A stretch of 40,310 nt of DNA from a virus. Under the pieces are notes generated by a model. It had not been told where the DNA came from and ran no database searches. It saw only the letters and a program-made list of their open reading frames with translations. Below, in pieces: positions 1-40,310 of the stretch. A program made the position numbers and the translations under genes. The stretch covers positions 1 through 40,310 of the IMG/VR virus record IMGVR_UViG_3300046506_000180; one strand, 5' to 3'. Every line of letters begins with the position of its first letter. Within the stretch, counting starts at the first letter, position 1.

Positions 1-101
1 CCAATCGCATGCAATTGATGCCGTTTGCGCAGATTGCTACGCGCATCGGCGGTGCGATCACGGTCACCTTGACGTTGCTGGCGATGGCTAAGCTGCACTG
101 A
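1..101 (+). CDS. 3' end of a host gene, function unknown
   Basis: The frame starting at base 3 is open from the window edge to a TGA at 99..101 and gives a 32-residue C-terminal tail. The last half is hydrophobic (ITVTLTLLAMAK), which suggests a membrane-associated end, but nothing identifies the family. The gene lies outside the prophage. Joining the two flanks across the insertion places an intrinsic terminator about 35 bp after this stop codon, so the terminator now stranded at 39599..39626 probably belonged to this gene. Confidence 0.55.
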   Translation, partial: NRMQLMPFAQIATRIGGAITVTLTLLAMAKLH

Positions 102-465
102 CGTCGACGAAGGGGATTTCCGCTTTCTGTGGGGGAGTGAGCGTTTTGTCACCGGCGGCGATGCCGTGAAAACGGCCAGAACCCCAGTAACCACGGGGCG
201 TATGCCGAATTCTGGCCGTTTTGGGCTTTTGGCACCAAACAGCTAAAAATGTGACGTTCTCGGCCGAATTTGCACGGTTTTTGGCACTCGGCGGATCCAA
301 TTTCGGCGGGTTTTCGTGCGCCAGGGGAAGTTCGTCGTTGGCCGCTTCGGGCCGGTCGGTACGAATTACCCAGCGGCCCTGGGCGAAGCCGGGCGCGGCT
401 CGATCCTTAAGCACCCCTTGCAGCATGCCCTTCAGAGTGGACAGTGCGGTTTCTTGTTCGCTCAT
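88..465 (-). CDS. left-end gene of unknown function reading out of the prophage into host DNA
   Basis: This is a 125-residue reading frame. The ATG at 465 has a good ribosome site (GAGGTGG, 8 nt upstream), better than the alternative start at 519. The N-terminal half (MSEQETALSTLKGMLQGVL...) looks like a normal charged, soluble protein. The 3' half covers the left-end transposase motifs. The last 12 codons and the stop lie in host DNA beyond the prophage end, and the Gln codon straddles the junction. The C-terminus would therefore differ at each insertion site. No family is recognised. The N-terminal half is more convincing as coding sequence than the part over the end. Confidence 0.5.
   Translation of the reverse strand: MSEQETALSTLKGMLQGVLKDRAAPGFAQGRWVIRTDRPEAANDELPLAHENPPKLDPPSAKNRANSAENVTFLAVWCQKPKTARIRHTPRGYWGSGRFHGIAAGDKTLTPPQKAEIPFVDVSAA
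123..127. repeat. left copy of the 5-bp target-site duplication (CTTTC)
   Basis: CTTTC directly precedes the TGT at the left prophage end. It is repeated directly after the ACA at the right end (39585..39589). Mu-type transposases make 5-bp target duplications. Confidence 0.85.
141..288 (+). other. left-end transposase (MuA-type) binding motifs L1-L3
   Basis: Three related motifs read inward from the left end: GCGTTTTGTCACC at 141..153, GCTTTTGGCACC at 225..236 and GGTTTTTGGCACT at 276..288. The same motif occurs in inverted orientation at the right end. The shared core is about TTTTGGCACC. In Mu, the transposase binds three sites at each end (attL and attR), and these are the natural equivalents. 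The assignment comes from pattern and position only. Confidence 0.7.
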
Positions 466-527
466 GGCGGCCACCTCAAAATCACGAAGTGTAGTGCAGG
501 GCGCGGTATGTGAGCGCAAGCGAGGGG

Positions 528-1016
528 CTATCGGATCGCCCGAAGCGCCTCGTTGAGCGCTCTCTCTCCATCATCGCCAGACTTCTGCAGGTAGTCGTAA
601 AGAAATGCGATCACAGCTGACCGCCGCTCTGGAGCTATGTCCAGGTTGTTTTCATCCTCCCACTCGTTCACGGCCTGGATGACGAGCTGCAGCGCCCTTG
701 GGTCAACCTTCGCGGAACCGCCGGCAATAGCCGTGGGAGCGCTGCCGGCCCGGTGCGGGTGCACATTCTCGCTCACAGATTGTCCTGGCGCCGGCACTGT
801 TCCTTCGTACTTCGCCTCTTCGCCGGAAAGCCACCATTTGACGCTCTTCCCTGTTGCCTCTGCCAGGCGCTGCATCGTTCGACGTATAGGCTGGTAGTCG
901 TCCCTCCCTCGCACAACTGCTGTAACCAGGTCCTTCGGTAAGCCCAAAGATGAGGCCCAGGCGTACGGGTGCTCACCTGCCTCACGTAGGAACCGCTGTC
1001 GGAAACTCTCGCCCAT
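528..1016 (-). CDS. phage repressor (Mu c-like, HTH domain)
   Basis: Probably the lysogeny repressor that keeps early transcription off by binding the operator cluster beside it. The 162-residue protein starts at the ATG ending at 1016; an upstream ATG at 1079 would read through an operator. Residues about 15-45 fit a helix-turn-helix (HPYAWASSLGLPKDLVTAVV), followed by a region ending in KWWLSGEE that is common in lambda-like phage repressors. The C-terminal half (about 95-160) is helical and probably mediates oligomerisation. It is transcribed divergently from ner, the normal Mu arrangement. I see no LexA-type self-cleavage site, so induction may not depend on RecA. Confidence 0.82.
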   Translation of the reverse strand: MGESFRQRFLREAGEHPYAWASSLGLPKDLVTAVVRGRDDYQPIRRTMQRLAEATGKSVKWWLSGEEAKYEGTVPAPGQSVSENVHPHRAGSAPTAIAGGSAKVDPRALQLVIQAVNEWEDENNLDIAPERRSAVIAFLYDYLQKSGDDGERALNEALRAIR

Positions 1017-1018
1017 TC

Positions 1019-1166
1019 GGAAACAACCCTTTCTGATGAGTTGTTTCCTACGTCCACCAGAAACAGCCGCAGGAAACAACTATACAACTGCTTTAAAAAC
1101 AAAGGCTTACGGAAACCTGCCAAAATAAGTTGTTTCCTAGAGTTGTTTCCTGTTGCAGGAAACAAC
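1019..1166. promoter_or_regulatory. repressor/Ner operator cluster, six copies of GTTGTTTCC
   Basis: Six exact copies of the 9-mer GTTGTTTCC, in both orientations, lie at 1019..1027 (-), 1040..1048 (+), 1072..1080 (-), 1129..1137 (+), 1142..1150 (+) and 1158..1166 (-). The last two form a dyad with 12-bp arms (AGTTGTTTCCTG) around a 3-bp centre at 1141..1167. The cluster fills the gap between the divergent repressor and ner genes and overlaps both predicted promoters, as expected for repressor operators. Which sites bind the repressor and which bind Ner cannot be told from sequence. Confidence 0.8.
1079..1084 (-). promoter_or_regulatory. possible -10 box of the repressor promoter
   Basis: On the minus strand the sequence reads TATAGT, about 65 nt before the repressor start codon. 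It overlaps the operator copy at 1072..1080, which would allow autoregulation. I found no convincing -35 box at normal spacing. Confidence 0.35.
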
Positions 1167-1181
1167 TTTGCAACCTACAAT
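1153..1181 (+). promoter_or_regulatory. early promoter (Pe-like) driving ner and the transposition genes
   Basis: TTGCAG (1153..1158) and TACAAT (1176..1181) are separated by 17 bp, a good sigma-70 promoter. The -35 box sits in the centre of the perfect operator dyad at 1141..1167, so bound repressor would occlude it. ner starts 33 bp downstream of the -10 box. Confidence 0.65.
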
Positions 1182-1213
1182 ACGCCCATCGACTTAGCCC
1201 GCAGGAGCTACCA

Positions 1214-1477
1214 ATGAGCGTATTAGACCCTTCAAAAAAAACCACCCCGGCCGACTGGCATCGGGCCGACGTAGTCGCGGCCCTCCACAAAAAAGGGTGG
1301 TCACTTCGAGCACTGTCTCGCCAAAGCGGGTTGAGTGATGGAACGCTCAAAACCGCCCTCGATGCGCCATATCTCAAGGCGGAGGGGATCATCGCCGCAG
1401 CGATTGGCATCCCGCCTCAGGAAATCTGGCCAGAGCGTTATGCAAAACGGAATTTTACGCCGGTTTTGTCACTGTAG
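1214..1477 (+). CDS. ner: Ner-like DNA-binding regulator
   Basis: Negative regulator of early transcription, of the Ner/Nlp (SfsB) HTH family. The 87-residue protein shows the family signature: DWHRADVVAALHKKGWSLRALSRQSGLSDGTLKTAL in the DNA-binding region, then a C-terminal PQEIWPERY matching the IWPSRY-type end of Mu Ner. The ATG at 1214 has AGGAG 6 nt upstream. It is the first gene of the early operon, directly after the operator cluster. In Mu, Ner turns down both the early and the repressor promoters after infection. Confidence 0.9.
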   Translation: MSVLDPSKKTTPADWHRADVVAALHKKGWSLRALSRQSGLSDGTLKTALDAPYLKAEGIIAAAIGIPPQEIWPERYAKRNFTPVLSL

Positions 1478-1592
1478 AAACTGCTGCCCCCCCAAGATCG
1501 GCTGGATAAACAAGTTGTTGCCGATGTGACAAATCTTAGTTTGCCAGGTGTTCCAAATCAATTCTGGCGATTCTCAATATGGAAAATGCAAC

Positions 1593-2075
1593 ATGCGAAA
1601 AACACGATGGAAGTCAGTACGGCCGGCAAGCCTGTCAGACGCAGTCGAGCTGTGCGTGGAGTTCGCTACCGAACAGCGGCGCCCAATCAAGGTGCTTGCC
1701 GACCTTATGGGCGTCGAGAGCAAGACGCTGTACCGCTGGATCGCTGATGTGTCGATGCCGTTGAACCGGGTCCGCCAGTTTGAAAGTTTCTGTGGGATTG
1801 CCCTGATCAGCGAGTATCTCGTGATGGCGCAGGGCGACAAGGTCGTCGTGGCGATCCCGGCCGGCCGCAAGGCGGATGTGGCCGAACTGGCTGAAGTGCA
1901 GGTCAAGTTTTCCGAAGCAATGCTCCTGCTGACGCGCTTCTACCAGAAAGGCGAATCGGTGGATGAGACCGTCGAGGCCTTGACGCGAACGTTGACGCAC
2001 GTTGCTTATCAGCGAAGCAATGTCCTCAAGGCGGGCTCGCCCGAGTTGGATCTGTTCTCGGTGGCAGCGCAATGA
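1593..2075 (+). CDS. helix-turn-helix early regulator
   Basis: A 160-residue protein from the ATG at 1593; a GTG at 1548 is a weaker alternative without a good ribosome site. Residues about 25-60 contain an HTH (RPIKVLADLMGVESKTLYRWIADVSMP). The rest is mainly helical. The stop overlaps the transposase start (ATGA), so the two genes are translationally coupled. The arrangement resembles CII-like regulators of phages, but the family is not certain. A role in setting transposase or early gene expression is inferred from position. Confidence 0.72.
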   Translation: MRKTRWKSVRPASLSDAVELCVEFATEQRRPIKVLADLMGVESKTLYRWIADVSMPLNRVRQFESFCGIALISEYLVMAQGDKVVVAIPAGRKADVAELAEVQVKFSEAMLLLTRFYQKGESVDETVEALTRTLTHVAYQRSNVLKAGSPELDLFSVAAQ

Positions 2076-4213
2076 GTAAGGCCGTCATCAAAACCCATTA
2101 CGACGCGGAAACTCTGGCGGCCATGCACGTTCCCGGGCTCCCAACCACGCGCGTCGCAATGTTCAAACGGGCCAAGGCAGAAGGTTGGCCATTTATCGAA
2201 GTCGCTGGCAGGGGCGGCAAGGGCGGCGTGCGTCGCGAATACGCTCCACCGGACGAGATTATGGCTGCGATCCAAGCGAAAGCTACGCAAGCACTGGTCG
2301 CGACGATGCCTGCAAACCGCGTGGCGCTGCGGCCGGAAGACCAGCTTCCGCTCATTCAGACAGACGAGCGAGTGGTGCAAACCGATGCCCGCCATGGCGT
2401 GCTGCTGGCGCTCGACACCCTGATGGCGCGCTTCGGCTACCCGCTGAAGAAGGCGGCCCGGGTACTCATCGAGCTGGCGCGCAACGGCGAGGCCGGCGAA
2501 CAGCTGACGGCCATGCTCAAGCTGGCCCGCGATGGACGCGGCCGGCCAAGTCCGGACGGCCTGCCGTCCGAACGCAGCGTGCTGCGCTTCGTCGAGTACC
2601 AGAGCGCCGGAATGCTGGCGCCGAAGACGCGCGAAGTCGACATGAGCGTGCCGCCCTGGGCGAAGGCATTCCTGGAGTACTACCAGCGCCCGGAAAAGCC
2701 GACCGTCGAGCACGCCTACCGCCAGTTCGTGAAAGCGCTGGACGACAGCGCCAAGGCCGCGGCTCCAAGCGTCTGGCAGGTGCGCCGGTTCCTGGCCAAG
2801 GTCGGCAACGTCACCCTGCAGATGGGCCGCATGGGCGATCGCGAGATCAAGAGCCTCAAGCCGTTCATCCGGCGCGACTTCGCGAACCTGCTGCCGAGTG
2901 ACATTTATAGCGCAGACGGGCACACCTTCGACGCCGAGGTGCAGCACCCGATGCACGGTCGCCCGTTCCGCCCGGAGATCACCTCGGTCATCGACATCGC
3001 CACCCGCAAGGTGGTCGGCTGGTCGCTCGACCTGGCCGAGAGCGGGTTCGCGGTGCTGGACGCCCTGCGGGCGGCCGCCCTGACCGGCGGCATCCCGGCG
3101 ATCTTCTACGTCGACAACGGCTCGGGCTACAAGAACGATCTGATGACGGACGTGGGTGTCGGCCTGATGTCGCGGCTGGGGACCGAGATGATCAACTCGC
3201 TGCCCTACAACAGCCAGGCGCGCGGCGTGATCGAAAAGCTGCACCAGACCATTTGGGTCAACGCGGCCAAGGAGCTGCCGGGGTTCATGGGCCGCGAGAT
3301 GGACCGCCAGGCGAAGCAGGTCGTTCACAAGCTGTCACGCCAGGCGATTAAAAAGAAGCCTGCAGGCGAAGCGGTAGCTATGCCACTGCTCGGCTGGGAC
3401 GCATTTGTCGCCTTCGCCGAGGAAAAGGTGGCCGAGTACAACAACCGCCCGCACCGTTCACTGCCGAAGATCGCAGACGCCAACACCGGCCGGCGCCGTC
3501 ACATGACGCCGAACGAAGCATGGATGCGCGCCGAGGATGCCGGTTTCGCCTCCTTCGTGGTCACCGACGACGAGGCCCGGCCGCTGTTCCGGCCGCAGGT
3601 CCTGCGCACCGTGCAGCGCGGCGAGATCAACTTGTTCAGCAACCGCTACTTCTCGCGCCAGCTGGAAGAGTTCCATGGCGACCAGCTGCGGATCGGCTAC
3701 GACATCCACGACGCCGAGAAGGTATGGGTCTACACGGCGGAGGGACGGTTCATCTGCACGGCCGAGCTGAACGGCAACCAGCGCCCTTACGTAGCGCCTT
3801 CGGTGATGGACCAGGCCCGCGACAAGCGCCTGGACGGCAAAGTGCGGCGCCTCGAGGTGAAGCTGGACGAGGCGCACGCGGAGCGGCGCGGCACCCCGGC
3901 CATCGAGCAGTCCGACACGGTCAGCATCCCGGGCTTCATGAGCATGAGCATCAGCCAGCTGGCCGAGCGTGCGCGCCTCGCCCAGGTGGTCGAGGTGACG
4001 CCGGTCGCGCCGCCGGTGCAGGCGGCCCTGATCGACCCGATGCCGGACCTGAACGAATGGACGATCCCGGCCACCGCGCAGGAGCGGTTCACCGAGTGGC
4101 AACGACTGAACAACTTGAGGGAGGAGGACTTAGACAGCGAGAAACAAAAAAAATGGCGGCACACCTATCAGGCGACCGCCGAATTCCGGGCTTTTCAACG
4201 TAAGACGGCTTAA
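2072..4213 (+). CDS. MuA-like DDE transposase
   Basis: Catalyses integration and replicative transposition of the phage by binding the end motifs. The 713-residue length is slightly above Mu A (663). An N-terminal DNA-binding region with the TTRVAMFKRAKAEGWPF segment is followed by a subdomain for end binding. The rve-type catalytic core comes next (about 275-400), then a C-terminal beta-barrel and a charged tail. The DDE residues are visible: D282 in ADGHTFD, D348 in YVDNGSG and E388 in ARGVIEKLHQ. The start ATG overlaps the previous stop. The MuB-like gene follows 50 bp downstream. Confidence 0.96.
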   Translation: MSKAVIKTHYDAETLAAMHVPGLPTTRVAMFKRAKAEGWPFIEVAGRGGKGGVRREYAPPDEIMAAIQAKATQALVATMPANRVALRPEDQLPLIQTDERVVQTDARHGVLLALDTLMARFGYPLKKAARVLIELARNGEAGEQLTAMLKLARDGRGRPSPDGLPSERSVLRFVEYQSAGMLAPKTREVDMSVPPWAKAFLEYYQRPEKPTVEHAYRQFVKALDDSAKAAAPSVWQVRRFLAKVGNVTLQMGRMGDREIKSLKPFIRRDFANLLPSDIYSADGHTFDAEVQHPMHGRPFRPEITSVIDIATRKVVGWSLDLAESGFAVLDALRAAALTGGIPAIFYVDNGSGYKNDLMTDVGVGLMSRLGTEMINSLPYNSQARGVIEKLHQTIWVNAAKELPGFMGREMDRQAKQVVHKLSRQAIKKKPAGEAVAMPLLGWDAFVAFAEEKVAEYNNRPHRSLPKIADANTGRRRHMTPNEAWMRAEDAGFASFVVTDDEARPLFRPQVLRTVQRGEINLFSNRYFSRQLEEFHGDQLRIGYDIHDAEKVWVYTAEGRFICTAELNGNQRPYVAPSVMDQARDKRLDGKVRRLEVKLDEAHAERRGTPAIEQSDTVSIPGFMSMSISQLAERARLAQVVEVTPVAPPVQAALIDPMPDLNEWTIPATAQERFTEWQRLNNLREEDLDSEKQKKWRHTYQATAEFRAFQRKTA

Positions 4214-4263
4214 CCAACGTACCCCGCGCCACGGGGCACATCAGAAAAGAAAGAACCGAAAGT

Positions 4264-5004
4264 ATGACGACAATGAATCAACCGGTCAATCGTGTGGCCA
4301 ACATCTCCAACCTCGACCTGGTGACGGTCGCGGCGGAAAAGCTGCAGTCCCGCGTGAACGGCTTGCCCGGGATCGGCGTGATCTACGGCGAGGCGGGCCG
4401 CGGCAAAACCATCGCCTGCTCCGCCCTGGCCAACTCGATGCGCGGCTATTACGTGCAGATGATGAGCGCCTGGAACCGCAAGACCCTGCTGGAGAAGGTC
4501 CTTTTCGAAATGGGCATCAAGCCGGCCGGGACCATCCCGACGATGCTCGACATGGTCTGCGAGCAGCTCGCCTCGTCCAACCGCCCGCTGATCCTGGACG
4601 AATTCGACCACTGCCTGAAGAAGGACGGCATGGTCGAGCTGGTGCGCGACATCTACGAAGGCAGCCAGGGAACCCTCATCCTGGTGGGCGAAGAACAGGT
4701 GCCGCAGAAGCTCAAGCGCTGGGAGCGCATGCACAGCCGCGTCCTGGCGTGGATTCCGGCACTGCCGGCGTCGATGGACGACGCCCGCAAGCTGGCCCCG
4801 ATCTACTGCCCGGACGTGGTGATCGCCGACGACCTGCTGGCCCGCGTGCTCGAGCTGGCGCACGGCTCCATCCGCCGGGTCTGCGTGAACCTGACCCGCA
4901 TCCACGAGGAGGCAATGCTCAAGGCCGAGTCCGAGATGACGCTGGCGAAGTGGGGCGACCTCGACCTCTACACCGGTGACGCGCCGAAGCGTCGGATGGT
5001 GTAA
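4264..5004 (+). CDS. MuB-like AAA+ ATPase, transposition target selector
   Basis: An ATP-dependent DNA-binding protein that in Mu selects target DNA, activates the transposase and gives target immunity. The 246-residue protein has a Walker A motif GEAGRGKT (residues 42-49) and a Walker B LILDEFDH (D112, E113). A sensor-like VGEE and a C-terminal helical region follow. Mu B is about 312 residues and has an N-terminal HTH. Here the ATPase core starts almost at once, so that domain is missing or greatly reduced. The HTH gene before the transposase might compensate, but this is speculation. Confidence 0.92.
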   Translation: MTTMNQPVNRVANISNLDLVTVAAEKLQSRVNGLPGIGVIYGEAGRGKTIACSALANSMRGYYVQMMSAWNRKTLLEKVLFEMGIKPAGTIPTMLDMVCEQLASSNRPLILDEFDHCLKKDGMVELVRDIYEGSQGTLILVGEEQVPQKLKRWERMHSRVLAWIPALPASMDDARKLAPIYCPDVVIADDLLARVLELAHGSIRRVCVNLTRIHEEAMLKAESEMTLAKWGDLDLYTGDAPKRRMV

Positions 5005-5016
5005 GGGGAGCGGCAT

Positions 5017-5679
5017 ATGGAACAGCAACAGAACGAGAAGCGCACCGGCAACCGCCGCCCTGCGCAGATGGAAATGGTAGGAGGTAAAGGCTCTCGCCAA
5101 CGTGCCTGGGAAGCGATTCGCAAGCACGCGGGGGCTTTCACCTGCTGTCAGATCGCTCGTAAAGCGAAGGTCGAGGACGACACGCTGTACACCTACCTGG
5201 TGTCGCTGGAGCGCGGCGGCTACCTCTCATGCGAGAAAGGCCAGGGCGTCACCATCCAGACCAGCTCGAAGTGGATCCTGATCCGCGACAACGGGATCGA
5301 GGCACCGCGCGTGACGCGCGACGGCAAGCCGGTCACCCAGGGGCTGGGTACGGAGGCGATGTGGCGCTCGATGCGGATCGTCGGCGAGTTCAACACCACC
5401 GAGCTGGTTGCGCATGCCTGGGCCTCGCGGGTCAACGTGTCCGAGCAGACCGCCAAGACCTACATCGGCGCGCTCAAGGGCGCGGGTTACCTGGTGGTGG
5501 TCGCGGAGGCGCGCAGCCGGGGGATCGGCAAGGGCGCGGTGCAGGCCCGCTACCGCATCGCTCCGGGTAAGTACACCGGCCCGCGCCCACCGATGATCCA
5601 GCGGACCAAATCGGTCTACGACCCGAACCTGGGCAAGGTCGTCTGGCAAGAGGAACCGCAGCATGACGACGACCTCTGA
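5017..5679 (+). CDS. phage protein with two winged-helix-like segments
   Basis: A 220-residue basic protein with a strong ribosome site (AAGGGGAG) before the ATG. Two similar segments resemble winged-helix folds. Residues about 28-75 read AWEAIRKHAGAFTCCQIARKAKVEDDTL and lead into YLSCEKG. Residues about 113-160 read FNTTELVAHAWASRVNVSEQTAKTYI and lead into YLVVV. It probably binds nucleic acid. It sits directly after the MuB-like gene and overlaps the next gene by 17 bp. No precise function can be given. Confidence 0.82.
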   Translation: MEQQQNEKRTGNRRPAQMEMVGGKGSRQRAWEAIRKHAGAFTCCQIARKAKVEDDTLYTYLVSLERGGYLSCEKGQGVTIQTSSKWILIRDNGIEAPRVTRDGKPVTQGLGTEAMWRSMRIVGEFNTTELVAHAWASRVNVSEQTAKTYIGALKGAGYLVVVAEARSRGIGKGAVQARYRIAPGKYTGPRPPMIQRTKSVYDPNLGKVVWQEEPQHDDDL

Positions 5680-5998
5680 GCCGCGCTGGCTCGCCTTGAT
5701 GCGCCAGGAGGCCGACCGCACCACCAGGCAGTCGCTGGCCGACCGCCTGGGCTACTCCCGCACCACGGTCAGCCTGGTGCTGTCGGGGACCTACCCCGGC
5801 AACACCGAGAAGATCGCCACGCGAGCAATCGCGGTGCTGGAGCCGGTCCTGGTGGTCGAGTGCCCGTACCTGGGCGTGGAACTGGCGATCGCGAGGTGTG
5901 CGGAGTACTCGACCCAGCGCGCACCGACCCACCACCCCATAAAGATGGCCCACTGGCGGGCATGCCAGCAGTGCCAAAACAACTGCAAAGGAAAGTGA
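5663..5998 (+). CDS. small HTH DNA-binding protein
   Basis: A 111-residue protein with a helix-turn-helix at residues about 22-42 (RQSLADRLGYSRTTVSLVLSG) of the Cro/LacI-like type. The C-terminus is cysteine-rich (WRACQQCQNNC), following an earlier Cys at about 67, and might bind metal. It starts within the end of the previous gene, indicating an operon. Likely an early regulator; the target is unknown. Confidence 0.8.
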   Translation: MTTTSEPRWLALMRQEADRTTRQSLADRLGYSRTTVSLVLSGTYPGNTEKIATRAIAVLEPVLVVECPYLGVELAIARCAEYSTQRAPTHHPIKMAHWRACQQCQNNCKGK

Positions 5999-6013
5999 CA
6001 GTGTTGAACTACT

Positions 6014-6442
6014 TTAAGCGACAAAGGGATTGTCAGGCAGGGGCCAATCTGGGTCTGGCATCTCAACATCCAGGTCAAACACAAATTTGGCCGCGTGAGA
6101 GAGCGTTACGCGGTATCCGCCTCCCGCAGCAAGATGTGGAGCGCGAATCGACAACATCTCAAGAAAGGCCGCCCCTTCTTGCGCACAAATCAGCATACAG
6201 CACAGGTGAAGCCGCCGGTCGTCCTCGCTCGTCTGAGCAAAATGCGCGCGCCACACTGAGGGCGGATGCGCGAGTAGAACGAAGGCTACTTCGCGCAGCC
6301 GCCTCAACTCGTCGCGCCATTTTTCCCGTCCCATTGCGGCTGCGCTTGCGCATAGCGCTTTACGGTCTGACGTCGTCAATTCGTTCTCTACTTGCTTTGC
6401 TATCTGGCGTGCTTCGCGCGGATATGTTGATGGAAACTTCAC
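6014..6442 (-). CDS. reverse-oriented cargo gene of unknown function
   Basis: A soluble protein of 142 residues from a GTG at 6442 with GGAGGG 7 nt upstream; an ATG at 6457 is possible but has no good ribosome site. It is rich in charged residues and helix formers (ARQIAKQVENELTTSDRKAL, REKWRDELRRLREVAF), with a Cys-Cys pair near the middle and a proline-rich acidic C-terminus (DPDWPLPDNPF). It lies opposite to all neighbouring early genes and is less GC-rich. That is typical of a moron expressed from the lysogen. No family is recognised. Confidence 0.68.
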   Translation of the reverse strand: MKFPSTYPREARQIAKQVENELTTSDRKALCASAAAMGREKWRDELRRLREVAFVLLAHPPSVWRAHFAQTSEDDRRLHLCCMLICAQEGAAFLEMLSIRAPHLAAGGGYRVTLSHAAKFVFDLDVEMPDPDWPLPDNPFVA

Positions 6443-6789
6443 GCTCTTTCCCTCCATTAAGTGGTCATAAAGCGGCTGATTCTACGGCAGCGAATGACGT
6501 GACCCACGGGGACGCCGCGGTGCGGGTCCTGACGCCAGGGTTCATCCAGCACCTCAGCGCCCTCAACCAGGCCGCGCGGTGGCTGCGCGAACACGGGTAC
6601 GCACCCGTTTCAATCCACCTGCAGGGCGAGCTGCCAACCATGCACCTGGACGACCAGACGGCGCGGCAGGCGGCGCGGCTGCTGATCACCGAGGCGAAGG
6701 GCTACAACAGCCGGCGCGTTGACGATCGGTACCGCCTCTGCAGCGTGATCGCAAAGGGCTGCCTGATCACCTGGTTCGAACCGCTGTAA
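6424..6789 (+). CDS. early phage protein of unknown function, start uncertain
   Basis: The frame ending at 6789 has clear coding character from about 6520 on (GFIQHLSALNQAARWLREHGYAPVSIHL..., ending in LITWFEPL). Upstream of that it overlaps the 5' end of the reverse gene and looks less like coding sequence. Possible starts are ATG at 6424 or 6430, or GTG at 6499 or 6520; the last has GGGGA just upstream and may be correct. Insertion of the reverse gene may have replaced the original start region. A small phage protein; no function assigned. Confidence 0.6.
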   Translation: MLMETSRSFPPLSGHKAADSTAANDVTHGDAAVRVLTPGFIQHLSALNQAARWLREHGYAPVSIHLQGELPTMHLDDQTARQAARLLITEAKGYNSRRVDDRYRLCSVIAKGCLITWFEPL

Positions 6790-6822
6790 CAACAACTCCA
6801 ACCCAAGAGAAGAAGGAAAAAC

Positions 6823-7092
6823 ATGATTGAGAAGAAACACTGGTCCGTCCGCATCGCGGAAGCGTACGGGAAGAAAGAGACGCCCGACTACGACACGATG
6901 GAGGAAGCGGTAGCGGACCTGCTGCAGGAGCGCGAAACCCTGAAGGCAACTATCAAGGACATGGGCGGGATGCTCGGCGCCATGGTCGTGGCGCGCCGTG
7001 CCAACAACATCGACGGCGTCGTGAGTGCCCTGGACGGCTTCATGTCGAACAACGCCGCCTCCGTCGCCGCTTCGCCGGCGACCGTGCAGTGA
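6823..7092 (+). CDS. small early phage protein, coiled-coil-like
   Basis: An 89-residue acidic protein with a strong ribosome site (AGAAGAAGGA) before the ATG. The central part (MEEAVADLLQERETLKATIKDMG) is predicted helical with heptad-like spacing. The C-terminus is rich in Ala, Ser and Val. No family is recognised. It belongs to the run of small early/middle genes between the MuB-like gene and gemA. Confidence 0.75.
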   Translation: MIEKKHWSVRIAEAYGKKETPDYDTMEEAVADLLQERETLKATIKDMGGMLGAMVVARRANNIDGVVSALDGFMSNNAASVAASPATVQ

Positions 7093-7100
7093 GGGCAGCA

Positions 7101-7232
7101 ATGGGTGCATTCGATCCGCTGATCCCCTGGCCGAAACCCGAAAAGAGCGACGACGCGCCGGTTGTTCCGCCGCCGCCTCCGCCGCCGCCCGCGCCCGGCC
7201 GGCGCATTCAGATCGGCCCGACCGACATTTGA
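7101..7232 (+). CDS. proline-rich miniprotein, 43 residues
   Basis: An ATG at 7101 with GAGGG 5 nt upstream opens a 43-codon frame starting MGAFDPLIPWPKPEKSDD, continuing with a run of eight prolines and ending RRIQIGPTDI. It starts 8 bp after the previous stop and ends 24 bp before the next gene, so it fits the operon. A proline run may bind a partner or slow ribosomes. The function is unknown. Confidence 0.55.
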   Translation: MGAFDPLIPWPKPEKSDDAPVVPPPPPPPPAPGRRIQIGPTDI

Positions 7233-7255
7233 TTTCAACCCAAGAGGAAAAACCT

Positions 7256-7885
7256 GTGAAACAGAACGACAACAAAAACCTGATCCCGGATGGCTACCGC
7301 AAGAACGCGCAAGGTCACCTGGTGCACGAGTCCCTGATCAAGCCGATCGACGTGGAGCGTGATCGCCTGGTCAATGAGCTGATCGGCGGCGCCAAGCAGT
7401 TGAGCACCCAGCTGCAGGGCTTCAAGGCCCAGGTGTTCGGCGACTTCAACGCCTTCGTCCAGCTGTCCGCCGAGCAGTACCACGCCAAGGTGGCCGGCAA
7501 GAAGGGCAACGTCACGCTGCATTCCTTCGACGGTCGCTACAAGGTGCAGATCGCTACCAGCGACAAGCTGGCCTTCGACGAGCGCCTGCAGGCGGCAAAG
7601 GCCCTGATCGATGAGTGCATCGCCACTTGGAGCGCCGGCAGCAGCCCCGAGATCATGGCGCTGGTCCAGCAGGCGTTCAACACGGACAAGGAAGGCAAGC
7701 TGAACACCGGCCGCATCCTGGCGCTGCGGCGCCTGGAGATCACGGACACGCGCTGGAAGGAAGCCATGGAAGCGATCGGCGAATCCGTCCAGGTGGTCGG
7801 CAGCAAGCAGTACGTCCGCTTCTACGAGCGGATCGGCGAAACCGACCAGTACGCGCCGATCTCGCTGGACATGGCGACCGCATGA
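7256..7885 (+). CDS. DUF3164-family phage protein
   Basis: A 209-residue protein from a GTG at 7256 with AAGAGGAAAA upstream. The sequence (IPDGYRKNAQGHLVHESLIKPID near the N-terminus, HSFDGRYKVQIATSDKLAFDERLQAAK in the centre, LRRLEITDTRWKEAMEAI near the end) is typical of DUF3164, found in the early/middle region of Mu-like phages. Its biochemical role is not established. Downstream genes overlap by ATGA, so it heads a coupled group. Confidence 0.85.
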   Translation: MKQNDNKNLIPDGYRKNAQGHLVHESLIKPIDVERDRLVNELIGGAKQLSTQLQGFKAQVFGDFNAFVQLSAEQYHAKVAGKKGNVTLHSFDGRYKVQIATSDKLAFDERLQAAKALIDECIATWSAGSSPEIMALVQQAFNTDKEGKLNTGRILALRRLEITDTRWKEAMEAIGESVQVVGSKQYVRFYERIGETDQYAPISLDMATA

Positions 7886-8085
7886 AGCTGCAGATCAACG
7901 ACGCCGGCAGCTGGCGCCACGTGCTCGCCTTCGAGGGGACGGTCGAGCAGGACGTGCGTCAGCGCGCCATCAAGCTGGTGGCGGTGGTCAACGAGCGCGC
8001 CAAGCTGCGCATCCTGGACGACCGGAGCAACCTCCGGGCCACCTGCCAAGGCCCGGAATTCACGTGGGAGGAGCGGAAGCAATGA
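7882..8085 (+). CDS. small phage protein of unknown function
   Basis: A 67-residue protein whose ATG overlaps the stop of the DUF3164 gene (ATGA) and whose stop overlaps the next start in the same way. It begins MKLQINDAGSWRHVLAF and contains VVNERAKLRILDD; it probably folds as a small alpha/beta domain. Similar short genes accompany DUF3164 in transposable phages, but no function is known. Confidence 0.75.
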   Translation: MKLQINDAGSWRHVLAFEGTVEQDVRQRAIKLVAVVNERAKLRILDDRSNLRATCQGPEFTWEERKQ

Positions 8086-8537
8086 TCGAACAAGACCAGG
8101 TTGCCAGCGACATCGAGGTGCAGTGCGTGCGGTGCCGCAACCGGCATCAGCAATCCGAGCGGGTGCGTCTCGGCGGCAACGACGGCATGTCCATGTTGGC
8201 ATGCCCGCGCTGCAGCTGCCGCTCCTTCCTCGACATCCGGCCCCAGGCTGCCTGGTGCTGGGCATCCGGCCTGATCGAGATCGGCGACGAGAGCGCGTCA
8301 CCAGCCGACGCCATCTTGTTTGCGCGCGGTCCGAAAGCATTCCTGACCGGGACGATCGCGGTGCTGGCTCGTAGTGGCCAGGGTGCAAGCGAGGGTAAGT
8401 ACCTGGTTCCAGGCGTACCAGAGGCGGACGACCAGGAAGCCGGGTGCACTGCCCTGATCAAGTGGGTGAAGTGGTGCGCGGGTAACAACGGGCACAAAGG
8501 GCGGCACGGTGTCGTGTTCGTAGCACCGAGCGAATGA
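8082..8537 (+). CDS. phage protein with putative zinc ribbon
   Basis: A 151-residue protein that starts in the ATGA overlap with the previous gene. Two Cys pairs near the N-terminus (CVRCRNRH and, about 30 residues on, CPRCSC) make a likely four-Cys zinc ribbon. The centre has DIRPQAAWCWASGLIEIGDE. The C-terminus ends WVKWCAGNNGHKGRHGVVFV. Zinc ribbons in small phage proteins usually bind nucleic acid or partner proteins; no specific role can be given. Confidence 0.75.
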   Translation: MIEQDQVASDIEVQCVRCRNRHQQSERVRLGGNDGMSMLACPRCSCRSFLDIRPQAAWCWASGLIEIGDESASPADAILFARGPKAFLTGTIAVLARSGQGASEGKYLVPGVPEADDQEAGCTALIKWVKWCAGNNGHKGRHGVVFVAPSE

Positions 8538-8630
8538 AGCGAAACCGGCCGCCGGCGACGGCGGTCGGTCTGCCCGGCGTGGTGGCCGGGTACTGATGAG
8601 CAGCCAAACCCCAACAAAACGGAGAACAAG

Positions 8631-9077
8631 ATGAACGAGTCCACCCCGACGAACCCTGAGTCAAAGCCAGCCGGCGGGCAGCAATTCTGCTGCGCCAGCT
8701 GCTGCGCGCCCGACGGCCAACCGCACCTGCCGGGATGCCCGGAAGGTGACTTGCGGGCCCAGGTCGAGATCGCGATCGGCATGCTGGAGCAGCTTGACCT
8801 GGTCAGGTTGCCGCTTGCCATCGCTGCAGCGGTCGGCGTCCTGCGCACCGCTCTCGCGGGCGCCGCGGAACCGGGACGCGACCCGGTCTTTAGTCGCGCC
8901 GACGTCGCTGAGAAGACAGGCGAACGAAATCTTCAAAGAGAGCATCGATTGCAGCAACGAACTCTTCAAACTTCGGGCTGTCAGCCAGCTCATTCGACTG
9001 ATCGTAAAGAAATTGACGCACCTGGTCAGGCTGGAACACATCAGTGTCCTGAAGATGACTCAGAAGCCATGCCATGA
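8631..9077 (+). CDS. cysteine-rich phage protein with an abnormal 3' end
   Basis: The start is convincing (ACGGAGAACAAG before the ATG) and the first ~88 residues look coding. These include a Cys-rich FCCASCCAPDGQPHLPGCPEGD segment and a helical stretch (VEIAIGMLEQLDLVRLPLAIAAAVGVL). From about 8890 the frame runs antisense through the reverse gene at 8890..9159 and loses coding character. The likely explanation is that insertion of the reverse gene replaced the original 3' end. The fused protein may be non-functional. Confidence 0.55.
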   Translation: MNESTPTNPESKPAGGQQFCCASCCAPDGQPHLPGCPEGDLRAQVEIAIGMLEQLDLVRLPLAIAAAVGVLRTALAGAAEPGRDPVFSRADVAEKTGERNLQREHRLQQRTLQTSGCQPAHSTDRKEIDAPGQAGTHQCPEDDSEAMP

Positions 9078-9159
9078 CTAGCTGCTGCGCATCGAGCTGG
9101 TCTTGTAATTGTTGGAATCGTAGGTCTGTACGCAGCATGAATTCAGCTAATTTGTCCAT
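8890..9159 (-). CDS. reverse-oriented cargo gene, small acidic helical protein
   Basis: An 89-residue protein; the ATG at 9159 is preceded by AGGGAA at good spacing. It begins MDKLAEFMLRTDLRFQQLQDQL and is largely helical and acidic, with a basic C-terminal tail (SSQRRRRD). It opposes the surrounding operon, is less GC-rich, and its 3' end interrupts the gene at 8631. This is the second reverse single-gene insertion in the early region. The family is unrecognised. Lysogenic expression and a host-benefit role are guesses from orientation. Confidence 0.68.
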   Translation of the reverse strand: MDKLAEFMLRTDLRFQQLQDQLDAQQLVMAWLLSHLQDTDVFQPDQVRQFLYDQSNELADSPKFEEFVAAIDALFEDFVRLSSQRRRRD

Positions 9160-9252
9160 GAGTGGTTCCCTGTGAACGTTGATCAAAAGCAGGCGCTCAT
9201 TCTAACGGGCGCCGGTCACAGCCCAGGCGGCCACTGAAAATAGGGATTAACG

Positions 9253-9702
9253 ATGAAATTAACGAAAGAACAGAAGGCTGACCTGATCGAGAAGTTGTTC
9301 CATCCGTGGGGCGTCGTGGTCCTGCTTTGCGACGGCGACGTGGTCACGCTTTCGGTCCAACCGGCCAAGGGGCTGCGATATCACGTCGTCACCCACGTCA
9401 ACGGGTGGTTCAGAGGTGCGTGGGTGGACCCGAAATCCACCGCCCGCGAGCAGCGCTACCTGCGCAAGGTGGAGCGACCGCTCTACTCGGCCGGCGAGCG
9501 CGCGAAGGCGGAGAAGGACCATGGCAAGCGGTTCGTTAAGAAGTACCTGGGTGGGACGTACACGCTATTCCACGGGGACTGGCCGAACGGCAAGGCACCG
9601 ATCGCGCACCTGTGCAAGGTCTGCGAGTCGATCGAGATCGGGAGTAAAGATGACCTGGCCGCGTTGACCGAACCGGCGCCGGCCGCCACCGTGGAGGAGT
9701 GA
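9253..9702 (+). CDS. middle-region phage protein of unknown function
   Basis: A 149-residue protein from the ATG at 9253 (AGGGATTAACG upstream). It begins MKLTKEQKADLIEKLFHPWGVVVLLCDGD and has an alpha/beta N-terminal half. A basic middle (RYLRKVERPLYSAGERAKAEKDHGKRF) and an acidic Ala/Pro-rich tail follow. Genes of this type often lie just before gemA in Mu-like phages. I do not recognise a characterised function. Confidence 0.78.
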   Translation: MKLTKEQKADLIEKLFHPWGVVVLLCDGDVVTLSVQPAKGLRYHVVTHVNGWFRGAWVDPKSTAREQRYLRKVERPLYSAGERAKAEKDHGKRFVKKYLGGTYTLFHGDWPNGKAPIAHLCKVCESIEIGSKDDLAALTEPAPAATVEE

Positions 9703-9705
9703 CAA

Positions 9706-10125
9706 ATGCCACGCAACCCCGCCCTCGCCAAGATCCACATCGCCAAGAAGGAACTCGGCCTGGATGAGGACACCTACCGCGCCATGCTGCAGCAGCACGG
9801 TGGGGTGTCCTCGTCCAAGGATTTGACGCCGCTCGGCGCGGCCAGGGTGCTGCAGCACCTGGAGCGGGCCGGGTTCAAGCCGAAGGCCGGCCACGGCAAG
9901 CGGCCGAACGCCGCGCCCGGCCGCGCTGCCCTGGTTGGCAAGATCGAGGCGCAGCTGGCCGCCGCCGGCCGCCCCTGGTCGTACGTCGACGGCATGGCCA
10001 AGCGGATGTTCACGGTCGAGAAGGTGGACTGGCTGAACGAAGAGCAGCTCGGGAAGATCGTCGCGGCACTGGCCTACGATGCCAAGCGCCGGGCGAAGGC
10101 CAAGGAGACAGGACATGGAGAATGA
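9706..10125 (+). CDS. gemA: GemA-like regulatory protein (Mu gp16, DUF1018)
   Basis: A 139-residue protein matching the gp16/GemA family. It has an N-terminal KIHIAKKELGLDEDTYRAML motif, then SSSKDLTPLGAARVLQHLERAGFKP, and a C-terminal VDGMAKRMFTVEKVDWLNEEQLGKIVAAL. Mu GemA alters host gene expression and DNA topology and is expressed from a region shared with mor. Here too it overlaps mor, by 11 bp. Confidence 0.9.
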   Translation: MPRNPALAKIHIAKKELGLDEDTYRAMLQQHGGVSSSKDLTPLGAARVLQHLERAGFKPKAGHGKRPNAAPGRAALVGKIEAQLAAAGRPWSYVDGMAKRMFTVEKVDWLNEEQLGKIVAALAYDAKRRAKAKETGHGE

Positions 10126-10537
10126 CTTTTCCCACCTTCCCGCGAGCGTGCAGACGCTCATCGCCTTGATCGGGCTGCCGCTGACGTTGCGGATGATCGA
10201 CGCGCTGGGCGGGACGACGCTGAACCTGTATCGCAGCGACGCCTGCGTCGACCGCCTGGCGGCAACGGTCGGCCGCGAAGCTGCGCATACGATCATCAAG
10301 TTCTTCGGCAACACGCCGGTCACCGTTGCCACCTGTTCGAAGGCGCTCGTCCTCGTCCGAAATCGTGATCTGCTGGCAAAGTTTGACCGCCTGACGCAAA
10401 ATGAGGGGCGCTCGGCGCGCGCCGCAGTCACGCAGATCGCGAGGGACTACGCGGTCCATGAGCGCACCGTCTGGCGGGTGCTGAACACGACGGGCGAGTT
10501 CAAGCCTGCCGATGTGCGCCAGATGAGCCTTATCTAA
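10115..10537 (+). CDS. mor: Mor-family activator of late (middle) transcription
   Basis: A 140-residue member of the Mor/C transcription activator family. The N-terminal part supplies the dimerisation region (HLPASVQTLIALIGLPLTLRMIDALGG). The C-terminal HTH is in RAAVTQIARDYAVHERTVWRVLN. In Mu, Mor activates the middle promoter, and the related C activates the four late promoters. No separate C gene is seen here, so this protein probably activates the late promoters directly. The 18-bp palindrome at 10596 and 18500 is its candidate binding site. It ends the early transcript just before a terminator hairpin. Confidence 0.9.
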   Translation: MENDFSHLPASVQTLIALIGLPLTLRMIDALGGTTLNLYRSDACVDRLAATVGREAAHTIIKFFGNTPVTVATCSKALVLVRNRDLLAKFDRLTQNEGRSARAAVTQIARDYAVHERTVWRVLNTTGEFKPADVRQMSLI

Positions 10538-10565
10538 GCGGCCTGACGCCACGCGTCAAGGCCGC
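10538..10565 (+). terminator. hairpin terminator after mor
   Basis: GCGGCC-TGACG pairs with CGTCA-GGCCGC (one bulged base) around a short loop, starting at the last base of the mor stop region. It is followed by ATTTCTCCTTTT. The T tract is imperfect, but the position between the early and late regions fits early transcript termination. Confidence 0.6.
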
Positions 10566-10595
10566 ATTTCTCCTTTTCCGTCCCTTTCCCCCCAC

Positions 10596-10613
10596 TGCTG
10601 ACACGTGTCAGCA
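10596..10613. promoter_or_regulatory. 18-bp palindrome, candidate activator site of late promoter 1 (lysis/packaging)
   Basis: The sequence TGCTGACACGTGTCAGCA is a perfect 18-bp palindrome, followed 81 bp later by the holin start. An identical copy precedes the second late block at 18500..18517, and the 22 bp around it are the same in both places. No T tract follows, so it acts more likely as a DNA dyad for a dimeric protein than as an RNA terminator. The upstream mor gene makes Mor the natural candidate. Confidence 0.7.
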
Positions 10614-10694
10614 TTCTCGCCAAAGTTTCCTCGCGCGAACATTGCTTCCTGAAAAGTCGCTGGCCACCGTCCAGCTCAATCAAGGGAGAAAGTC

Positions 10695-10982
10695 GTGTCG
10701 CGGGAAAAATCAGACCCCAACAAGCTTCGCATGGTCGAGTGGCTGATCATCGCGCTCGCCTTCTATGCAACCGCACTCCTGATGCTGCAGCTCGGCCACC
10801 AGGGGCCGGTCCAGACCATCATCTGGAAACTCGGCCACGTGACGATGGGCGGCTACGCCGGTTATTGGATTGACCGCGCCGCCTTCCGCGATCGCATCCG
10901 CCAGGACAGCCAGCCGCTGGTCATGATCCGCCGCGCCATCATCATCTTCGGCGCGATGTACACCATCGGGACCGGGCTGTGA
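10695..10982 (+). CDS. putative holin
   Basis: A 95-residue membrane protein from a GTG at 10695 with AAGGGAG upstream. Two to three hydrophobic segments are visible: VEWLIIALAFYATALLMLQL, a weaker one around VTMGGYAGYWI, and IRRAIIIFGAMYTIGTGL. It lies immediately before the lytic transglycosylase and the spanins, so a holin role in timing lysis is well supported by context. The GTG start of the next gene overlaps its stop. Confidence 0.8.
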   Translation: MSREKSDPNKLRMVEWLIIALAFYATALLMLQLGHQGPVQTIIWKLGHVTMGGYAGYWIDRAAFRDRIRQDSQPLVMIRRAIIIFGAMYTIGTGL

Positions 10983-11590
10983 CCAGGCGCATCCCCCTGT
11001 CGGTGCTGATGGCCATGGCTGCGTTGCTGTGCCGGTGCGGGGCCCCGGCATACGCCGCCGACCCGTGCGATCGCTACCGCGCCACCCTGACCCGCGAGGC
11101 CCAGGCTGTCTACGGGATCGGCGCGCCGGTGCCGGCACTGGCCGGGCAGCTGCGGCAGGAGAGCACCTGCAGGGCCGACATCACCGCCTGGGACAACGGC
11201 CGCGGGCTCGCCCAGTTCATGGACCCGACCGCTCAGCAAGTCTCCCGCACCTTCCCCGAACTGGGCGTGCCCGACCCCTACAACCCCACCTGGGCAATCC
11301 GCGCCCAGGTCCGCTTCGACAACTGGCTGGTCGCCCGCGTCAAGGGCGGTAACGCGTGCGAGCGCTGGGGCGGCGCTTTGAAGGCATACAACGCCGGACT
11401 CGGGTACGTCCAACGCGCGCAGCGGCAGTCGCCGGCGCCCGGCGTCTGGTTCGGGGCCACGGAGAACATCAACGCCGGCCAGGGCGCGAAAAACTTCGAA
11501 TACTCGCGCCAGTACCCGCGAACCATCCTGTTCACCCACCAGCGCCGCTACCTGTCCTGGGGCGCGCCCCTGTGCCTCGAGGCCGCCTGA
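10979..11590 (+). CDS. endolysin: secreted lytic transglycosylase (SLT domain)
   Basis: Cleaves glycan strands of peptidoglycan for host lysis. The 203-residue protein starts at a GTG overlapping the holin stop. Residues 1-27 form an N-terminal signal sequence (SVLMAMAALLCRCGAPAYA), so it may be exported by Sec or act as a signal-anchor enzyme. The SLT/lysozyme-like domain follows, with the probable catalytic Glu61 in LRQESTC. The GLAQFMDP motif and the C-terminal AYNAGLGYV motif are typical of goose-type/SLT enzymes. The signal means the holin may act as a pinholin, but that is not certain. Confidence 0.9.
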   Translation: MTRRIPLSVLMAMAALLCRCGAPAYAADPCDRYRATLTREAQAVYGIGAPVPALAGQLRQESTCRADITAWDNGRGLAQFMDPTAQQVSRTFPELGVPDPYNPTWAIRAQVRFDNWLVARVKGGNACERWGGALKAYNAGLGYVQRAQRQSPAPGVWFGATENINAGQGAKNFEYSRQYPRTILFTHQRRYLSWGAPLCLEAA

Positions 11591-11997
11591 TGAAAACCGC
11601 CACCGTCGTCATCGCCGTCCTGGCGTGGTCCCTGCTCCTGGGAATCGGCGGGTTCGCCCTCGGCTACTACCTGCGCGGCGCTGCCCAGGTGACAAAGGAA
11701 GCGCAAGCGCAGGACAAGGAAGTCAAGCTCAAGGCCCGGAAGGATAGCAAGGCGCTGGCCGCCGGCATCCGCACCGAGCGCGCCCAGGCAGCGACGGACA
11801 CCGCCTTCCAACAGATACGTGCCAACTATGAAACCGACCAACGCAAGAACCCTGATGCTGGCTGCGTGCTTGATGCTGACAGCCTGCGCCGGTGGAACGA
11901 AGCAAACGCGCAGTCAGACGGCGGCCCCGCAAGCCAACCTGATGGTGAACTGCCCACCCCTGCCGAAAGCGAAGCCGGGGGAGAACGCGGTCGATAA
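11590..11997 (+). CDS. i-spanin (Rz-like)
   Basis: Inner-membrane spanin subunit needed to disrupt the outer membrane at lysis. The 135-residue protein starts in the TGATG overlap with the endolysin gene. It has one N-terminal transmembrane helix (VVIAVLAWSLLLGIGGFALGYYL), then a long charged helical periplasmic region (KEAQAQDKEVKLKARKDSKAL...) as in Rz. The o-spanin gene begins inside its 3' part in the +1 frame. Confidence 0.85.
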   Translation: MKTATVVIAVLAWSLLLGIGGFALGYYLRGAAQVTKEAQAQDKEVKLKARKDSKALAAGIRTERAQAATDTAFQQIRANYETDQRKNPDAGCVLDADSLRRWNEANAQSDGGPASQPDGELPTPAESEAGGERGR

Positions 11998-12088
11998 CCA
12001 CATCGAGACGGCACGGCTGTACCGGCTTTGCCAGAACAGGACCGCCGGCTGGATCGACTGGTACAGCAGCACCGAGGAGCCCAAGTGA
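11828..12088 (+). CDS. o-spanin lipoprotein (Rz1-like), overlapping the i-spanin gene
   Basis: An 86-residue protein from the ATG at 11828, in a different frame from and overlapping the 3' end of the i-spanin gene by 170 bp. It has a lipoprotein signal with lipobox (LACLMLTAC|AGG) and a short periplasmic domain (VNCPPLPKAKPGENAV...). Together with the i-spanin it spans the periplasm and fuses the membranes. The overlapping architecture is standard for Rz/Rz1 pairs. Confidence 0.85.
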   Translation: MKPTNARTLMLAACLMLTACAGGTKQTRSQTAAPQANLMVNCPPLPKAKPGENAVDNHIETARLYRLCQNRTAGWIDWYSSTEEPK

Positions 12089-12339
12089 CTGACATTTTTG
12101 ACGAGGCGACCGAAGCCGAGATGCGCGAGCGCGAAGGCTTGATCGCCCAGCACCAGGCGCGATCCGCCCTGGATGCCCAGCTCGCACAGGACCGCGAAGC
12201 CGCGCGCGGCGCCGGGCCGGCGCGCTGCCTGGGCTGCGAGGAGCCAATCCCCGAAGCACGGCGCCAGGCGGTACCCGGCTGCATGCGCTGCGCCCGCTGC
12301 CAGGGGCAGCACGTGAGCCGCGAAAGCGCACCCCGTTAA
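12085..12339 (+). CDS. DksA/TraR-type zinc finger protein
   Basis: An 84-residue protein from a GTG that overlaps the o-spanin stop. An N-terminal helix (IFDEATEAEMREREGLIAQHQ) is followed by a C4 zinc finger (CLGCEEPIPEARRQ...GCMRCARCQ), as in TraR/DksA-like phage proteins. Small TraR-like proteins bind RNA polymerase in the secondary channel and mimic DksA plus ppGpp. That activity is known for relatives but is inferred here. Confidence 0.85.
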   Translation: MTDIFDEATEAEMREREGLIAQHQARSALDAQLAQDREAARGAGPARCLGCEEPIPEARRQAVPGCMRCARCQGQHVSRESAPR

Positions 12340-12355
12340 ACCATTAAGGAACCGC

Positions 12356-12682
12356 ATGCAAATTAGCAACGACGATCTGGCAAGAATTCTCGGCCGCCTG
12401 GAAGCGAAACTCGATGAACAGGCCAGCACCTCCAAGCGCGTCGAGGAGGCGGTCGCCAGCGTCGACCGCAAGGTCACGCGGCGCCTGGACGAACACGACG
12501 AGCGCATCCGCAAGCTCGAAGTGACCAACCCCGAGAAGCTGTCGCAGACGGTATCCGACCATTCGAAGCGTATCGAAGCGCTGGAAAAAGGGGCCGCGCG
12601 CGCCGGCGTCATTGCGGGCCTCGGCTCGGGCGTGGCCATGAGCGTGCTGATTGCGCTGGCCCGCGAGAAGCTCGGTCTGTAA
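12356..12682 (+). CDS. coiled-coil protein with C-terminal hydrophobic segment (DUF2730-like)
   Basis: A 108-residue protein. Residues 1-85 are a charged coiled coil (LGRLEAKLDEQASTSKRVEEAVASVD, KLSQTVSDHSKRIEALEK). The C-terminus has a moderately hydrophobic segment (AGVIAGLGSGVAMSVLIALA) that may enter the membrane. Mu-like phages have a similar gene just before the small terminase subunit, with no established role. Its last base overlaps the next start. Confidence 0.75.
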   Translation: MQISNDDLARILGRLEAKLDEQASTSKRVEEAVASVDRKVTRRLDEHDERIRKLEVTNPEKLSQTVSDHSKRIEALEKGAARAGVIAGLGSGVAMSVLIALAREKLGL

Positions 12683-13191
12683 TGGCAAAGGGCGCCGACA
12701 TCCGCACCAAGGTGCGCAAGCATTTCGTGTTCGACCGGCTGTCGCTGGAGCAGGCGTCCAAGCTGGGCGGTGTGTCGTACACGACGGCCAAGCGCTGGAA
12801 GGAAAAGGCGCTGGCCGAGGGCGACGATTGGGACAGGCTGCGCACGGCCTCCAGCCTGAGCGGCGGCGACGTCGAGCAGCTGTCGCAGCAGATCCTGACC
12901 GAGATGCTGGTGCAGTTCAACGCCACGCTCGACCTGATCAAGGCCGACAGCGCGATGCCAGCCGTCCAGCGGGTCGATCTGCTCTCCAGCCTGATGGACA
13001 ACATCCACAAGAGCATGTCGGCCATGAAGAAGTTCCTCCCGGAGGCGAACAGCCTGTCGATCGGGATGGCGGTGATTCGCGGCCTGGCCGAGTTCGTCCA
13101 GGAGAAGTACCCGCAGCACGGGGGCGTGCTGGTCGAGATACTGGAGCCCTTCGGCGAGGTGCTGCCTAAAATCCTCGCGAGTGTCAAATGA
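12682..13191 (+). CDS. terminase small subunit (Mu gp27-like, DUF1804)
   Basis: A 169-residue DNA-binding packaging subunit. The N-terminal HTH (FVFDRLSLEQASKLGGVSYTTAKRWKEKA) and the helical C-terminal part (FVQEKYPQHGGVLVEILEPFGEVL) match DUF1804. It probably recognises the phage end and recruits the large subunit for headful packaging. Its stop overlaps the large subunit start. Confidence 0.9.
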   Translation: MAKGADIRTKVRKHFVFDRLSLEQASKLGGVSYTTAKRWKEKALAEGDDWDRLRTASSLSGGDVEQLSQQILTEMLVQFNATLDLIKADSAMPAVQRVDLLSSLMDNIHKSMSAMKKFLPEANSLSIGMAVIRGLAEFVQEKYPQHGGVLVEILEPFGEVLPKILASVK

Positions 13192-14960
13192 TTAGCAACG
13201 ACCTGACCCCCAAGGACTTCAAAAAAGAGCTGACCGACCTGGTCGGCTCTTTACGTAAGGACATCGAAGCGCACGCGGCCGGCCTGGACGGCTCGCCGGC
13301 CGCGATCCGCGCCCGCCGCAAGCGCGTGCTGTCGGGGGACTTCCAGTTTTTCGCCTACACGTACTTCCCGCACCACATCCGGGGCACGCCCTCGCTGTTC
13401 CAGGCGCAGTTCTGCCAGCGCTTTCCCCAGCTGCTCGGCCAGGCCGGCGGCGTCAAGGAGTGGTGGATCGCGCCTCGAGGCGAGGCCAAGTCGTCCATGC
13501 TCACCAAGATCGGGCCGACGTGGGTCGCGGTCCAGGCGCTGCTGCAGCGCCCGGAGGTTCGCAAGGAAGTCGGTCTTGGCGCCGCGCCGCCGTTCATCGA
13601 CTACGTGATCCTGCTGGGCGCCGAAACCGTCCTGCCGACCAAGCTGATCGAGGTGGTCAAGACTGAGTTGACGGGCAACGCCGCGCTCGCGCTGGATTTT
13701 CCCGAGGCGTGCGGGCGGGGCTCAATGTGGAAAATCGGCGAGTGCGTCACCAGGACCGGCGTCAAGCTGGAGTCGTTCGGCGCCGAGCAGGCGATCCGGG
13801 GTACCTTCCACGGCGCCAGCCGTCCCAAGCTGCTCCTGGGCGACGATCTGATCACCGACGCCGAGGCCAAGAGCCCGACCGAGCGCGAGAACCGCTGGAC
13901 CTGGCTGACCAAGGCCATCGACTACCTCGGCCCGCCGGACGGAACCGTCAAGTATTGCGGCGTCGGCACCATCCTGGACAAGGATGACCCGATCAGCCGC
14001 GCGAAGCGCACCATCGGCCATGTGGTCCACCACTTCCGCGCGATCGAGCGCCTGCCGGACGACATGAGCCTGTGGGCCACGTGCGAGGAGCTGATGCGCA
14101 ACGACGACGCCCGCGCCGTCCAGGCGGCCGCTGAGAAGGGGCAGGTGGTGGCCGACACCGACCTGCCGTCGTTCCGGTTCTACGTGACAAATAAGGCGCA
14201 AATGGACGCCGGCGCGGTCGTGTCCTGGCCGAGCGTGCGCAGCCTGTTCTGGCTGATGCGCCAGCGCGCGACCGCGCCCAAGGCGTTCGGCACCGAGATG
14301 CAGGGCGATCCGCGCAGCGACGAGGACAAGGTGTTCGGCCACATCACATACTGGGTGCAGCGCTCGCGTGACTGGCTGCTGTTTGGCGCCTGCGACCCGT
14401 CCATGGGCAAGGGCGAAACCTCGGACCCCTCCGCGATCCTGGTCGGAGGGCTCGACCAGCGCATGAAGCGCCTGCACGTGATGCACGCGGAGATCAAGCG
14501 CCGGGTGCCGTCCAAGCTCGAGGTAGACCTGATCCGCGCGCAGCGCGAGTTCCGCTGCTTGGCCTGGGCGTTCGAGAACAACAACGCTTATGAGCATAGC
14601 CGCCAGACCTTCATGCTGGCCGGCCTGCGCGAGGGCGTGCCGTTGCCGCTCGTCGGCGTGACCGCGACCGTGGCGCCGGAGGTGCGGATCGACTCGATCG
14701 AGCCGTTCGTCACCGACCTGTTCATGCCAGGACTGGTCTTCCACGCGAGCCTGACGCAGCTGCTGTCCGAGCTGGATACCTGGCCGGCGCCGCAGACCAA
14801 CCACCACTATGACGGCCTGACCGCGTTGCACCTGCTCTGGCACATCGCCATCACGCGCGGCATGGGCAAATACGAAATCCAGACCCAAGCGCGTGGCGGA
14901 TCGTTCGGCGGCGCCGGCCGCGACGACGACTTCGGCGCGCAATCCAGGAGAATGATGTGA
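13188..14960 (+). CDS. terminase large subunit (Mu gp28-like)
   Basis: ATPase and nuclease of the DNA packaging motor, 590 residues. A Walker A-like PRGEAKSS motif lies at about 96-103 and a Walker B-like KLLLGDDLIT at about 214-223 (D219, D220). The RNase H-like nuclease region has its first acidic residue in FGACDPSMGKG (about 402), and a conserved FENNNAYEHS segment follows. It overlaps the small subunit gene upstream and the portal gene downstream. Confidence 0.95.
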   Translation: MISNDLTPKDFKKELTDLVGSLRKDIEAHAAGLDGSPAAIRARRKRVLSGDFQFFAYTYFPHHIRGTPSLFQAQFCQRFPQLLGQAGGVKEWWIAPRGEAKSSMLTKIGPTWVAVQALLQRPEVRKEVGLGAAPPFIDYVILLGAETVLPTKLIEVVKTELTGNAALALDFPEACGRGSMWKIGECVTRTGVKLESFGAEQAIRGTFHGASRPKLLLGDDLITDAEAKSPTERENRWTWLTKAIDYLGPPDGTVKYCGVGTILDKDDPISRAKRTIGHVVHHFRAIERLPDDMSLWATCEELMRNDDARAVQAAAEKGQVVADTDLPSFRFYVTNKAQMDAGAVVSWPSVRSLFWLMRQRATAPKAFGTEMQGDPRSDEDKVFGHITYWVQRSRDWLLFGACDPSMGKGETSDPSAILVGGLDQRMKRLHVMHAEIKRRVPSKLEVDLIRAQREFRCLAWAFENNNAYEHSRQTFMLAGLREGVPLPLVGVTATVAPEVRIDSIEPFVTDLFMPGLVFHASLTQLLSELDTWPAPQTNHHYDGLTALHLLWHIAITRGMGKYEIQTQARGGSFGGAGRDDDFGAQSRRMM

Positions 14961-16537
14961 GCAAGATTCTTGACCAGCACGGACAGCCGATCGACCGGAT
15001 CGTCCTCGACGAGCCGCAGACCGCGCGCATCGCGTCCGTGCAGAACCAATACCTGACGCCGATGCTGGGTGGGCTGACGCCGGCCCGCCTGGCGCGCACC
15101 CTGCTCGAGGCCGACCAGGGCAACCTGCTGGAGCAGCACCGCCTGTTCTCCGACATGGAAGAGCGGGACGGCCACATGCGCTGTGAGATGGACAAGCGCA
15201 AGAGCTCGGTTGCCGGGCTGTCCTGGGAGATCGTCCCGCCGCGCAATGCTACCGCCGCCGAGAAAGCTGCAGCCGAGTGGGTGCGCGAGACGCTGCAGGA
15301 TGCGGTCGACCCGATCGAGGACATGATCCTGGCGCTGATGGATGGCGTGGGCCACGGCTTTGCACCCGTCGAGATGGAGTGGCGCAGGGAAGGCAGCGAG
15401 CTGCTGCCGACCATCCACCCACGGCCCCAGGAGTGGTTCCGCCTCAACATGGCGCGCACCCAACTGCACCTGCAGGACAGTTCCGCCGACGGCCAGGCGC
15501 TGCTGCCGTTCGGCTGGATCATGCACACCCACGGCAAGGCCAAGACCGGCTATCTCGGGCGCATGGGCCTGTTCCGCACACTGGTCTGGCCGTTCCTCTA
15601 CAAGGCCTACGCCCTGGGCGACTTCGCCGAGTTCCTGGAAACCTACGGCCTGCCGATCATCGTCGGCAAGTACTTCTCCGGCGCCACGGCGGAGGAAAAG
15701 GCCAGCCTGATGCGGGCGGTGACCGCGCTCGGGCACGACGCGCGGGCCATCATGCCGAAGGATATGGAGCTGGAGATTCAGAAGATCACCGGCGGCGCTG
15801 GCGACTCCCACCACCTGGCGATGATGGAGTGGGCGGAGCGGTCGGAGTCGAAGAGCATCCTCGGCCAGACCCTGTCTGCCGACACCGGCAAAGGGGGCGG
15901 CGGCAGCTTTGCCTTGGGCAAGGTGCACAACGAGGTCCGCCACGATATCTGCAGCAGCGACGCGCGCCAGATCGCCGCCACAATCACCAGGGATTACATC
16001 TACCCGCTGATCGCCCTGAACAGGGCCGGGGTCGACGGCCTGAAGCGTTGCCCGCGCCTGGTGTTTGAACTGGACGAGCCGGAAGACCTCGCATCCTACG
16101 CCGACGCACTCCCCAAGCTGGTGGCGGTCGGGTTCCGGGTGCCGCAGGTCTGGGCGCACGAGAAGCTGCAGATACCGCTGGCGAAGGACGGCGAGGTGGT
16201 GCTGACGGTGCCAAAAGTGGTGCAAGCACTGCCCGCGCCGGCGCCGGAAGGAAAGGCGGGCCTGTCCGGCCAGGTGCCGGCGGACGCGGTGCCGGCGCTG
16301 ACCGACCCGAACGCCGGCGTGGTCGACGCGCTCACTGGTGCGGCGGCGCCAGGCTGGGCGTCGCTGATCGCCGCGATCAGCGACATGGTCGACGGCGCCG
16401 CCGATCTGGCGACGCTGCAGCATGATCTCGTCCAGACCTTTGGCGGGCAACCGCAGGAGCAGCTGGTCAAGCTGATGGCTGCAGCGTTCGCCCTGGCGGA
16501 GCTCAAGGGCATGGTCGACGTGCAGGACGGGGCGTGA
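14957..16537 (+). CDS. portal protein (Mu gp29-like, DUF935)
   Basis: Dodecameric head-vertex channel for DNA entry and exit, 526 residues. It starts at a GTG overlapping the terminase stop. Family landmarks are MEERDGHMRCEMDKRKSSVAGL (about 75-95), an FAPVEMEW segment, and YGLPIIVGKYFSGATAEEK in the centre. The helical C-terminal region is typical of DUF935. It is followed at once by the MuF-like gene, as in Mu. Confidence 0.95.
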   Translation: MSKILDQHGQPIDRIVLDEPQTARIASVQNQYLTPMLGGLTPARLARTLLEADQGNLLEQHRLFSDMEERDGHMRCEMDKRKSSVAGLSWEIVPPRNATAAEKAAAEWVRETLQDAVDPIEDMILALMDGVGHGFAPVEMEWRREGSELLPTIHPRPQEWFRLNMARTQLHLQDSSADGQALLPFGWIMHTHGKAKTGYLGRMGLFRTLVWPFLYKAYALGDFAEFLETYGLPIIVGKYFSGATAEEKASLMRAVTALGHDARAIMPKDMELEIQKITGGAGDSHHLAMMEWAERSESKSILGQTLSADTGKGGGGSFALGKVHNEVRHDICSSDARQIAATITRDYIYPLIALNRAGVDGLKRCPRLVFELDEPEDLASYADALPKLVAVGFRVPQVWAHEKLQIPLAKDGEVVLTVPKVVQALPAPAPEGKAGLSGQVPADAVPALTDPNAGVVDALTGAAAPGWASLIAAISDMVDGAADLATLQHDLVQTFGGQPQEQLVKLMAAAFALAELKGMVDVQDGA

Positions 16538-16538
16538 G

Positions 16539-17780
16539 ATGCCGTTCCAGGTAGGCAAGAACACCCCATTCGAGGAGCAGCTGGCGTTCTTCAAGGCCAA
16601 GCTGAACCTGCCCACCGAGCGCTGGGACGACATCATGCGCTCGGCCCACGACCGGGCGTTCGTGGTTGCCGGCGCAGCCAATGCCGACCTGCTGGCGGAC
16701 CTGAACGCAGCGGTGCAGCGCGGGATCGAGACCGGCAGCGGGCTGGCGGCGTTCCGTAAAGACTTCCAGCAGATCGTGCAGAAGCACGGCTGGACCGGCT
16801 GGACCGGGGAAGGCACGGCTGCCGGCGAAGCGTGGCGCACCAGGATCATCTACCAGACCAACACGGCGACGAGCTACGCGGCCGGGCGCTGGCAGCAGCT
16901 GAAGAATCCCCAGCTGCTCAAGGTCAAGCCCTACTGGCAGTATGTCCACGCCGATGGCGTCGCCCACCCCCGGCCCTTGCACGTCTCCTGGCACGGCCTG
17001 GTGCTGCCGCATGACCACGAGTTCTGGACGACCCACTTCCCGCCCAACGGCTGGATGTGCCACTGCCGCGTGGTCGCGGTCGATGCCAAGGCCTATGCCG
17101 CGGCGGCTGACGCTGGGAAGGCGTCGCCGCCCGAGGGCTGGCAGGCCATCAACCCCAAAACCGGTGCGCCGGTCGGGATCGACAAGGGTTTCGATTATGC
17201 GCCAGGCGCGCGCGCGAACGCGCCGCTGCAGTCCCTGGTCGACGACCGGCTGACCAGGCTGGCGGCGCCGATCGGCTCGCGCCTGTACCAGGCAATGCAG
17301 CCGGTGCTGCAGGCGGAACAGTCGGCGGCGTACCGTGGCTTTGTCGAGACGGTGCTGGCCGATCCTGTCGGGCGCGGCCGGAGCATGATCGCCGGCGCGG
17401 TCGCCCCGGACATCCTGGAATGGCTGGCGGCGCGCGGCTCGGCGCCGGCCAGCGCCGAGATCGTGCTCGAGGACGTGTTGCTCGCCAGTAGCGCCCCACG
17501 CGGCAAGGCCGGCGAGGCGTTCCTGGGCGCTGCGGAATGGCTCGCCCTGCGCGATGCGCTGGCCGAGCCGCTCGAGGTGCTGTTCGATACCAGGAGCGGA
17601 ACGCTCATATATATAGTGCTGGCGGGCGAAGGGCAGGCCGGCAAGGTGGCGGTCGAGCTCGCCTTCGGCCAGCAGCAGGCCGGCGAGGTCAACCGGCTGA
17701 TAAGCGCGTCCAGTGTGCAGGACGGTGCGATCGCCGCCGGCCTGCGTGACGGGTACCTCGTTAAAGTGCAGGGCGGGTGA
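16539..17780 (+). CDS. MuF-like minor head protein (Mu gp30) with C-terminal extension
   Basis: A 413-residue minor capsid protein. Residues about 1-185 are the MuF/SPP1 gp7-like domain, with the conserved HPRPLHVSWHGLVLP and HFPPNGWMCHCRV motifs (about 143-178). The last ~180 residues form a separate region, including EVLFDTRSGTLIYIVLAGEGQAGKVAVEL. C-terminal regions of MuF proteins in temperate phages are often toxin or nuclease domains of the phage BECR type, and this part could be one; no catalytic residues are assigned. No immunity-like gene lies next to it. Confidence 0.92.
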   Translation: MPFQVGKNTPFEEQLAFFKAKLNLPTERWDDIMRSAHDRAFVVAGAANADLLADLNAAVQRGIETGSGLAAFRKDFQQIVQKHGWTGWTGEGTAAGEAWRTRIIYQTNTATSYAAGRWQQLKNPQLLKVKPYWQYVHADGVAHPRPLHVSWHGLVLPHDHEFWTTHFPPNGWMCHCRVVAVDAKAYAAAADAGKASPPEGWQAINPKTGAPVGIDKGFDYAPGARANAPLQSLVDDRLTRLAAPIGSRLYQAMQPVLQAEQSAAYRGFVETVLADPVGRGRSMIAGAVAPDILEWLAARGSAPASAEIVLEDVLLASSAPRGKAGEAFLGAAEWLALRDALAEPLEVLFDTRSGTLIYIVLAGEGQAGKVAVELAFGQQQAGEVNRLISASSVQDGAIAAGLRDGYLVKVQGG

Positions 17781-17781
17781 C

Positions 17782-18300
17782 ATGGTCGGCAAGTACATCG
17801 AGGTAGCCAGCGGCCCCGTCGACCAACTGCTCGCGCAGCTGGTCGAGCGTGTCGGCGACACGGAGCCGTTCCTGCGCAGCCTGGGCGAGAAAATGGCCGA
17901 GCGGATCAAGGGGCGGTTCGAAACCAGCCAGGCGCCGGACGGGACGCCCTGGAGGGCGAACAGCGCGGCCACGCTGGCCAGGTACATCCAGTCGCGCGGC
18001 GGCAAGGCGCCCGGGGCGAAGCGCAAGGGGGCCGCGGTGCCGGGCAAGAAGCCGCTGATCGCCAGCGGCGAGATGGCGCGCGGCATCCACTACCAGGTGG
18101 GCGACGACAGCCTGCTTGTGGCATCGCCGGCGCCGCAAGCCTTCATGCAGCACTTCGGCGGGACCAGGGCGCAATTCCCGCACCTGTGGGGTGACATCCC
18201 GGCACGGCCGTTCTTTCCGATCCAGCCGGACGGCACGCTGTACCCGGTTGAAGAGGAAGCCATTGTCGACGCACTGCGGGACTACCTCGGCCACGGGTAG
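17782..18300 (+). CDS. virion morphogenesis/tail completion protein (Mu gpG-like)
   Basis: A 172-residue protein from the ATG at 17782, one base after the previous stop. It matches the phage virion morphogenesis family: LGEKMAERIKGRFETSQAPDGTPW near the N-terminus, a KKPLIASGEMARGI motif, and a C-terminal HFGGTRAQFPHLWGDIPARPFFPI. It acts in joining head and tail. It is the last gene before the non-coding segment that holds the second late promoter region. Confidence 0.9.
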   Translation: MVGKYIEVASGPVDQLLAQLVERVGDTEPFLRSLGEKMAERIKGRFETSQAPDGTPWRANSAATLARYIQSRGGKAPGAKRKGAAVPGKKPLIASGEMARGIHYQVGDDSLLVASPAPQAFMQHFGGTRAQFPHLWGDIPARPFFPIQPDGTLYPVEEEAIVDALRDYLGHG

Positions 18301-18457
18301 AATCATGGTCAGCATTGAACGGACCCTGAAATGGGGAATCCGACGATCTGAGCCTCCGAAACCATCGCGGTAGGGCATCCTGTCGAATTCGCGGCGTTAA
18401 ACGCCCGTAGGCGCGTTAGACACGCGTTAATTCCGAAGCGCGGCGCGAATGCCAGCC

Positions 18458-18486
18458 GGAAATTTAAATTTCCAACTGTTTTTTAA
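18458..18486 (+). terminator. AT-rich palindrome with T tract after the gpG-like gene
   Basis: GGAAATTTAAATTTCC (18458..18473) is a perfect palindrome, followed by AACTG and a run of six T. It stands out from the GC-rich surroundings. The stem is weak and lacks a natural loop, so termination is only possible. It could instead be an AT-rich UP element or a protein site upstream of the second late promoter. Confidence 0.4.
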
Positions 18487-18499
18487 TTCCGCAAGGCAC

Positions 18500-18517
18500 T
18501 GCTGACACGTGTCAGCA
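18500..18517. promoter_or_regulatory. 18-bp palindrome, candidate activator site of late promoter 2 (head/tail block)
   Basis: This is an exact second copy of the palindrome at 10596..10613 (TGCTGACACGTGTCAGCA). It lies 35 bp before the protease start in the 252-bp non-coding gap, the position of the C-dependent PI promoter in Mu. The same site in front of both late blocks points to shared control, most likely by the Mor-family activator. Confidence 0.7.
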
Positions 18518-18552
18518 TGTTGTGGCACGCCCATCGCTGCGACGATGGCGTC

Positions 18553-19677
18553 ATGCCTAAACGCACTCCAACCCCCACTTCAACGCCCTTCGGCATTGCC
18601 GCCTGCTCCCTGGCCATCACGCCTGGGCGCGAGCTGCAGCTGCTGCCGGCCGGCTCGTTCAGGGGGCGCGACGGTCGGCCGTTTGACGCGCCGGGCTGGT
18701 TCATCGACGGCGCGCTGGCGCAGCTGCTCATCTCAGCAGCGGACGCGCGCGGCACGCCGTACGTGCTCGACTACGAGCACCAGACGCTGCTGGCCAAGAG
18801 CAACGGCCAGCCGGCGCCGGCGGCCGGGTGGTTCAAGCAGCTGGAGTGGCGCGACGGCGTCGGCCTGTTCGCCATCGACGTGGAATGGACCGACCGCGCC
18901 GCCGGCATGATCGCCGCGGATGAGTACCGCTACATCTCGCCCGTCATCGGCTACGACAAGACCACCGGGGCTGTCACCTCTCTATATATGGCTGCGGCCA
19001 CCAACAACCCCGCGATCGACGGGATGAGCGAAGTCCTGCTCGAGGCGGCGGCGCTCCACTTTTCCTTTTCCCAACCCACACCTCTTTCGGAGGAAGTAAG
19101 CATGAACATCGAAGAACTGCTGGAGCAGCTGCGCTGGATGTTGAACCTGCCCGTCGGCGCAACCGCCGAGGACATCAAAGCCCACCTGCAGAAGCTGATC
19201 GACCAGATCAAGACCGACAATCCGTCTGCGACGGCCGCCGCCTCGTTCGACCTGATCGGCCATCTGGCCCGCCAGCGCGAACAGGTCGCCAGCCTGAGCG
19301 CGGCCATCCCTGACCCGGCCAAGTTCGTGCCGGTCGCCACGATGACCGCCCTGCAGGGCCAGGTCGCCGCGCTGTCGGCCGAGCTGAACGGAGGTCGCGT
19401 CGACAAGGCCGTGAAGGACGCGCTCGCAGCCGGCAAGCTGCTGCCCGCCCAGGAGCCCTGGGCGCGCGAGTTCGGCACGAAGGACTTCGCCGCGCTGTCG
19501 GCCTACCTGGACAGCGCGCCGCCGATCGCCATCCTGTCCGGCATGCAGAGCAACACCGTGACCCCACCGAAGGGTGGCGTGGCCGCGCTGACGGCCAACC
19601 AGAAGGACCTCTGCCGGGTGATGGGCGTGCCGGAGGAGGACTTCCTGAAGACCCTGCAGGCGGACGCCGCGTCCTAA
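18553..19677 (+). CDS. head maturation protease/scaffold (Mu gpI-like)
   Basis: A 374-residue protein. The N-terminal domain (TPFGIAACSLAITPGRELQLLPAGSFRGRDGRPF, later VLDYEHQTL and YRYISPVIGYD) matches Mu-like gpI proteases. The C-terminal half (from about residue 184) is a helical scaffold region. The ATG at 18553 is the only start that gives a normal protease N-terminus, yet it has no Shine-Dalgarno sequence and lies only 35 bp after the activator palindrome. A second start with a strong ribosome site lies inside the gene. Confidence 0.9.
   Translation: MPKRTPTPTSTPFGIAACSLAITPGRELQLLPAGSFRGRDGRPFDAPGWFIDGALAQLLISAADARGTPYVLDYEHQTLLAKSNGQPAPAAGWFKQLEWRDGVGLFAIDVEWTDRAAGMIAADEYRYISPVIGYDKTTGAVTSLYMAAATNNPAIDGMSEVLLEAAALHFSFSQPTPLSEEVSMNIEELLEQLRWMLNLPVGATAEDIKAHLQKLIDQIKTDNPSATAAASFDLIGHLARQREQVASLSAAIPDPAKFVPVATMTALQGQVAALSAELNGGRVDKAVKDALAAGKLLPAQEPWAREFGTKDFAALSAYLDSAPPIAILSGMQSNTVTPPKGGVAALTANQKDLCRVMGVPEEDFLKTLQADAAS
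19102..19677 (+). CDS. internal in-frame start: scaffold protein (Mu Z-like)
   Basis: The sequence CGGAGGAAGTAAGC leads into an in-frame ATG at 19102, the strongest ribosome site in this region. Translation from it would give the 191-residue C-terminal part alone (MNIEELLEQLRWMLNLP..., acidic and helical). In Mu, the scaffold Z is made from an internal start in the protease gene I, and many phages nest scaffold genes this way. The product is predicted, not observed. Confidence 0.65.
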   Translation: MNIEELLEQLRWMLNLPVGATAEDIKAHLQKLIDQIKTDNPSATAAASFDLIGHLARQREQVASLSAAIPDPAKFVPVATMTALQGQVAALSAELNGGRVDKAVKDALAAGKLLPAQEPWAREFGTKDFAALSAYLDSAPPIAILSGMQSNTVTPPKGGVAALTANQKDLCRVMGVPEEDFLKTLQADAAS

Positions 19678-19720
19678 CTGCCGGCGACGTTTCCCCCTTT
19701 ACTCACCTGGAGATATATAG

Positions 19721-20125
19721 ATGGTTGCTTTGACCTCTTCGCGTGCCACCCCGCAAAAGGGCACCGAACTTGCCGTGTTCCCGGTCGCGGCCGGCGTAAA
19801 GATTTACGGCGGCTCGCTCGTCGCGCTGAACGCTGCCGGCTACCTGGTGCCCGGCACCACGTCGACCACCCTGCGTTACCAGGGCCGTGCGGAAGACTTT
19901 GCCGACAACACGGGCGGCGCTGACGGTGCCAAAACTCTCGCAGTGCGGCGCAAGCAGGCCTTCAAGTTCGCGAACTCCCAGGTGGACCCGCTGGGCCAGG
20001 CCGACGTCGGTAACACGGTCTACATCGTGGACGACCAGACGGTGGCCAAGACCAACGGCGCGGGCACCCGCTCCGCCGCCGGCAAGTTGCTCTCGCTCGA
20101 ATTCGACGGTGTCTGGATCGAGTAG
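19721..20125 (+). CDS. capsid decoration/cement protein (DUF2190-like)
   Basis: A 134-residue beta-rich protein with features of head decoration proteins: an N-terminal TELAVFPVAAGVKIYGGSLVALNAAGYLVPG, repeated beta segments, and a GLGQADVG-like turn (VDPLGQADVGNTVYIVDDQTV). It sits between scaffold and major capsid gene, the usual place for such proteins. The ATG follows GGAGATATATAG. Confidence 0.8.
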   Translation: MVALTSSRATPQKGTELAVFPVAAGVKIYGGSLVALNAAGYLVPGTTSTTLRYQGRAEDFADNTGGADGAKTLAVRRKQAFKFANSQVDPLGQADVGNTVYIVDDQTVAKTNGAGTRSAAGKLLSLEFDGVWIE

Positions 20126-20170
20126 CACCCGCCAACCGCAGTAAACCTTTCCATTAGGACTTCGCGAAAC

Positions 20171-21268
20171 ATGAAAAAAACCATCTTCAAGACTCTCGCC
20201 TGGGTCGTCCTGGGCACCCTGGCGGCCTTCGGTTGCAGTGCCGTGTACGCGGCCGCTTCCGGTCCCGCCCTCGGCCAGGCGAGCGATCTCGTGCCGCAGC
20301 TGGGCCTCGGCGGCGCGCCGGCTATCGCCATGGGCGGCCTCCTGGTTAACAAGGAAACCGTCGGCAACCTGTTCACCAGCCTGAAAACCACCTTCAACAA
20401 TGCCTTCTCGGCCGCCCCCTCGGACTGGGAGCAGATCGCGATGAAGGTGCCGTCGACCACCGGCCAGAACGATTACGCCTGGCTGAGCAAGTTCCCGCGC
20501 ATGCGCCTGTGGATCGGCGAAAAGTCGATCAAGGCGCTGTCGCTGTTCAAGTATGTGATCGTGAACACCGACTTCGAGGCGACCGTCGAGGTCGACCGCA
20601 ACGACATCGAAGACGACAACCTGGGCATTTACCTGCCGCAGGCGACGGCAGCCGGCGACTCCGCCAAGCAGCTGCCAGACGAGATCATCGCCGACGTGGT
20701 GAACGGCGCTTTTGTCACCAAGTGCTACGACGGCCAGTACTTCTTCGACGTCGACCACCCCGCCAAAGACGATACCGGGGCGGACATCTCGGTCGCCAAC
20801 ATGTTCGACAAGAAGCTGAGCATCGCCAGCCTGGCGGCTGTCCAGGCCAGCATCGGCGCCGCCGAGACCGCCATGATGGAGTTCAAGGATGACGAGGGTC
20901 GCCCGCTGAACATCAAGCCGAACGTTCTGATGGTGCCGCCGGCACTGAAGGCCACCGCGAACACCCTGGTCACCACCGACCGCCTCGAGGACGGCGTCCC
21001 GAACCCGTACAAAAACGCCTTCACGGTGCGCGTCGACGCACGCCTGAAGTCGCGCACTGCCTGGTATCTGCTGGATACGACCAAGCCCGTCAAACCGTTC
21101 GTCTACCAGGAGCGCAAGGCGCCGGTCTTCGTCCAGCAGACCGACCCGCAGGCCGACGACGTGTTCAACCGCAAGAAGTTCAAGTTCGGCGCCGAAGCCC
21201 GGGCGGCCGGCGGCTACGGCTTCTGGCAGCTCGCCTACGGCTCGACCGGCACGGTCGCGCCAGTCTGA
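20171..21268 (+). CDS. major capsid protein (Mu gpT-like) with signal-peptide-like N-terminus
   Basis: Main shell protein, 365 residues. The gpT-like fold is recognisable from about residue 56: VNKETVGNLFTSLKTTFNNAF, then MRLWIGEKSIKALSLFKYVI and DTDFEATVEVDRNDIEDDNLGIY-like segments, with a C-terminal FKFGAEARAAGGYGFWQLAY. Unusually, residues 1-28 look like a Sec signal peptide (MKKTIFKTLAWVVLGTLAAF, CSAVYAAAS), followed by a ~25-residue linker. The upstream AGGA at 11 nt supports the start at 20171; an internal ATG at residue 54 has no ribosome site. The leader may be removed by the gpI protease. Confidence 0.93.
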   Translation: MKKTIFKTLAWVVLGTLAAFGCSAVYAAASGPALGQASDLVPQLGLGGAPAIAMGGLLVNKETVGNLFTSLKTTFNNAFSAAPSDWEQIAMKVPSTTGQNDYAWLSKFPRMRLWIGEKSIKALSLFKYVIVNTDFEATVEVDRNDIEDDNLGIYLPQATAAGDSAKQLPDEIIADVVNGAFVTKCYDGQYFFDVDHPAKDDTGADISVANMFDKKLSIASLAAVQASIGAAETAMMEFKDDEGRPLNIKPNVLMVPPALKATANTLVTTDRLEDGVPNPYKNAFTVRVDARLKSRTAWYLLDTTKPVKPFVYQERKAPVFVQQTDPQADDVFNRKKFKFGAEARAAGGYGFWQLAYGSTGTVAPV

Positions 21269-21292
21269 ATGCCCTCCTGAGCGCATAGGCTC

Positions 21293-21314
21293 CCCGCCCG
21301 GATCGCCGGGCGGG
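21293..21314 (+). other. GC-rich hairpin after the major capsid gene
   Basis: CCCGCCCGG pairs perfectly with CCGGGCGGG around the four-base loop ATCG. It starts 24 bp after the capsid stop codon. No T tract follows, so it is more likely an mRNA stabiliser or partial attenuator than a full terminator. Confidence 0.5.
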
Positions 21315-21354
21315 TAAGCCAGGCGGAACGCACAAAACAACATTCGGAGTCGAC

Positions 21355-21822
21355 ATGGAAAAAAACGCATCGGCCGCCTCAGCTCGGAGGGGCGGCAAAC
21401 CCTCGCAAAAGGGCGCCCCGACCGCTGGCGCCCAGGAACTGCAACCGAGCACCACGGCGGGCGGCGGCCAGCTGCAGGCGGGCCAGCCGGGGTCGGCGGA
21501 GGGTCAGCTGCAGTCGGACCCGGCCTCGGCCGGCTCCCATTCGCACCAGGGCGAGGACAGCGCTGGCGGCCAAAGCCAGCAGGCCGCAGCGGTGGCCAGT
21601 GGCGCAAGCGCCGACAAGACGAGCGTCGTTTCACCCCCAAGCATCTATGGTCTCGAGGTGACATCCAGGCAGGAGGGATTCCGCCGCGCTGGTCGCGCCT
21701 GGAGTACCACGCCGACCGTGATCGGGTTTTCTGAGATCAACGAGGAACAGGCTTTGCAGCTGAAGAACGAGCCGATGCTGTCGATCCGCCCGGTGTTGTT
21801 ACCGGTCTGCGAGGAACCATAA
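21355..21822 (+). CDS. Mu gp35-like (HI1506-related) protein with low-complexity N-terminus
   Basis: A 155-residue protein. Residues 1-95 are low-complexity, rich in Gln, Gly, Ser and Ala. The C-terminal ~55 residues form the recognised domain (LEVTSRQEGFRRAGRAWSTTPTVIGFSEINEEQALQLKNEPML), as in Mu gp35/FluMu gp35. The role is unknown; the position after the capsid gene suggests a structural or assembly part. The N-terminal region is probably disordered. Confidence 0.82.
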   Translation: MEKNASAASARRGGKPSQKGAPTAGAQELQPSTTAGGGQLQAGQPGSAEGQLQSDPASAGSHSHQGEDSAGGQSQQAAAVASGASADKTSVVSPPSIYGLEVTSRQEGFRRAGRAWSTTPTVIGFSEINEEQALQLKNEPMLSIRPVLLPVCEEP

Positions 21823-21825
21823 CCA

Positions 21826-22224
21826 ATGCCGTACCTCGACCGATCCGCCCTGGAGCAGCGCTACGGCGTGGAGGAAGTGGCCCAGCGCCTCTCCGCGCTG
21901 GCCGAGGGCTCCCTCGACACGATCGTGACCGACGCCACCTCGATGATCGACGGCTACCTGGCCAGCCGCTACACGCTGCCGCTGTCGCCCGTCCCGGAAG
22001 CCCTGGTGGCCAATGCCTGCGCGATCGCCAGGTACAAGCTCCTGGGAGACGCGGTGACCGAGCATGCCCGGGACGAGTACCGCGATGCCGTTGTCTGGCT
22101 GCGCGACATCGCCGCCGGCCGCGTCGTCCTGCAGGAGTCCGCCCCGGTTCCTGGTAACGCGCCTGACACCGTCGTCATGCTCGCGCCCACGGAGCGGGTG
22201 TTCGGGCGGAGCGGCCGGCCATGA
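21826..22224 (+). CDS. head-tail connector protein (Mu gp36-like, DUF1320)
   Basis: A 132-residue protein of the DUF1320 family: MPYLDRSALEQRYGVEEVAQRLSAL at the start, then DATSMIDGYLASRYTLPLSPVPEALVANACAIARYKL. These proteins resemble neck adaptors that bind the portal. The gene overlaps the next by ATGA. Confidence 0.88.
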   Translation: MPYLDRSALEQRYGVEEVAQRLSALAEGSLDTIVTDATSMIDGYLASRYTLPLSPVPEALVANACAIARYKLLGDAVTEHARDEYRDAVVWLRDIAAGRVVLQESAPVPGNAPDTVVMLAPTERVFGRSGRP

Positions 22225-22643
22225 TCGAGCAGCTGGTCGAGCGGATCAAGACGACGGTGCCGGCGTTGCGCCTGGTCGGCCGGGCTGCGGAGTTCCAGGC
22301 GGCGGTCGAGAGCAACCCCAAGGTGACGCCGGCGTGCTACGTGGTTCCGATCCTGGAGCAGCCAGGGCCGAGCGTCGACGCCGACATCATGCAGCAGCGG
22401 ATCACCGTGACGGTGGGCGTCATCTTCGTGGTCCGCAACGTGGGGGACACGGTCGGCGCTGCCGCCAGTGCCGATCTGGAGGGGCTGCGCCGCGCGGTGC
22501 GCGACCAGGTGTACGGATGGGTGGCCGCGCCAGGGATGGACCCGTTTGAACGCGGGACCGGGCACCTGCTGACTTTCCGGGACGGCCACGTGTGGTGGCA
22601 AGACCTTTTCATTACTTCCTACTTTGACAGGAGCGTGCTGTGA
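22221..22643 (+). CDS. neck/tail terminator-like protein (Mu gp37-like, DUF1834)
   Basis: A 140-residue protein (MIEQLVERIKTTVPALRLVGRAAEF at the N-terminus; ITVTVGVIFVVRNVGDTVG and WWQDLFITSYF later) that fits DUF1834. Proteins of this position and fold cap the tail or join it to the head. Start and stop overlap both neighbours. Confidence 0.85.
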   Translation: MIEQLVERIKTTVPALRLVGRAAEFQAAVESNPKVTPACYVVPILEQPGPSVDADIMQQRITVTVGVIFVVRNVGDTVGAAASADLEGLRRAVRDQVYGWVAAPGMDPFERGTGHLLTFRDGHVWWQDLFITSYFDRSVL

Positions 22644-22900
22644 GCACAGAAAAAACGGACGTCCAGGCAGCGGTGCCAAATGCCCTGCAGGACTTCACCA
22701 ACTGCCCCGAATGGGGCAAGGGCGGGCAGTTCGCCTATGACCCGATCACCAAAACCCGCACCCGCATCGACACTGACCCGGCCCCGGCCGGCGAGCCCGC
22801 AGTTGCCATCCAGGGCGATGTCGGCAGCACCGAGGCGGCTGAAGCAGCACCGGTCGCCACAACCACCACCACGGTAAAGAAAGGGGCCGCACGTGCCTAA
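22640..22900 (+). CDS. small acidic phage protein before the tail tube gene
   Basis: An 86-residue protein from a GTG overlapping the previous stop. A short folded-looking part (NALQDFTNCPEWGKGGQFAYDPITKTRTRID) is followed by an Ala/Thr/Glu-rich tail with TTTTTVKKG. Small genes like this occur in the same place in B3-like phages. No function is known. Confidence 0.75.
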   Translation: MSTEKTDVQAAVPNALQDFTNCPEWGKGGQFAYDPITKTRTRIDTDPAPAGEPAVAIQGDVGSTEAAEAAPVATTTTTVKKGAARA

Positions 22901-23840
22901 TCTGATCTCGTCCCCACGCAGCTGGAAGAGCAAGGCGCTCCTGCTCAAGCTGGAAGCCACGTATGGCGTGGACTCGAACCCAGCCGGCGCGACCGACTGG
23001 ATCGAAGCGCGCAACATGAAGCTGACCCCGATCGACCCGGACACGGTCCAGCGTGACGTCGAATTGCCGTACGAGGGCAACGCCGGCAGCGTCCTGGTGG
23101 GCTTCTGGGCAAAGCTGTCGTTCGACGTGGCCATGATCCCGTCGGGGGTCGTCGGTACGGCCCCCAAGTGGAATGCCGCCATGCTGGCATGCGGCACCGC
23201 CTCGACCGTTACCGCCGCCACCTCGGTCGCTTACAACCTGGTCAGCGCCGCCTATCCCAGCGTCGTCGGCTACCTGAACATCTCCGGCGTGCTGCACAAG
23301 CTGCTGGGGATGCGCGGCAACGCCAAGGCCAGCCTGCAGGCCAAGGGCACTCCCAAGCTGAGCTTCGACTATGACGCCCTGTACGTCACGCCCGTCGTCG
23401 GGGCGATGCCGACCGTGACGCGGACGGGCTGGCCGATCGAGGAAGGCGTTAACAGCGCCAATAGCGGGCCAGCGACGATTAACGGTGTGGCCCTGTCCTG
23501 GTCGGCCCTGGATTGGGACTTTGGCCAGAAGACCAGCAGGATCGACCTGCCGGGGCCGCAGAAGGAAATCATGCTCAGCGGCCGTACCCCGTCCGCATCG
23601 GTCACCGTGCTCGCCCCCGATCTGCCTAGTTTCAACCCGTTCACCTTGGCGGAAAGCAACCTGGTCGTCCCGTTCAGCGCGATCCACGGCAGCGTGGCCG
23701 GCAAGAAGATCAAGACCGATATGCAGGTGCAGGTGACCAACGTCGAGTACGACCAGATCGAGGGCAAGGCCGCGTACAAGCTCACCATGGCGCCGGCGCC
23801 GGTCGTCGGCAACGACGAAATTGCACTGACCTGCCTGTAA
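22893..23840 (+). CDS. major tail tube protein (siphovirus type)
   Basis: A 315-residue protein from a GTG that overlaps the previous gene. The features are those of phage tail tube proteins: an N-terminal KALLLKLEATYGVDSNPAGATDWIEARNMKLTPID, GKK- and VTNVEYDQIEGKAAYKLTMAP-type C-terminal strands, and beta-rich character. No tail sheath gene accompanies it, so the tail is probably long and non-contractile. A hairpin and a strong ribosome site follow the gene. Confidence 0.88.
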   Translation: MPNLISSPRSWKSKALLLKLEATYGVDSNPAGATDWIEARNMKLTPIDPDTVQRDVELPYEGNAGSVLVGFWAKLSFDVAMIPSGVVGTAPKWNAAMLACGTASTVTAATSVAYNLVSAAYPSVVGYLNISGVLHKLLGMRGNAKASLQAKGTPKLSFDYDALYVTPVVGAMPTVTRTGWPIEEGVNSANSGPATINGVALSWSALDWDFGQKTSRIDLPGPQKEIMLSGRTPSASVTVLAPDLPSFNPFTLAESNLVVPFSAIHGSVAGKKIKTDMQVQVTNVEYDQIEGKAAYKLTMAPAPVVGNDEIALTCL

Positions 23841-23844
23841 TTCG

Positions 23845-23868
23845 CTGCTCCTCCACCGCGGGGAGCAG
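23845..23868 (+). other. hairpin after the tail tube gene
   Basis: CTGCTCC pairs with GGAGCAG around a ten-base loop, 4 bp after the tail tube stop, followed by TTTCTCC. Possible attenuator or mRNA stabiliser after a highly expressed gene. A similar element follows the capsid gene. Confidence 0.4.
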
Positions 23869-23897
23869 TTTCTCCACCATATATATAGAGGAACCTC

Positions 23898-24260
23898 ATG
23901 TTTTCGATCGCCGTCAACGAGCAATACCCGACCATTGTCGAAGTGGAAATCCCGACCGGCAACGGCAAGGCCACCAAGCACGCCTTCACGGCAATGTTCA
24001 AGCGGCTCTCCCAGAGCGAGCTGGACGAGGTACATCGCCGGCTTAATTACGAACGCCTGAACGTGGGCGAAGAGCTGCTGAAGGACGACGAGCTGCTGCA
24101 GCAGGTATTGGTCGGTTGGGACGGGATCATGGACAAGAGCGGCGCCCCACTCCCATTCAACGCTGAAACCATGGCGGAGGTGCTGGAGGTGTTCCCGGTC
24201 CGGCCGACCCTCGTCAATGCGTTCTTCGGCTCGATCAAGACGAGCAAGCGAAAAAACTAG
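23898..24260 (+). CDS. tail assembly chaperone (lambda gpG analogue)
   Basis: A 120-residue protein (MFSIAVNEQYPTIVEVEIPTGNGKATKHAFTAMFKRLSQSELDEVHRRL...) with a strong ribosome site (AGAGGAACCTC). Size and position between tail tube and tape measure are those of the tail chaperone. It ends ...R K N stop directly on a slippery heptamer, after which the -1 frame stays open for 153 codons. The longer fusion would be the gpGT equivalent. Confidence 0.85.
   Translation: MFSIAVNEQYPTIVEVEIPTGNGKATKHAFTAMFKRLSQSELDEVHRRLNYERLNVGEELLKDDELLQQVLVGWDGIMDKSGAPLPFNAETMAEVLEVFPVRPTLVNAFFGSIKTSKRKN
24251..24257 (+). other. -1 ribosomal frameshift site A AAA AAC
   Basis: The chaperone frame reads CGA AAA AAC TAG, so the heptamer A-AAA-AAC has the classic X-XXY-YYZ phase and lies directly before the stop codon. 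The -1 frame is open from here to 24718. GC-rich sequence just downstream could fold and stimulate slipping; I did not define a specific structure. Confidence 0.82.
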
Positions 24261-24718
24261 AAGGCGCCGCAGGGTGGTGGGGCCGGGTCATCGGCGGCGC
24301 GAATGACAACAGCAGCGGCCCCCGCGTCGTCAGCGACGAGCTGGCCGAGGACATGACGTTCTTCGGCGCGGCCGACGAGATCGCGGAAGCGCCCAGGGAG
24401 GGAGAGGTCGAGCCCGAGCGGTACCAAGTCTGGTCCGATAACTGGCCCACCCTGCAGATCTTCCTCCGGCTCCACAGCAAGTGGAACATCGTCGCCACCT
24501 CCGACGGCGAAATGGTCAGGACCGGTATCTGGTGGCCGAACATCGAGGGGATCCTCCGCAACACGAACGGAATTCCGCGTCGAAAGTGGCCCGAGATCAC
24601 CGCCGACCTCGAGGCGATGGAGGACGCGGCGCTGCTGGTGATGAACAAGGCCCGCAGCGAGCGCCGGCGCAAGCGGCAAGAGGAACTGGATGCCGCCAAG
24701 GCCAGGAATTCACAGTAA
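24257..24718 (+). CDS. frameshift extension of the tail chaperone (gpT part of gpGT)
   Basis: This frame is read after the -1 shift, from L E G A A G W W G R V I G G A... to the stop at 24718. It adds 153 residues to the first 120, giving a fusion of about 273. The second half (WSDNWPTLQIFLRLHSKWNIVATSDGEM...ARSERRRKRQEELDAAKARNS) ends in a basic helix. An ATG at 24353 exists, but it lacks a good ribosome site and would leave the first 32 coding codons unexplained. As in lambda, the fusion should bind the tape measure. Confidence 0.8.
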   Translation, partial: LEGAAGWWGRVIGGANDNSSGPRVVSDELAEDMTFFGAADEIAEAPREGEVEPERYQVWSDNWPTLQIFLRLHSKWNIVATSDGEMVRTGIWWPNIEGILRNTNGIPRRKWPEITADLEAMEDAALLVMNKARSERRRKRQEELDAAKARNSQ

Positions 24719-24733
24719 GGGATAGCGTCATAC

Positions 24734-27700
24734 ATGAGCAACAACCAGGTCGAGTATGGAATCCGCATCAACGTCAGCGGCAATCGGGCCTCTTCTGATG
24801 CCATCGACCAGGTCGCCGTGTCGACCGACAAGCTCACCACTGCCAGCGAGAAGGCCGGCCAGTCCCTGACCGTCGTCAACGGCCAGATGAACGATACGGC
24901 CGTCATGATGCGCAAGAGCGCCGAGGCGACCAGCCTGGCGAGCGAGGCGGCCCAGAAGTTCCTGGCGCCGCTGCAGCGGGAGATCGACCTGTTCGGCGCC
25001 AGCCGGGCCGAGGTGGAGCGTTACAAGGCATCCAAGGCCGGGCTTTCGTCCGTCGTGCAGCAGCAGGCCGCCGCCCTGGGCGCGTCGATCGACGCGATGC
25101 ACCGCGACGAGCAGGCCGCGCGGCTGCTGGCAGCCGAAGAGGACCGGGCAGCCAAGGCCGCCGAGCAGTTCCTCAACAAGCTCAAGGAACAAGTTGCGGT
25201 GCTGGGCATGAACACGGCCCAGCTGCAGGCCCACCGCGCGGCGCAGCTCGGCGTCTCGGATGCGGCCGCGCCGCTGATCGCCAAGCTATCCGAGGCCGGG
25301 GCCGGTGCCCACTCAGCAGGCAAGCACATGGAGGGGCTGAACTTCCAGACAGTCGGCGCGCGCCGCGAGCTGCTCGTCCTGATGCACGAGCTGTCCCAGG
25401 GGAACATCAAGAATTTTGGTGGATCCATGATGGTCCTGGGCGAGCAGACCGGCGCCGCCGGCTTGCTGTTCAGCGCGGCCGGCCTGGCAGCAATCGGCCT
25501 CACGGCTGCGGTGGTCGGTGTCGGCTATGCCGTCATCAAGGGCGCAGCCGAGCAGCGTGCGATGAACAACGCGCTGATCGAGACCGGCACCTATGCCGGC
25601 GTCACCGGCGATTCACTCAACGCCATGGCACACGCAGCGGTCGAAACCGGCGGCAGCATCCGCGAAGCGAAGAAGGCGGTGACCGAGCTGGCCGCTACCG
25701 GGAGATTTACCGGCGACCAGATCGGCTACATTGCCGACGCCGCGATCGCCATGGAGCATGCCACCGGCAAGTCGATCGAAAAGACCATCAAGGAGTTCGA
25801 ATCTCTGGCGGTCCAGACCAGCGGCAACAGCCTGCGGGCGACCGAGGCGATCTCGCGCGCGGCGCTCAAGCTGGACGATCAGTACCACTTCCTGACCGAG
25901 TCAGTCTACGAACAAATCCGCGCCCTGGAAAAGGAAGGCGACCAGAAGGGAGCGTCGGCGCTGGCCACCGAAACTCTGGCGAAGGTCACCAAGGAGCGCG
26001 CCGAGGAGATGGTCAGCAACCTTGGTTATGTCGCACGTGGCTGGCATGCGGTCACGGAAGCGATCGGCGGGGCGGTCGACAAGATTGGCGAATGGGGATC
26101 GAAGAGCCCGGGCAGGATCGTTGATCGGTACGTGGCCGAGTTGCAGGCCTTCGACAAGGCTGTGCGGGGCGACCATACGCGCAACGGCATCGACCCGGAC
26201 AAGCTGACCGCTGGCGAAGAGCGTGCACGCGCCGCCATCGTCAATGACCTGACCAAGGCGGTCATCGAGAAGAACAAGGCCGACGCCGCGGCGATCGCGC
26301 AGGGCGAGACCCAGCGCGCCCAGTCCGAAGCGGCGCACGCGGCCTCTCGCATCGAGCAGGACGACGTCCGCCTAGGCAAAAAGGGTATGTCCGAGCTGGA
26401 CGACGCGATCCAGAAGTACGGCGAGGACCTCGCCAAGCTCGCGGCTGCCAACCCGGGCAGCAAGCTGCTCGACCAGGACGAAGTCAACAAGCACATGGCG
26501 TTGATCCTCAAGGCGCACACCGCAGCCGCGAAGGGCAACGACGACCGGGCCAAGCTGCTGCAGGACGCACTGACGATCGAGCAGACCGGGCTGGATCGCG
26601 AGAGGTCGATCTACGAGGCGCGCGACAAGATGCTGTCGCTCTATCACTCGAAGTTCGGCCTGTCGGACGACGACTTCTACGCCGGCCGCGCCGCCGCGCG
26701 CGCCGAATACATCGCCTCCGAGGCAATCACCTATGCCCAGGAGACGGCGCTGGTCCAGGGCGCGATCGCCAGGACCCCGCAGGAGGTGGCGGCCCGGAAG
26801 GCCAAGTACGACGAACTGGTGAAGGCGCACCAGAAGTTCGTCGACGACATGCGCAATGCGGGCGGCGAGGACGTGCTGAGCCAGATGGCGGCCAGCGACG
26901 CCATCGTCAGGCAGTCGGACGACACGATCAACAAGTACATCTCATCGCTCGACCAGGAGGCGCAGAAGCTCGAGGATGCCAACAAGGGCCACGAGCTGTC
27001 GCGGGCCAGCGTTGAGCGTGAGACGGTCGCCCGGCTGGATCTGGCGATCGCGTACGAGAAGCAGTGGCTCCTGGAGCAGTCGCTCGTAGCGGCTACCGCT
27101 GATGAACTCGCCCAGGGCCAGGCGGTACTCAAGTTTCTCGAAGACCAGCGCACCGCGCGGCTGCGCATCGCTCAGGCGCTGGACCAGGCTGACGCCGACA
27201 AGGCTGCCAAACACGCCGCCCAGAAGGCCGCCCAGGAATGGGATACCACGGCAAAGCACATCCAGACGACGCTGGCCGACGCGATCATGAACGGTGGAGC
27301 CAACGCCTGGAAGAAGCTCAAGACTGCGATCGCCCAGCAGGTCCTGCAGGTGCCGCTCCAGTATATCGGCAACACGGGTGCCTCCTTCATGGTGCCAAAC
27401 GCGCCGCAAGCTTCGAGTGCGCTGGGTGGCAGCACGGGATCGGGCGCGATCGGCGCCGCCCAGACCGCCTCCAGCCTGTACAAGATGGTCAGCGGTGGTC
27501 TCCTCGATGGCGCCGGTACCGCAATTGCCTCCGCCGGAACCCTGTTCGGTTCGAGCGCGTTGTCGGCCTTCGGTGCTGGCTTTGCTGGCAATGCGGCCGG
27601 CACCACCATGACTGCCGCCGAGATGTTCCAGGGCATGGGCATGACGACCGAGGCGAGCGCCGCCAGCGCGGGGTCGGCGGCCGCCAGCTATGCCGAGGTC

Positions 27701-29944
27701 GGCGCGGGCCTGATCGCCGGGCACTACATCGGCGGTGCCATCTCGAATGGCTACGGAAGCCAGTCGACCACCAACGTTTCCCAGGCCATCGGGACCGCGA
27801 TTGGCGCTTACCTTGGTGGGGCTGGTGGCGCGGCCATCGGCGCGGCCATCGGCGGCGCCGTTGGCGGCCTGTTGAACCGCGCCTTCGGGATGGGCGAGAA
27901 GAAGACGACCCAGGGAGTCGAGGGCAATATCACCAGCACCGGTACGACCGGCAACGCATTCGAGAACTGGACCCAGGAGGGGGGCTGGTTCCGGAGCGAC
28001 AAATCGGGCGGCAGCACGTCGGCACTCCCGACTGACCTCGCCAACTCGTTCACCGCTGGACTCGCCGCGCTCAAGGCCGCGAGCGCGGGTTTTGCCAAGT
28101 CGCTCGGCGTCGATGCGGACAGCATAGCCGACTACCAAAAAACGTTCCGTTTCAATTTCTCGGCAACCGACACGGCCGCGAACCAGAAGATCATCACCGA
28201 CTTCTTTATCAGCGTCGGCGACGATCTTGCTACCCGCCTCGTGCCGAGCCTGTCGCAATTCCAGCGCACCGGCGAGACCGCAGCGGCCACACTGCAGCGC
28301 CTGTCCGGCGAGTTCCAGGTCACCGACCAGATCGCGCAGCTGATGGGGAAAACGTCGGCGGAGGTGTTCGGCAAGCTGGGCATCGAATCGGCGGCGGCGC
28401 GCGAGCGCCTGATCGACCTCGCTGGCGGCGCGAGCACCCTTGCTCAGCAGGCCGCGGGCTATGCGCAAAACTTCTTGAGCGAGGCCGAGCGCCTGGCGCC
28501 GGTGAGCAAAGCGGTTGCCGCCGCGATGGCCGAACTCGGCCTGGCCGACATCACCAGCCGCGAGCAGTTCAAGGCGCACGTCGACCAGCTCGTGTCGTCC
28601 GGCGCCGTCCTGACCGAAGCCGGTGCCAAAGAATTCGCAAGCATGATGCAGCTGGAGGACGCGTTCGCCCAGGTGCACCCTGCGATCGAGGCTACGACGG
28701 CGGCCGTGCGCTCCCAGGCGGACGTGCTGGCCGAGCGTGCGGACCTGCAGCAGCAGCTTGACGAGCTGACCCTCTCCTCGACCGCACTGCTGAAAAAGCA
28801 GCGCGACGCCCTGGACGAAACGAACAGGGGCTTGTTCGACCAGGTGCAGGCAGCCCACCAGGTCGACGCCGCGCGCACGGCACTGACGGAGGCTTACCAG
28901 CGTGAGGCCGATGTAATCAAAGCCACCCAGGATCGCATGAGTTCCTTCGCCAGCAGCCTGCGCGCGCTGCACGACAACGCGCTGCTGGGCGACCTGTCGC
29001 CCTTGACCCCCCAGCAGAAATACGCCGAGGCCAAGGCTCAATACGAGCGCACGCTCGCCGGGGCACGCAATGGCGACGCGACCGCCCAGGCGAACTATGA
29101 CCAAGCCTACAACGCGTTCCTGACCGCTTCGCGCACCGTCAATGCCAGCGGCGGCCAGTACCAGGCCGACTTCGCGTACGCCCAGCGGGCGACCGAGGAG
29201 GCGGCGACGTGGGCCGAGCAGCAGGTCGACGTGGCGAAGGCGAGCCTGGATGCGCTTGAGGCGCAGGTGTCCGGCCTGGTCGACGTGAAGGACGCGGTGC
29301 TGTCCGTGCACGAGGCGATCGCCGCGCTGGCCGATGCGATGGGGGCCGATGGCGCCGAGGTGGTCGGGGGCGCCCAGGCGCGCGCGATCGAGGCGCTGTA
29401 CCAGTCACTGCTGGGCCGGGACGCTGACCAGGGCGGCCTGCAGTTCTGGCAGCGCCAGATGGCGCAGGGCGCCAGCGTTGGTGATGTCGGCTCCCTGATC
29501 AGCCAGAGCGACGAGTACGGGGTCGAGGGCCTCTACAAGTCGATGCTTGGCCGCTTGGCCGACAAGGCCGGCATGGACTACTGGCTCGAAACGATGCACA
29601 ACGGTGCAACGCTCACCGACGTCCGCGATGCCATCAGCAAGAGCGATGAGTACTCGCTTTACAACCCCGGCGGCGCGGCGACCGAGCCGGCCGCCTATGG
29701 GATCGACTACAGCGCGATGGGCACCGCGCCGGCGCTGATGTCCTTGGTCAAAGACCTGCGCGAGGACAACAAGGCCCTGACCGCCCAGGTGGTGGGCTTG
29801 CGGGCTGACCTGAGCCAGCAGACCGGCGACCAGATCAACGCCACCTTCCGTGCCAGCGACGAGTCAGCCAACAAGATCGCCGATGCGACAGCACTGGCTG
29901 TGCAGTCGGCCGCGGCGAAAGAAACAAGGGTGATCCCGGTATGA
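24734..29944 (+). CDS. tail tape measure protein with C-terminal DUF4214 repeats
   Basis: Sets tail length, 1736 residues. The N-terminal ~250 residues are helical/coiled coil. A membrane-active hydrophobic region follows (LLFSAAGLAAIGLTAAVVGVGYAVI, about 240-270), with TMP_2-like segments after it. Long coiled coils come next, then a second Gly/Ala-rich hydrophobic region (about 900-1060, with IGTAIGAYLGGAGGAAIGAA). Residues about 1550-1645 hold two tandem DUF4214-like copies (ALYQSLLGRDADQGGLQFW; LYKSMLGRLADKAGMDYW). These are unusual in tape measures. The length predicts a tail of about 240-260 nm at 0.15 nm per residue. Confidence 0.93.
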   Translation: MSNNQVEYGIRINVSGNRASSDAIDQVAVSTDKLTTASEKAGQSLTVVNGQMNDTAVMMRKSAEATSLASEAAQKFLAPLQREIDLFGASRAEVERYKASKAGLSSVVQQQAAALGASIDAMHRDEQAARLLAAEEDRAAKAAEQFLNKLKEQVAVLGMNTAQLQAHRAAQLGVSDAAAPLIAKLSEAGAGAHSAGKHMEGLNFQTVGARRELLVLMHELSQGNIKNFGGSMMVLGEQTGAAGLLFSAAGLAAIGLTAAVVGVGYAVIKGAAEQRAMNNALIETGTYAGVTGDSLNAMAHAAVETGGSIREAKKAVTELAATGRFTGDQIGYIADAAIAMEHATGKSIEKTIKEFESLAVQTSGNSLRATEAISRAALKLDDQYHFLTESVYEQIRALEKEGDQKGASALATETLAKVTKERAEEMVSNLGYVARGWHAVTEAIGGAVDKIGEWGSKSPGRIVDRYVAELQAFDKAVRGDHTRNGIDPDKLTAGEERARAAIVNDLTKAVIEKNKADAAAIAQGETQRAQSEAAHAASRIEQDDVRLGKKGMSELDDAIQKYGEDLAKLAAANPGSKLLDQDEVNKHMALILKAHTAAAKGNDDRAKLLQDALTIEQTGLDRERSIYEARDKMLSLYHSKFGLSDDDFYAGRAAARAEYIASEAITYAQETALVQGAIARTPQEVAARKAKYDELVKAHQKFVDDMRNAGGEDVLSQMAASDAIVRQSDDTINKYISSLDQEAQKLEDANKGHELSRASVERETVARLDLAIAYEKQWLLEQSLVAATADELAQGQAVLKFLEDQRTARLRIAQALDQADADKAAKHAAQKAAQEWDTTAKHIQTTLADAIMNGGANAWKKLKTAIAQQVLQVPLQYIGNTGASFMVPNAPQASSALGGSTGSGAIGAAQTASSLYKMVSGGLLDGAGTAIASAGTLFGSSALSAFGAGFAGNAAGTTMTAAEMFQGMGMTTEASAASAGSAAASYAEVGAGLIAGHYIGGAISNGYGSQSTTNVSQAIGTAIGAYLGGAGGAAIGAAIGGAVGGLLNRAFGMGEKKTTQGVEGNITSTGTTGNAFENWTQEGGWFRSDKSGGSTSALPTDLANSFTAGLAALKAASAGFAKSLGVDADSIADYQKTFRFNFSATDTAANQKIITDFFISVGDDLATRLVPSLSQFQRTGETAAATLQRLSGEFQVTDQIAQLMGKTSAEVFGKLGIESAAARERLIDLAGGASTLAQQAAGYAQNFLSEAERLAPVSKAVAAAMAELGLADITSREQFKAHVDQLVSSGAVLTEAGAKEFASMMQLEDAFAQVHPAIEATTAAVRSQADVLAERADLQQQLDELTLSSTALLKKQRDALDETNRGLFDQVQAAHQVDAARTALTEAYQREADVIKATQDRMSSFASSLRALHDNALLGDLSPLTPQQKYAEAKAQYERTLAGARNGDATAQANYDQAYNAFLTASRTVNASGGQYQADFAYAQRATEEAATWAEQQVDVAKASLDALEAQVSGLVDVKDAVLSVHEAIAALADAMGADGAEVVGGAQARAIEALYQSLLGRDADQGGLQFWQRQMAQGASVGDVGSLISQSDEYGVEGLYKSMLGRLADKAGMDYWLETMHNGATLTDVRDAISKSDEYSLYNPGGAATEPAAYGIDYSAMGTAPALMSLVKDLREDNKALTAQVVGLRADLSQQTGDQINATFRASDESANKIADATALAVQSAAAKETRVIPV

Positions 29945-31419
29945 CCGATGACCAATTCCTTGCCTGGCTGAAGAGCCAGGGCAAGTTGCACACCGTGCTG
30001 ATCGAAGCGACCGCCCGCGTCGACGGCGTCGAGACGACCATGCACATGGCCACGATCCCGTACAACACCTCGCCAGGCGACCTGCCGGCCAATACGCGCT
30101 ACCAGCCGATCGCCTCGGTCGGGGTGCTCTTCACGGAAGTTTTGTCACTGACCGGTGACGGTGCGCTGTCGGCCGGCGAGATCGACATCGAGAACTTTAA
30201 CGGGGCGCGTGACGCATGGCTGGACTATGTGTGGACGAACCGCCCGATCCGCGCCTACATCGGTGACGTGCGCTGGCCGCGCGCCGACTTCCGCTTGATC
30301 TTCGACGGGATCGTCGCCGACATCGCGCCGCGCGGGGCGGATAAGCTCGCGCTAAAGCTGCGCGACAAGCTGCAGCGCCTGAATGTCTCGGTGTCGGAAG
30401 ACAAGCTGGGCGGCGCCGGGGCCAACGCCGACGCGCTGCTCCCCCTCGCCTTTGGGGAGTGCCACAACGTCACGCCGCTCCTGGTCGATCCGGCCAATTA
30501 CACGTACCAGGTGCACGCCGGCCCGATCGAGCGCGTGATCGAGGTGCGCGATAACGCTATTCCACTGGAAGAGGCCGCGGTGACCGTCGACGCGGCGGCC
30601 GGGCGCTTCACCCTGAAGAACAAGCCGGCGGGAACCGTCACGGCATCGGTGCAGGGTGACAAATCCGGCGTGTACCGCTCCACGATCACCCAACTCGTGC
30701 AGCGCCTTGTGACCGGGTATGGCAAGCCGGAAGACCGCTTCACCGACGATGATCTCGACCTTGCCGCCCTGGCGGCATTCGATGCGGCCCACCCGCAACC
30801 GGTGGCGCTGTACCTGTCGGAGCGGGTCAACGTGCTCACCGCCTGCCAGCAGCTGGCCGGCAGCGTCGGTGCGCAGCTGTCGATGACCGGCCTCGGGCGA
30901 CTGCGCCTGGTGCAGGTCGCCCTGCCCGCCGGCGGCACCCCAAGGGTGATCCGCCCCGCCCAGGTGGTCGAACGCTCCCTGGTGCCGGTGAGCCGCACCG
31001 ACGCGGTGGCCGCCGTCAAGCTGGCCTATTGCAAGGAATGGACAGTCCAGACCGGCCTGGTCACGACCATCCCGGAGGAGCACAAGAATCTCTTCGAGAC
31101 CGAATGGCTGACCGTAACGCGCGGCGACGACGCCGTGCGCGCGGCACGCAAGCTGCAGGGCGAACCGGTACAGCAGGAGACGCTGCTGCTGTGCCGGGCT
31201 GACGCCGAGGACGAGGCGCAGCGCCGGCTCGAGTTCTGGAAGACGCCGCGCACGACCTATGAATTTGAGGGGCTCCCCGAGCTGCTCACCCTCCAACTGG
31301 GCGACGCGGTGACGGTCTACTACGGGCGGTATGGGATGAACAACGGGGTGACCGGCATGGTTATTTCGCGGGCGCCTGACTGGGATACTGGCCACGTTAA
31401 GATCGGGTTTATCGTATGA
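29941..31419 (+). CDS. tail hub/baseplate protein
   Basis: A 492-residue protein that overlaps the tape measure stop (ATGA). It is beta-rich with segments such as VLIEATARVDGVETTMHMATIPYNT at the start, LSAGEIDIENFNGARDAWLDYVW and ADFRLIFDGIVADIAPRG. The C-terminal part (TTYEFEGLPELLTLQLGDAVTVYYGRYG) recalls phage hub proteins related to T4 gp27. Position after the tape measure supports a role at the tail tip. The exact family is not certain. Confidence 0.75.
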   Translation: MTDDQFLAWLKSQGKLHTVLIEATARVDGVETTMHMATIPYNTSPGDLPANTRYQPIASVGVLFTEVLSLTGDGALSAGEIDIENFNGARDAWLDYVWTNRPIRAYIGDVRWPRADFRLIFDGIVADIAPRGADKLALKLRDKLQRLNVSVSEDKLGGAGANADALLPLAFGECHNVTPLLVDPANYTYQVHAGPIERVIEVRDNAIPLEEAAVTVDAAAGRFTLKNKPAGTVTASVQGDKSGVYRSTITQLVQRLVTGYGKPEDRFTDDDLDLAALAAFDAAHPQPVALYLSERVNVLTACQQLAGSVGAQLSMTGLGRLRLVQVALPAGGTPRVIRPAQVVERSLVPVSRTDAVAAVKLAYCKEWTVQTGLVTTIPEEHKNLFETEWLTVTRGDDAVRAARKLQGEPVQQETLLLCRADAEDEAQRRLEFWKTPRTTYEFEGLPELLTLQLGDAVTVYYGRYGMNNGVTGMVISRAPDWDTGHVKIGFIV

Positions 31420-33386
31420 GCGCCATCGTCAACGATCGCGACCTGATCCTGCAGGGCGCCGAGGTACGGGACACGGGCGCTGCGGCCCGCAAGCTGCTGC
31501 TGACGATGGACGCGCCCCTTTTCCACGTCGCCCTGGATGGCGCCGGGACGCCGGGGGCCATCACGTTCACCGCAACCCTGGTGTCGATTCCGGCAAGCCC
31601 GGAGGACATCGCTTTCAGCGCCATCCCCGAAGTGCCGCTGACCGGTACCGGTGCGACGCGGACCCTTGCATTCGCTGACATGGCCGCCCCGAGCGTCACG
31701 ATATCGGCAACCGTGAACTACAACGGGGTGGCCTACTCGGCGCACCAGGTCATCAACAAGGTCAAGGACGGCACGCCTGGGTCGCCTGGGACGCCCGGCG
31801 TCGGTACGGCTGGGCCGCGCGGCGCCGGGCAGTTTTATGCGTCCGGGACCGGATGGACCGACGCGCTTGCCGACGTTACCCCGCCAGGCGGCAAGGTCGT
31901 GGGCGATCGCGTCACCATCTCGGGTGGCACCTTCGTGATGACGAAATACTGGACCGGCTCGGCTTGGGTCGCGGACGGCACGATCATCGACGGGAACCTG
32001 ATCGTTACCAACTCGATCACCGCTTCGAAGATCAACAGCAACGGGCTGACCATCCGCGATAACGCGGGCAACATCATCTTCGGCGCTGCGACGGCGCTGG
32101 ACTGGTCGCGGGTCGGCGGGGTCAACAGGCCTGCCGATGGCGCCACCAGGGTGACCAACACCAACCAGTTGACCGATGGCGCCGGCTTGGGCTTGACCGC
32201 CAGCTGGAGCAACATCAGCGGCGTCTTGGCGAACCTGGCGAGCCTGAACGGTAGCGAGGAGCTGCGCAATTCCAGGGTAACGCTCGGCGGCATTGGTTAC
32301 ACCGGTGATCCTGCTGCGACCCGGAACACGGGGCCATTCGCCGTATTGGATGGAAAGATCACGGCCGCGATCGCCGGCAGCTATTTCGCGGCCAACGCGA
32401 TCGATGGCACCTACATCGCCAATCTCGCGGCAGACAAGATCGTGGCAGGCACCCTGGCCGCTGGCGTCATCTACGCCGGCACCGTTAGCGCCAGCAAGGT
32501 CACGGCGGGTACCCTTGCATCGCTCAGCATCAACTCCGGCAGCGGCAAATTTCAAGTGGACGGTTCGACGGGAACGACCTACGCCTATGACTTCACCTGT
32601 TTTGGCGGGAAATTCAACAACATCAACAGCTTCAGCGGCCCGGCGATCAGCGCCACCGTGGTGCTCAGCACGACTTCGCCGTGCATCAGCGCCACTGGCC
32701 AGAACGGCCCGGGCGTGTATGGGGAATCGTATAGCGGCAGCGGCCTGTCCGGGCTGTCCGGCGGCGGCGGCGGCTCATCCGGTGAGGTCGGCTCCTACAG
32801 GGGGTATGACTTCTACGCCAGCGGTTCGGCCGTCAATTACGGTCCCTTTACTGGCTCCCACGACGGCTTGGTACCGAACGGCGCCGAGTTCGAGCTGGGC
32901 GACCTGATGGTCGACGTGGACTGTGTGGCCGAGCGCGGCTGGTCCAATACCCTGTTCACCGTGGAGCGGTCGAGCGAGCCATACCAGCGCGGCGTGCGCG
33001 GCCCGGTCGCGCTGATCATCGGGCCACTGGTCGACCATGCGCCTGCCGCCATGATCGAGGCGAATTGGCGCCGCAGCGACACCAACGACCTGGACACCCA
33101 CATGGAGATCATGGGGGCCAGCTACTACGAGCTGGCCGACAGCCATACCGTTGTCGCCTTCAACGCCGTGGGCGAGGGGCGCATCAAGGTGTGCGGCGAG
33201 GGTGGGCCGATTCAGGCCGACGATCTGCTGGTCACGTCCAGCATCCCGGGCGTGGCAATGCGCCAGGCCGATGACCTGGTGCGCGGCTACACGGTGGCCA
33301 AGGCGCGCGTGGCGAAATGCGGTCTGATCGAGTTCGCCGATCCGAGCGAGGTCAAGGCCATTCCTTGCATTTACCTGGGAGGCTGA
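31416..33386 (+). CDS. tail tip/fibre protein with collagen-like segment
   Basis: A 656-residue protein. An N-terminal Ig-like beta region (about 40-115) is followed by a short collagen-like stretch (DGTPGSPGTPGVGTAGPRG, about 118-136). Repetitive central segments (DGNLIVTNSITASKINSNGL, ADKIVAGTLAAGVIYAGTV) are typical of the C-terminal part of siphovirus tip proteins (gpJ-like) and fibres. The glycine-rich stretch SGLSGGGGGSS precedes a C-terminal domain that ends ARVAKCGLIEFADPSEVKAIPCIYLGG. Probably contacts the host surface. Confidence 0.8.
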   Translation: MSAIVNDRDLILQGAEVRDTGAAARKLLLTMDAPLFHVALDGAGTPGAITFTATLVSIPASPEDIAFSAIPEVPLTGTGATRTLAFADMAAPSVTISATVNYNGVAYSAHQVINKVKDGTPGSPGTPGVGTAGPRGAGQFYASGTGWTDALADVTPPGGKVVGDRVTISGGTFVMTKYWTGSAWVADGTIIDGNLIVTNSITASKINSNGLTIRDNAGNIIFGAATALDWSRVGGVNRPADGATRVTNTNQLTDGAGLGLTASWSNISGVLANLASLNGSEELRNSRVTLGGIGYTGDPAATRNTGPFAVLDGKITAAIAGSYFAANAIDGTYIANLAADKIVAGTLAAGVIYAGTVSASKVTAGTLASLSINSGSGKFQVDGSTGTTYAYDFTCFGGKFNNINSFSGPAISATVVLSTTSPCISATGQNGPGVYGESYSGSGLSGLSGGGGGSSGEVGSYRGYDFYASGSAVNYGPFTGSHDGLVPNGAEFELGDLMVDVDCVAERGWSNTLFTVERSSEPYQRGVRGPVALIIGPLVDHAPAAMIEANWRRSDTNDLDTHMEIMGASYYELADSHTVVAFNAVGEGRIKVCGEGGPIQADDLLVTSSIPGVAMRQADDLVRGYTVAKARVAKCGLIEFADPSEVKAIPCIYLGG

Positions 33387-33388
33387 CA

Positions 33389-34225
33389 GTGCCAAACCTT
33401 CGGATCATTTACGACAATGCCGCGGATCGCTCCGTGATCGTCGCCTCGAGCGCGGCAAGCAGCGACATGGGCGTCGCCAACGTCTACACCGACATCAAGT
33501 CGGACGTCTGGCGCAGCATCGGGACCACCGCCACGCTAACGGCGACCTGGCCGGCGCGGGAAACCATCGGCGGGGTGGTCCTGCCGTTCTGTAACCTCAG
33601 CTCGCGGGCAACGATCCGTGTTCGCGGGTATGCGGAAGTGGCCGATGCGGCACCGCTATTCGATACCGGCGCGGTCTACGCCTGCCCGGCGCCGGTCCTC
33701 GGGATGTGGAACTGGGGTGCCGAGCCCCTGGGCTCCAATTCGTTCGCTTACGGTGGTGGCACCTACGGGCGGGTGTGGATCCCCGTGCCAGGGGCGGTGA
33801 AGAAGCTGGCGATCGACATCGAGGACGCGACCAACAAGGATGGCTACCTCGAGGCGTCGCGGCTGGTCTGTGGCGCGTACTGGTCGCCAAAGTACAACTT
33901 CGACTACGGCCACCCGCTGACGCCGGTCGACACGAGCAAGCACTACCGCAACGCTGCAGGCGACCTGGTGACGGATGCCGGCACGAAGCACAGGCAGCTG
34001 TCGTTCAACCTCTCCAGGATGAGCCCGACCGACCGGGCTGAGTTCTGGAGCATCGTCCGCAGCAACGGCATGACCCGGCCCATGCTCGCAAGCTTGTATC
34101 CCAACAACGTCGATACGCGGCTGGAGCAGGACTACCAGGTGTACATGAAAATCACGATGCCTGAAGCACTGACCAGTCCGCAGTTTCAGCAGTATGTGAG
34201 TTCCATTGAAGGCGAGGAAATTTGA
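33389..34225 (+). CDS. tail protein of unknown function
   Basis: A 278-residue protein from a GTG at 33389 with GGGAGG 6 nt upstream. It is beta-rich (VYTDIKSDVWRSIGTTATLTATWPARETIGGVVLPF; YGRVWIPVPGAVKKLAIDIEDATNKDG), like a carbohydrate-binding or jelly-roll fold. The C-terminal half ends MSPTDRAEFWSIVRSNGMTRPMLASLYP. It lies between two fibre genes and its last base overlaps the next start. Probably part of the tail tip; no family named with confidence. Confidence 0.75.
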   Translation: MPNLRIIYDNAADRSVIVASSAASSDMGVANVYTDIKSDVWRSIGTTATLTATWPARETIGGVVLPFCNLSSRATIRVRGYAEVADAAPLFDTGAVYACPAPVLGMWNWGAEPLGSNSFAYGGGTYGRVWIPVPGAVKKLAIDIEDATNKDGYLEASRLVCGAYWSPKYNFDYGHPLTPVDTSKHYRNAAGDLVTDAGTKHRQLSFNLSRMSPTDRAEFWSIVRSNGMTRPMLASLYPNNVDTRLEQDYQVYMKITMPEALTSPQFQQYVSSIEGEEI

Positions 34226-37200
34226 TGAGTGATCCCTTTACCTACGGAATGCCGGCGAGCGACGCGATGGCGGCGCTCAACCAGCTCAACAAGGACGCGC
34301 TGGCGGCGAAGGCGACAGGCGACGCAGCTCAGGGGAACGCGGCGATCGCCGCCCAAGCTGCGCAGGATGCTGCCGGCAGCGCGATCACCGCTGGGCAGGC
34401 GGCTGCTGCCGCGACGACCAAGGCGGCTGCAGCCCAGGATGCGGCTACAGCTGCAGCTGGATCGGCAACTGCCGCAGGTATCTCGGCTGGGCAGGCTGGC
34501 CAGAGTGCGACGGCGGCCGGTAACAGCGCGACGGCTGCTGCAGGAAGCGCTACCAACGCGGCTACCCAAGCAGCGGCTACAGCGGCGAACGCCGCTAACG
34601 TCACTGCGGTGAACACGACGGCCACTAACGCAGCGGCGGCGGCGGCCGGAAGTGCCACGCAAGCCGCTAGTGCCAAAGATGCTGCTATCGCCGCCTGGCA
34701 GGCCAGTACGGCGCCGGCGGAGAGGCTGGCAGCGTTCTCTCAGTCGATTCACTTCGGTGCGATCGTCCGCGCCTTCCTGTACGACACCAGCAAGGACAGT
34801 GACGGCGGCGCCTGGCGCAAGCGCTGTCTGCATACCAGCTGGTACAACGAAGCGATTCAGACCGGCTCCTGGCGTGGGCAGCTGGCCAACCTGCCGGCCG
34901 CGTGGGCGATCCAGGGCGCGGGCGTGGGCGACTACTACCAGAACACGACGGACGGAAAGTTCTACGCGATCGGCGGCACCAGTGCGGCTCCTACGCAAGC
35001 GGAGATTTTCCGAGGGAGCGCGCGCGAGTTCCCAGCGCTAACCGCCATCATCGCCACGGGCAGTCGCATCGTCATTTACGACCTCACCCAATCTGGCGGG
35101 CCCATGTGGATGGTGTTCGGCAACACCTTCGGTGGGACGATTTCCGGGCTGTACGCGCTCAACGGTGAACTCATGTTCACGACCGGCGAGCGGCTTATTC
35201 GTGCCCAGACTGTTCGCGACAGTATCATCCAGCATCACACCTCGCCGGCTGGACGTGGTTCCTACGGCAACATTGCTGCGCGCAATACCACCCCGATCGT
35301 GTTCATCCTTGATTCGTCCATCGGAGCGATCGTCAACACCATCTGCAACGACGTGGCGGCCACTGTCCTGCCTGGGGCACCGGTCGAGCCGGCCACCGGT
35401 CTTCCAGTGCCAACCATTGCAGTCGCGACCGCTGGCGGGGTAACAGCCATCAAACATGACGGCACGGTCGCCAACTTCGCCACTTCGGCATGGTCGCATA
35501 TTGCTTGGCTCAGCTCGTCCCTGCTGTTTGGCCGTCGCGGCGGGTCGGCTAACGTCAACTTCCAGACATTCGAGGCGCTCACATACCCCGCGCTAACTAG
35601 TGTACAGATCACTTCTCCATCTACGCTGCAAGGAACAGTTACGAGCGACACGGCAAGCCAAGTTTGTACACTGCCGGTGCGTAGTACGGTGGCAAATGGC
35701 ACGTCTACTGGCCTGAGTCTGCTGCAACACAATCCTGCAACGCCGACCAAGGGGATGGTTGCCTACATCACGAACGCTTACAACAGTGGGTGGCAGGTGG
35801 GCGACATCCGTGGCGCGTGGCTGGCTGATACGGTGGCGGAAGTAGTCATTGGAGCTGAGCTAGTGACGAATGGGATTTTCGCTGTCGATACTTCAAGCTG
35901 GACCGCTGCTAATGGCGCGACGTTGGCAGTCGTTGCTGGGGAATTACAGCTGACCTCGACCGGTCAAGACTACCCCTCCGCCCAGCAAGTCATCAATGGG
36001 CTGGTGGTAGGCCGGTCATATACCTTGAGCGCCACGGCGAGGCGCGGGACCTGCGTAAGCAACATTGCTGTCGGTGTCGCAGGGATCAATAGCGTCCAGT
36101 CGCCATCTGGTATCAATGTTAGTTTGCCGCTCAACTTCACCGCAACGGCAACCTCACATGTTATTTTCGCCCAGATCGTAGCAACGGCAGCGAATGGTCA
36201 AACCGCTTACTTCGACAATATCAGTATCAAAACCCTTGATGCCGACCGCAGCGTGAAGGGCAAGGGCCCGACCGTCAACGGCAGTATCACTAAGGTGCCT
36301 GTCGCCGCCGGCGCGCAGCTGGTCTGCTATAGCGGATTCAGTGCCGCCAACTATCTGGAGCAGCCGTACAACAGCGATCTCGATTTCGGCTCGGGAGACT
36401 TCTGTGTAGCAGGGTGGTGCAATCAGCCGGTGGCCGGCACTATGGTGCCGTTCAGCCGCAGCACGGTGGGCAATACACCCTCCCTACTCGCGATTGTGCT
36501 AAATCCGACCAAGATTGACGCCTACGCAGGCACCGGTGCCGCCACCATTTCCTATGCTAGTGCCCCGCCGGTCAATGCATGGACATTCCTGTGTCTGATA
36601 CGGCGTGCCGGCACGCTGTACCTGTACCTGAACGGGATCGCGGTAGCGCAGGGAGCCAGCGTGGCCAACCTGACGGACGCCACAGCCAAAACTGCGCTCG
36701 GCGTCTACAACTTCACCAACCCGCCTACGGTGCCGTTCAATGGCACTCTGGCGTTGTGGCGCGCGACCGCAACAGCTCCTAGTGAAGACCAGATTGCCCA
36801 GATGTACCGCGACGAACTGGCGCTGTTTCAGCCGAGCGCGAAGTGTACGATCGACGGGACAAGCAACGGCGTCACTGCGCTGGCCTACGACGACACCGCC
36901 GACCTGCTGCATGTGGGCACTACCTGGGGGCGAAGCGCGTTCCGCGGGCTGCAGCGCATCGAGAGCTCGGCCACGTCGGTAGGCGCGATCACGACGCTGG
37001 CAGCAGCCCAGGGCGCCCACATTACCGGCGGCGCCAGTTCCGGTCGCTACGTCCAGCCTGCGATGCTGCTGCGCGACGAATTGCGCCGTCGCGACGATGC
37101 GCGCCGCGCAATGGCGCGCGAAGAGATTCCGTTCGAGTTCGACAGCATCGCCGCGCAGACCGCGTTCCAGCTGCCGATCGGCTACACCACGAAGAACGTG

Positions 37201-37338
37201 CTCGTCGCGGGTACCAAGAAGCGGCTTGGCAGTACAAAGGATTACACGGTGGCCTTCGACGGCTACCGCGAGACTGTCAACTTCGGCGTATCGCCGGGGG
37301 CGACCTGGGTTCAAATCACCGCCAATAGGAGCATCTGA
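34225..37338 (+). CDS. tail fibre/receptor-binding protein, alanine-rich shaft
   Basis: A 1037-residue protein from the ATG at 34225. Residues about 20-160 are an Ala/Thr/Gly repeat region (e.g. AQDAATAAAGSATAAG) that likely forms a trimeric coiled-coil shaft. A propeller-like middle follows (about 250-470). Two lectin-like parts come next: a CBM-like segment (ELVTNGIFAVDTSSWTAANG...) and a LamG-like one (GSGDFCVAGWCNQPV...LYLYLNGIAV). The C-terminus (FQLPIGYTTKNVLVAGTKKRL...VTANRSI-type) may aid trimerisation. The region around 35580-36250 is poorer in GC, a sign of recent exchange of the receptor-binding part. Confidence 0.85.
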   Translation: MSDPFTYGMPASDAMAALNQLNKDALAAKATGDAAQGNAAIAAQAAQDAAGSAITAGQAAAAATTKAAAAQDAATAAAGSATAAGISAGQAGQSATAAGNSATAAAGSATNAATQAAATAANAANVTAVNTTATNAAAAAAGSATQAASAKDAAIAAWQASTAPAERLAAFSQSIHFGAIVRAFLYDTSKDSDGGAWRKRCLHTSWYNEAIQTGSWRGQLANLPAAWAIQGAGVGDYYQNTTDGKFYAIGGTSAAPTQAEIFRGSAREFPALTAIIATGSRIVIYDLTQSGGPMWMVFGNTFGGTISGLYALNGELMFTTGERLIRAQTVRDSIIQHHTSPAGRGSYGNIAARNTTPIVFILDSSIGAIVNTICNDVAATVLPGAPVEPATGLPVPTIAVATAGGVTAIKHDGTVANFATSAWSHIAWLSSSLLFGRRGGSANVNFQTFEALTYPALTSVQITSPSTLQGTVTSDTASQVCTLPVRSTVANGTSTGLSLLQHNPATPTKGMVAYITNAYNSGWQVGDIRGAWLADTVAEVVIGAELVTNGIFAVDTSSWTAANGATLAVVAGELQLTSTGQDYPSAQQVINGLVVGRSYTLSATARRGTCVSNIAVGVAGINSVQSPSGINVSLPLNFTATATSHVIFAQIVATAANGQTAYFDNISIKTLDADRSVKGKGPTVNGSITKVPVAAGAQLVCYSGFSAANYLEQPYNSDLDFGSGDFCVAGWCNQPVAGTMVPFSRSTVGNTPSLLAIVLNPTKIDAYAGTGAATISYASAPPVNAWTFLCLIRRAGTLYLYLNGIAVAQGASVANLTDATAKTALGVYNFTNPPTVPFNGTLALWRATATAPSEDQIAQMYRDELALFQPSAKCTIDGTSNGVTALAYDDTADLLHVGTTWGRSAFRGLQRIESSATSVGAITTLAAAQGAHITGGASSGRYVQPAMLLRDELRRRDDARRAMAREEIPFEFDSIAAQTAFQLPIGYTTKNVLVAGTKKRLGSTKDYTVAFDGYRETVNFGVSPGATWVQITANRSI

Positions 37339-37340
37339 GC

Positions 37341-37712
37341 ATGACCAGCTTCATCAACATGATGGCCAACGACCGCTGGAGCGAAGCGGATATCGTCAAC
37401 CGCACCGAGGCGATGATCGCCGCGGAGTTCACGCCCTCCCAGGTAGCCATCCTGAACCGTGTTGCCACCGCTGCTGCACTCGGCCAGTACCAGCTCACTG
37501 AGCAGGAAATGGCCGACATCGGGCGCTACAACACGGTCTGCCTGGCTGCCCGGGAAGCCGGCGCCGCAGCGCGTGCCGACATGGAGCTGCTGGCCCAGAC
37601 GCTCGACTACGAGACCGCGCAGCAGACCATCACCCGCGCCGATCCCGAGGTGGTGGCGCTTTACGCACTGCGCAACCCGGCTCCTGTGGCGGAAGAGGAG
37701 GAAACCGAATGA
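37341..37712 (+). CDS. small protein after the tail fibre, possible fibre assembly factor
   Basis: A 123-residue helical acidic protein with TAGGAGCATCTGAGC before the ATG. It begins MTSFINMMANDRWSEADIVNRTEAMIAAEF and ends AEEEETE. Genes at this position often help fibre folding, but this one matches no chaperone family that I recognise. It overlaps the next gene by ATGA. Confidence 0.72.
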   Translation: MTSFINMMANDRWSEADIVNRTEAMIAAEFTPSQVAILNRVATAAALGQYQLTEQEMADIGRYNTVCLAAREAGAAARADMELLAQTLDYETAQQTITRADPEVVALYALRNPAPVAEEEETE

Positions 37713-37981
37713 CTCTGGCCTTCCTGGCGCTTGCCGCTTTGCAGGTAGCCGATGTCTACCTGACCTGGCGCATCCTGGGCGCCGGCGGCAGCGAGCGCAA
37801 TCCACTGATGCGGCGCTGGCTGGTGGCGGTCGGGACGCTGCCGGGCCTGCTGCTGGCAAAGGCCGTCCTGTTGGTGCTGGCATGGGTCTACTTGCGCGAG
37901 CTGCCGCTGGTGTTGCTCGCGTTGGCGGCGGCTTACGCGCTCGTGGTACTACACAACCTCAAACAGCTACGACCCTCCTAG
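37709..37981 (+). CDS. small membrane protein (DUF5658-like)
   Basis: A 90-residue protein with three hydrophobic segments (LAFLALAALQVADVYLTW, LPGLLLAKAVLLVLAWVYL, LPLVLLALAAAYALVVL) and a GGSERNPLMRRW motif between the first two, as in DUF5658. Holin-like by size, but a holin is already encoded in the lysis module. It is the last plus-strand gene. Its TAG stop shares the bases CTAG with the stop of the oppositely oriented immunity gene. Confidence 0.78.
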   Translation: MTLAFLALAALQVADVYLTWRILGAGGSERNPLMRRWLVAVGTLPGLLLAKAVLLVLAWVYLRELPLVLLALAAAYALVVLHNLKQLRPS

Positions 37982-38421
37982 TGCTTGGGGTGGTCGACCT
38001 GGCACGTCGCCCGGATCGTGAACCCACCCTGCTTATCCGGCGTATACAGAACATCGCACCTGTCGGCTTGGTCCGGCAGGCGCCGTGCCTGTACGATTTG
38101 CCCTTTCGCGTATTCACACATCAGCCACTTTTCGCCCTTCGAGTCGTCGAGGGGGAACGACACCCGGTAGGCCTTATGCGGAAGCTCCTGGTACTCGCCC
38201 CGAAGGGTCGCGCGGTCCTCTAGGTGGCCGACAGTCACGCCGACCGAGTGCAGCAAGAAGAAAGACGGCACGAAGCCAGTCCAACCTGGAGCGGGGGATA
38301 CGACCCGCACCGCTTCGGCAGGCAGCTTGGCTGGGCAGTCCACCACTACCGGGGTGGCGGCAGCGACAGGCACAGCGAGTGCCAAAGCTGCTGCAAAAGC
38401 GGTCAATTCGAACAGTTTCAT
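37978..38421 (-). CDS. putative periplasmic immunity protein (STY0301-like)
   Basis: A 147-residue protein whose ATG overlaps the effector stop (ATGA). Residues 1-22 form a Sec signal peptide (LFELTAFAAALALAVPVAAA), so the mature protein should be periplasmic. Four Cys (29, 102, 122, 140) can form two disulfides. The CPAKLPAEAVRV and EKWLMCEY segments resemble STY0301-type proteins found next to BPSL0067 effectors. The location of a peptidoglycan amidase's target makes periplasmic immunity logical. Inhibition has not been shown. Confidence 0.78.
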   Translation of the reverse strand: MKLFELTAFAAALALAVPVAAATPVVVDCPAKLPAEAVRVVSPAPGWTGFVPSFFLLHSVGVTVGHLEDRATLRGEYQELPHKAYRVSFPLDDSKGEKWLMCEYAKGQIVQARRLPDQADRCDVLYTPDKQGGFTIRATCQVDHPKH

Positions 38422-38852
38422 GGGTACTCGATCACATAGAACGCTTCCGCGTTGTTGCTCGCGTTCGGGAACTCGCCGTTCGGCTGTATTCCCCCTTTCC
38501 TCGTCATAAACCGCGCCTGGATATGATCCATCGGTGGATGATTCCACTGCTCGACCACCCAGAACCCGGACGGCAGCCCATCGATCGCGGGTGCGCCGTA
38601 ACGAAGGAAGAAGCACGCATGCCGGTGCTGTCCCTCGTGGAACGGGTACCGTCCGTTGATGAAGGTCGCGATCGCTGTTCCCCGCTCCAGCTTCTTTCCT
38701 GGGACGTTGGACTCCAGGACACGGATGCCTGGCCGCCACAGCGTGGTATGCGGGGCGTGGGTGTAATGCTGCACGAGCGCGGCGCACTCGCCCGTTCGCA
38801 CCTTCGGCTTGTTCTCCAGTGCTCCTGCCTCGGTGTAGACGAAGCTTCCCAT
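38418..38852 (-). CDS. T6SS amidase effector (BPSL0067/NlpC-P60-like, Tae type)
   Basis: A 144-residue protein predicted to cut peptide crosslinks in the peptidoglycan of rival cells. The probable catalytic Cys23 lies in RTGECAALVQ and the partner His is in HEGQHRHACFF (H76 or H78), the CHAP/NlpC-P60 arrangement of the BPSL0067 family. It has no signal peptide, which fits T6SS delivery. It follows hcp by 1 bp and overlaps the immunity gene, so all three are coupled. Hcp may carry it in its lumen. Confidence 0.85.
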   Translation of the reverse strand: MGSFVYTEAGALENKPKVRTGECAALVQHYTHAPHTTLWRPGIRVLESNVPGKKLERGTAIATFINGRYPFHEGQHRHACFFLRYGAPAIDGLPSGFWVVEQWNHPPMDHIQARFMTRKGGIQPNGEFPNASNNAEAFYVIEYP

Positions 38853-38853
38853 T

Positions 38854-39345
38854 TCAGCAGACCTTGTTCGCAGCGCAGTCCCAACCGCCGGCGGTCGTAC
38901 CCTGTGCCCCTCCCTTGATGCTCTGCTTGATGTAGGTCCATTTGATCTTTCCATACGCCAGCTGGACCTGCTCGGCAAGCGTGCCACCAGCGCCACTGTC
39001 TGGCGCGACGTTCGAAATCATCAGGTTCTCCAGCTCGATCTTGAAGTAGGGGATCGGCTTGCCCTCGCCATCAGCCCGCATGAATTCGAATACAGCCTTG
39101 GGGATTGTCTTGCCCGCCGCGCAGGTCTGCAGCAGTACAGGGGAGGCCAGGTCGGCGAGCTTCCTGAACGTGATCGGGTGCAGCTCCGCTCTCCCGCTGG
39201 TCAGCCCGCCGGCAGTCGATACGCTATCTGCCCTGGGCTGGTGGACCCCATAAACGACGTTCGAGACCTCGATCCAGTCCTTGTGCTTGTCGTCCGAGGA
39301 CTCGCCCTTGATGCCATCGATTTGCAGGTATACATCGTTCGCCAT
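38854..39345 (-). CDS. hcp: Hcp-family type VI secretion tube protein
   Basis: A 163-residue Hcp: it opens MANDVYLQIDGIKGESSDDKHKDWIEV and continues with a GRAELHPITFRKLADLASPVLLQ region and a C-terminal KIKWTYIKQSIKGG. The ATG at 39345 has AGGAG 8 nt upstream, much better than an upstream in-frame ATG at 39423. The C-terminal GGWDCAANKVC is an extension with two Cys. Hcp hexamers build the T6SS tube and carry small effectors. No other T6SS gene is present, so the cassette depends on a host apparatus. Confidence 0.93.
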   Translation of the reverse strand: MANDVYLQIDGIKGESSDDKHKDWIEVSNVVYGVHQPRADSVSTAGGLTSGRAELHPITFRKLADLASPVLLQTCAAGKTIPKAVFEFMRADGEGKPIPYFKIELENLMISNVAPDSGAGGTLAEQVQLAYGKIKWTYIKQSIKGGAQGTTAGGWDCAANKVC

Positions 39346-39584
39346 GGTGGTTCTCCTAGAGGTCGGGGATTCCGATGGGCCATTGTTGCGTGGCTTGTTC
39401 TGGGAGACATTGGTAGGCGTCAACGAGCCTAGCGGGGGCGATCAACAGGCGGGATACGACAGGATGTCAGCCGTTAAGATCGGGCCGAATGGGTGACAAT
39501 TGAGGTGCAAACTTAAGCAGAAGATGCGGCGAGGACAGTGCCAAAAAGCTTGCAAACGGGTGCCAAAACCGCCGCCGCGCTACA
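39346..39584. other. prophage right-end region between hcp and the terminus
   Basis: I see no gene in these 239 bp. They hold the hcp ribosome site, presumably its promoter, and the right-end transposase sites. On the minus strand a TTGACG lies at about 39424, but no good -10 box stands at the right distance, so no promoter is called. Confidence 0.6.
39503..39570 (-). other. right-end transposase (MuA-type) binding motifs R1-R3
   Basis: Read inward from the right end (minus strand), GGTTTTGGCACC (39559..39570), AGCTTTTTGGCACT (39537..39550) and a weaker AAGTTTGCACCT (39503..39517) match the left-end motifs. R1 lies 14 bp inside the end, L1 13 bp inside. The inverted arrangement is what a MuA-type transpososome needs. 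Confidence 0.68.
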
Positions 39585-39589
39585 CTTTC
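39585..39589. repeat. right copy of the 5-bp target-site duplication (CTTTC)
   Basis: It follows the terminal ACA directly and matches the copy at 123..127. Confidence 0.85.
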
Positions 39590-39598
39590 GGAATCGAC

Positions 39599-39626
39599 AA
39601 CGCCAACCTGCGAGGGTTGGCGTTTT
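39599..39626 (+). terminator. intrinsic terminator of the host gene, cut off by the prophage
   Basis: AACGCCAACC pairs perfectly with GGTTGGCGTT around the loop TGCGAG, followed by TTCGTT after four T (part of the stem and tail). Removing the prophage puts it about 35 bp after the stop codon at 99..101. Confidence 0.8.
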
Positions 39627-39652
39627 CGTTGGGACGAGCACTTCGTGTTTCC

Positions 39653-39680
39653 AAAAACAAAAAAGCCACCCGAAGGTGGC
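39653..39680 (-). terminator. terminator of the tRNA-Phe transcript
   Basis: GCCACC and GGTGGC pair around CGAA. On the minus strand a T-rich tract (TTTTTTGTTTTT) follows, 14 bp past the tRNA 3' end. The plus strand also has GTTTT after the hairpin, so it may stop transcripts from both sides. Confidence 0.82.
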
Positions 39681-39693
39681 GTTTTATTATTCC

Positions 39694-39769
39694 TGGTGGC
39701 CCGGGGCGGAATCGAACCACCGACACAAGGATTTTCAATCCTCTGCTCTACCAACTGAGCTACCAGGCC
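39694..39769 (-). tRNA. tRNA-Phe (anticodon GAA)
   Basis: The 76-nt minus-strand sequence folds as a full cloverleaf: acceptor stem GGCCTGG/CCGGGCC (one T-G pair), D arm AGCTCAGTTGGTAGAGC, anticodon arm GAGGATTGAAAATCCTT with GAA, T arm with GGTTCGATTCC, and an encoded CCA end. It lies outside the prophage, about 100 bp from the right end, and is intact; it was not the insertion target. Confidence 0.95.
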
Positions 39770-39779
39770 AAGAGGCATG

Positions 39780-39785
39780 ATTATA
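39780..39785 (-). promoter_or_regulatory. -10 box of the tRNA-Phe promoter
   Basis: A perfect TATAAT on the minus strand lies 10 bp before the mature tRNA 5' end. No good -35 box is apparent at 16-18 bp. Confidence 0.55.
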
Positions 39786-39850
39786 GCGACCAGTTCGCGG
39801 CAGGCAAGTACTTTTTTCGCGCGCCCGAAGCCGGCGCGCCCCCAGGTGGC

Positions 39851-40310
39851 TTAGCGGCGGCGGCGCGCGGCGGCAAGGCCCATCAGTCCGGTTGCCATCA
39901 CCAGCATCGTGGCCGGTTCCGGCACGTTGCTGGGGTTCGGGCCCGGGTCGGCCGCAGTCTGGATGAGCAGGTCATCGATGCCGATGTAGTTGGAATCGGC
40001 TACGTTGCCCGTGTATTGGATCGCGAACCGGCCCATGGTGCCAGCCCCTTGGGCGCCCACAGTGACGGTAAATTGATGCCAGGCGTCTGTGGGCACGGGG
40101 TCAAGGGAGCCTATCGCATGGAAGTCGCCGACCGCACTGCTGCCACCGCTGAAGTTGAACACCGTTTTGTCGAAATATCCCGCGTCCTGGTCGCCCCTGA
40201 TCCACAGCGAGATGGTCACTGCGGTTTCGGTCGAAAACGTGGGGGTGATCAGCCAGTTGTTCAGCACCCCGACGTCGGAACCGTTACCAAAGGTTCCATT
40301 TTCGAAGCTC
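39851..40310 (-). CDS. PEP-CTERM sorting domain protein, 3' part
   Basis: The minus-strand frame is open to the right window edge, so the 5' end is missing; 152 residues are visible. The visible part has a beta-sandwich character (SFENGTFGNGSDVG, then AVTISLWIRGDQDAG and DSNYIGIDDLLIQT). It ends in a classic PEP-CTERM signal: VPEPATMLVM, a hydrophobic helix and RRRR. Such proteins are sorted by exosortase to the cell surface or biofilm matrix. The gene is host, outside the prophage. Confidence 0.9.
   Translation of the reverse strand, partial: SFENGTFGNGSDVGVLNNWLITPTFSTETAVTISLWIRGDQDAGYFDKTVFNFSGGSSAVGDFHAIGSLDPVPTDAWHQFTVTVGAQGAGTMGRFAIQYTGNVADSNYIGIDDLLIQTAADPGPNPSNVPEPATMLVMATGLMGLAAARRRR

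Follow-up and report, generated by a model that had tools for sequence, protein, structure and literature searches.

The head operon and its capsid gene

The window, by which we mean the whole 40,310-base stretch of DNA analysed here, is an IMG/VR virus record with the gene content of a Mu-like phage. Transposition genes of the MuA and MuB types are followed by the genes for the portal, gpF and the gpI protease, and tail genes lie downstream of a gpT-type capsid gene. The gpI-type head maturation protease, identified by Pfam and PHROG profile matches, is encoded at 18517–19677 on the plus strand, as are the structural protein, the capsid protein and all parts of the leader described below. A nested in-frame start at 19102 within the gpI gene, with its own strong GGAGG site (GGAGGAAG), would yield a Z-like scaffold protein (19102–19677), as in Mu. 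The constant neighbour upstream of the capsid gene is a virion structural protein of 134 aa (PHROG 1731; 19721–20125). Among the tail genes, the tape measure protein (24734–29944, 1736 aa) carries a DUF4214 near its C-terminus and a TMP_2 domain, and a 1038-aa tail-region protein (34222–37338) with a Laminin_G_3 (concanavalin A-like lectin) domain is a possible receptor-binding part. The gene directly after the capsid gene (21355–21822) is of low complexity in its N-terminal half and matches FluMu_N weakly, with a score under the curated cut-off.

The major capsid gene (20171–21268) encodes 365 aa, and the N-terminus of its open reading frame reads MKKTIFKTLAWVVLGTLAAFGCSAVYAAASGPALGQASDLVPQLGLGGAPAIAMGGLLVNKETVGNLF. 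Residues 59–365 (20345–21265) form the conserved gpT-type core with the HK97 fold, as judged by profile matches and PDB homologues: PF10124 (Mu-like_gpT) matches from residue 66 (4.6e-95) and phrog_371 (PHROG 371, major head protein) from residue 59 (4.3e-102). The position of the gene in a Mu-like head operon, after gpI and the small structural gene, is that of a gpT capsid gene. By both sequence and fold the best PDB match is the capsid of phage JBD30 (Casadabanvirus; 8rkc, 1.6e-60, and 8rkx), which shares the gpT family, the HK97 fold and the type of gene neighbourhood with the window; it is 304 aa long, leaderless, and its chain begins where the core of the window protein begins. A further solved homologue, Mu gpT (9jod), is of the same family and also lies in a Mu-like head operon; unlike the window protein, it is leaderless, with 305 aa. 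The core is thus well studied, and the solved gpT capsid structures are all leaderless.

In the window, 58 residues precede this core, which begins V59-N60-K61. The leader (residues 1–58; 20171–20344) is in frame with the core and is supported by an alignment of 26 leader-bearing homologues and by dN/dS. It opens with an n-region, MKKTIFK (20171–20191), of net charge +3 (K2, K3, K7), followed by an h-region defined by hydropathy (residues 8–23, including W11; 20192–20239). V-Y-A (20243–20251) is a predicted signal-peptidase I site of the AxA type with the cut after A27; together with the A-A-S that follows, it makes up residues 25–30. Next come a K/R-free linker (residues 28–43; 20252–20299) and a non-polar, Gly/Ala-rich junction patch (residues 44–58; 20300–20344) matching the motif (D/E)xLPxIGFGG[LM][LI]. 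An AlphaFold model built with 26 sequences has a helix at residues 2–29 and no structure at 30–61; the model as a whole is poor (pLDDT 53) and supports the N-terminal helix only. A lipoprotein lipobox ([LVI][ASTVI][GAS]C) is absent from the window leader, which has A-F-G-C at residues 19–22. The earlier note had described a K-K start, a hydrophobic core, an AYAAAS-like cleavage region and a linker, all of which are present in the window sequence. It had also given the leader 55 residues; an extra N-terminal segment indeed exists, but it ends at residue 58, the PHROG 371 match starting at residue 59.

Translation start and spread of the leader

The earlier note proposed aligning gpT homologues to see how widespread the leader is. 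From 81 IMG/VR relatives, 80 loci in named genomes and a further four virus scans, 301 distinct gpT cores were obtained, 66 of which carry a leader of 42–58 aa (mode 48 aa) with the same layout. Another 232 are leaderless and start exactly two codons before the core. The resulting share of 22% is not a prevalence, as sampling followed leader-bearing queries; one contig, L440, ends inside the leader. Leaders thus occur on dozens of related viruses, with hosts in several bacterial phyla. In a phage collection with 216 matching records, the alignments begin at residue 52 or later among the matches listed, and the phages inspected one by one were all leaderless. The leader may have gone unnoticed because no isolated phage compared here shows one. 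A sig_peptide annotated on a Salinibacter gpT protein (H115) proved to span the whole coding sequence, and that protein is leaderless.

In the 81 IMG/VR relatives two classes of start were seen. In most genes translation begins exactly two codons ahead of the conserved Val (MLVNK, MIVNA); a Shine-Dalgarno site marks this start, and little space separates it from the upstream gene. The remaining genes have the leader in frame and a Shine-Dalgarno site before the distal ATG. Of 63 leader loci, 60 have such a site ahead of the distal ATG, a count that is partly circular since the start picker itself used Shine-Dalgarno sites. In the window it is TAGGA (20155–20159, plus strand), 11 nt before the leader ATG and weaker than in most relatives, which have AGGAG at the same place with a spacing of 6–9 nt.

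The earlier note named initiation at the internal ATG (residue 54; 20330–20332, plus strand) as the result that would overturn the leader. In that case the leader would not be made at all. The window and 39 of the 63 leader loci do have an in-frame ATG near the core (within 12 codons), and the operon does contain a genuine nested start, that of the scaffold at 19102 within gpI. That nested start, however, has a GGAGG site, whereas a Shine-Dalgarno site precedes 0 of 60 internal ATGs of leader loci; in two further loci, L122 and L149, a GGAGG happens to stand before an internal ATG, and the distal ATG has a clear site. Fourteen leader loci have no ATG, GTG or TTG within 12 codons before the core. 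Nor is the internal Met conserved: position V-2 is Leu as often as Met (24 of 50 leaders each). The leader is moreover under purifying selection, and an internal start is scarcely credible. We conclude that the leader is not a mis-called start.

In the same close pairs, at similar synonymous divergence, dN/dS is 0.06–0.70 in the leader vs 0.03–0.20 in the core. From this balance of synonymous and non-synonymous changes we conclude that the leader is translated and under purifying selection, yet evolves several times faster than the core.

Among the virus records searched there was one gpT place per record (three profile pieces of the same gene). Since many leader loci also lack a second start, the leader-bearing protein must build the capsid. 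This bears on whether the capsid protein is exported, wholly or in part, to the periplasm. Judged by sequence rules, the leader looks like an ordinary Sec signal peptide, which is what export would predict; however, the single gpT place and the 14 loci without a second start leave no separate source of a cytoplasmic form, and the capsid is needed in the cytoplasm for DNA packaging. Export is a highly improbable reading.

Gain and loss among related phages

On a tree of the capsid core, the distribution of the leader needs about 24 gains or losses, 14 of which are forced by supported branches. The close relatives L003–L005 are leaderless, and because they do without it the leader is not essential to the fold. 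In L004 and L005, the nearest relatives of the window, the leader was lost by deletion and the event can be seen directly: at about positions 2920–3005 the upstream spacer and the five initial leader codons (ATGAAAAACACGATC) are kept and the remainder is deleted. A new GGAGG site lies at the core start, and the leftover short open reading frame overlaps the new capsid start.

The idea that the leader travels with the upstream gene by recombination was rejected, as the upstream-gene tree requires 17 changes and the capsid core tree 16 for the same loci. Across 23 leader and 18 leaderless phages no gene family follows the leader; the single strong match, in these 41 phages, was an antisense open reading frame over the leader itself, an artefact. 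Contractile-tail and other phages are present in both groups, giving no link to tail type. A search of supported independent pairs for compensating core residues gave none below p 0.1 in 546 tests, with low power. We conclude that the leader is an autonomous, dispensable module. The earlier note had also considered a gene fusion; a one-off event of this kind is unlikely, as the same module with a common junction motif recurs in dozens of phages.

Leader phages have hosts in the Nitrosomonadales, Burkholderiales, Rhodocyclales, Mariprofundia, Geobacterales, Desulfovibrionales and Nitrospiria, that is, by host group, Betaproteobacteria, Mariprofundia, Desulfobacterota and Nitrospiria. Among cultured hosts, Herbaspirillum sp. 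ST 5-3, Nitrosomonas communis Nm44, Geomonas limicola Red745 and Nitrosovibrio sp. Nv4 contain candidate leader-bearing prophages. The leader was absent from the 16 Pseudomonadales, 9 Neisseriales and 4 Enterobacterales loci sampled, a link between leader and host that is confounded by ancestry.

As a separate observation, the family of the gene after the capsid gene (21355–21822) is commoner in leader phages (12 of 23 vs 4 of 18, p 0.06 uncorrected).

Leader composition and a possible membrane stage in capsid assembly

Signal-peptide features were measured by simple rules. In the first 40 distinct leaders the N-terminus has a net charge of +1 to +3 throughout, and the 12-residue hydropathy maximum is 2.05–3.28, against a core median of 0.98. 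Over 19 residues, the best hydropathy of every N-terminal segment (100%) is 1.6 or more. Among 50 non-redundant leaders, the first 8 residues hold 95 K/R and one D/E, but from residue 9 to the core there are only 8 K/R in 2008 residues, in a protein whose core is 10.6% K/R. An AxA-type site (AxA or VxA) lies within residues 20–36 in 45 of the 50, against a mean of 33.9 in composition-preserving shuffles, 0 of 1000 of which reach 45. By sequence, then, the leaders have the parts of a Sec/signal peptidase I substrate: a positive n-region, a hydrophobic h-region and, after it, an AxA-type c-region. The linkers (mean length 19.6) contain 6 K/R vs 71 D/E in 982 residues, and this charge distribution looks like the positive-inside pattern. 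The earlier note's suggestion of membrane targeting gains support from the excess of AxA sites over chance and from the K/R content of the linkers (6/982, compared with 10.6% in the core).

At the junction with the core the leaders share the consensus (D/E)xLPxIGFGG[LM][LI]VNK, with G at V-3 in 47 of 50, G or A at V-6 in 42 and D or E at V-12 in 23; the non-polar run of this patch has a median of 12. The motif bears on the suggestion that the leader serves as a nascent-chain or dosage device: by directing the ribosome to the membrane it would slow or limit synthesis of the capsid protein, or bring in chaperones, and what later becomes of the leader would be irrelevant. Fast sequence evolution with conserved general properties would suit such a device, as would the many gains and losses. 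A conserved motif beside the core, however, suggests a structural or processing role too, and a pure dosage role is at best a slim possibility.

An uncleaved leader might instead persist on the capsid as an N-terminal membrane or hydrophobic anchor. Its strong hydrophobic helix, with no K/R behind, is what an anchor would have, but the leaders retain AxA sites, along with the usual helix breakers, beyond chance, and it would be costly to expose several hundred hydrophobic helices on each head. We regard a lasting anchor as quite unlikely.

The main rival, also raised in the earlier note, is that the leader is a delta or scaffold-like domain that stays cytoplasmic, occupies the procapsid interior and is taken off by the gpI protease of the phage. 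The capsid precursors of HK97, T4 and P2 lose N-terminal segments to phage proteases; the HK97 gp5 delta domain and the T4 gp23 N-terminal segment are scaffold-like pieces of this kind. These precedents favour removal by gpI, as does the gpI-type maturation protease encoded just upstream, and the window leader resembles the gp5 and gp23 segments in extending the N-terminus of an HK97-fold precursor and in being expected to be missing from the mature shell. The N-arm of JBD30 also changes on maturation, placing the N-terminus where the structure changes (PMC11445458). An HK97-type delta or scaffold domain, however, is hydrophilic and often coiled-coil, and the leaders are hydrophobic; in composition (K/R 8/2008) they do not bear out the scaffold-like part of the proposal. 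The window leader further differs from the gp5 and gp23 segments in being free of K/R after its start and in its AxA site. Charge pattern and AxA site would be expected of a segment that crosses the inner membrane, and a soluble delta domain needs neither of them, nor the hydrophobicity. In addition, leaderless sisters share gpI and the gene order. Removal by gpI therefore seems unlikely, if less so than the alternatives above.

The leader is signal-peptide-like, modular and repeatedly gained or lost, and these sequence data suggest that the capsid protein goes to the cell membrane before it is assembled into a shell. We tentatively favour, at somewhat less than an even chance, a capsid precursor with an optional, cleavable signal-peptide-like leader that forms a membrane hairpin, with the core remaining cytoplasmic and signal peptidase making the cut. 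A hairpin is proposed because the membrane-crossing signature must be reconciled with head building in the cytoplasm. The basic N-terminus and hydrophobic helix would enter the inner membrane; the linker, about 20 residues long, acidic and free of K/R, would cross to the periplasmic side, and the short non-polar junction patch would lead back to a core that remains in the cytoplasm. Signal peptidase I would then cut at AxA on the periplasmic face, freeing the subunit, which would retain a short N-terminal extension and enter procapsid assembly.

M13 procoat has a basic and hydrophobic leader, an acidic, K/R-poor loop of about 20 residues and a hydrophobic return segment, and is cleaved by signal peptidase. 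This is the layout proposed for the window leader, for which we infer insertion and cleavage from sequence; M13 procoat is otherwise a small single-span membrane protein of unrelated fold. Its return segment is a full transmembrane helix, in contrast to about 12 residues in the gpT leaders. A procoat-like second membrane-spanning segment was not found, only 10% of junction patches reaching 1.6 over 19 residues. Against the hairpin, then, the return patch is too short and weak for a normal transmembrane helix; the leaderless close relatives, and the lack of co-varying genes or compensating core changes among the phages compared, also count against it.

Under the hairpin reading, the leader may dock or store subunits at the membrane until assembly. 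The JBD30 capsid N-arm (residues 6–25) is helical in the procapsid and unfolds as the capsid matures (PMC11445458). Because this arm rearranges, a tether at the end of the capsid N-terminal arm could delay or localise assembly. It is possible, but rather doubtful, that in a large group of tailed transposable phages, patchy in its distribution, the host signal peptidase, not a phage protease, licenses membrane-docked capsid subunits and so ties assembly to the inner membrane. The leader itself is well established and its mechanism less so; insertion, hairpin topology and cleavage by signal peptidase, with membrane-linked or delayed assembly as their purpose, are what we infer.

In the parts of the open-access literature that were searched, we found no description of a leader on gpT or any other tailed-phage capsid protein; the KS10 paper reports a signal peptide on the lysin, not on a head protein. 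As far as that search goes, the leader is a real, recurrent and undescribed variant of a well-known capsid protein. If the membrane reading is true, there are tailed phages whose main shell protein is sent to the membrane, unforeseen by textbook cytoplasmic assembly, and the licensing of capsid subunits by host signal peptidase would be a route of maturation for which the literature searched has no description in tailed phages. Sisters with the leader (the window and L002) and without it (L003–L005) form a natural experiment, and such pairs make the question directly testable.

Trp occurs within residues 6–16 in 24 of 50 leaders. At residues 9–11 of the hydrophobic segment it recurs in distant leaders (e.g., L018, L042, L247 and L331), which is odd for plain signal peptides.
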